Source: Chromatiales bacterium (GTDB lineage: Bacteria > Pseudomonadota > Gammaproteobacteria > RBG-16-57-12). From it: a stretch of DNA of 32,207 nucleotides. Numbering within the stretch: position 1 is the stretch's first letter; each line of letters opens with the position of its first letter. Positions 1 to 32,207 of the stretch are shown piece by piece. The translations under genes and the position numbers were made by a program. The stretch spans positions 1 to 32,207 of the forward strand of contig JALSJH010000010.1 in the NCBI GenBank assembly GCA_026989455.1, written 5' to 3'. A model generated the notes under the pieces. The model was not told where the DNA came from, did no database searches, and saw nothing but the letters and a program-made list of their open reading frames with translations.

Positions 1-6
1 TAATAT

Positions 7-1269
7 ATGCCAACATTTCATGTGATAGACCCGCTACTTGTTGACCAGGGTGGTCATTATTTGAGCCAGCACGTTGCGCTCTGGAACTTGTGTCAGCCCA
101 GAGGCTACGAGATGGCCAGCTATTGCCATGTCGATTTTGATGTGGCTTTGATGCCCGCTGGGGTGAAGGTGGTTTCGACTTTTGGTCGCGCCGAACTGCC
201 TGTGCTTAATGGGCACTACTGCACGGTGCTGGGTGCCAGTAATATGCAGTGTTACCAGTCGTTGCAGGCGATTGATTCATCACAATTTAAAGATGACGAT
301 ATTGTTTTTCTCACCTCAATGACGGCTGAGCGAGTGGTGGCCTATGGGCAGTGGTTGCGGGAGCTGGTTGGCAAAACAAAATGTCGGTTTGGCCTTTATG
401 CCCATATCAGCTCTGAGGTGGATGATACCCTTGCCCGTGATATTCGCCGCAGCGGCCTGCCGCTGAGTGATGACTCTTTTGCGGCGCTGGATGAGGTGGT
501 GGTGCCTAATGAGGTGAAGCGCTCTATGTACCGTTATCTGTTTGCCAGCATTCCAGATGACCAGCTTGAGCGGTTTCGGGTTTTCTACGAGGAGCCATTT
601 CCCAATCGGAATTTTATCGATTTGGCACAAAAACCGGGGTTGCGCTTTATCTACTTGCACTCGCTCTATCCGGGAGGGGAGTGCGATGACCGAGCACCTT
701 CTAATCAGGTCAATATCGCTTGCTTGGGTTCGGGTGGTCTGGGTGGTGATGGGGTGAGTAAAGGGCAGCATCTACTGGCGGAAATTGTGGGTAGTGTGAG
801 TGAACGGCACCCTGGCATTACCTTTACGCTACAGCTGGGTAACCGCTTTGCCACGGGGAATATGACCGATATTCAGCGTCAGCAACGTACACTGCTGGCA
901 CAATGCCGTAACCTCTCTATTCATGAAGGGCTGTTGAGTTGTGAGGCGTATTGTTCGCTGTTGGTGCACTCTGATTTGATGTTGCTCCCCTATGGGCCGC
1001 GTTATCGCCATATCATGTCGGGCATATTTGATGATGCTCTCTATCTGGGAAAGGTCTGCATTATTCCTCAGCAGAGTAAAATGGCGCTGTGGATGGATCG
1101 GCATAATCTGGATTTTCCGATGTTCTCCGAGTGGGATGCATCATCGATAATCGCTGCAATTGATGATGCGCTGACCCGCTTGCCGTTTTATCAACGGCAG
1201 GCGCAGGCGGCTCAGAAAATTCGTAGAGAGAGCTGGGCCAGAAATAATCCGATTGATGTCTTTTCGTAA
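7..1269 (+). CDS. glycosyltransferase-like protein (GT-B type, putative)
   Basis: A 420-residue cytoplasmic protein without signal peptide or membrane segment. The C-terminal half looks like a GT-B donor-binding domain: VNIACLGSGGLGGDGVSKG near residue 234 starts a Rossmann-like strand-loop, followed by a region on strand residues (ITFTLQLGN) and a late LLPYGPRYRHIMSGIFDDAL segment that resembles the acidic/Gly nucleotide-sugar pocket of GT4-like enzymes. The N-terminal half (VDQGGHYLSQH) also looks like a glycosyltransferase acceptor domain with a glycine-rich start. A sugar transferase role in surface polysaccharide is inferred; donor and acceptor cannot be read. It starts at an ATG six bases into the window, so a longer upstream start cannot be excluded. 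It converges on the VanZ-like gene with only two bases between the stop codons. Confidence 0.6.
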   Translation: MPTFHVIDPLLVDQGGHYLSQHVALWNLCQPRGYEMASYCHVDFDVALMPAGVKVVSTFGRAELPVLNGHYCTVLGASNMQCYQSLQAIDSSQFKDDDIVFLTSMTAERVVAYGQWLRELVGKTKCRFGLYAHISSEVDDTLARDIRRSGLPLSDDSFAALDEVVVPNEVKRSMYRYLFASIPDDQLERFRVFYEEPFPNRNFIDLAQKPGLRFIYLHSLYPGGECDDRAPSNQVNIACLGSGGLGGDGVSKGQHLLAEIVGSVSERHPGITFTLQLGNRFATGNMTDIQRQQRTLLAQCRNLSIHEGLLSCEAYCSLLVHSDLMLLPYGPRYRHIMSGIFDDALYLGKVCIIPQQSKMALWMDRHNLDFPMFSEWDASSIIAAIDDALTRLPFYQRQAQAAQKIRRESWARNNPIDVFS

Positions 1270-1271
1270 CC

Positions 1272-2231
1272 CTATTGTAACGATTCAACGTATTCATCTT
1301 TTGAATTCAACAAAATAAGGTTGTCCAGTCGAATGGTTTTTAAAGGCGAGCCACTCATGAAATAGAAAGTCACCCCTGAAATGCGTGCCATATCCATGGT
1401 GCGTTTAGTGGGTGCCTGTTTGACTTGCTGCAAGCTGACCTGAAATCGATTCCAGCCGGGTTTGAGTTGCATCTTTGTGTTGTATCGGTCGTTGTAGTGA
1501 TTGCCCCTTTTATTGTGTAGCCTGTCGTTGATGCGAAAATAGAGAGGCCATATTTGATCACTGCTATTGTACATTTCAAACTGAAAAAAGGCGTAGCCAC
1601 GCCAGTCACTTACCCTCGGGATGAGAGTTAACCCCGGATATTTTTCCGATGAATCGATATGAGCTAACAGCTGCTTTGATTTGCGCTGGATGATCTCCAA
1701 TGGAGATTTGCTCTCCCACCTTGACTGTTCAAAGGGTGTCTCAAAGTCGGCAATAATGGGGTGTTTATGGTGCGCAATGGCAGTGTCGGCAGCAATCGAT
1801 AGCAGTGGGGTGAGCGACCACAGCAGTAGCAGCGTGAGCAGCGATATCAGCCCTAACTTGATACGGCTACTCAAGAGTAGTCTGAGCTGGAAGATATAGA
1901 GCGCCAGCAGAGAACCTAATAAATTATTGAGTAGATCATCGATAGAAGCTTGTCGGCCTACTGTTAGTTGAACCATTTCAATTACCACACTGAGTAGCAG
2001 CGTGATCAGCAGTGCGGCTGTTAGGCGGGATGTTAATGCTGGAAAATATCGTTGAAGATAGGGTAATAGTGAGGCTGTTAGCAGGAAAAAGTACCCGATA
2101 TGCCCCAGGTTCCAGATCGCCATTTGGTAATCATTAAGCTGGCCGCTGATGTTAGGAGTGAATAGCAGTATGGTTGCGATGAGCAATAAAACCTTTGCCC
2201 AATGATGTTGCACCATTTCATTAGTGATCAT
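1272..2231 (-). CDS. VanZ-like membrane protein with C-terminal carbohydrate-binding-like domain
   Basis: A 319-residue protein. Residues about 10-140 hold four or so hydrophobic segments, including the VanZ-type signature region VIEMVQLTVGRQASIDDLLNN, in which the E-x-x-Q and R-x-x-S-x-x-D-x-x-x-N residues of VanZ-like proteins can be seen. A further hydrophobic segment (ISLLTLLLLWSLTPLLS) leads into a soluble C-terminal part of about 160 residues beginning IIADFETPFEQSRW. Its beta-rich pattern, with WRGYAFFQFEMYN and LDNLILL at the end, resembles a galactose-binding or CBM-like jelly roll facing the periplasm. The function of VanZ-like proteins outside vancomycin resistance clusters is poorly known. 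The glycosyltransferase neighbour makes an envelope role plausible. No convincing Shine-Dalgarno sequence precedes the ATG. Confidence 0.65.
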   Translation of the reverse strand: MITNEMVQHHWAKVLLLIATILLFTPNISGQLNDYQMAIWNLGHIGYFFLLTASLLPYLQRYFPALTSRLTAALLITLLLSVVIEMVQLTVGRQASIDDLLNNLLGSLLALYIFQLRLLLSSRIKLGLISLLTLLLLWSLTPLLSIAADTAIAHHKHPIIADFETPFEQSRWESKSPLEIIQRKSKQLLAHIDSSEKYPGLTLIPRVSDWRGYAFFQFEMYNSSDQIWPLYFRINDRLHNKRGNHYNDRYNTKMQLKPGWNRFQVSLQQVKQAPTKRTMDMARISGVTFYFMSGSPLKTIRLDNLILLNSKDEYVESLQ

Positions 2232-2252
2232 GGCTGTTTTGCTTGGGTTTAA

Positions 2253-2410
2253 CCAATAATCCTAACCCCTCAGATAGATCTGAGTGCGCCTGATCCCCAT
2301 GCTCTCGCGTGGGGATGCATACGGCACTATTATTTTGTATGGCATGGGTTTCCACGAAGAGCCGTGGAAACCAGGAAGTTAGATTGTGCATAATCGATGG
2401 ATTATACGGG
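2253..2410. repeat. degenerate inverted-repeat element with two strong hairpins
   Basis: Between the VanZ-like gene and catalase lies a repeat remnant. Its right end read on the minus strand (2410 down to 2375) matches the left end of the element at 21938 in 32 of 36 positions. A TTAA precedes the left side at 2249-2252, but the left terminus is too eroded to align well. Inside are two perfect or near-perfect hairpins: 2293-2302 with 2307-2316 (one G-T pair, TCTC loop) and 2347-2356 with 2363-2372 (10 bp perfect, 6-base loop). The second could also end transcription of the catalase gene, whose stop codon is two bases beyond the element. Confidence 0.6.
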
Positions 2411-2412
2411 TT

Positions 2413-3885
2413 TTAACTTATAGCAGCCATGGCGTTTTTTACGCGCTCAGCATAATCACTGTCTGCCGCTTTCATTTGATCCAGCATTTGTGCTTGTGCA
2501 TGACCACTGGCATGAATCAGCGCACCCGCAATATTGTTTGCTAGCTGGTTTTTCTGTTCATCGGACATCAAACGATAGAGTGCGCCCGCTTGGGTGAAAT
2601 TGTCATCTTGCTGGGTGTCGTGTGGTTTTACCCACGCTTCATTTTCAAGAGGAAGTGGCGGCTCTGCAACTTCTGGCTGTGGTGCGGGAGCACCCTCGGT
2701 TATCTGGTCATTGGGGTAGAAGTTGACACCACTGCCTTGGTTATTGTCACTGCCAAAGGCGGGTGGCATACCCGCCATTGCGCCATCACGCTGATAGTGG
2801 TGAAAAGGACAGCGAGGCGAGTTGACCGGCAGCTGGTTGGCATTAGCACCGATGCGGTAACGGTGGGCATCTGGGTAGGCCATTAAACGTGCTTGCAGCA
2901 TTTTGTCGGGCGATGCTCCCAAACCGGGTACTAAGTTTCCGGGGCTAAAGGCCGCCTGCTCGGTTTCAGCAAAATAGTTTTCGACATTGCGGTTTAACTC
3001 CATATGGCCAACCTCAATTAGAGGGAAATCAGCATGAGGCCAGATCTTGGTGAGGTCAAAGGGGTTGATCTGGTAGTTGTGAGCTTGAGCTTCGCTCATG
3101 ATCTGTACTTTCACTGCCCAGCTGGGAAAATTGCCTTTGTCGATTGACTCCACCAGATCTTGCTGTGCACCAAAAGATGGCATTTTTGCGGCCTCCTCAT
3201 TGGTGAGGTTTTTAATGCCCTGATTGGTTTTGAAATGCCACTTTACCCAAACACGTTCGCCTTGATCATTCCACATGCTTAATGTGTGTGAGCTAAAGCC
3301 GTGCATGTGGCGATAGGAGTAGGGAATGCCTCTGTCTGACATTAGGATGGTCATTTGATGTAGGGATTGTGGGGTGTTTCCCCAGAACTCAAACATCGCC
3401 CCCGGGTCGGGTAGATTGGTGACGGGGTTTTTCTTTTGAGAGTGAACAAAGTCAGGGAATTTGATCGGGTCGCGGAGAAAGAAAACCGGGGTATTGTTGC
3501 CGACCATGTCCCAGTTTCCCTCTTCGGTATAGAATTTAATGGCAAAACCACGGGGGTCGCGGGCGTAGTCGCTGGAGTCCTGGCCACCGCCCACAGTAGA
3601 AAAACGGATGAAAATGTCGGTTTTTTTTCCTTCATTCTGAAGGAATTTTGCGATGGTGTGTTTTGACATATCCTTATTTAGGGTGAAGGTGCCATAAGCT
3701 CCACAGCCCCGTGCATGAACCACTCGCTCGGGGATGCGCTCTCGATTGAAATGTGCCAATTTTTCAAACATTCGAAAATTATCAAAAGTGAGTGGGCCAT
3801 GCTCACCAGCACTAATGCTTGTTTGGTCATTCGAAATTGGCGCGCCGTTGACACTGGTTAACGGGCACTTAGATGTTTTTTTCAT
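2413..3885 (-). CDS. katA: catalase (clade-type monofunctional haem catalase)
   Basis: A 490-residue small-subunit catalase that breaks hydrogen peroxide into water and oxygen. The distal haem histidine is His57 in RVVHARGCGAYG, the distal asparagine is Asn130 in GNNTPVFFLRD, and the proximal haem-ligand tyrosine is Tyr336 in RLMAYPDAHRYRIG. RFSTVGGG at 93-100 and the FAIKFYTEEGNWD block are standard. Length and ends are complete, with no extra C-terminal flavodoxin-like domain as in large-subunit catalases. No signal peptide is visible, so it should be cytoplasmic. An AGGAG ribosome site lies just upstream of the ATG. It is a monocistronic gene facing a repeat element downstream. An OxyR-type control would be usual, but I see no site I could defend. 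Confidence 0.97.
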   Translation of the reverse strand: MKKTSKCPLTSVNGAPISNDQTSISAGEHGPLTFDNFRMFEKLAHFNRERIPERVVHARGCGAYGTFTLNKDMSKHTIAKFLQNEGKKTDIFIRFSTVGGGQDSSDYARDPRGFAIKFYTEEGNWDMVGNNTPVFFLRDPIKFPDFVHSQKKNPVTNLPDPGAMFEFWGNTPQSLHQMTILMSDRGIPYSYRHMHGFSSHTLSMWNDQGERVWVKWHFKTNQGIKNLTNEEAAKMPSFGAQQDLVESIDKGNFPSWAVKVQIMSEAQAHNYQINPFDLTKIWPHADFPLIEVGHMELNRNVENYFAETEQAAFSPGNLVPGLGASPDKMLQARLMAYPDAHRYRIGANANQLPVNSPRCPFHHYQRDGAMAGMPPAFGSDNNQGSGVNFYPNDQITEGAPAPQPEVAEPPLPLENEAWVKPHDTQQDDNFTQAGALYRLMSDEQKNQLANNIAGALIHASGHAQAQMLDQMKAADSDYAERVKNAMAAIS

Positions 3886-4053
3886 GTAGAGCTCCTGATG
3901 AGGGTGATGTGAGGTGAATGAAAAACTATAGACTTTGGGTGAAGCTTCTTCTACGGCAGATTTTTAGTTAGCATTAGCCGGTAGATAAGTTCATGCTAAG
4001 CTGGCGTTGCTTTTATCTGTTCTGTATTGGCTTAAATTCGGTCTGTTTTTCTA

Positions 4054-4107
4054 GGGAAGCTCTGGTCAAGTCATCAACGTTTTATGCTGACTTGACCAGC
4101 GCTTCCC
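4054..4107. repeat. palindromic repeat, 20-bp stem (family A, short form)
   Basis: The arms GGGAAGCTCTGGTCAAGTCA (4054-4073) and its complement at 4088-4107 pair at 19 of 20 positions around a 14-base loop. The left arm and loop match the left end of the element at 22920. The arms differ from that copy at the same stem positions on both sides (GGTCAAG against GATTAAG), so pairing has been kept. It ends 19 bases before the GTG of the next gene. Confidence 0.8.
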
Positions 4108-4126
4108 TGGCAGACTATGACAATAG

Positions 4127-5074
4127 GTGGCGGCAGTTTCGACTATGAAATTCAAACTGATATACGAAAATCACGGTAATTTTGGCATTCATGTCGGCGA
4201 CTATTTTCTCTACCTGAAGTATGCGCTGGAGTCATTGGGGCATCGTGCTGATATTGAGTATGCGTTCTGCCCGGGAGAGGTGAATGTTGTGCTTGAGTGC
4301 TTTAATGATGCTTTCACGGAAAAAGTAGAGTCAAACTGGACTCCGGGTACGGCAATGATTGTGATCGCCACGGAGTTTTTGACTGGTAATACCTTTAATG
4401 ACATTTATCAGGATGTGGCTGAGAACCAGATGGCATCTGATCATAATCAGCGCCGCGATTTCTGGCGGATGCGCTATACCAATTTTATCCGTTTGATGCC
4501 CCGTTTCTCTGCCATCTGGCATGTCTCGGATGAGCAGCAGCTTGTTTATCAAAAAGCGTTCCCGGATAAAGTAGTCGACTATCTTCCCCACGGTTATTGT
4601 GAGTCGTTTGCGACCGTTAAGCACCTCAGTGATGGGGAGAAGGATATTGATGTGTTGTTTACCGGCGCGATGACCACCTACCGTCGCCAAGTGTTGGATT
4701 CGCTGGAGCAGGGCGGCTTGACGGTGGTATCAACCGTGCAATTCACCGCCCCCTTTCATCGTGAAGATTTAATCGCCCGCAGCAAGTTAACCCTAAATAT
4801 TAAACAGCACCCCGATTGGCAACACGAGTCGGTGACACGCCTCTATTATCACATTTGCAACGACTCGCTGTTAATGACCGACCAGTGTCGTTATACAACC
4901 GATCTTCACCACCATGTTATCGAGCGGGGTGGCGAGTGGCTGGATGCGGTGCAACAGGTGTTATCCCAGGGGGCATTCACCGAGCGGGCAGTGGCTATCC
5001 GGGAGCGTTATGCCGCCGCACGTCCGGTGGCGGCTCTGATGGATCCGCTGTTGCAGCGGGTTGAGTTATTGTGA
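4127..5074 (+). CDS. glycosyltransferase-like protein (CgeB-like GT-B)
   Basis: A 315-residue soluble protein. The C-terminal half carries a pattern typical of CgeB-like glycosyltransferases: YLPHGYCESF, then IDVLFTGAMTTYRRQVLDSL as the start of the second Rossmann domain, then LTLNIKQHPDWQHESVTRLYY, where the donor-site residues usually lie, and a short SLLMTDQC segment. Transfer of a sugar to a glycan or protein is inferred. The GTG at 4127 gives the longest form; ATG 4145 (MKFKLIYENHG) is an alternative with AGGTGG 14 bases ahead, and the choice is open. Its stop overlaps the next ATG as TGATG, which means translational coupling with the NeuB-like gene and a shared pathway. Confidence 0.6.
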   Translation: MAAVSTMKFKLIYENHGNFGIHVGDYFLYLKYALESLGHRADIEYAFCPGEVNVVLECFNDAFTEKVESNWTPGTAMIVIATEFLTGNTFNDIYQDVAENQMASDHNQRRDFWRMRYTNFIRLMPRFSAIWHVSDEQQLVYQKAFPDKVVDYLPHGYCESFATVKHLSDGEKDIDVLFTGAMTTYRRQVLDSLEQGGLTVVSTVQFTAPFHREDLIARSKLTLNIKQHPDWQHESVTRLYYHICNDSLLMTDQCRYTTDLHHHVIERGGEWLDAVQQVLSQGAFTERAVAIRERYAAARPVAALMDPLLQRVELL

Positions 5075-5928
5075 TGCCTTTTTTTATCGCCGAAGTCTCC
5101 AGTAACCACCATGGCGATCTGCAGCGCTGTTTTCAGTTTATCGATAAAGCGGCTGAAATGGGTTGTGATGCGGTCAAGTTCCAACTGTTTAAAATCGATC
5201 AACTCTTTTCTCCTGAGGTGCTTTCGGCCAGTGAGCAACACCGTCAGCGCCGACAGTGGGAGCTGCCGCTATCGTTTCTGCCTGCTCTGGCAGAGCGGTG
5301 CCAGCAACAGCGTATTCAGTTCTCCTGTACCCCTTTCTATCTGCAAGCCGTCGAGCAGCTTCAGCCCTATGTCGACTTTTATAAAATAGCCTCCTATGAA
5401 CTATTGTGGGATGAGCTGCTGCTGGCGTGTGCTGAAACCGGCAAGCCGGTGCTTCTCTCAACCGGCATGGCAACGTTGGATGAGGTGAAACATGCCGTGG
5501 ATCTGTTTGCCAATAAGCGCCAGCAGTTGAGCTTGCTGCACTGTGTTTCGGGTTACCCAGCACCCATTGAACAGTGTAATCTGGCGGCAATTCAGACCCT
5601 GCGTGATGCCTGTGGTTGCCCGGTGGGTTGGTCTGACCACAGCGTCTCGCCTGCGGTGCTACAACGCGCTGTGCACCGCTGGGGAGCGGAAATAGTAGAG
5701 TTCCACCTTGACCTGGATACACAAGGTGATGAGTATGCAGCGGGGCATTGCTGGCTGCCTGAGCAGATTGCGCCGCTCATCCGAGATATTCGCAGTGCTT
5801 TTACGGCAGACGGCTCGGCACGCAAAGAGCCGGCACCTATTGAACAGGCAGATCGTGATTGGCGAGCAGACCCACAAGATGGCTTGCGTCCACTGCGCCA
5901 CATTCGCAAAACCTTTGGAAGGGGGTAG
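5074..5928 (+). CDS. NeuB-family sialic/nonulosonic acid synthase lacking SAF domain
   Basis: A 284-residue protein of the N-acetylneuraminate synthase family, which condenses phosphoenolpyruvate with a hexosamine-type sugar. It keeps the TIM-barrel markers FIAEVSSNHHGD at the N-terminus, VKFQ, YKIASYELLW, STGMATLDEV, LHCVSGYPAP and GWSDHS. The two likely metal-binding histidines are His189 in SDHS and His211 in EFHLDLD. The second motif replaces the common EKHFTLD, and the last 60-70 residues that form the antifreeze-like SAF domain in standard NeuB (about 345 residues) are missing. The protein instead ends in an Arg-rich tail. Because SAF helps form the active site of the dimer, its substrate may differ from sialic acid. 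ATG 5074 overlaps the upstream stop; GTG 5071 is a second possible start. Confidence 0.8.
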   Translation: MPFFIAEVSSNHHGDLQRCFQFIDKAAEMGCDAVKFQLFKIDQLFSPEVLSASEQHRQRRQWELPLSFLPALAERCQQQRIQFSCTPFYLQAVEQLQPYVDFYKIASYELLWDELLLACAETGKPVLLSTGMATLDEVKHAVDLFANKRQQLSLLHCVSGYPAPIEQCNLAAIQTLRDACGCPVGWSDHSVSPAVLQRAVHRWGAEIVEFHLDLDTQGDEYAAGHCWLPEQIAPLIRDIRSAFTADGSARKEPAPIEQADRDWRADPQDGLRPLRHIRKTFGRG

Positions 5929-5930
5929 TT

Positions 5931-6695
5931 GTGTCAGATCTTGATAAAAATAATGAAAGATTGGTGATCGTGACTGGGGGAACTCGGGGTATCGGCTTGG
6001 CAATTGCCCGCCAACTGGCAAAACAGGGTTATGCGCTGGCACTGTGGTTCCATCAACGCAAACCGGCGGAGTCTCTGCTGGCAGAGCTGCTCTCTTGTGG
6101 TGCGGCAGCTCTCTATTGTGATCAGGTGAATGTGAGTGATCGCGCCTCGGTGGTTAAGGCGTTGGCAGCGCTTCAAGCCTCGCCTTACGCTGTTTATGGT
6201 CTAGTGAATAATGCCGGTATCTTGCAACAAAAGCCCTTTGAAAGCCTGACCGATCAAGAGTGGGATCATCTGCTCGATATTAACCTGAAAGGCAGCTTTA
6301 TTTGTGCGCAATTGGTTATGCCACTGATGCGTCATAAGGGTTTAGGGAGTATCGTCAATATCTCCTCCTCGGGTGGGCAGTTAGGGGGAACCTTGGCGGT
6401 TCACTACGCAGTCAGCAAAGCGGGTGTTATTGCGCTGAGCAAATCACTGGCGCGTGTCGGGGCGGATAACCAGATTCGAGTCAACTGTGTGGCACCCGGT
6501 TTAATTGAGACTGAGATGACCCAAGGGGAAATATCATCCTCGGCAGGTGTTGAAAAAGTGAATCAACTCATCCCGCTGCACCGGGTAGGCCAGCCCGATG
6601 AGGTTGCCGATGCGGTAAGTTTTTTGCTCTCGGATAACAGCCGCTATATCACCGGCCAGACCCTTAATGTGAATGGTGGACTCTATATGGGCTAG
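5931..6695 (+). CDS. short-chain dehydrogenase/reductase (FabG-like)
   Basis: A 254-residue classical SDR using NAD(P)H. TGGTRGIG at 15-22 is the cofactor loop, NNAG at 93-96 the structural motif, and the catalytic set is Asn118, Ser145-147, Tyr159 and Lys163 in YAVSK. VNCVAPGLIETEM follows as usual. The GTG start at 5931 is chosen because GGAAGGGGG lies at 5917-5925, two bases after the stop of the NeuB-like gene; a longer frame upstream runs through that gene and should be rejected. It resembles 3-oxoacyl-ACP reductase, but the cassette suggests reduction of a sugar or small carbonyl intermediate in glycan synthesis. The actual substrate is unknown. Confidence 0.85.
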   Translation: MSDLDKNNERLVIVTGGTRGIGLAIARQLAKQGYALALWFHQRKPAESLLAELLSCGAAALYCDQVNVSDRASVVKALAALQASPYAVYGLVNNAGILQQKPFESLTDQEWDHLLDINLKGSFICAQLVMPLMRHKGLGSIVNISSSGGQLGGTLAVHYAVSKAGVIALSKSLARVGADNQIRVNCVAPGLIETEMTQGEISSSAGVEKVNQLIPLHRVGQPDEVADAVSFLLSDNSRYITGQTLNVNGGLYMG

Positions 6696-6721
6696 GAGAC
6701 TTCCATTCTCCGACAGCCACC

Positions 6722-6741
6722 AAGCCGCTCCGGCTATTTTT
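6722..6741 (+). terminator. weak hairpin terminator after the SDR gene
   Basis: AGCCG (6723-6727) and CGGCT (6731-6735) form a five-pair stem with a three-base loop, followed by ATTTTT. The stem is short, so termination would be weak. Confidence 0.4.
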
Positions 6742-6875
6742 GCAAGCAATTATAGTGGTTGCTGGCTCATTCTACTTAATTATGTGTGGTAATCGACATT
6801 TTCTACCCTATGGCCCTCATTGCTTGCGCACAGGGTCCGATAACCTTGTAAGTATCTATATTGGGGCATAGAGCT

Positions 6876-9182
6876 ATGAAGGCATCAAAAAAGTCGCTGC
6901 ACTTGGCAGTTGGGAAAAGTGAAGATTTGCGCTCGCGTTCAGAGTTGCTGGTTCAGTGCCGTACCACGGCTCAGAAACAGTTGCTGGAGCTGATTCGCAA
7001 ACTGTATGACCAGCTGGATGATGCCCTGTTTGAGTTTGCTCAAAAAGCCGAGACCAACACGCTTCAATCGCTCTATTTTGATGCGATGCGCGAGATTCGA
7101 CTCCGTCGCGAGACCTTTGTGGCATCCTACACTGAAAATTTTGTCGGTAATTACCAGTCCCGTTGTGACTGTATAAGTAATGAGAGAGTGGTATCGATTA
7201 AGGCGAACAAAGGCGCTGAATCTGAACTTTCTCTGGTGGAGTCGGACGATCTGGAAGAGCAGATTGCCATTTCATCTTTAGTGAATAAGGTACAACACCA
7301 CTTTTCACAGCCACTCTCTGAGCTGGCTCACCGCTACGCATATTTGCTCAATACAACAGAGCTTCAACCTGAGGATCTCCCTCTCTCTCCGCGCGCCATT
7401 ACCGACTCTTTCCAGTCGGCTTGTACGGTTTTTGAAGTGCCACTTCAGGTGAAACTAATTCTGTACAAGTTGCTTGATCAGCATGTTATGGGCAGTTTGC
7501 AGGGGATGTATAACGAGGTTAATAACCTGCTTATCAATAAAGGGGTGTTCCCTGATGCTATTCCTAGCCTAAATACGATAAAGAAAACAGCGAGTAGTTC
7601 GCCAAGTCCGGCTGTCGATACTTCATTTGATCAGCTGTGTGGTTTGCTGAATACCGGGCAGGCTGAGTCCGGAGGTGCTGCTCACCATGGCCATGGCAGC
7701 ATCGCTGGAACGCCTGTTGGAACAACTCAATATCTATCCGAGGATGTGATTGCCGCTTTGAGTCAACTGCAACCAAAGGGTGGGCAGGGCTTACCTTTAG
7801 ATGATTCATTGCTGGATGCGCTTAAGCACCTGCCCGATATGTTGCCGGGGAGTGCCATTGGCACCCAGGAGAGAAACGCGATCGAGCTCATTGAGATGAT
7901 CTTTGATTTTATCTATGAAGATAAAGAGTTATCAGATCATCTGAAATCGACGGTTGCTCGCTTGCAGATCCCTATGTTGAAGGTGGCCATTCTTGATAAA
8001 AACTTCTTCAGTGACAAGCAGCACCCCTCCAGAGAGTTATTAAATGAATTTACCCAAGCCTCAATTGTTGATGACAGCGCCAAGGTGGAAGAGAAAATAG
8101 AGACGTTGGTTAACCGTATCGTTAATGAATTTAGCGATGATTTGTCGCTCTTTTCTGATGTTTTGGATGATTTTCGTGAGTTTATGCTCAAGGAGCAGCA
8201 GGCCTACCTTGAGTCACAACGCAAGCAACTGGAAGAGGCTGAACGCCAGGAACAACGTGCCCGTGATATTAAGGCAGTGGACGATGCGATCGCCTCTTGT
8301 ATGCCAGAACACCCGATGCCCGACTTGCTACAAGCTTTTATGGATGAGGTGTGGCGTGAGTTGATGATTAACACTTATCTGGATGAGGGGGCAGAGAGCC
8401 ATGGCTGGAATATACATCTACAGCTGACGGAAGATCTGTTGTGGTCAATTACCCCGAAAGTCTCTGCGGAGGAGCGCAGCTATCTGGCCAGCATGATCCC
8501 GCATCTGGTGAAAATGCTCGGTGAAAGTTTGGCGCAAACCAGTTGGGATAAACAAAAAATTAGTGCGCTGTTTGATGAGCTTGGCGATTGTCATATCGGT
8601 GCTTTGCGTGGTGAGGGTGCGACGACTGAAACGGCAATTGCAGCGGCTGTTTCGCAGCAACATGAGCCGGTGGAGGAGATTACCGATCCACTGCATCAAC
8701 ATCTTTTGCGTGAGCTGGAAGATGTCGAGTATGAAGAGATTATTCTTGATGAGAGTGGAATTCATAGCCAGATAAAGAATGCGGCTAATGAGAGTGAAAG
8801 TGATGACGAGTTTTTTGGCATGAGTGGAGATCTGCCAATCCTCGATGATGAAGTCGTCGACGAAGAGAGTAGCGTTGCCAGCTCAGATTATTATGATGAG
8901 CAGGTTGCTGAAATGGAGGTGGGTGATTGGGTAGAGTTTAGCGATGATGGCGAAAATCTACTCAAGGCGAGGTTGATCTGGCGAGGTGAAGTGGATAGAC
9001 AGCTGATTTTTGCCAACTGGCGTCACGAAATTGTGCGCCGCTGTGATGAAAAAGAGTTAGTGACCATGCTGCGAAATTGGGATGTGCGTATTTTAAATAC
9101 CGTGCCGATCATGGAGCGTGCGCTTAGTTCTGTCATGAGTGTGCTCTCAGACAAGAGCGCAGTGGATGGCGATAGAGGTTGA
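6876..9182 (+). CDS. DUF1631 family protein
   Basis: A 768-residue cytoplasmic protein that matches the DUF1631 pattern: a helical N-terminal region (LVQCRTTAQKQLLELIRKLYD), a central core (RNAIELIEMIFDFIYED then LQIPMLKVAILDKNFFS), a Glu/Gln-rich coiled stretch around residue 440-460, an acidic linker (residues about 600-680) and a small C-terminal domain (VGDWVEFSDDGENLLKARLIW). That last segment is like the beta-barrel seen in PilZ-type modules, although I see no RxxxR c-di-GMP motif. Function is not established. ATG 6876 is preferred; TTG 6861 would add five residues. It is followed by a response regulator and Hpt gene, which suggests a link to signalling. Confidence 0.8.
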   Translation: MKASKKSLHLAVGKSEDLRSRSELLVQCRTTAQKQLLELIRKLYDQLDDALFEFAQKAETNTLQSLYFDAMREIRLRRETFVASYTENFVGNYQSRCDCISNERVVSIKANKGAESELSLVESDDLEEQIAISSLVNKVQHHFSQPLSELAHRYAYLLNTTELQPEDLPLSPRAITDSFQSACTVFEVPLQVKLILYKLLDQHVMGSLQGMYNEVNNLLINKGVFPDAIPSLNTIKKTASSSPSPAVDTSFDQLCGLLNTGQAESGGAAHHGHGSIAGTPVGTTQYLSEDVIAALSQLQPKGGQGLPLDDSLLDALKHLPDMLPGSAIGTQERNAIELIEMIFDFIYEDKELSDHLKSTVARLQIPMLKVAILDKNFFSDKQHPSRELLNEFTQASIVDDSAKVEEKIETLVNRIVNEFSDDLSLFSDVLDDFREFMLKEQQAYLESQRKQLEEAERQEQRARDIKAVDDAIASCMPEHPMPDLLQAFMDEVWRELMINTYLDEGAESHGWNIHLQLTEDLLWSITPKVSAEERSYLASMIPHLVKMLGESLAQTSWDKQKISALFDELGDCHIGALRGEGATTETAIAAAVSQQHEPVEEITDPLHQHLLRELEDVEYEEIILDESGIHSQIKNAANESESDDEFFGMSGDLPILDDEVVDEESSVASSDYYDEQVAEMEVGDWVEFSDDGENLLKARLIWRGEVDRQLIFANWRHEIVRRCDEKELVTMLRNWDVRILNTVPIMERALSSVMSVLSDKSAVDGDRG

Positions 9183-9234
9183 GTTTGTGACAAAATATAA
9201 ACACGCTGAATAGTTCCAATTTGGAAGATATAAT

Positions 9235-9624
9235 ATGCAAGCATTAAAAAGAATTTTCTATGTGGAAGATGAGCCAGATATTATGGCCGTTGCCCAGCTG
9301 GTTTTGCAGGATATTGGTGGTTTTGAGCTTGAGACGGCAGTTTGTGGCGCTGATGCACTCGAAACAATCGTGAAATTCCAGCCAGACCTGATTCTACTGG
9401 ATGTGATGATGCCCGGTATGGATGGCCCGACAACATTGCAGGCACTGCGAAAACTGGAGGGGTTACAGCAGACACCAGTGCTTTTTATGACCGCAAAGGT
9501 GCAGATTGAAGAGCTTGAGCAGTATAAAGTGCTGGGGGCGATTGATGTGATCCCCAAGCCATTTGATCCTATGACGCTTTCAGCGCAAATAGAGGCTATC
9601 TGGAGGAGACACCATGGCGAATAA
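9235..9624 (+). CDS. single-domain response regulator (CheY-like)
   Basis: A 129-residue receiver domain and nothing else. The acidic pair is Glu11-Asp12, the phosphorylated residue is Asp56 in LLDVMMPGMDG, Thr86 is the switch threonine, and Lys108 is in the PKPFD motif. Without an output domain it must act by protein binding or pass phosphate to another protein. The next gene, an Hpt protein, overlaps it by 11 bases and is its obvious partner. GGAAG at 9221-9225 lies upstream of the ATG. It is unlikely to be flagellar CheY itself, since it lacks flagellar or chemotaxis neighbours. Confidence 0.93.
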   Translation: MQALKRIFYVEDEPDIMAVAQLVLQDIGGFELETAVCGADALETIVKFQPDLILLDVMMPGMDGPTTLQALRKLEGLQQTPVLFMTAKVQIEELEQYKVLGAIDVIPKPFDPMTLSAQIEAIWRRHHGE

Positions 9625-9964
9625 CCCAGAGCTACAGGCAAAGCTTGATCTGCTATTGAACAGCTACTGCTTGCAACTTCCCCATCGACAAAAAGAGATC
9701 GATGGTTTGTGGCAATTGGTTTGTCAGCAACAGAAGATGGGCGATGAGGGGCGTGAGCTTCACCGCCTAGTTCATAGCTTGGCAGGCAGTGGCGCTTCAT
9801 TTGGTTTTGCTGCATTGAGTGAGACGGCAAAATCATTCGAATTACTGTTAAAAGAGTGTTGTGACGGTGATCTGGTGATGGATTCAGCTAGGCAGTTGCT
9901 CATGGAGCAGGAGCGGGTGCGGTTATATGAGGCGCTCAATAGATTTTCAGAGGAGAGTGTTTGA
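9614..9964 (+). CDS. Hpt (histidine phosphotransfer) domain protein
   Basis: A 116-residue all-helical protein. The phosphate-accepting residue is His54 in RLVHSLAGSGASFGF, the classic Hpt signature with the small Gly-Ser stretch after the histidine. It would shuttle phosphate between a hybrid sensor kinase and a receiver. No kinase is near, so an orphan kinase elsewhere must feed it. GGAGGAG sits just before the ATG at 9614 and the overlap with the receiver gene indicates coupled translation. The stop codon lies inside TTGATCAGAGCTTCCTT, which resembles the end of repeat family A. Confidence 0.88.
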   Translation: MANNPELQAKLDLLLNSYCLQLPHRQKEIDGLWQLVCQQQKMGDEGRELHRLVHSLAGSGASFGFAALSETAKSFELLLKECCDGDLVMDSARQLLMEQERVRLYEALNRFSEESV

Positions 9965-9998
9965 TCAGAGCTTCCTTCGCTAGCGGTGATAAGCGAAT

Positions 9999-10045
9999 GG
10001 GGTGTGAGTGCACCCCACCTCTGATAGGAGGGGGTGCATTTTATT
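9999..10045. terminator. possible bidirectional terminator between hpt and dksA
   Basis: GCACCCC (10010-10016) pairs with GGGGTGC (10031-10037), with CCT and AGG extending the stem inward, and is followed on the plus strand by ATTTTATT. A competing stem GGGGTG (9999-10004) with CACCCC (10011-10016) exists, so the two structures are mutually exclusive. The convergent genes on either side make a shared terminator plausible. Confidence 0.5.
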
Positions 10046-10055
10046 CAAGAATGAA

Positions 10056-10520
10056 TTAGCGGTTAATATGTTTTTCCCGAATCTCATCAAGGGTTTTGCA
10101 GTCGATGCAGAGATCGGCTGTAGGGCGTGCTTCAAGGCGGCGGATGCCGATCTCTTCACCACAGTTATTGCAGAATCCATACTCGTTATCGTCTAGGTGT
10201 TTAATGGACGAGTCTATTTTTTTGATAAGCCTGCGCTCACGATCCCGGGTGCGCAGCTCCATGGTGAAATCTGACTCCTGGCTGGCGCGATCATTCGGGT
10301 CAGGAATATTGCCCGACTCGTCTTGCATGTGATGAACGGTTTCGTCCACTTTCTCCATTAACTCCCGTTTCCACTCTATTAGAATGCTCTGGAAGTGTTT
10401 GAGCTGTTCTTGATTCATATACTCTTCACCCTTAACGGGTTCGTAAGGCTTAAAATCTGTATATGAATCGGAAACTGGAAGTTGCTCCGCTACCGCTTTA
10501 TTTGGTTTTTTCTGAGCCAT
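10056..10520 (-). CDS. dksA: RNA polymerase-binding transcription factor DksA
   Basis: A 154-residue regulator that enters the RNA polymerase secondary channel and, with ppGpp, represses rRNA/tRNA promoters and activates amino-acid genes. The coiled-coil tip carries Asp74 and Asp77 in DPNDRASQE. The four-cysteine zinc finger is Cys117, Cys120, Cys138 and Cys141 (CNNC and CIDC). The length fits the full-length gammaproteobacterial protein. AAGGAGG is a strong ribosome site just before the ATG. It stands alone on the minus strand, divergent from the cbbY gene. Its target type, tRNA operons with a GC-rich discriminator, occurs at 30.7 kb. Confidence 0.97.
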   Translation of the reverse strand: MAQKKPNKAVAEQLPVSDSYTDFKPYEPVKGEEYMNQEQLKHFQSILIEWKRELMEKVDETVHHMQDESGNIPDPNDRASQESDFTMELRTRDRERRLIKKIDSSIKHLDDNEYGFCNNCGEEIGIRRLEARPTADLCIDCKTLDEIREKHINR

Positions 10521-10562
10521 CTACTGGCCTCCTTACTACCTGCTAGAAAATATTAAGCCGCA

Positions 10563-10592
10563 TCTATACCAGAAAAAGCAAAGGTGGTGCAA
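10563..10592 (-). promoter_or_regulatory. putative dksA promoter
   Basis: On the minus strand, TTGCAC (10587-10592) is followed after 18 bases by TATAGA (10563-10568), 43 bases from the dksA start. It is a fair sigma-70 match. The -35 box overlaps one copy of the repeat AGGTGGTGCAAT. Confidence 0.4.
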
Positions 10593-10677
10593 TACAATTG
10601 TTATTTACTTTGATGGTTTGTTCAAACTTTGTTCATTCTCGAGGGGATGTGGTGGTTTTATGTGCAGGTGGTGCAAT
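10582..10677 (+). repeat. direct repeat pair in the dksA-cbbY divergent region
   Basis: AGGTGGTGCAAT occurs identically at 10582-10593 and 10666-10677, 84 bases apart. The first copy overlaps the putative dksA -35 box and the second lies 43 bases before the cbbY start, so it may be a regulator site, though chance or a local duplication is possible. Confidence 0.45.
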
Positions 10678-10719
10678 CTCATGTAATATCCCTGAATTTA
10701 ATGAAACTAGGTGGTAATT

Positions 10720-11490
10720 ATGTCAACGCTAAAGGCTTTGATTTTTGATGTGGATGGCACGCTTGCCGATACCGAACGCAATGGCCATCGTGTTGCTTTT
10801 AATCGGGCATTTGACGATGCCGGTTTAGGGTGGCACTGGTCGCCAGCGCTGTATGGCAAACTGCTGGCGGTTACCGGCGGGAAAGAGCGTATTCGCTTCT
10901 ACCTTGAACAGTTCAATTTAGAATTTGTAAAACCAGATGACTTTGATGGGTTTGTGGCGGGTCTGCACGCCGCCAAAACCCGCTTTTATACCGAGCTGAT
11001 GGCCCAGGGTGAAATTCCACTGCGTCCCGGAGTGGAGCGGTTAATCACTGAAGCACGCAGAGCGGGTTACCGTCTTGCTATCTCCACCACCACCACGCCG
11101 GAAAATGTAACTGCACTGGTAACCAATACATTGGGGGTAGCGGCGTTGGATTGGTTTGAAGTCATTGGTGCCGGGGATGTGGTGCCATCAAAGAAGCCTG
11201 CACCGGATATCTACGATTATGTGCTGAAAGAGATGAAGCTAACACCGTCAGAGGCGATCGCTTTTGAAGATTCACGTAACGGGGTGCTCTCTTCACTGGC
11301 CGCCAACTTGACCACGGTGATTACAGTGAATGATTATACAGCGGAAGATGATTTTTCCGGTGCGGCCATTGTGCTCGATCAGATGGGTGAGCCGGATGCA
11401 CCCTTTACGCTACTGGCGGGTGATGCCCATGGTCAGCAGCATTTGAATATTGCGCTGGTCGAAGCGCTGCATCGGTCTGGGAATGGCTGA
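10720..11490 (+). CDS. cbbY: HAD-superfamily phosphatase, CbbY/Gph type
   Basis: A 256-residue HAD-IA hydrolase. The catalytic aspartates are Asp10 and Asp12 in FDVDGTLADTE, motif II is Ser/Thr at STTTTPE (about 122), motif III is Lys159 in SKKPAPDIY, and motif IV is Glu183-Asp184 in FEDSRNG. CbbY family members remove phosphate from xylulose-1,5-bisphosphate, a Rubisco inhibitor. Here the protein is not next to Rubisco, so the name rests on sequence pattern alone; another sugar phosphate is possible. ATG 10720 is preferred since AGGTGG lies five bases ahead; a GTG at 10711 is in frame. Downstream is the repeat-rich island. Confidence 0.8.
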   Translation: MSTLKALIFDVDGTLADTERNGHRVAFNRAFDDAGLGWHWSPALYGKLLAVTGGKERIRFYLEQFNLEFVKPDDFDGFVAGLHAAKTRFYTELMAQGEIPLRPGVERLITEARRAGYRLAISTTTTPENVTALVTNTLGVAALDWFEVIGAGDVVPSKKPAPDIYDYVLKEMKLTPSEAIAFEDSRNGVLSSLAANLTTVITVNDYTAEDDFSGAAIVLDQMGEPDAPFTLLAGDAHGQQHLNIALVEALHRSGNG

Positions 11491-11592
11491 TTCTGGCTGA
11501 TCTAATAGCACAGGTTCAGCCGTTTTGCGTGATGTCGTTGATAGCTCGTGCCCGTCGCAGTTGTCTTTTAATAGTAACTATTGTTTACTAAC

Positions 11593-11702
11593 GAGCCTCT
11601 TGCAAAACTATTTCATGAAAACCAACAATCAATGACTTACACTAAATGCATCGCCGTAACCCATTGATATTTTCCTCGTGTTTAGAGTTTCGCAAGAGGC
11701 TC
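11593..11702. mobile_element. 110-bp MITE-like element with TAAC target duplication
   Basis: The left end GAGCCTCTTGCAAAACT and the reverse complement of the right end, GAGCCTCTTGCGAAACT, match at 16 of 17 bases. TAAC flanks both sides (11589-11592 and 11703-11706), as expected for a 4-bp target duplication. No transposase is encoded, so it must be mobilised in trans. A parent of the IS5 type is an inference. The 341 bases between cbbY and the next gene contain this element and no other feature I can support. Confidence 0.75.
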
Positions 11703-11833
11703 TAACGAAAATGTTATTTGGCGGTGACTTTCCCGTGGAGGGTTATAGAGCCATTGGCTATCTGTGGGTGTTAGGCGCACACCAAATTTTTCAGTCAATA
11801 TTATGTGTTTCAAGTAAAACCAGAGGGATAAAT

Positions 11834-12151
11834 ATGGGCAATAAAGAGAGAGTTAGGGAGGCTATCAACGCACTCTACAAGAGCGCTGGAATTGGAGCGA
11901 AATTCAATGGACAAATCAATGAGCAAGTTGCCGAAGTATTTGGGCAGTTACTAGAGGATATCCATAGTTGTTCTGCTGTATTTAAGTGGGTTCCTAGGCC
12001 GACAGGAGGCCCAGCAACAATTGCATGGCTTGTAAAAAATATGACACAAAGCGTTATTGAAAAATTTAAAGATCGTCAATCTTTTCTATGTGCCAGAACT
12101 AGAATCTTTCAATACCAAACACCTCTAAGGCTAGCGTCTTTGGGGATCTGA
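11834..12151 (+). CDS. hypothetical protein, 105 residues
   Basis: I do not recognise this family. It is a small soluble protein, predicted mainly helical, beginning MGNKERVREAINALYKSAG and containing FKWVPRPTGGPATIAWLVKN in the middle. No signal peptide or membrane segment is visible. ATG 11834 is chosen because GAGGGAT lies about 8 bases ahead; a longer frame from 11678 would begin inside the adjacent MITE-like element and has no good ribosome site. The base composition is more AT-rich than that of the flanking genes. It ends one base before the next ATG, so the two are probably one operon. Confidence 0.55.
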   Translation: MGNKERVREAINALYKSAGIGAKFNGQINEQVAEVFGQLLEDIHSCSAVFKWVPRPTGGPATIAWLVKNMTQSVIEKFKDRQSFLCARTRIFQYQTPLRLASLGI

Positions 12152-12152
12152 G

Positions 12153-12701
12153 ATGAATATGCGAATTAAATGGGTAACTATATTTTTATTCATTATCCCT
12201 CAGCTTGTATTTGCGGGAGGTTCTGAACAACGAAGTTGTGCCACGGATGAGATATTGATTTATCTGGTGGATTACTCATATTGCGCGCCTAAAGGAGAAG
12301 TGAATAGCCTAAATGTACCAGGTGGAAGGCATAATGCTGTACATGTTACTGGAAGGGATTACGAGTATTCGTTTGCTAGAATGCCTGTTTCCATTGCTTT
12401 AATGGATATACCTAGCAAGAAAGGCATCTCTCTTTCTTCATTCTTCAAGCGGTTGGCGGATGTTCGCGATACCCAAGGTAGATTCACCGAAATTAGAGAG
12501 GCATTTGGTATTGGAGAAAGAACAGTCGTATCAAAATACAGTAACAAAGATTTTGAAGCATATTACATAGCTAACGAAAAATCGCTAAACAACTCGATAT
12601 ATATATTTAACAACACAGATGAGTATATCTATGTGGTTAAAGGAAGTATTACTGCTGAGTTTTCTCAAACATTTTTCTCTTCACTGGAGTATCTCTATTA
12701 A
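12153..12701 (+). CDS. hypothetical secreted protein, 182 residues
   Basis: An unrecognised protein with a clear signal peptide: basic MNMRIK, hydrophobic WVTIFLFIIPQLVF and a cleavage site AFA before GGSEQ near residue 21. No lipobox is present, so it should be periplasmic or exported. The mature part holds cysteines at SCATD and YCAPK that may form a disulfide, and ends in a beta-rich segment with repeated short aromatic patches (EYIYVVKGSITAEF). It starts one base after the preceding stop and is AT-rich, like that gene. Immediately after it lies a fragment of repeat family A. The pair may have been acquired together. Confidence 0.6.
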   Translation: MNMRIKWVTIFLFIIPQLVFAGGSEQRSCATDEILIYLVDYSYCAPKGEVNSLNVPGGRHNAVHVTGRDYEYSFARMPVSIALMDIPSKKGISLSSFFKRLADVRDTQGRFTEIREAFGIGERTVVSKYSNKDFEAYYIANEKSLNNSIYIFNNTDEYIYVVKGSITAEFSQTFFSSLEYLY

Positions 12702-12717
12702 AAACCACTGCTAACTT

Positions 12718-12759
12718 CCTCTCAACCTAAATTGATCCAGACTTAATCAGAGCTTCCTT
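12718..12759. repeat. solo right end of repeat family A
   Basis: The 35 bases at 12718-12752 match 23038-23072 at 33 positions, ending in GACTTAATCAGAG and then GCTTCCTT, the family A terminus. No left end is found within the expected distance upstream, so this is a broken copy or remnant of a larger element. Confidence 0.65.
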
Positions 12760-13239
12760 GAACGTGTTGCGCAGAATAATATAGTCCTCTCGGCATCCAC
12801 CTCGGTTTGGCACTTCGCCGCCTTCATGGCGCAGACAATGGCTATTCTCGGACAGGCTCCTAGGAGTAATAGAGGTGGCGTGATACCTCCTACTCACTTT
12901 GCAACTCCTCGGCTTTGACATGAGTAAGCCGCCTTAAGGTAGCCTTTACTGCTCAGCAACGGCCAAAAACTAACCGATGACCGCTTTTATTTTTACCATT
13001 AGCTTTTAGAAAAGGTGGGTATTGCCGTTACACCAGTAAGGAATTTGGAGCTAATGCTCCGGCGCAACACCTTCATTTTAAACCACTGGGTTTGCTCAAC
13101 TTGAAGAGGTGGCTAGATGGATGGGCCAATTCTGATGAGCCGCTAAAAGTGAGCGAAAGGGGTTGGCAAAAGATTGAACATGGTACTTTTTAGTGGGCAA
13201 TAACCACGGCTCTACCCAATATATCGGACGAGATTTTCT
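12760..13239. other. gene-poor decayed region
   Basis: About 480 bases without a supportable gene. A minus-strand open frame at 12727-12921 (64 residues) has no family resemblance. The open frame 12981-13193 on the plus strand reads 70 residues but has no start codon; a single-base deletion would join it to ATG 12977, giving a 70-odd-residue reading ending SERGWQKIEHGTF. This could be a frameshifted remnant. An imperfect hairpin GAGTA-GAGGT (12864-12876) with ACCTC-TACTC (12885-12895) is also present. Confidence 0.5.
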
Positions 13240-14799
13240 ATGAAAAAAAATAGGTCACTAACGGGACGTGAGGTTCCGTTTCCTGATACCGCCAACATTC
13301 TCTCAACCACAGATGAAAAAGGTCAAATCACTTATGTAAACAGTGATTTTATCGCCATCAGTGGCTTTGAAGAGAGTGAGTTGATGGGCAAAAGCCACAA
13401 CATTGTGCGCCACCCCGATATGCCTGCCGCCGCTTTTGCGGATATGTGGAGTACCCTGAAGCGGGGTGAAGCGTGGATGGGGATTGTTAAAAACCGCTGT
13501 AAGAATGGCGACCACTACTGGGTGGATGCTTTTGTCACCCCTATTTTTGAGAATGGCCGATTGGTTGAATATCAATCGGTTCGCAGCAAGCCAAACCCAA
13601 AAAATGTAGAGCGTGCCAAGCAGGTTTATGCACGCATCAATGAGGGTAAATCGCCTTTTAACCGCAACACCCTCTCCATTAACAATAAGCTGATCATCGC
13701 TCTTTTTGCCGCGCTGTTACCCGCTCTATCGGTGGCCGCCTATTTTGGCGTACCCCTCTTAACGGCGCTACTCCCGGTATTATTGCTCAGTGTGCTGGTG
13801 GGTGTTGTGGCTGTCCAGATGGCAATCTCCCCCTATAAAGAGGCTTACCGACATGCTGTGGAGATTATTGATAACCCGCTGATGCAATATATCTACACCG
13901 GTCGCACCGATGAGGCGGGGCAGGTAGAGCTTGCGTTGATTATTGAAAAAACGCATCTACGTGCGGTTGGTGGGCGTATGGCCGATTTTATCGATAAAAT
14001 TGACAGCCGAGCAGTGGATGCTGCTGCTAATATGTCGGGGGCGCAGACGCGAGCACTGGAGCAGCGCAGTGATCTGCTGCACCTTGCTCAGTTTATGGAG
14101 GAGATGGTGGAGACCATGGGTGAGGTGAATGCCTCGGCCAGTACCGCATCAGATGCCTCACAGCAGTGCCAGAGTAGTGCGCTGGCGGGTCGTGATGCGG
14201 TTACCCAGGTGGTCTCTTCCATTGGCGGGCTGGCTGATGAGGTTGACCAAGCTTCGAACGTTATTGCCGCACTGGGTGAGGCTAGCGATAATATTGGCTC
14301 TGTGCTTGAGGTTATTCGTGGTATTGCCGAGCAGACAAATTTGCTGGCACTGAATGCCGCCATCGAAGCGGCAAGGGCGGGTGATTTAGGGCGAGGCTTC
14401 GCGGTGGTGGCCGATGAGGTTCGAACCCTTGCAACACGCACCCATAGCTCGACACAGGAGATTCAGTCGATGATTGAAGTGCTGCAATCCCGTGCCTCTG
14501 AGGGGGTAACAGTGATGCAGAAGAGTCGAGCTTCGGCGGATAAAAGTGTTGATCAGGTCGAGGAGACGAAGCGGGTGTTAGAGCGCATCATCGAAGGGAT
14601 CACTCAGGTGACCGAGATGAATAACAGCGTTACCCAGATGGTGAGTCAGCAGCAGCACGCGGTGGATGGCATTAACCAGAGTCTGCTACGTGTTAATGAA
14701 GCGGCGGAAGAGAGTTCGCTGGAGTCCGAAGTTCCCGCGACGCTGTCCAGCGAAATTGGCAGTTGCAAACGACTGATTAACGAACTTCGGAAAGCGTAG
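13240..14799 (+). CDS. PAS-domain methyl-accepting chemotaxis protein (Aer-like)
   Basis: A 519-residue chemoreceptor. Residues about 15-120 form a PAS domain ([18 protein letters not shown] through [10 protein letters not shown] and [13 protein letters not shown]) with the pattern of the FAD-binding redox sensor Aer. Two adjacent hydrophobic segments at about 151-169 and 172-196 anchor it with almost no periplasmic loop, so the signal is sensed inside the cell. The signalling hairpin is complete: [19 protein letters not shown] near 359-377, then [20 protein letters not shown]. No C-terminal methyltransferase-tether pentapeptide is seen. It probably guides energy or oxygen taxis through CheA/CheW, which are not encoded here. 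GGACGAG lies ahead of the ATG. It converges on the YecA-like gene. Confidence 0.93.
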
Positions 14800-14815
14800 C
14801 GGCCTGTTCTTATTT

Positions 14816-16165
14816 TCACATACAACATTTTTTATATTTTTTACCACTTTTACAAGGGCAGGGATCGTTTCTACCCACTTTGGGGGCGGTGCGCTGAATC
14901 GGTTTGTTGGCACGCTGGCGCTGCTCCAGGAAGTGTAGATAGAGCGTTTTTACTGCGGGTTCGATAGTGAGTCCGCTCTGATTTATCTGCTCTTCGCTTA
15001 AACTATCTAGCGCCTCGCCCTCGTGCTGGGTGGTAAATAACTGAATCGGCTTCAGAGCTTGTTCTAGGGCGTTACGATCCTCCTCTTCGGTTAACTCATC
15101 CCATAAGCCAATGCCCCGCATGAAGCCCTCACACCAGCTGCTGACGATGGTATACTCCTGTTCATCCTCCATTTCGACCAGAAACAGCGCGTGATACTCA
15201 TCTCCGTGCATTCCTTCCATAACATGGTTATAGAAGGTGAAGATGGCATCATTGAACTCTGCATATTCGCTGCGTTTTTTCCAGTGGGGTGCTTTATCTT
15301 CTCCCCCCCAAAGTGCAGATAGCCACTGTGCGGCCATGATGTTATTGGGGGCACAGGCGAGGGCGGAGAAAAAGCCATCAAGCTCAGAGGCGTTAAAGAT
15401 TGCTTGCTCATTGCCGTCGCGTTCAAAGTAGTAGTTGACCAGATCAATGACATCGCCACTTTCAGGTTTTTTAGCGGGTGCTGCTTTAAAGCCATAACTC
15501 TCTGCCTGGGAGGGGCGTGGTGTCTCCCGGTTGCTGCGAAACCCCAGTTTGATTTCAACCTCCTCCAAGTCACCGGCGCAACTGGTGTCAACCCCATCAC
15601 GTTGATACAGGGCTCGAATACCTTCAATTAACTCCTTGGCTTTTAGTTCGCACAATCGGCCAATTAAGAGGCCATTCAGGGTGGGTAGTGAGAGGTCTGG
15701 TTTCTCTAAGTAGGCTTGGTAGTGTGCCAGTACGGCATCGCGTTGTTCGGGGTAGTGCTCAACAACTTCACACAAGGCATCCACTGCCATGACGTGGGTG
15801 AACTCATCAAGTTCTGCTGTGTTCAAAAGGGCTGCCAGGGGTTCAATGGCCGACTCACCGATCATGCCCAGTACAATGGGCAGTTCATACAGCGCCCAAT
15901 CATCTTCCACCAACTCATCAAAAAGCTTGATCAGGGGCAGAGCGGCTTGGCTGCAACGTAGCTGCGCCAAGGTTCGCCAGGCGTGGAGTGGTGCCCAAAT
16001 CTCGGCGCTGTCTGCATCTGCTTGGTGCAGCTCGCTATCGCCAGCAATTTTAAGCAGGGCGGTCACATCACTACTATCAAAGCCATATTGCAGGTAGTCG
16101 GGCCACTGGTGGGCGGCACAATTTAGGTCGCCCAGTGTGAAAATAATATCGGTTTTATTGGCCAT
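14816..16165 (-). CDS. UPF0149/YecA-like protein with DUF1186 region and C-terminal SEC-C motif
   Basis: A 449-residue soluble protein. The N-terminal 220 residues look like a helical-repeat DUF1186 region (LPLIKLFDELVEDDWALYELP, IEPLAALLNTAEL). The middle part has the UPF0149/YecA pattern (LDGFFSALACAPNNIMAAQWL and GFMRGIGLW), which may bind metal. The C-terminus is a SEC-C zinc motif, NDPCPCKSGKKYKKCC, as on SecA, where it binds zinc and SecB/ribosomes. The combination suggests a role near ribosome or protein quality control, but no function is established. The gene sits three bases from the DsbA-like gene, in the same direction, so may be co-transcribed. Confidence 0.8.
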   Translation of the reverse strand: MANKTDIIFTLGDLNCAAHQWPDYLQYGFDSSDVTALLKIAGDSELHQADADSAEIWAPLHAWRTLAQLRCSQAALPLIKLFDELVEDDWALYELPIVLGMIGESAIEPLAALLNTAELDEFTHVMAVDALCEVVEHYPEQRDAVLAHYQAYLEKPDLSLPTLNGLLIGRLCELKAKELIEGIRALYQRDGVDTSCAGDLEEVEIKLGFRSNRETPRPSQAESYGFKAAPAKKPESGDVIDLVNYYFERDGNEQAIFNASELDGFFSALACAPNNIMAAQWLSALWGGEDKAPHWKKRSEYAEFNDAIFTFYNHVMEGMHGDEYHALFLVEMEDEQEYTIVSSWCEGFMRGIGLWDELTEEEDRNALEQALKPIQLFTTQHEGEALDSLSEEQINQSGLTIEPAVKTLYLHFLEQRQRANKPIQRTAPKVGRNDPCPCKSGKKYKKCCM

Positions 16166-16168
16166 GTT

Positions 16169-16828
16169 TCACGATCCGGGGTAATAGGCATTAACTTCAC
16201 TGGCCACTAGATTTTTAAGTTGCTCATAACCAAATCGACTGAGGGGCTTGCCGTTAACAAAAAACGTCGGGGTTTTGGTCGCCCCCAGTCGCTGCCCATC
16301 GGCTATATCCTGCTGGATTATTTTGGCGATTTCTGGGCTGTTTACATCTTCCCTGAGTTGCGCAACGTCAAAGCCAAAGCGTTCTAGGTAGGTCCAAAAA
16401 ACCTCCGGTTTAGGTTGGTGGTGTGATGCCCAGTGGGACTGGGTTTCAAACATCAAATCTAACACTTCCCAGAATTTACCCTGTTTCTTAGCCGCCTCCA
16501 GAATTTTTACCATATGGTCAGAGCCAGGGTGTAGTGGGGCATAGCGAATCACCAGGTTTACTTTTCCGCGGTAGGTTGCCAGTAGCTCTTTTACCAGCGG
16601 GTGAAATTGACGGCAGGTTTCACAGGCGGGGTCCAGAAACTCTACAATGGTCACTTTTGCCGCCGGGTTGCCTTTTCGTGGCGAGTAGGGCTTGCTCAGG
16701 GCATCTGCATTTTGTGTGGCTAGCTGGGTTTGGGTATCAGCTTGCTGGCTGTTGTAGAGGTAAGCAGCCATTAAAAAGGCGAGTATCATTAAAAATATTG
16801 CACCGATGATGGTGTAGTTCTGTTTCAT
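16169..16828 (-). CDS. DsbA/BdbD-like membrane-anchored thiol-disulfide oxidoreductase
   Basis: A 219-residue protein. Residues 1-28 form an uncleaved membrane anchor (YTIIGAIFLMILAFLMAAYLY), placing the rest in the periplasm. The thioredoxin fold begins VTIVEFLDPACETCRQF, with the active-site pair Cys69-Glu-Thr-Cys72 in place of the usual CPHC. TPTFFVNGKPL near the end provides the cis-proline loop. The acidic Glu-Thr dipeptide probably alters redox potential and marks a variant. Its ATG overlaps the stop of the DsbB-like gene as ATGA (4 bases), so the two are translated together and form a donor-acceptor pair. Substrates are unknown. Confidence 0.88.
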   Translation of the reverse strand: MKQNYTIIGAIFLMILAFLMAAYLYNSQQADTQTQLATQNADALSKPYSPRKGNPAAKVTIVEFLDPACETCRQFHPLVKELLATYRGKVNLVIRYAPLHPGSDHMVKILEAAKKQGKFWEVLDLMFETQSHWASHHQPKPEVFWTYLERFGFDVAQLREDVNSPEIAKIIQQDIADGQRLGATKTPTFFVNGKPLSRFGYEQLKNLVASEVNAYYPGS

Positions 16829-17256
16829 GTGGTGGCCTTGCTTTTGAGTAACAAAATGATAATAAGTGAAAAGGATGCGAGTGAGAGTAGTGGAATAGGT
16901 AGAAAACCAAACAGCTCCATACTGTCATCAGCGCAGGATACCCCTTGGCTACAGGGCTGAAGGTTTTCAGGTATCAAGCCAAAAAAGAGTAAACAGTGGT
17001 AGAGGGTAAAGAGTAAGCCGATCACTGCGATGGGCAGGGCGTAGTTCACTACCCGTTTATCCAGTGGGTAGAGCCCCACCAGTAGGATGATCACCAGCGG
17101 GAACATGAATATCCGTTGGTACCAGCACAAAACACAGGGTACCAGCTCCATTATTTCACTGAAAAAGAGGCTGCCTAGGGTTGATAGGGTTGCTACCAGC
17201 CAGCTACTGAAAATAAGTAACCAACGTCTATCATTTAACTGTTGATGAGATTTCAC
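16825..17256 (-). CDS. DsbB/BdbC-like disulfide bond formation protein
   Basis: A 143-residue inner-membrane protein with four hydrophobic segments (around 12-32, 49-64, 74-93 and 117-137). The two periplasmic cysteine pairs of the family are present: Cys41-Val-Leu-Cys44 in VPCVLCWYQR, and Cys102 and Cys108 in PCSQGVSC. It would reoxidise the DsbA-like partner and pass electrons to quinone. The short length is closer to Bacillus BdbC than to E. coli DsbB (176 residues). It is the first gene of the minus-strand group. Confidence 0.88.
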   Translation of the reverse strand: MKSHQQLNDRRWLLIFSSWLVATLSTLGSLFFSEIMELVPCVLCWYQRIFMFPLVIILLVGLYPLDKRVVNYALPIAVIGLLFTLYHCLLFFGLIPENLQPCSQGVSCADDSMELFGFLPIPLLSLASFSLIIILLLKSKATT

Positions 17257-17314
17257 TTAAACCTTAACTTCCCTTAGACCGCAATCATATCGAATATTGA
17301 TTTTACTTGAGCGC

Positions 17315-17348
17315 TTTTGAGCAGGCTATTATTATTTTTGAGTAGGCT
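17315..17348 (+). repeat. direct repeat upstream of the cold-shock promoter
   Basis: TTTTGAGCAGGCT (17315-17327) and TTTTGAGTAGGCT (17336-17348) differ at one base and are 21 bases apart, two helical turns. They lie 50-80 bases before the csp -35 box and could be a regulator site; this is not confirmed. Confidence 0.4.
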
Positions 17349-17397
17349 GGTTTTTTGTTGTTAAATAGAGCCATTGGGCGTGGTATGGGATTTATCG

Positions 17398-17425
17398 TTG
17401 ACTATGCAGTTCGGACGTATATAAT
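17398..17425 (+). promoter_or_regulatory. sigma-70 promoter of the cold-shock gene
   Basis: TTGACT (17398-17403) and TATAAT (17420-17425) are spaced by 16 bases. The predicted start near 17432 gives a leader of about 165 bases, close in length to that of E. coli cspA. Confidence 0.75.
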
Positions 17426-17431
17426 TTAGCA

Positions 17432-17597
17432 CAGCTTGATTGTGCGTTTCTATGTATATCATTTCGATGTTCTATAATAGTCTTCGTCCTGCGTGTCATA
17501 TACAAATAGCAACATTTCTCGCTAAATCGCCTTTGGTGTCTAAGTTTTTTGGACTTAGACCGGGCACGACGACTTTTGAAATTTATAGGATATGATT
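17432..17597 (+). promoter_or_regulatory. long structured 5' leader of the cold-shock gene
   Basis: The leader holds a perfect 8-bp hairpin, GTCTAAGT (17538-17545) with ACTTAGAC (17553-17560), 37 bases before the start codon. Long cspA-type leaders change fold with temperature and control translation. That role here is inferred from length, position and gene identity. Confidence 0.55.
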
Positions 17598-17804
17598 ATG
17601 TCTACTACTACTGGTACCGTTAAATGGTTCAACGAATCAAAAGGTTTTGGCTTTATTGAGCAAGAATCTGGTCCCGACGTATTTGCCCATTTTAGCGCCA
17701 TCTCTGGTTCAGGGTTTAAAACTCTGGCAGAGGGTCAGAAGGTTGAATTTACTGTTACTGATGGTCAAAAAGGTCCTCAGGCAGAAAATATTATCGCGAT
17801 CTAA
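17598..17804 (+). CDS. cold-shock protein, CspA family
   Basis: A 68-residue single cold-shock domain that binds single-stranded RNA/DNA and melts RNA structure. [16 protein letters not shown] includes RNP1 (KGFGFI, residues 15-20) and VFAHF (28-32) is RNP2. ATG 17598 is taken because TAGGA (17586-17590) lies seven bases before; ATG 17592 would leave almost no spacing. It has its own promoter, a long leader and a three-hairpin terminator. Which paralogue it is cannot be told from one copy. Confidence 0.95.
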
Positions 17805-17821
17805 TACCGAATTGCGAGAGT

Positions 17822-17906
17822 GCCTGCGATGCTTTAATTGCAGGCTTGCTCGCCCTTATTTGAGGGTGAGTGAAGGGTAAGGCCTTAATGGTCTTGCCCT
17901 TTTTTA
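17822..17906 (+). terminator. triple-hairpin region with intrinsic terminator after csp
   Basis: Three hairpins stand in a row: GCCTGC (17822-17827) with GCAGGC (17840-17845); CTCGCCCT (17849-17856) with AGGGTGAG (17863-17870); and AAGGGTAAGGCC (17873-17884) with its partner at 17890-17901, followed by TTTTT. The last is a good intrinsic terminator. The dbpA start is about 30 bases beyond. Confidence 0.85.
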
Positions 17907-17937
17907 TTTGTCATGCGCCATAATCGAGGACCATACG

Positions 17938-19326
17938 TTGAGCGAAGCTGCTTTTTCATCCCTGAAGCTCCACCCTGCCTTGTTAAAAAATATTACATCT
18001 TTAGGTTACGATGCGATGACTCCGATTCAGGCAAAAAGCTTGCCCTATATTTTGGCTGGGAGAGATGTTATCGCCCAGGGCCAAACCGGTTCGGGTAAGA
18101 CGGCTGCTTTTACACTGGGGTTGTTGGAAAACCTGAATGTGAAGCATTTCCGCATTCAGACGCTGGTGCTGTGTCCTACCCGCGAGTTGGCTGATCAGGT
18201 GGCCAAAGAGATTCGCAAGATGGCCAGAACAATTCATAACATCAAAGTGTTGACCTTATGCGGCGGTATGCCCTTTGGCCCTCAGGTGGGATCGTTGGAG
18301 CATAACGCGCATATTGTGGTGGGAACTCCGGGTCGTGTTGCGGACCACCTGCGCAGAGGAACATTAAAGTTGGATGATGTGAATACCTTGGTGCTGGATG
18401 AGGCGGATCGTATGCTTGATATGGGATTTCAAGAGACGCTGGATGAAATCATCGACCATATGCCCGAGCACTATCAGACACTGCTGTTCAGCGCGACCTA
18501 TCCCGAACAAATCGCCTCAATGGCCAGTCGTATTACCCAAGACCCGGTGGTGGTTAAGGTGGCGACAACACACGATAAAAACAGTATTCATCAATCGCTG
18601 TATGAGGTAGATGAGCAGATGCCGCGTGTGACGGCTGTTCGCCTGTTACTGTTGGAGCGCCGCCCGCTGTCCACGGTGGTGTTTTGCAATACCCGGCTGG
18701 AGACTCAGGAGGTGGCTGACCAGCTCTCTCATTTTGGCTTCAGTGCAGCGGCGTTACATGGCGAGCTGGAGCAGCGTGAGCGAGATCAAACCCTAGCGTT
18801 GTTTGCCAATAAGAGTATTTCGATATTGGTGGCAACGGATGTGGCGGCTAGAGGGTTGGACATCGATGCATTAGATGCCGTTATCAACTACCAAATTGCA
18901 CGGGAGTATGAGGTTCATATTCACCGTGTGGGCCGTACTGGGCGTGCCGGTAGCAAGGGGATTGCCTGCACACTGTTTACAGACAAAGAGCGTTATCGGG
19001 TTGGCCGGCTAGAGGCGCATCTGGGTCACTCAATAGAGCGGGCAACGCTGCCTGCGGCGAACCTGCTTGAGCAGGCCGTCTATAAACCAAGCATGGCGAC
19101 GTTGCAGATAGAGGGCGGTAAGAGACAAAAAGTACGCCCGGGTGATATCCTAGGTGCATTGACGGCTGAGGATGGCATTAGTGGTCACGAGGTGGGGAAA
19201 ATTAATGTTTTCGATAATTTTTCTTACGTAGCGGTTATGCAAAAAGTCCAAAAGGTAGCATTGAATAAACTCTCTGCCGGGAAATTGAAGGGGCGCTCGT
19301 TCCGCGTGAGGTTGCTTGTATTGTGA
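17938..19326 (+). CDS. dbpA: ATP-dependent RNA helicase DbpA
   Basis: A 462-residue DEAD-box helicase that acts on 23S rRNA during large-subunit assembly. TPIQAKSLPYILAGRDVIAQ is the Q motif region, GQTGSGKT is Walker A, LDEADRML is the DEAD box, FSATYP is motif III, and RGLDI with HRVGRTGRAG ends the helicase core. The C-terminal domain (KVRPGDILGALTAEDGI to the end) is the RNA-binding domain that recognises hairpin 92 and separates DbpA from other DEAD-box proteins. TTG 17938 is chosen because GAGGA lies at 17925-17929 and the earlier TTG 17908 falls in the csp terminator tail. With little room for a promoter it may depend on read-through from csp. Confidence 0.95.
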   Translation: MSEAAFSSLKLHPALLKNITSLGYDAMTPIQAKSLPYILAGRDVIAQGQTGSGKTAAFTLGLLENLNVKHFRIQTLVLCPTRELADQVAKEIRKMARTIHNIKVLTLCGGMPFGPQVGSLEHNAHIVVGTPGRVADHLRRGTLKLDDVNTLVLDEADRMLDMGFQETLDEIIDHMPEHYQTLLFSATYPEQIASMASRITQDPVVVKVATTHDKNSIHQSLYEVDEQMPRVTAVRLLLLERRPLSTVVFCNTRLETQEVADQLSHFGFSAAALHGELEQRERDQTLALFANKSISILVATDVAARGLDIDALDAVINYQIAREYEVHIHRVGRTGRAGSKGIACTLFTDKERYRVGRLEAHLGHSIERATLPAANLLEQAVYKPSMATLQIEGGKRQKVRPGDILGALTAEDGISGHEVGKINVFDNFSYVAVMQKVQKVALNKLSAGKLKGRSFRVRLLVL

Positions 19327-19379
19327 CCTTGAGTTGTTATTATTGTCATAAGTTTTATTTTTGTGGATAAATTTAATTT

Positions 19380-20285
19380 ATGGCGGATCGCAGACTGAGA
19401 GTGTTTCACGCGGTGGCACAGTTGCTGAGTTTTACCAAAGCGGCTGAGTCACTCTACATGACCCAGCCTGCCGTCACTTTTCAGGTGCGCCAGCTTGAGG
19501 AGCAGTTTAATACCCGCCTGTTTGATAGAACCCATAATCGAATTGCACTGACTGAAGCGGGGCGCTCTGTCTATAGCTATTCATCACGTATTTTTGAGCT
19601 TTACGATGAGATGGATAACTCGGTCAGAGAGATCACCGGTGATGTGAGCGGTGTGCTGATTATTGGTGCCAGCATGACCATTGCTGAATATATGTTGCCT
19701 GCGCTACTGGGTGAGTTCAAGCGCGCTTATCCAGAGGTGGGTCTGCGTCTGAAGGTGGGCAATACGGATGCGATTGTGATGATGGTCGAAAGCAATGTTA
19801 TCGACTTGGGAGTGGTTGAAGCGCCTGTTTCGAATAAAAGCCTCTCGGTTGAATTGTGCCGCGAGGATCAGCTAGTGGCCATTGTTGCACCCGATCACCC
19901 GTTATCAATATATGATGAAATTTCAGCTGAAAAAATATTAAAATACCCCTATATCTCCCGTGAAGAGGGCTCCGGCACCCGGGATGTATTCGTTGAGTAT
20001 TTGCAGCAGCATGGCTTTGATGAGAAGCAGCTGAATGTGATCATGGAACTGGGCAGCCCCGAAGCGATCAAAGGCGCTGTTGAGGCGGGTATTGGGGTGA
20101 CGGTGATGTCTCGCACCACTCTTGATAAAGAGTTAGCTTTGGGCACGCTGAGGGCGATTGCATTTAACCCACCGCTGGTGCGCCCCTTTTCGTTTGTACA
20201 CCAACGGCAAAAATTTAGGCAGCGCGCGATGGATGAACTTCTCACCTTTGCCCGCAACTACTGTAAAACACACTGTAAAGAGTAA
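19380..20285 (+). CDS. LysR-family transcriptional regulator
   Basis: A 301-residue LysR-type regulator. Residues 1-60 form the winged helix-turn-helix (FHAVAQLLSFTKAAESLYMTQ, LFDRTHNRIALTEAG). The effector domain starts near 90 with VSGVLIIGASMTIAEYMLPALL, resembling the CysB/CbbR-like branch that binds sulfur or carbon metabolites. It does not stand beside an obviously dedicated target; in such cases LysR genes usually sit divergent from targets, but here it follows dbpA by 53 bases in the same direction. The effector cannot be told. Weak ribosome site before the ATG. Confidence 0.9.
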   Translation: MADRRLRVFHAVAQLLSFTKAAESLYMTQPAVTFQVRQLEEQFNTRLFDRTHNRIALTEAGRSVYSYSSRIFELYDEMDNSVREITGDVSGVLIIGASMTIAEYMLPALLGEFKRAYPEVGLRLKVGNTDAIVMMVESNVIDLGVVEAPVSNKSLSVELCREDQLVAIVAPDHPLSIYDEISAEKILKYPYISREEGSGTRDVFVEYLQQHGFDEKQLNVIMELGSPEAIKGAVEAGIGVTVMSRTTLDKELALGTLRAIAFNPPLVRPFSFVHQRQKFRQRAMDELLTFARNYCKTHCKE

Positions 20286-20289
20286 GCCA

Positions 20290-20409
20290 GTGCTCCATCA
20301 ACATGATAATTACAGATTTAGATTCCCTGTGGTGTTTCGCAGCAAGGTGCGCCTTGCCGTGAACGTTGATAAGCTGACTAAACGCGCACTTATCACCTTG
20401 ATGGAGCAC
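20290..20409 (+). promoter_or_regulatory. inverted repeat spanning the PerM leader and its ribosome site
   Basis: GTGCTCCATCAA (20290-20301) is complementary to TTGATGGAGCAC (20398-20409). The right arm contains GGAG (20403-20406), the ribosome site for the ATG at 20417. Between them lies a further perfect hairpin, GCAAGG (20342-20347) with CCTTGC (20352-20357). The RNA could hide the ribosome site of the permease gene. Confidence 0.55.
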
Positions 20410-20416
20410 GAGTGCC

Positions 20417-21496
20417 ATGATTGATATATTTAAAGAGTGGTATCAGCGCAACTTCTCTGACCCCCAAGCTGTTATATTGGCGCTACTGCTGCTGGTTGGT
20501 TTTGTGGTGGTGATCTTTCTTGGCGATATGCTGGCACCACTGCTGGCCAGTGTGATTATTGCCTATTTACTGGAAGGGACGGTCGCTAAATTACAGCAGT
20601 ATGGGGTAGCGCGATTGTGGGCGGTGGTAAGTGTTTTTATGCTTTTCATGGCACTGCTGATTTACACTATTCTAGGCCTGATCCCCTTGCTCTCCCAGCA
20701 AGTCACCGAGTTAATTAGTGAAGTGCCTAACATGGTTACCAAAGGCCAGCAGAGCTTGTTAACACTGCATGAATCCTATCCGAACTACTTCAGTGAGGAG
20801 CAGGTGCGTGAGCTGATGAGTGGTGTGCGTGCGGATCTTACCGCCTTTGGGCAGAGCGTCTTCTCTAAATCGATCGCCTCGATTCCGGTGTTGATTACCG
20901 TGCTGGTCTATCTGATATTAGTGCCGATTATGGTGTTCTTTTTCCTTAAGGATAAACAGAGTATTGTGCAGTGGTTTACCGCCTATCTGCCCGAACAGCG
21001 TCGCTTGGCGGGCGAGGTGTGGCACGAGATGGATCGGCAGATTGGTAACTACATTCGAGGGAAAATTTTAGAGATCATCATTATCGGCGTGGTGACCTAC
21101 ATCGCCTTCTATATGATGGGGCTAAATTACGCACCACTACTGGCCGCGCTGGTGGGTATTTCGGTATTGGTACCCTATATTGGCGCGGCGGTGGTCACGA
21201 TTCCTGTGGCGCTGATCGCTTATTTCCAGTGGGGTCTCAGTGCAGATTTTGGCTATCTAATGCTGGTATATGGCATTATTCAAGCTGTTGATGGTAATGT
21301 TTTGGTGCCGATTCTGTTCTCTGAGGCGGTTAACCTGCACCCTGTGGCAATTATCGCCGCAGTGCTGTTTTTTGGTGGAGTCTGGGGTTTTTGGGGGGTA
21401 TTTTTTGCCATTCCGTTAGCCACCCTGGTTGCCGCCGTGTTGAGAGCATGGCCGAGAGCCACTCAAACCGATGAGTCCGATAGGCTCCTAGAGTGA
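20417..21496 (+). CDS. AI-2E/PerM-family permease
   Basis: A 359-residue integral membrane protein with about eight hydrophobic segments, starting with AVILALLLLVGFVVVIFLGD and ending with AIPLATLVAAVLRAW. The family signatures seen are GLIPLLSQQVTELISEVP, KGQQSLLTLHESYP, LVPIMVFFFLKDKQ and a run of PYIGAAVVTIPVALIAYFQW near the C-terminus. Family members include TqsA and various exporters; the substrate cannot be read. ATG 20417 has GGAG ten bases ahead, inside a long-range inverted repeat. The next gene starts about 11 bases after its stop, so the two are likely one operon. Confidence 0.9.
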   Translation: MIDIFKEWYQRNFSDPQAVILALLLLVGFVVVIFLGDMLAPLLASVIIAYLLEGTVAKLQQYGVARLWAVVSVFMLFMALLIYTILGLIPLLSQQVTELISEVPNMVTKGQQSLLTLHESYPNYFSEEQVRELMSGVRADLTAFGQSVFSKSIASIPVLITVLVYLILVPIMVFFFLKDKQSIVQWFTAYLPEQRRLAGEVWHEMDRQIGNYIRGKILEIIIIGVVTYIAFYMMGLNYAPLLAALVGISVLVPYIGAAVVTIPVALIAYFQWGLSADFGYLMLVYGIIQAVDGNVLVPILFSEAVNLHPVAIIAAVLFFGGVWGFWGVFFAIPLATLVAAVLRAWPRATQTDESDRLLE

Positions 21497-21506
21497 GGTG
21501 ATGAGT

Positions 21507-21953
21507 ATGTATCAGAATATTTTGTTGGCAGTGGACTTCTCCAAGGCATCGACATGCGTCGCACAGCGTGCAATGCAGTTAGCCCCCGAGGGTAGTCAAT
21601 TAACCGTGCTGCATGTGGCCGAGTATCTTCCAATGCTTGATTATTCGGGGGACCCGATGGCGATGACACCGCTTGCTATCGATGAAGATCTGTTGATGGA
21701 AGATGCCAAGCAGTCACTACAGCGTTTTGTCGATAAGCATCTGCAGGGTGTCGAGGTGGTGCAGCAGGTGAAAATGGGCATTCCAAAGTTGGATATTTTG
21801 CAGACAGTAGAAAAACAAAATATAGACCTATTAGTGATCGGCTCCCACGGTCGTCATGGGTTGGCGCGATTGTTAGGCTCCACAGCCGCTGCGGTAATAA
21901 ATGATTGCCCCTGTGATATTCTGGCGGTCAGAATTAACCCGGATAATTCATAG
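21507..21953 (+). CDS. universal stress protein (UspA family)
   Basis: A 148-residue single Usp domain. The N-terminus MYQNILLAVDFS is standard, and the ATP-binding glycine motif is conserved as GSHGRHGLARLLGS, followed by DCPCDILAVR. ATG 21507 is chosen since GAGG lies eight bases before it; GTG 21498 and ATG 21501 are upstream options. The last few codons (Pro-Asp-Asn-Ser-stop) come from the MITE-like element inserted at 21938, so the original C-terminus may have been changed. A stress role is typical, with substrate unknown. Confidence 0.93.
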   Translation: MYQNILLAVDFSKASTCVAQRAMQLAPEGSQLTVLHVAEYLPMLDYSGDPMAMTPLAIDEDLLMEDAKQSLQRFVDKHLQGVEVVQQVKMGIPKLDILQTVEKQNIDLLVIGSHGRHGLARLLGSTAAAVINDCPCDILAVRINPDNS

Positions 21954-22098
21954 ATTATGCACAATCTCACTTCTCTATTGATTCCACAGGAGATATTCCC
22001 TCCATCGTCCATAATCGCGGATACGGCGCTTTTTCGGAAATTTCCCTGTGAAACCAATATCCTGCGCAATCTTTGTGCAATCTTATGAATTGTCCGGG
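21938..22098. mobile_element. 161-bp MITE-like element with TTAA target duplication
   Basis: The left end CCCGGATAATTCATA and the reverse complement of the right end, CCCGGACAATTCATAAG, match at most positions. TTAA lies at 21934-21937 and 22099-22102, consistent with a 4-bp target duplication. No coding capacity. A related terminus, CCCGGGTAATTCATAAGC, occurs at 32190-32207 and a degenerate one at 2375-2410, so it is a dispersed family. Confidence 0.75.
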
Positions 22099-22124
22099 TT
22101 AAGGGCTGGTCGAGTGTTTGTTTG

Positions 22125-22874
22125 GTGAGAGTTTTTAAACGCCCACTAACAGCGGCGGTTGCTTCTCAGCTGTTATCGCTGCTGGTTATCGTGAGTGCGG
22201 TCTACTTTTTGGGTGGCGTATCACTTGCGCTGTGGCAGCTGTTGCTGATTCAAGGGGCGCTGGCGGCTCTCATTTCGCGCCCTTTCGGTATGGCAAACTG
22301 GTGGTTGGTGTTACACCTACTATTACCACTGGCCATCTGGCTGGCACTGAGCTGGCAACTGTCAGCTTGGGTCTATTTCACTGCTTTTGTCATTATGTTG
22401 CTGATATTTTGGAATAGCGCCGGTGAGCGCGTTCCCCTCTATCTGAGTAATCAAACCACCTGGCAAGCGCTCTCTGATCTACTGCCTGAGCAGCAGCCGT
22501 TCCGCTTTGTTGATTTGGGAAGTGGGCTGGCCGGTACACTGAATTATCTTGCACAACATCACCCGCAAGGTGAGTTTGTAGGGGTAGAGTCTGCACCCTT
22601 GCCGATGTGGCTGGCACGCTATCGCTGCGGCCAACAGCGCAATATAACCCTATTGCAACACGACATGTGGAAGCTGGATCTGTCTCAATTTGATGTGGTT
22701 TACTGCTTTTTATCACCCGAGCCGATGCCAAAAATATATGTAAAAGCGCGTAAGGAGATGCGCCCGGGTTCACTGTTAATCAGCAACAGCTTTACCGTGA
22801 AAGGCTTTGAGCCTGATGAAGTTCTGGAGCTGGATGATCGTCGTCGAACGCGCCTCTATCTTTGGCGTATATGA
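22125..22874 (+). CDS. membrane-anchored class I methyltransferase (putative)
   Basis: A 249-residue protein. The first 100 residues form three or four membrane segments (LLSLLVIVSAVYFLGG, LALWQLLLIQGALAALI, LVLHLLLPLAIWLALSW, VYFTAFVIMLLIFW). The remainder is a SAM-binding fold: motif I is RFVDLGSGLAGTLNYLAQ, motif II an acidic EFVGVESAP, and motif III NITLLQHDMW. It ends without a recognised methyl-acceptor domain. GTG 22125 or TTG 22122 would start it; neither has a good ribosome site. The membrane anchor suggests a lipid, quinone or membrane-protein substrate. It lies between two mobile-like elements. Confidence 0.7.
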   Translation: MRVFKRPLTAAVASQLLSLLVIVSAVYFLGGVSLALWQLLLIQGALAALISRPFGMANWWLVLHLLLPLAIWLALSWQLSAWVYFTAFVIMLLIFWNSAGERVPLYLSNQTTWQALSDLLPEQQPFRFVDLGSGLAGTLNYLAQHHPQGEFVGVESAPLPMWLARYRCGQQRNITLLQHDMWKLDLSQFDVVYCFLSPEPMPKIYVKARKEMRPGSLLISNSFTVKGFEPDEVLELDDRRRTRLYLWRI

Positions 22875-22919
22875 CATATTGAGGCATTTGCAGTCAGTTG
22901 GTTGCAAAGCTTTTATTAA

Positions 22920-23076
22920 GGAAGCTCTGATTAAGTCATGAATGTTTTATGCTGGCTAAAATTGCCCCCATTTATCCCGAAAATTGCACCAATAGAACAA
23001 CTATTACTGCGCATTTCGGAACAAATGAGAGCAATTCCCTCTCAGCCTAAATTCATCCAGACTTAATCAGAGATTC
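22920..23076. mobile_element. 157-bp MITE-like element with ATTAA target duplication (family A)
   Basis: The ends GGAAGCTCTGATTAAGTC (left) and the reverse complement GAATCTCTGATTAAGTC (right) share CTCTGATTAAGTC. ATTAA flanks at 22915-22919 and 23077-23081, fitting a 5-bp duplication. No open frame of note. The family also occurs as a hairpin at 4054 and a partial end at 12718. Confidence 0.75.
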
Positions 23077-23101
23077 ATTAAATATTACCGAGTAAAATTG
23101 T

Positions 23102-24496
23102 ATGGATTTCCTACCGATCTTTTTTGACCTTAAAAAGCGTCGCTGCCTAGTGGTGGGTGGCGGCGATGTGGCACTACGCAAGGTGCGGCTACTGCTGCGT
23201 GCCGGAGCGACGGTCGAGCTGGTTTCTCTGGCATTGAGTGACGGATTACAGGTAATGGCTGATCAAGGGGATATTATCTACCATCCCGGCTGCTTTGAAT
23301 CCATCATGCTTGAGGGGGTGGTGCTGGTGATTGCGGCAACGGATGATGAACAGGTGAACCGGCAAGTGCACGCAGCGGCAACGGCTAAGCAGTTGCCGGT
23401 CAATGTAGTGGATTGTCCGGCGCTTTGTACCTTTATTTTCCCCTCTATTATTGACCGCTCACCGGTGGTTGTGGCGGTGTCAACTGGTGGTGCCTCACCC
23501 ACGCTCGCTCGCTTGATGCGCGCGCGGCTTGAGACCTTAATTCCGGCGGCTTATGGAAAGCTGGCATCGTTGGCAGAAAAATTTCGCGAGCCGGTAAAAA
23601 AGCGCTTTGCAACAACCCATCAACGCCGCCTGTTTTGGGAGGGGGCGCTACAAGGATCAGTAGCCGAACATGTTTTTGCTGGGCAATCGCAACAGGCGGA
23701 GCAGGCACTGCAGCAACTGCTGGATGCCCCCGAAGCACCGTCGGAGGGTGAAGTCTATCTGATTGGTGCCGGGCCGGGTGATCCTGACCTGTTAACTTTT
23801 CGAGCCTTACGCCTGATGCAACAAGCGGATGTGGTGCTCTACGACCGCCTGGTTTCACCACAGGTGCTGGACTTGGTGCGGCGTGATGCTGATTTGATCT
23901 ATGTGGGTAAGGCGTGTGCAGATCATGCTATGCCGCAGGCTGAAATCAATCAAACACTAGCCGACTTGGCGAAGCAGGGTAAACGTGTTTGCCGACTGAA
24001 AGGGGGAGACCCCTTTATCTTTGGTCGCGGAGGCGAAGAGATCGAGACCCTGGCCGAGCAGGGGGTAACCTTTCAAGTGGTACCAGGGATAACCGCCGCC
24101 TCCGGCTGTGCGAGCTACGGCGGGATACCGTTGACCCATCGTGATTATGCTCAATCGGTCACTTTTGTGACCGGGCACCTGAAAGATGGCAGTTTTAATG
24201 TTAACTGGGATGGCCTGCTGCACCCACACCAGACACTGGTGATCTATATGGGGTTGGTTGGCCTCCCTTCACTCTGTGAGCAGCTGGTGGCACGGGGAAT
24301 GAAGAGCAGTATGCCCGCCGCACTGGTACAGCAAGGCACCACTCCGCAGCAACAGGTTTATATTGGCACGGTCGAGAGCCTGCCTGAGCTAGTGCAAAAA
24401 CATAACGTAAAAGCACCCACGCTGGTCATTATCGGCGAAGTGGTGCAGCTACACAGCAAACTGGCGTGGTTTAAGCCAGACCAAGTGGTCGCGTAA
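23102..24496 (+). CDS. cysG: siroheme synthase CysG (trifunctional)
   Basis: A 464-residue enzyme that converts uroporphyrinogen III to siroheme, the cofactor of sulfite and nitrite reductases. Residues 1-210 are the NAD-dependent precorrin-2 dehydrogenase/ferrochelatase half ([19 protein letters not shown], then [18 protein letters not shown]). Residues from about 218 are the SAM-dependent uroporphyrinogen III methyltransferase half ([35 protein letters not shown]). The length fits E. coli CysG (457). In sulfur-oxidising bacteria siroheme also serves reverse DsrAB, but that pathway is not visible here. It begins 20 bases after a MITE-like element's target site, so insertion may have reshaped its promoter. 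Confidence 0.97.
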
Positions 24497-24510
24497 AATC
24501 ATAGCTAGGA

Positions 24511-24526
24511 GCAAGCTTCAGCTTGC
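24511..24526 (+). terminator. short hairpin after cysG
   Basis: GCAAGC (24511-24516) and GCTTGC (24521-24526) form a six-pair stem with loop TTCA. The T-rich tail is not convincing, so termination by this hairpin is uncertain. Confidence 0.35.
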
Positions 24527-24622
24527 GATAACTCTTGTTTACGGGTAAGGCGAAAAGTTTTCGTGTAAAGGCCCGGTTTTGTATATTATTGGTCGCTGTT
24601 AATTGGGTTGTCTATTTTTGAT

Positions 24623-26203
24623 ATGGAAGCTATTTGGATTGGAATTGCTTTTGTCTGTGGTCTAGCCGCACGACAAATGGGACTGCCCACACTGGTTGGC
24701 TATCTGCTGGCGGGTGTGGCGTTGAGTCTTTATGGCATTGAGAGCGGCGATGTTCTCAAGGAGATTGCACACATCGGTGTGTTACTCCTGCTGTTCAGCG
24801 TAGGTCTTAAATTAAAGGTAAAATCCCTATTTCGTCCTGAGGTGATTGCAGGCTCGCTGCTGCACATGTTGATTAGCACGGCGCTGATCGGCGCAGTGAT
24901 GATCTGGGTATTCCAGCTGGGGCAGGGAATGGGTGCGCTGATTGCAGTCTCATTGGCATTTTCGAGCACTGTAGTGGCGGCCAAAGTGCTTGAAAGCAAA
25001 CGCGAGCTGCGCGCCTTCCATGGGCGTGTTGCCATTGGTATTCTGGTAGTGCAGGATCTGGTTGCGGTGGCACTGCTGAGCACCCTGGGTGGTGAGGCGC
25101 CTTCGGTGTGGGCCTTTGGCCTGTTTGCACTGCCGCTGTTGCGCCCATTGGTTTTCAAACTTCAGGACTACAGTGGGCACGGTGAGCTGTTGGTGCTGTT
25201 TGGTATGTTGCTGGCGGTTGTGCTGGGGGGGGCTGGTTTTGAAGCGCTGGGGCTGAGTGGTGAACTAGGCGCGTTGTTGATGGGAGCGATGATCGCAGAA
25301 CACCCTAAATCTTCAGAGCTTTCGGTCTCACTCTGGTCACTAAAAGAGATGCTTCTGGTGGGGTTCTTCTTACAGATCGGCATGGCGGGAATACCCAATT
25401 TAGAGCAGATCATGCTGGCGTTGATGCTGGTGCTGCTGTTACCCCTTAAAGCAGCGCTGTTTTTCTTTTTGTTGATGCTATTCAAGCTGCGATCCCGATC
25501 CGCTTTTCTGGCCAGTCTAAGCTTAGCAACCTACAGTGAGTTTGGCCTGATTGTGGCGAATATGGCCGTTGATGGCGGCATGATGAGCAACGACTGGCTG
25601 ATCGTCATTGCGGTGGCGGTTATCTTCTCCTTTATTATCAGTGCGCCACTTAACCACTTTGCCCATGGACTCTATGAGCGCTGGGAGAAGCGGCTAAAAT
25701 ATTTTGAGCATGATGAAGTGCACCCGGATGATGAGCCGATCAGCCTTGGCAACTCGAGAGTGCTGGTCATGGGAATGGGGCGTGTTGGCACGGGTGCCTA
25801 CGACTACTTTGCAAAAAAAGGGGCGCGGGTAATCGGTATGGACTCGGATATGATGCGAGTCGAAAAACTGCGTGAAAGTAAGCGCCGTGTGTTATATGCC
25901 GATGCTGAAGATCCGCAGCTATGGGCAAATTTGCACTTAGAGGGTATTGAGGCCGTGGTGCTCTGTATGCCAGACCCCGAAGCGAATCATATTGCGGTAA
26001 GGCAGTTGCGCAAGATTAATTACCCCGGCATGGTCACAGCGGCTGCCACCTATCCTGAGCAGGTGGCGATGTTTGAAGGGGCGGGCGCAAGCCTTGCGTA
26101 TGACTACTACAGCCGTGCCGGACACGGTTATGCCGAATGCGTCTGGAAAAAGATGCCGGCGGATAAATCCCGTTATGATGAGATAGAGGATCGCTATCGC
26201 TAG
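24623..26203 (+). CDS. Kef-type potassium/proton antiporter with NAD-binding domain
   Basis: A 526-residue CPA2-family transporter. About twelve membrane segments begin with IWIGIAFVCGLAARQMG, and the family pattern LVGYLLAGVALSLYGIESGD, VLLLLFSVGLKLK and VSLAFSSTVVAAKVLE is present. The C-terminal TrkA-N domain starts SRVLVMGMGRVGTGAYDYF and gives NAD(H) control of ion flow, as in KefB/KefC. The KTN domain is not followed by a second regulatory TrkA-C. Start is either ATG 24623 or TTG 24608, both with weak ribosome sites. It faces the small lipoprotein gene, 18 bases between stops. Confidence 0.88.
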   Translation: MEAIWIGIAFVCGLAARQMGLPTLVGYLLAGVALSLYGIESGDVLKEIAHIGVLLLLFSVGLKLKVKSLFRPEVIAGSLLHMLISTALIGAVMIWVFQLGQGMGALIAVSLAFSSTVVAAKVLESKRELRAFHGRVAIGILVVQDLVAVALLSTLGGEAPSVWAFGLFALPLLRPLVFKLQDYSGHGELLVLFGMLLAVVLGGAGFEALGLSGELGALLMGAMIAEHPKSSELSVSLWSLKEMLLVGFFLQIGMAGIPNLEQIMLALMLVLLLPLKAALFFFLLMLFKLRSRSAFLASLSLATYSEFGLIVANMAVDGGMMSNDWLIVIAVAVIFSFIISAPLNHFAHGLYERWEKRLKYFEHDEVHPDDEPISLGNSRVLVMGMGRVGTGAYDYFAKKGARVIGMDSDMMRVEKLRESKRRVLYADAEDPQLWANLHLEGIEAVVLCMPDPEANHIAVRQLRKINYPGMVTAAATYPEQVAMFEGAGASLAYDYYSRAGHGYAECVWKKMPADKSRYDEIEDRYR

Positions 26204-26221
26204 GTTAGGCCGCAGTTCTTA

Positions 26222-26506
26222 TTAAGGCAGTTCTTCAATATAACTGCGCTCAATCGGGGTTTGGACGTAGATTTTTTTGCCATTTTCAATCGCCCAGAAA
26301 TAGTAGTAGCCTTTTTGAGGCTCGCTGGTTACCTTGCCGTCGTCAACAATCCAGCTCTTTTGGTGGTCACCTGAGGCAAAGGTCACTTTATAATTTCCCT
26401 CTAGCCAGGTAACGCCCAAGCGCGAGAGTTTGTTTTGCTGCTCTTCAGAGCAGCTGACAAGAAAAATAGAAGTCAGTAATAGAGTGATAACTGTTTTCTT
26501 TCCCAT
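26222..26506 (-). CDS. small lipoprotein of unknown function
   Basis: A 94-residue protein with a lipoprotein signal: basic MGKK, hydrophobic TVITLLLTSIFL and a lipobox LVSC with acyl-cysteine at residue 19. Ser-Glu at +2 and +3 does not suggest inner-membrane retention. The remaining 75 residues are beta-rich and aromatic (YKVTFASGDHQKSWIVDDGK, KGYYYFWAIENGKKIYVQ), resembling no named family I can place. The gene stands alone between the antiporter and djlA, and is convergent with the antiporter. Confidence 0.7.
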   Translation of the reverse strand: MGKKTVITLLLTSIFLVSCSEEQQNKLSRLGVTWLEGNYKVTFASGDHQKSWIVDDGKVTSEPQKGYYYFWAIENGKKIYVQTPIERSYIEELP

Positions 26507-26618
26507 TAGAATATCCTTCGGTTATAGGTTGGTTTGTTCAGGGCTTCCATAATAGACGATGTACAGCATAATACGCGCCACAGACGCACAAGAAAAATGA
26601 AAGAGTAAGGGGCAGTCG

Positions 26619-27407
26619 TTGATTAAAATTTTAGGCATGATCATTGGTTTTTTCAGCTACGGCTTTTTTGGCCTGCTGCTTGGCCTCTATATTGGCTATC
26701 TTGTGGATCGTCGCTTATCGAAACACTATGCGCGCTGGATGCTAAAAGCGCTGCATAAACATCTGCAAAAAACACAACGCACCTTCTTTGAGGCAACCTT
26801 TCAGGTGATGGGACATGTCGCCAAGGCGGATGGGCGCATTACTGAAGAGGAGATTCGCGTCGCTCGCCAAGTAATGGCGCAGATGCAGCTGAGCGAAGAG
26901 GCTACCCGTGAAGCGATGATGTTGTTTAACAAAGGTAAGTCAGCAGAGTTTGACCTTGAGGTGGTATTGGCACCGCTACGGCTGATCGGCCAGCGTCAGC
27001 GCAACTTAATGCAGATGTTTATCGAAATTCAGCTGCGAGCCGCATTGGCTGATGGTGAAATTGCTCCAGAAGAGCATCGGGTGATCAACAGTATTGGTCA
27101 TATTTTGGGCTTTAGTGGTGATGACATTGCACGCCTTGAAGCGATGATGCGAGCAGAGCGCCATAACCAACGGCAGCCGGGTAAGCAGGGAATGGCGCTG
27201 ACGGATGCTTATGAAATTTTGGACATAAAAGATGATGCAACTGATGCGGAAGTGAAAAAAGCCTACCGCAAGCTGATGAATCAACACCATCCGGATAAAT
27301 TAGCGGCCAAGGGTCTGCCTCCTGAGATGATGAAAATGGCTGAAGACAAATCCCATGAAATACGCACTGCATACGAGCGTGTTCGTGAACAGCGAGGGTT
27401 TAAATAG
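26619..27407 (+). CDS. djlA: co-chaperone DjlA
   Basis: A 262-residue membrane-anchored J-protein. Residues 1-30 are the glycine-rich membrane segment (MIIGFFSYGFFGLLLGLYIG) typical of DjlA. About 57-180 is a TerB-like helical domain (FQVMGHVAKADGRITEEEI, EAMMLFNKGK). The J domain follows from about 196 (DAYEILDIKDDATDAEVKKA, then HHPDKLAAKG with the HPD tripeptide needed to stimulate DnaK). The length is close to that of E. coli DjlA (271). TTG 26619 is supported by AAGGGG six bases earlier. Confidence 0.93.
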   Translation: MIKILGMIIGFFSYGFFGLLLGLYIGYLVDRRLSKHYARWMLKALHKHLQKTQRTFFEATFQVMGHVAKADGRITEEEIRVARQVMAQMQLSEEATREAMMLFNKGKSAEFDLEVVLAPLRLIGQRQRNLMQMFIEIQLRAALADGEIAPEEHRVINSIGHILGFSGDDIARLEAMMRAERHNQRQPGKQGMALTDAYEILDIKDDATDAEVKKAYRKLMNQHHPDKLAAKGLPPEMMKMAEDKSHEIRTAYERVREQRGFK

Positions 27408-27418
27408 AGTGAGCTGCA

Positions 27419-27447
27419 TTGACACTCGACTACCCGGTTTTTACATG
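27419..27447 (+). promoter_or_regulatory. possible gltX promoter
   Basis: TTGACA (27419-27424) is a perfect -35, with TACATG (27442-27447) 17 bases later as a poor -10. The position, 38 bases before the gltX start, is suitable. Confidence 0.35.
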
Positions 27448-27484
27448 ACGCTTGTTCCTATTACGATAAAAGAGATTTAATAAC

Positions 27485-28882
27485 ATGACCCTGCGTGCCC
27501 GTTTCGCCCCCAGTCCTACCGGCTACCTCCACATTGGTGGTGCCCGCACCGCGCTTTATTCGTGGCTCTATGCCCGTAAACATGGTGGTCAATTTGTTTT
27601 GCGTATTGAAGATACCGACCTAGAACGCTCAAGTGTTGAATCCGTTAATGCGATCCTTGAGGGGATGACATGGCTAGGTCTTGAGTATGACGAAGGGCCC
27701 TTTTATCAAACAGACCGCTTTGATCGCTACAAAGAGGTGATTAAACAGCTGCTGGATGAAGGCAAGGCCTACAAATGTTACTGCAGCCGCGAAGAGCTGG
27801 ACGCGCTGCGCGAACAGCAGATGGCCAATAAAGAGAAACCACGTTACAACGGCCTCTGCCGTGAAGGCGCTGAAGCCCGCGCAGGGGTGGAGCCAGTGAT
27901 CCGTTTTCGCAATCCGACAGAAGGGGCGGTGGTGATTGATGACATGATCAAAGGTAAAGTAGTGATTAAAAACTGCGAACTGGATGATCTGATTATCGCC
28001 CGCAGCGATGGCACACCGACCTATAATCTTACGGTGGTGGTCGATGACCTAGATATGGGCATCACCCATGTGGTGCGGGGGGATGATCACCTCAACAACA
28101 CCCCTCGCCAGATCAATATTCTGGCCGCAATGGGGGCAAAACCGCCTCACTACGCCCATGTGCCGATGATTCTGGGTGAAGATGGCAAACGCCTCTCAAA
28201 ACGACACGGTGCCGTCAGCGTCATCTCTTATCGTGATGCCGGCTTTCTGCCGGAAGCGTTGATCAACTACTTGGTTCGCTTGGGCTGGTCCCATGGCGAT
28301 CAAGAGCTATTTAGCCTAGAAGAGTTGATTGAGCTATTTGACGTCGCTGATGTTAACCGGGCAGCATCCACCTTCAATCCGGATAAACTGCTCTGGATCA
28401 ATCAACAATATATTATCAACTCAGAACCCGAGCATATACTTCACCATCTCAGCCCCCATTTAGGCAATATAGGTCTGGACCCCACTGAAGGCCCCAACAT
28501 TATTGAGGTGATAAAAGCGCAGCGTGAGCGGGCAAAAACATTGGTAGAGCTGGCCAAGGTTTGTGAGTTTTACTACCATGATTTTTCAGATTTCCCAGAA
28601 AAACCCGCTAAAAAAGCCTTTAAGGGCGATGCGAATTTGGTACTGGAGAGCATCAAAAACAAGCTCTCCGCACTGCCTGAATGGAACCGCACCGCGATTC
28701 ACCAGCAGATGGAGGCGGTGGTCGCCGAAATGGAGATCGGCTTTGGCAAAGTCGGTATGCCACTGCGCCTTGCCGTGACGGGTGGTAACCCGTCACCTGA
28801 CCTGGATTTGACCATTGAGCTAGTAGGCAGAGAGGCGACACTGCGTCGCATTGATCAGGCCATCGCCCACATCAATAAATAG
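27485..28882 (+). CDS. gltX: glutamyl-tRNA synthetase
   Basis: A 465-residue class I enzyme that charges tRNA-Glu with glutamate. The HIGH-type motif is HIGG at 16-19 in PSPTGYLHIGGARTAL, and the KMSKS-type motif is KRLSKR at 235-240. Cys98, Cys100 and Cys125 match the zinc-binding region of the bacterial enzyme. The length is that of the E. coli form. A GlnS gene follows by 18 bases, so a separate glutaminyl enzyme exists and this copy is expected to be discriminating. Two tRNA-Glu genes lie further downstream. Confidence 0.98.
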   Translation: MTLRARFAPSPTGYLHIGGARTALYSWLYARKHGGQFVLRIEDTDLERSSVESVNAILEGMTWLGLEYDEGPFYQTDRFDRYKEVIKQLLDEGKAYKCYCSREELDALREQQMANKEKPRYNGLCREGAEARAGVEPVIRFRNPTEGAVVIDDMIKGKVVIKNCELDDLIIARSDGTPTYNLTVVVDDLDMGITHVVRGDDHLNNTPRQINILAAMGAKPPHYAHVPMILGEDGKRLSKRHGAVSVISYRDAGFLPEALINYLVRLGWSHGDQELFSLEELIELFDVADVNRAASTFNPDKLLWINQQYIINSEPEHILHHLSPHLGNIGLDPTEGPNIIEVIKAQRERAKTLVELAKVCEFYYHDFSDFPEKPAKKAFKGDANLVLESIKNKLSALPEWNRTAIHQQMEAVVAEMEIGFGKVGMPLRLAVTGGNPSPDLDLTIELVGREATLRRIDQAIAHINK

Positions 28883-28900
28883 AGATTACAAGGTTTTATT

Positions 28901-30589
28901 ATGAGCGAAGAGAGTGCAACGCCGAGCAACTTCATTCGTCAGATCATCGATAAAGATCTGGCAGAAGGCAAACACCATAAGATTGTGACGCGCTTCCCGC
29001 CCGAGCCCAATGGTTACCTGCATATTGGGCACGCCAAATCGATCTGCCTGAATTTTGGCTTAGCCGAAGATTACAAAGGGCAGTGCCACCTACGTTTTGA
29101 TGATACCAATCCGCAAAAAGAGAGTGTCGAATTTGTTGAGGCGATCCAGCGAGATGTGAGGTGGTTAGGGTTCGACTGGGGAGCTCAAACATACTACGCA
29201 TCAGACTATTTTGAGCCCCTCTATTGCTATGCCGTAGAGCTGATTAAAATGGGCAAAGCGTATGTGTGCGAGCTAAATGCAGAGCAGACCCGAGCGTATC
29301 GTGGCACCCTGACCGAAGCGGGCAAAGAGAGCCCCTACCGCAATCGCTCAATAGAAGAGAACCTCGATCTTTTCCAGCGCATGCGCGCCGGAGAGTTTGC
29401 CGATGGAACGATGCTGCTACGTGCCAAAATTGACATGGCATCACCCAATATTAACCTGCGTGATCCCGCTATTTACCGTATTCGTCACGGCGTAGTCCAC
29501 CACCAGACCGGCAGCGAGTGGTGCATCTACCCGATGTACGACTTTACCCACTGTCTCTCAGATGCCATTGAAGGGATAACCCACTCCATCTGCACGCTGG
29601 AATTTGAAGATCATCGACCGCTCTATGACTGGTACCTTGATAGCTTGAACGTTGAGTGCCATCCTCAGCAGATTGAGTTTTCACGCCTTGAGCTGCAATA
29701 CACCATCACCTCTAAACGAAAGCTGACCCAGCTAGTCGAGCAGGGGTTGGTTGATGGGTGGGATGACCCGCGAATGCCGACCATTGCCGGTCTGCGCCGA
29801 CGCGGCTACACGCCAGAGTCGCTGCGTGAATTTGCCAAACGAATCGGTGTCACCAAATCGCGCAATGAGGTTGAAATGGGAATGCTGGAGAGCTGTATTC
29901 GGGATGACCGCAACGAAAATGCGCCGCGCCGTATGGCGGTGCTGCACCCACTTAAAGTCATTTTAAGCAACTATGATCCGCACCAAGTTGAAGAGCTGCA
30001 CCTCGCCAACCACCCTCAGCAAGAGGCGATGGGAAAACGAATCGTCCCCTTCTGTGCCGAGCTTTATATCGACAGAGCCGACTTCTTAGAAGTCGCACCC
30101 AATAAAAAATTCAAACGCCTAGTCACCGGCGGCGAAGTGCGCCTGCGTGGTGGCTACATCATCCGCTGCAATGAAGTGGTCAAAGATACCGCAGGTGACA
30201 TTATCGAGCTGCACTGTAGCTATGACCCGGAGACCCTCGGCAAAAACCCGGCAGATGGGCGTAAAGTGAAGGGAGTGGTTCACTGGGTCTCAGCACGCCA
30301 CGGCATTGCGGCAGAAATACGCCTCTATGACCGCCTGTTCAACCACCCGGCACCCGATGCCACAAAAGATGGCAGCACCTATGCCGACCACATCAACCCC
30401 GACTCCTTACGCACACTCTCCCGCTGCTTTGTTGAACCCAGCCTAGCAAGCGCCACTGCGGGTGAGGGGTTTCAATTTGAGCGCGAAGGGTACTTCTGCC
30501 TAGATCAAGATCAAGTGCACAACAAACCCGTCTTCAACCTAACCGTTGGACTGCGCGACTCCTGGGCGAAAATAGAGAAAAAAGGGTGA
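28901..30589 (+). CDS. glnS: glutaminyl-tRNA synthetase
   Basis: A 562-residue class I enzyme that charges tRNA-Gln. [18 protein letters not shown] contains HIGH at 41-44. The KMSKS-like motif is ITSKRKL at 269-275, where E. coli has VMSKRKL; the serine-lysine core is kept. The C-terminal beta-barrel anticodon-binding region runs to the end ([20 protein letters not shown]). AAGG before the ATG serves as the ribosome site. It is the second gene of the gltX operon. No clear terminator follows before the tRNA promoter. Confidence 0.98.
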
Positions 30590-30656
30590 TGTTGTACCGG
30601 TAGCCCTCGTTGACTTCGCTATTGTGAGATTTATTTCATTTAGAACCATATTGTTA

Positions 30657-30684
30657 TTGACGAAAAAAAACGCTCGAGTATAAT
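30657..30684 (+). promoter_or_regulatory. promoter of the tRNA operon
   Basis: TTGACG (30657-30662) and TATAAT (30679-30684) are 16 bases apart, followed by a GC-rich discriminator (GCGC), the hallmark of stringently controlled stable-RNA promoters. DksA/ppGpp repression is expected. The leader before the first tRNA is about 100 bases. Confidence 0.75.
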
Positions 30685-30790
30685 GCGCAACATCTTCAAT
30701 AAATACACCAAATCAGGTATTCCAAGGCCGCCTGACTGGTAGCTAACATATTAATTGAAGTGCTGTTTTTGTTTCTTGAAAGACAAATTC

Positions 30791-30866
30791 GGGGCTATAG
30801 CTCAGCTGGGAGAGCGCCTGCATGGCATGCAGGAGGTCCGCGGTTCGATCCCGCGTAGCTCCACCA
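30791..30866 (+). tRNA. tRNA-Ala (anticodon GGC)
   Basis: A 76-base cloverleaf with CCA encoded. The acceptor stem GGGGCTA pairs with TAGCTCC and includes the G3-U70 alanine identity pair. The anticodon stem CCTGC/GCAGG closes the loop ATGGCAT, giving GGC. The T-arm has GGTTCGATC. Confidence 0.97.
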
Positions 30867-30888
30867 AGACACCAGGTTTTACCCGTGT

Positions 30889-30964
30889 GTCCCCATCGTC
30901 TAGAGGCCTAGGACACCGCCCTTTCACGGCGGTAACAGGGGTTCGAATCCCCTTGGGGACGCCA
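30889..30964 (+). tRNA. tRNA-Glu (anticodon TTC), copy 1
   Basis: A 76-base cloverleaf with acceptor GTCCCCA/TGGGGAC, anticodon stem CCGCC/GGCGG, loop CTTTCAC (anticodon TTC) and encoded CCA. Confidence 0.97.
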
Positions 30965-31042
30965 TTTATTTTTAAGGAAGGTTTGTACTAGGTCGCAAAC
31001 CGGATGCTAGCAATAGCGCACTTTGACACAGCGTTACTCTGT

Positions 31043-31118
31043 GTCCCCATCGTCTAGAGGCCTAGGACACCGCCCTTTCACGGCGGTAACAGGGGTTCGA
31101 ATCCCCTTGGGGACGCCA
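31043..31118 (+). tRNA. tRNA-Glu (anticodon TTC), copy 2
   Basis: Identical over all 76 bases to copy 1, 78 bases downstream of it; the spacer is unrelated to the spacer before copy 1, apart from the final GTGT-like bases. Confidence 0.97.
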
Positions 31119-31124
31119 AACATC

Positions 31125-31158
31125 AAACCCCCGATGCGCAAGCATCGGGGGTTTTTTA
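31125..31158 (+). terminator. intrinsic terminator of the tRNA operon
   Basis: AAACCCCCGATGC (31125-31137), loop GCAA, then the perfect complement 31142-31154 and further T residues. Confidence 0.95.
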
Positions 31159-31357
31159 TTGCCCGTTTCCCCTCTTCACCAAGGGTAAGCCCTATTCATG
31201 CCAGAGCCACCGTTGATCGCCATGGGGAGGCGGGGGCGATTAGTGGCCGTAGAGTCCATTGAGGGAGTTATGGCGTGGTCATACGGTAAGTTTATGGTGT
31301 AAAAATAATGTGTGGCATGGATTCCCACAGGGGATCGCTGGAATCAGAGGATTCTAG

Positions 31358-31516
31358 CTACTCGCTGGTAAATAATGTGTCGATAATTTTCACACTCACC
31401 TGAAAGGTGTATTCAATTAGAGGCTCAATAAACTCAATATTATTAATGTCGCTGGCAACGATATTCAGCGTTGAGCGAACCGGCACGCCACTGTTATCAC
31501 CAATCGCCCGATCAAC
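31358..31516 (-). pseudogene. unidentified gene remnant
   Basis: A minus-strand open frame of 52 residues (containing GDNSGVPVRSTLNIVAS and NIEFIEPLIEYTFQVSVKII) with no start codon, bounded by an upstream stop. Residue pattern looks like real protein, but no family can be named. It is cut off next to the symporter fragment. The rest of 31160-31537 holds nothing else I can support. Confidence 0.35.
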
Positions 31517-31537
31517 TTACCCTCTCTCTCATAGGGG

Positions 31538-32089
31538 GTGTTGAAGTTGTTCGGCCACCTCAGCCCCGCCATTTTCATGAAAAAAATACGCTCAGTTCAA
31601 ATGCTGGCCTTTAGTACGGCCAGTTCAAATGCAACCATTCCTCTTACCCTGCACACCACGGAGAAACGATTGGGTGTTGATAGTGCGACCGCCTCATTTG
31701 TGGTGCCTTTGGGGGCAACGCTTAATATGGATGGAACCGCCATCACCCACGGTGTGGCGACCGTGTTTATTGCCAATGTTTATGGAATAGAGCTGGGAAT
31801 TGTCGATTATTTTACGGTTGTTGCCATGACGGTATTGGCCTCCATTGGTACCGCCGGGATCCCCGGACTGGGGCTTGCGATGTTGGCGATGATATTTAAT
31901 CAGGTCGGCTTGCCCGTTGAGGGGGTCGCCCTTATTTTAGGGGTAGATCGCCTGTTGGATATGATGCGTACCGCTGTCAATGTCACCGGGGACACGGTGA
32001 TCGCGATGATTATTTCTCGCAGTGAAAATAATATTTCGATGGCGATTTTTAACGACCCCAGAGCCGGGCAAGATAAAGGTGCGCCCTAA
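31538..32089 (+). pseudogene. C-terminal fragment of a dicarboxylate/glutamate:cation symporter
   Basis: The 183 readable residues match the second half of DAACS (SDF) transporters, which are normally about 410-440 residues long. Preserved parts are the HP1 serine-rich loop (STASSNATIPLTL), the NMDGT motif in TM7, HP2 (GTAGIPGLGLAML) and the TM8 substrate region (DRLLDMMRTAVNVTGD). The N-terminal 230-250 residues, including the first six membrane helices, are absent and an in-frame stop lies just upstream of GTG 31538. The intact domain core suggests recent truncation, but it cannot work as a transporter alone. Confidence 0.8.
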
Positions 32090-32189
32090 CCCTCGGATAG
32101 AAGCGTGAAGTGGTGTGCATGATATTGGTTTCACAACCCCTCTTTCCGTGCAAAGTTCTCATAATGACTAGATAATGGCTGTAATATAA

Positions 32190-32207
32190 CCCGGGTAATT
32201 CATAAGC
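32190..32207 (+). repeat. terminus of a further CCCGG-family element at window edge
   Basis: CCCGGGTAATTCATAAGC matches the termini of the element at 21938-22098. The window ends inside it, so its other end cannot be seen. Confidence 0.6.

Follow-up and report, generated by a model that had tools for sequence, protein, structure and literature searches.

The usual view of bacterial MITEs is that they are passive relics, with hairpins that are a trivial result of their inverted ends. The SINEs of eukaryotes, also gene-less repeats, conserve their folded RNA in the source elements, while inserted copies decay. As far as the available text of the respective reports goes, long stem-loops are a common feature of MITE transcripts (PMC2229807, PMC10969869), transcripts of the Coxiella QMITE have been detected (PMC5896051), and the RNA of the Neisseria NEMIS repeat has been proposed as a substrate of RNase III (PMC2229807); for E. 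coli IS5, the accessible part of the source gives YTAR as the target motif (PMC10359306).

The palindromic repeat family described here is represented by a hairpin at 4055-4106 of the window, the whole 32,207-nt stretch of DNA that was analyzed. Like QMITE1, QMITE2, and Correia/NEMIS, it consists of small gene-less palindromic repeats near genes with foldable RNA; compared by description only, from partial text, QMITE2 has duplications of 7-11 nt and Correia has TA ends, and the sizes differ too. ERIC and other enterobacterial palindromic repeats are likewise about 100-200 bp long, intergenic, and able to form a long RNA stem-loop, but as described in the available text they have TA termini and 7-bp terminal repeats, whereas the ends of our family read GGAA-N-CTCTGA with 4-bp YTAR-like duplications, and thus lack the TA termini and terminal repeats that define ERIC and Correia (PMC2229807). 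The IS5 group shares with our family both the ends and the 4-bp YTAR-like duplications; the window family differs from it in having no transposase gene and in being palindromic over its whole length with a fold conserved on one strand. What is known about the locus is therefore an IS5-type MITE, and what is new is the conserved strand-specific fold: our literature searches returned no description of these ends or of a cross-genus MITE fold conserved on one strand. Rfam searches of seven sources at the gathering score returned tRNAs only, and searches of four sources at E<=1 gave one chance-level match, outside the element.

The hairpin, which the sequence-only reading had placed at 4054-4107, is real. 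An arm search finds an inverted repeat at 4053-4108 with 24-nt arms that are 92% complementary, and its DNA fold of -22.2 kcal/mol (shuffled, -6.05 +/- 1.9) was reached by none of 200 shuffles; it folds well on both strands. The termini are shared, as had been claimed, with the element that starts at 22920 and ends at 23077 (the window has six hits to the terminal motif, 0.17 expected), and the arms do read GGTCAAG/CTTGACC in the hairpin and GATTAAG/CTTAATC in the second element. By its ends, length class, and fold, the stretch at 4055-4106 is an internal-deletion form, 52 nt long, of a palindromic element of 158 nt, and hence a shortened, decaying copy of a gene-less palindromic MITE family; it is flanked by CTAG at 4051-4054 and CTGG at 4107-4110, a target duplication with one letter changed. 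We define R as the strand that ends in TTCATGACTTGATCAGAG-N-TTCC, which is the minus strand for both the hairpin and the element at 22920-23077. The latter is a full-length 158-nt copy with paired ends and an exact TTAA duplication (22916-22919 and 23078-23081), and it folds at -80.2 kcal/mol on the minus and -54.3 on the plus strand. A half copy with only the right end, unpaired, lies on the plus strand at 12713-12762 (terminus 12740-12757), with 86% identity to 23033-23082 over 50 nt.

Further copies, which the sequence-only reading had anticipated, are abundant. The own genome (G000) is a 2.37-Mb draft in 116 contigs and contains 93+99 matches to the terminal motif with <=2 mismatches (reversed control, 0). 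Copies were fetched from the left-end, right-end, and terminal matches listed, and their ends were then paired, giving at least 131 elements across the three genomes of the genus (G000-G002), at least 109 of them in the own genome. These own copies span 37-170 nt and carry no transposase gene; among the 109 resolved, 67 are 158-159 nt long, and shorter classes occur at 84-85 nt (4 copies), 77-79 nt (6), 67-69 nt (7), and 52 nt (10). Exact 4-bp duplications, and none longer, flank 58 of the 109 own copies and 72 of the 131 over the three genomes, 48 of the 72 being of YTAR form (TTAA, CTAG, CTAA, or TTAG). Five of the ten own 52-nt copies, which are without the core, have exact 4-bp duplications, and the 52-nt form is also present in G002; this deletion form was therefore itself mobile. 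Because it has transposed, transposition does not strictly depend on the core, and the proposal that the folded form is required by the transposition machinery is not borne out. Nested copies, with one element inserted within another, and side-by-side copies 4 nt apart were also observed in this genome (C65:14712-14910; C62:11036-11355).

The element ends, GGAA-N-CTCTGA-WY-AAGTC, have perfect matches in 38 of the 369 genomes searched in the class (reversed control, 0). G087 links them to an autonomous transposon: it has a 1,156-bp element with the same ends (<=1 mismatch) and TTAA duplications, the 337-aa frame of which matches NCBIfam transpos_IS5_4 with 318.8 bits (cut-off 140) as well as Pfam DDE_Tnp_1 and DUF772. 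With this transposase as tblastn query, matches were found in 6 of 14 genomes. The MITE-carrying G017 has many IS5-type copies at contig ends with a matching terminus beside TTAA, CTAA, or TTAG, and in the window's genus G001 has a C-terminal transposase fragment with a matching terminus and TTAA after it. The same query found no match in the draft of 116 contigs that represents the own genome, indicating that the IS5 partner was lost or is unassembled, and when the parent was sought with PF01609 in G000-G002, no complete element with these ends emerged. By its ends and duplications, the window element is an IS5-family MITE: the terminal repeats are shared with autonomous IS5 elements, the 4-bp duplication is of YTAR type, and there are many gene-less copies. 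An autonomous partner in the same genome, which is not strictly defining for such a MITE, was not found in the G000 draft. Carriage by viral contigs was rejected, as a search of these for the element gave no match; a search of viral contigs for relatives of a siroheme synthase likewise found nothing.

Within the own genome, variation among copies does not follow the fold. The sequence-only reading had compared two copies and taken their stems to be compensatory, and had named unpaired arm changes in other copies as the observation that would count against this; at the level of copies such changes are what we find. Among the 109 own copies resolved, 56 have the stem GATCAAG/CTTAATC, mismatched on that strand, with GATTAAG/CTTAATC in five, GATCAAG/CTTGATC in three, and the GGTCAAG/CTTGACC of the window hairpin in that copy alone. 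The pair doubly changed in the window copy is at position 11 of the terminal repeat, where the counts are A.T 99, A.C 4, G.T 2, C.T 2, G.C 1, and A.G 1: a lone double change beside single, mostly unpaired ones. In the 73 full-length own copies, which diverge on average by 6.7% from the consensus, variants that keep or break pairing are in ratios of 15:17 for singletons and 6:10 for doubletons, 20:16 for variants in three to seven copies, and 8:1 for those in eight or more; of 32 double changes in own copies, 23 still pair, compared with 18.8 expected from independent arms. Rare variants thus ignore the fold, so that inserted copies decay and the fold-keeping force acts on source lineages. The resident copies, including those of the window, look like decaying relics of source lineages that keep the fold, and the 52-nt copy, without most of the long hairpin, probably has no function beyond that of a generic intergenic hairpin.

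The evidence for such a force comes from the comparison of full-length elements across lineages. The 158-nt element is palindromic over its whole length, and asymmetrically so: the own consensus folds at -84.1 kcal/mol on R and -53.2 on the other strand, the G001 consensus at -88.4 and -56.8, and R has the lower energy in all 73 own and all 17 G001 copies. R folds better because most of its non-Watson-Crick oppositions are G.U, which become A.C on the other strand. Elements of 158-160 nt with the same ends were found in G353, G239, G212, G101, G146, G303, and G017; their arms are largely different, and they share the apex AATAG-N-CTATT and the fold, again on R. Four copies of G353 (L183, L207, L208, and L209) have quite different middle stems, each matched to itself.

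A single sequence-only alignment of 38 type-A elements (A1) gave only 28 consensus pairs and -16.6 kcal/mol, and was split into A2 (19 sequences) and A3 (18) because the middle arms were misaligned between two subtypes; A3 omits the A1 row L212 of G212, and L214, with a degenerate end, is in no alignment. A2 takes, hand-picked, 6 of the 73 own copies, 5 of the 17 of G001, and 2 of G002. The alifold energies on R and the other strand are -128.1 and -81.7 kcal/mol for A2, and -122.6 and -95.3 for A3. In A2, 95.5% of cells are paired and 23 of 67 pairs are doubly changed; in A3 the values are 92.2% and 30 of 66. Covariation is 0.286 for A2 (shuffled 0.171, slid <=0.096) and 0.385 for A3 (shuffled 0.169, slid <=0.091), and was reached in neither case by any of 500 shuffles; it should be noted that the structures were derived from A2 and A3 themselves, which by itself favors register 0 over the slid registers. 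Cells with G.U and A.C number 153:16 in A2 and 129:27 in A3, with G.U above A.C in all 37 aligned sequences. Covariation beyond shuffled and slid controls, and tolerance of G.U but not A.C on one strand, are the marks of a structured RNA, and both are found here. In the suggestion that the folded form is selected, the part concerning the element family thus holds, by the cross-genus fold, the covariation, and the strand-specific G.U; it does not extend to the window copy, nor is it borne out by the evidence originally given for it. One fold and a near-constant length have been kept in this MITE lineage while the arms were rewritten between genera, and the strand asymmetry is as expected were RNA the selected form.

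On R, A makes up 45% and G 27% of the unpaired letters (62 sequences), and A-rich loops are usual for RNA. In A3 the internal-loop letters GAGGC / AAC are nearly invariant, but taken together unpaired columns show no greater conservation than paired columns (entropy 0.89 and 0.86). Strand-biased deamination was rejected as a cause of the G.U excess, as the loops on R are A-rich and low-frequency variants are unbiased; counted by cell, the unpaired positions do tend towards A>G and C>T, mostly as shared variants that are not independent events. Control palindromes decayed without strand preference differ between strands by a mean of 3.8 kcal/mol (sd 8.6), and 3 of 300 such simulations reached >=24 kcal/mol; one lineage would therefore not prove the strand bias, but several do. 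The strand was fixed by homology or pattern for the counts of 73/73 and 17/17 above and 39/41 below, whereas R was chosen by energy in the set of 62 sequences, so that its 62/62 is partly by construction.

The distribution of the family was assessed with a covariance model (R1) built from A3 alone, and thus only from genera other than that of the window. It recovers the full-length copy of the window with 78.8 bits on the minus strand (E=2.3e-16) and 40.2 bits on the plus strand (E=1.5e-7), matches 4055-4106 on the minus strand in a search of the window (E=8.2e-6), and has 105 matches in the whole own genome, both strands counted. Of the 369 genomes of the class, 86 are matched at E<=1e-6, weak matches possibly being other hairpins, and 41 of the 86 have a best E <=1e-15. 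In named genomes, a set that overlaps the class set so that not all are independent, a 21-letter pattern gave at least 108 stretches, mostly in gammaproteobacterial MAGs among the matches listed. Also among the matches listed are Ghiorsea, another zetaproteobacterial MAG, Nitrospirota, Polarisedimenticolaceae, other Acidobacteria, a planctomycete, and a Bacteroidetes MAG; these other phyla were assigned from record titles, and several stem from MAGs that could be mis-binned. The 80 stretches listed yielded 61 paired elements, with no pair at 19 loci; 41 of the 61, from 21 named genomes, are 154-163 nt long, and in 39 of these R has the lower energy. The remaining two come from the planctomycete MAG, and their R-type inner motif lies on the other strand, which the model scored higher. 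Among the matches listed, those from the other Acidobacteria and the Bacteroidetes MAG have the same ends, whereas the type-A apex is missing from them.

Two further forms were observed. Other gammaproteobacterial genomes carry a type-B MITE of about 150 nt with the same ends and several separate hairpins (e.g., L224 and L226 of G328, L194, L199, L187, and L197); seven type-B elements differ by 0.1-8.6 kcal/mol between strands and the eighth, L194, by 13.0. Longer type-A elements of 201-255 nt have extra inserts in the arms or apex (L183:2372-2624, L179, and L229).

We consider it fairly probable that the window hairpin is a deletion copy of an IS5-type MITE whose source copies keep the R-strand RNA fold while inserted copies drift. 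A 158-nt palindromic element has spread through the genome in more than 100 copies, with the 52-nt form as its deletion derivative, and an IS5-family transposase now absent or unassembled in the own genome probably mobilized it in trans. What is kept would be the RNA hairpin made by transcription of R, given the tolerance of G.U wobbles but not of A.C mismatches; the most likely reading is that the transposing source lineages maintain the fold in the form of RNA. By analogy with SINEs, selection would act on the source copies that yield new ones, and inserted copies would drift. Unlike in SINEs, the ends and duplications of this family point to a DNA transposase, and we know of no RNA intermediate for it. 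The role of the RNA might, as a weak guess, be in cis, with the read-through transcript of a source folding into a compact hairpin and keeping that copy active or tolerated. Tentatively, the family may be a gene-less IS5-type mobile structured RNA over several phyla, whose one-strand transcript would form a conserved hairpin of about 66 pairs, with conserved loop letters, that is needed in cis for propagation: a bacterial, DNA-transposing counterpart of SINEs with only source copies under selection. If this were confirmed, dependence of a gene-less bacterial transposon on its own RNA would become testable, and the covariance model would serve the annotation of intergenic repeats without an entry in the Rfam copy searched.

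A plain IS5-type MITE, with a palindrome from founder repeats, drift, a G.U excess by historical accident, and selection on the ends only, would agree with copies that decay regardless of the fold, with the lack of orientation bias (see below), with the long stem-loops common in MITE transcripts according to the available text (PMC2229807), and with the 3 in 300 simulated decayed palindromes that reach a strand difference of >=24 kcal/mol; yet we judge it unlikely, as arms that diverged between lineages are still paired in 95.5% (A2) and 92.2% (A3) of cells, with 23 and 30 doubly changed pairs, every one of the 37 sequences has more G.U than A.C though the paired letters differ by lineage, and the length is steady near 158-160 nt. 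Were the single-stranded DNA hairpin of R the selected form, during replication or excision, G.T would be less harmful than A.C, the palindrome does include the termini, and DNA parameters do favor R, by a mean of 7.8 kcal/mol over the 62 sequences. This is about a third of the 23.9 obtained with RNA parameters, however, many G.T would cost DNA stability, and R is not biased to either skew strand (26:25), so that we regard selection on DNA as quite unlikely. Correction of one arm from the other by template switching within the palindrome could match arms without selection, yielding covarying arms such as those of the four G353 copies and fitting the near-perfect window hairpin, but resident copies with their unbiased singletons show no such correction, the two strands would have to be treated unequally despite random orientation to genes and skew, and the A-rich loops are left unexplained; it seems to us very doubtful.

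Hardly credible is that the hairpin at 4055-4106 persists because it regulates the ORF that follows, as an attenuator or leader; its position about 20 nt before GTG 4127 and its good fold on both strands would speak for this. Its target duplication marks it as an insertion, and copies lie near genes everywhere (median distance 19 nt to a gene end and 39 nt to a gene start), with no preferred orientation to flanking genes among 105 own copies (38:39 and 36:45) or to local GC skew among 53 own copies with long flanks (26:25). With random orientation, a terminator or leader role for particular genes is unsupported, and there is no sign that the host makes use of the R transcript. The ORF itself (4127-5074, plus strand) had been called a glycosyltransferase starting 19 bases past the hairpin. 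It matches no Pfam or NCBIfam family, which leaves that name unsupported; the distance is right for the GTG at 4127, about 19-20 nt past the hairpin, but on sequence reading an in-frame ATG at 4145, preceded by AGGTGG at 4125-4130, looks likelier as the start. This unmatched ORF is followed by a NeuB-family ORF at 5071-5928 and then by a short-chain dehydrogenase ORF (window 4127-6695).

The window holds other repeats besides the MITE copies. A second dispersed repeat forms a 38-nt inverted pair at 2375-2412 and 21936-21973, and its core motif occurs 9+10 times in the own genome with <=3 mismatches (reversed control, 0). A 22-nt inverted pair at 22047-22068 and 32114-32135, 91% complementary, possibly belongs to another repeat family. 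Three tRNA genes lie at 30791-31118, two of which are identical 79-nt copies 154 nt apart.

Follow-up and report, generated by a model that had tools for sequence, protein, structure and literature searches.

What do three touching genes, a NeuB-like synthase set between a putative glycosyltransferase and a reductase, contribute to a bacterium when the genes expected around such a synthase appear to be missing? The question arises from positions 4127-6695 of a 32,207-nucleotide stretch of DNA from a Chromatiales bacterium, hereafter the window. The first-pass annotation had read these genes as a compact cassette which, in the apparent absence of CMP-sugar synthetase and NeuC-type genes, might make an unusual acidic sugar or act on an intermediate from elsewhere. 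Three coupled open reading frames are indeed present there, all in the same direction on the + strand, touching one another and intact throughout. The features needed below are as follows, with the synthase and reductase named after proteins of Shewanella oneidensis.

7..1269, + strand: gene for a protein of unknown family, placed by nucleotide alignment to genomes G001 and G002; no Pfam match
4127..5074, + strand: GT-like gene, 315 aa; the conserved start is probably the ATG at 4145
5074..5928, + strand: SfmA-type NeuB-fold synthase lacking SAF, 284 aa; its ATG start overlaps the GT-like stop codon as TGATG
5698..5718, + strand: EFHLDLD motif, residues 209-215 of SfmA by alignment
5860..5892, + strand: invariant C-terminal tail WRADPxDGxRP, residues 263-273, at the site where SAF would follow in canonical NeuB
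5931..6695 (probable), + strand: SfmC-like FabG-type SDR with a GTG start behind GGAAGGGGG; PF13561 match of 207 bits

Pfam and NCBIfam profile matches agree with the earlier assignment of the reductase, which is a FabG-like SDR, 80% identical to its counterpart in the intact island found in the genus-mate MC-02. The TTG start at 5859 given for this gene by a mechanical ORF list is probably too far upstream. For the GT-like protein, neither Pfam nor NCBIfam profiles gave a match, and a profile search of the PDB was likewise negative. The gene proposed earlier is therefore present, but its label of glycosyltransferase depends on 29% identity, over 147 aa, with a PF13524 (Glyco_trans_1_2) protein of Mesorhizobium, a resemblance that makes the assignment plausible. 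The structure predicted for the GT-like protein, having a pLDDT of 36 and being derived from three near-identical sequences, was not used. Among 143 relatives, full-length orthologs occur only in the two genus-mates; the gene is a genus-specific accessory gene of the island, and the S. oneidensis sfm operon has no counterpart of it.

The synthase matches PF03102 with 214.5 bits, and no SAF domain is detected in it by Pfam even at E<=1, in agreement with its original description as a NeuB-like protein without the C-terminal SAF. It falls below the equivalog cut-offs of NCBIfam models TIGR03569 (194 versus 400 bits) and TIGR03586 (171 versus 340 bits). A scan of genome contigs yielded 74 loci, two encoding canonical NeuB proteins and 72, mostly from metagenome-assembled genomes, encoding SfmA relatives of about 285 aa. 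Because these relatives are 57-83% identical to the window protein, the observation is, as judged by sequence, not a chance one. They are distributed over the Pseudomonadota, Thermodesulfobacteriota, Myxococcota, Verrucomicrobiota, Acidobacteriota and Bacillota, and in a phylogenetic tree they form a single clade (support 100) apart from the SAF-containing NeuBs of relatives. Literature searches on SAF-less NeuB returned no relevant paper.

Fold and active site nevertheless link SfmA to the canonical NeuB/PseI/LegI enzymes (PF03102 plus SAF), with which it shares a TIM barrel and the metal- and PEP-binding residues. An AlphaFold (AF2) model is a barrel of high confidence (pLDDT 92.5) in which the tail is ordered, and its best matching PDB folds are NmNeuB, Leptospira 6ncs and C. 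jejuni PseI. Equivalents of NmNeuB residues E25, K53, Q55, K129, Y186, S213, H215, E234 and H236 are all conserved. The altered EFHLDLD motif noticed at the outset is present and proves to be a family-wide signature, in which E209 and H211 correspond to NmNeuB E234 and H236 and F210 stands for K/R, so that EFH replaces EKH; since the metal/PEP residues are retained, this change lies beside the catalytic set rather than within it. SfmA differs further in the loop following the motif (GxEYAAGHCWLP) and in the tail, both nearly invariant across the family, and in the absence of SAF with its active-site arginine. This arginine is needed for activity in NmNeuB (R314; PMC6795526), and the R322A substitution abolishes the function of Caulobacter NeuB (PMC7591256). 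When the C-termini of canonical NeuBs were used as a profile, SAF was detected in all three canonical NeuBs present, but not in any SfmA, in separate ORFs of the SfmA loci or in those contigs of this genome that were read; a NeuB from genome G130 served as positive control for SAF. A separate SAF protein together with a standard sialic acid pathway, the arrangement that would have spoken against the original reading, is thus not seen in these sequences, where the SAF domains found are all fused to canonical NeuBs. On these sequence patterns, the tail may substitute for SAF in SfmA.

Single searches of the same genome, which is 99.35% complete, locate most of what the window lacks. Side by side on contig C49 lie genes for a methyltransferase, an acetolactate-synthase-like (ALS-like) ThDP enzyme, an ATP-grasp protein ending in an L-amino-acid-ligase (LAL) domain, and a fusion protein joining a cytidylyltransferase (CTP_transf_3) to a PseG-like domain. 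The C-terminal half of this fusion covers nearly all of TIGR03590, although at 38.5 bits it scores below the cut-off of 153.6. Genes for PseB and PseC, scoring 523 bits against a cut-off of 408 and 447 bits against one of 424, respectively, are adjacent on contig C65, where no PseH is seen beside them. Contig C32 encodes a Maf protein with a PseD-like match, and contig C59 a flagellin with FliD and FliS. Apart from the window SfmA, the searches of this genome revealed no true NeuB-family gene; a second PF03102 match, on contig C77, was rejected as a DAHP synthase located beside aromatic-pathway genes. The view that CMP-sugar synthetase and NeuC-type genes are missing consequently holds for the 32-kb window but, given the C49 fusion, not for the genome. 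By contrast, the idea that the synthase acts on an intermediate made elsewhere gains support from PseB and PseC on C65, the PseG-like domain on C49 and the lack of a second NeuB gene. Also encoded beside PseB and PseC are a PDH-E1-like ThDP pair, a GHMP kinase, a sugar nucleotidyltransferase, an aminotransferase and two B12-binding radical SAM proteins.

The pathway genes are therefore split over contigs C10 (the window), C49 and C65, with Maf on C32. In MC-02, the four genes known here from C49 join the GT-like, SfmA and SDR genes in a single island, interrupted solely by a Fic-domain gene, and a homologue of the window gene at 7..1269 lies directly 5' of the GT-like gene. The second genus-mate, G002, carries the GT-SfmA-SDR block between a catalase gene and a DUF1631 gene exactly as in the window. 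Because the same junctions recur in G002, the break-up is real and common to this genome (G000) and G002, and an assembly artefact was rejected as the cause of the split. Three further observations concern these islands. The Fic-domain gene of MC-02 (locus L140, 12559-13692) lies between SfmA and SDR and is absent from that position in the window and G002; a VanZ-like gene and a catalase (window 1272-3885) separate the 7..1269 gene from the GT-like gene, as they do in G002; and one of the two B12-binding radical SAM proteins of C65 heads the intact island in MC-02.

A pathway of this kind has already been described. The sfmABCDE genes of S. oneidensis (SO_3261-SO_3265) form a flagellin modification operon downstream of a Maf gene; deletion of any of sfmA-D gave no spreading on soft agar and flagellin of about unmodified size, and deletion of sfmE had a milder effect (PMC3765264). 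The need for sfm in flagellin glycosylation was shown in 2013 for S. oneidensis only, a species without clear orthologs of PseF, PseG, PseH or PseI (PMC3765264). Its glycan consists of a nonulosonic acid of 274 Da, having two nitrogens and a single acetyl group, and a second moiety of 236, 250 or 264 Da (C9H16O7 to C11H20O7) (PMC3765264). The computed mono-acetyl mass of 274.116 agrees with an absent PseH step, and the 236/250/264 series can be read equally well as an octose residue carrying one to three methyls or as a heptonic acyl group with two to four. The proposal of an unusual acidic sugar is thereby supported in kind, in that the S. oneidensis relative makes a mono-N-acetyl nonulosonic acid with a 236-264 Da substituent (PMC3765264).

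All five enzyme classes encoded by sfmABCDE occur in the present genome: a NeuB-domain protein without SAF (about 290 aa in S. oneidensis) and a FabG-like SDR in the window, and an ALS-like ThDP enzyme, a methyltransferase and an ATP-grasp ligase on C49. Our comparison with Shewanella was made through the syntenic loci of S. marisflavi, S. aquimarina and S. fidelis in place of SO_3261 itself. Both S. oneidensis and this organism also hold PseB, PseC, Maf and flagellin. In contrast to S. oneidensis, the genes are split between contigs here, with the GT-like gene coupled to sfmA, and do not form a single operon beside a Maf gene, an arrangement that is variable in other loci as well. The Campylobacter Pse (PseB-C-H-G-I-F) and Caulobacter Flm/NeuB/FlmG (PMC7591256) pathways likewise have PseB, PseC, PseG- and PseF-type functions, a Maf or FlmG transferase and a flagellin target. 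Here, however, SfmA stands in place of PseI, the PseG- and PseF-like domains are fused, ThDP, SDR, methyltransferase and ligase genes are added, and no PseH is encoded next to PseB and PseC.

Across the 72 SfmA loci we typed ThDP enzymes by best hit. A split transketolase is encoded in 35 loci (and partially in 2 more), a DXS-like enzyme in 10 and an ALS-like enzyme in 10, never more than one type per locus; no ThDP enzyme was found in 15 of the 72, several of which are short contigs. The mutual exclusion and the swapping of types extend over loci L001-L074, as in L002 versus L070 and L021 versus L029. About 10 changes of type are required on the SfmA tree, including changes between Shewanella species with nearly identical SfmA proteins, such as the ALS- and DXS-type pair S. 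marisflavi and S. insulae, and such swaps suggest a conserved core sugar combined with an exchangeable module that builds the substituent. An association with flagella is also apparent. Of 50 genomes searched, 48 of them with SfmA, 49 contain Flagellin_N; in an unmatched control set of well-known genomes, it was found in 4 of 14. SfmA adjoins flgK/flgL/flgI in genomes G130 and G036, and FlmG-like TPR proteins in many alphaproteobacteria. In L026, L067 and other alphaproteobacterial loci, a Ser/Thr-rich repetitive protein of about 920 aa lies next to SfmA together with the FlmG-resembling protein, and is possibly a glycosylated flagellum-associated protein. In G130 (L138, 9107-11028), a canonical SAF-containing NeuB is encoded back to back with SfmA near flgJ-flgK-flgL, and this genome may make two ulosonic acids. 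Finally, plasmid pDCAR1 of Solidesulfovibrio carbinolicus (L142, 77063-95905) carries an Sfm-like set with a split transketolase and a separate pseF near three radical SAM genes, and its independent annotation lists pseF, fabG, transketolase, ATP-grasp and methyltransferase.

The feature is thus real, but it is a fragment of a larger and already described kind of flagellin-modification pathway rather than a self-standing cassette. On the observed gene content, homology, sole-synthase status, clade and residue conservation, we assign a probability of about three in four to the reading that the three genes are the SfmA-SfmC portion of a split Sfm-type flagellin nonulosonic-acid pathway, accompanied by a GT-like accessory gene specific to the genus, with the rest of the pathway encoded elsewhere in the genome. 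The individual reactions, their order and their target in this organism would then be as follows. PseB and PseC would convert UDP-GlcNAc to UDP-4-amino-4,6-dideoxy-AltNAc, from which the PseG-like half of the C49 fusion would remove UDP. SfmA, keeping the NeuB metal/PEP site and perhaps closing the sugar side of the active site with its short invariant tail instead of a domain-swapped SAF, would condense the free amino sugar with PEP to give a 7-amino, 5-N-acetyl pseudaminic-type acid. This product would be activated as the CMP-sugar by the cytidylyltransferase half of the fusion and transferred by Maf to flagellin. The ThDP enzyme, the SDR of the window, the methyltransferase and the LAL-type ATP-grasp ligase are predicted to build a second substituent, methylated and carbohydrate-like, and to attach it.

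The step in this scheme that invites most debate is the one catalyzed by SfmA, which might instead condense PEP with a different aldehyde acceptor, such as a sugar that the ThDP enzyme and SDR produce; the product of SfmA would then be the second moiety or another ulosonic acid rather than the pseudaminic-type core. Loss of the SAF arginine and of the K/R of EKH, together with the remodelled loop, suggests another acceptor, and a ThDP enzyme is nearly always encoded near SfmA. Moreover, the canonical NeuB directly beside SfmA in G130 implies that SfmA may not always be a pseudaminic-type synthase, and deletions of sfmA and sfmB behave alike in S. oneidensis (PMC3765264); because loss of sfmB-D removes all modification, and not just the substituent, SfmA could act on another acceptor. 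We nevertheless regard this alternative as unlikely, since no other NeuB was found in this genome to use the PseB/PseC product, and none other is reported in S. oneidensis, where a pseudaminic-type sugar is made all the same (PMC3765264).

The target might also be a surface polysaccharide or another protein, given that the Shewanella operon has none of the GT-like, sulfotransferase-like and other upstream genes of the island and that C65 carries further nucleotide-sugar genes. This we judge to be distinctly improbable in view of the flagellin, Maf, PseB and PseC genes of this organism, the flagellar neighbors of SfmA in its relatives and the near-universal presence of flagellin in the genomes searched. 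Scattering of the island over at least three contigs could even suggest that the three genes are a decaying remnant of its break-up, but with every frame intact, the G002 copies retained at 91-93% identity in the same place and other pathway steps present elsewhere in the genome, there is very little to recommend such a reading.

Returning to the split Sfm-type pathway, what looks new is the SAF-less clade with an invariant tail in six phyla and the swapping of its ThDP enzymes. We tentatively entertain the broader possibility, which we would not yet favor, that SfmA represents a distinct class of (non)ulosonic acid synthase that uses a different sugar, with the invariant tail replacing the domain-swapped SAF arginine, and serves a widespread family of flagellar glycans, whose lineage-specific branched or chain-extended substituents are built with one of three ThDP types. 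For S. oneidensis, our analysis suggests that SfmA and the cytidylyltransferase/PseG-like fusion can fill three gaps, namely the PseF- and PseG-like functions and the role of PseI. PseH itself may not be required, given that the second amine is left free to carry a different substituent. The 2013 study reported sfm from only one further species (PMC3765264); the set is now seen in at least six phyla, and because so large a clade manages without SAF, it offers a natural test of the role of this domain in sialic acid synthases.
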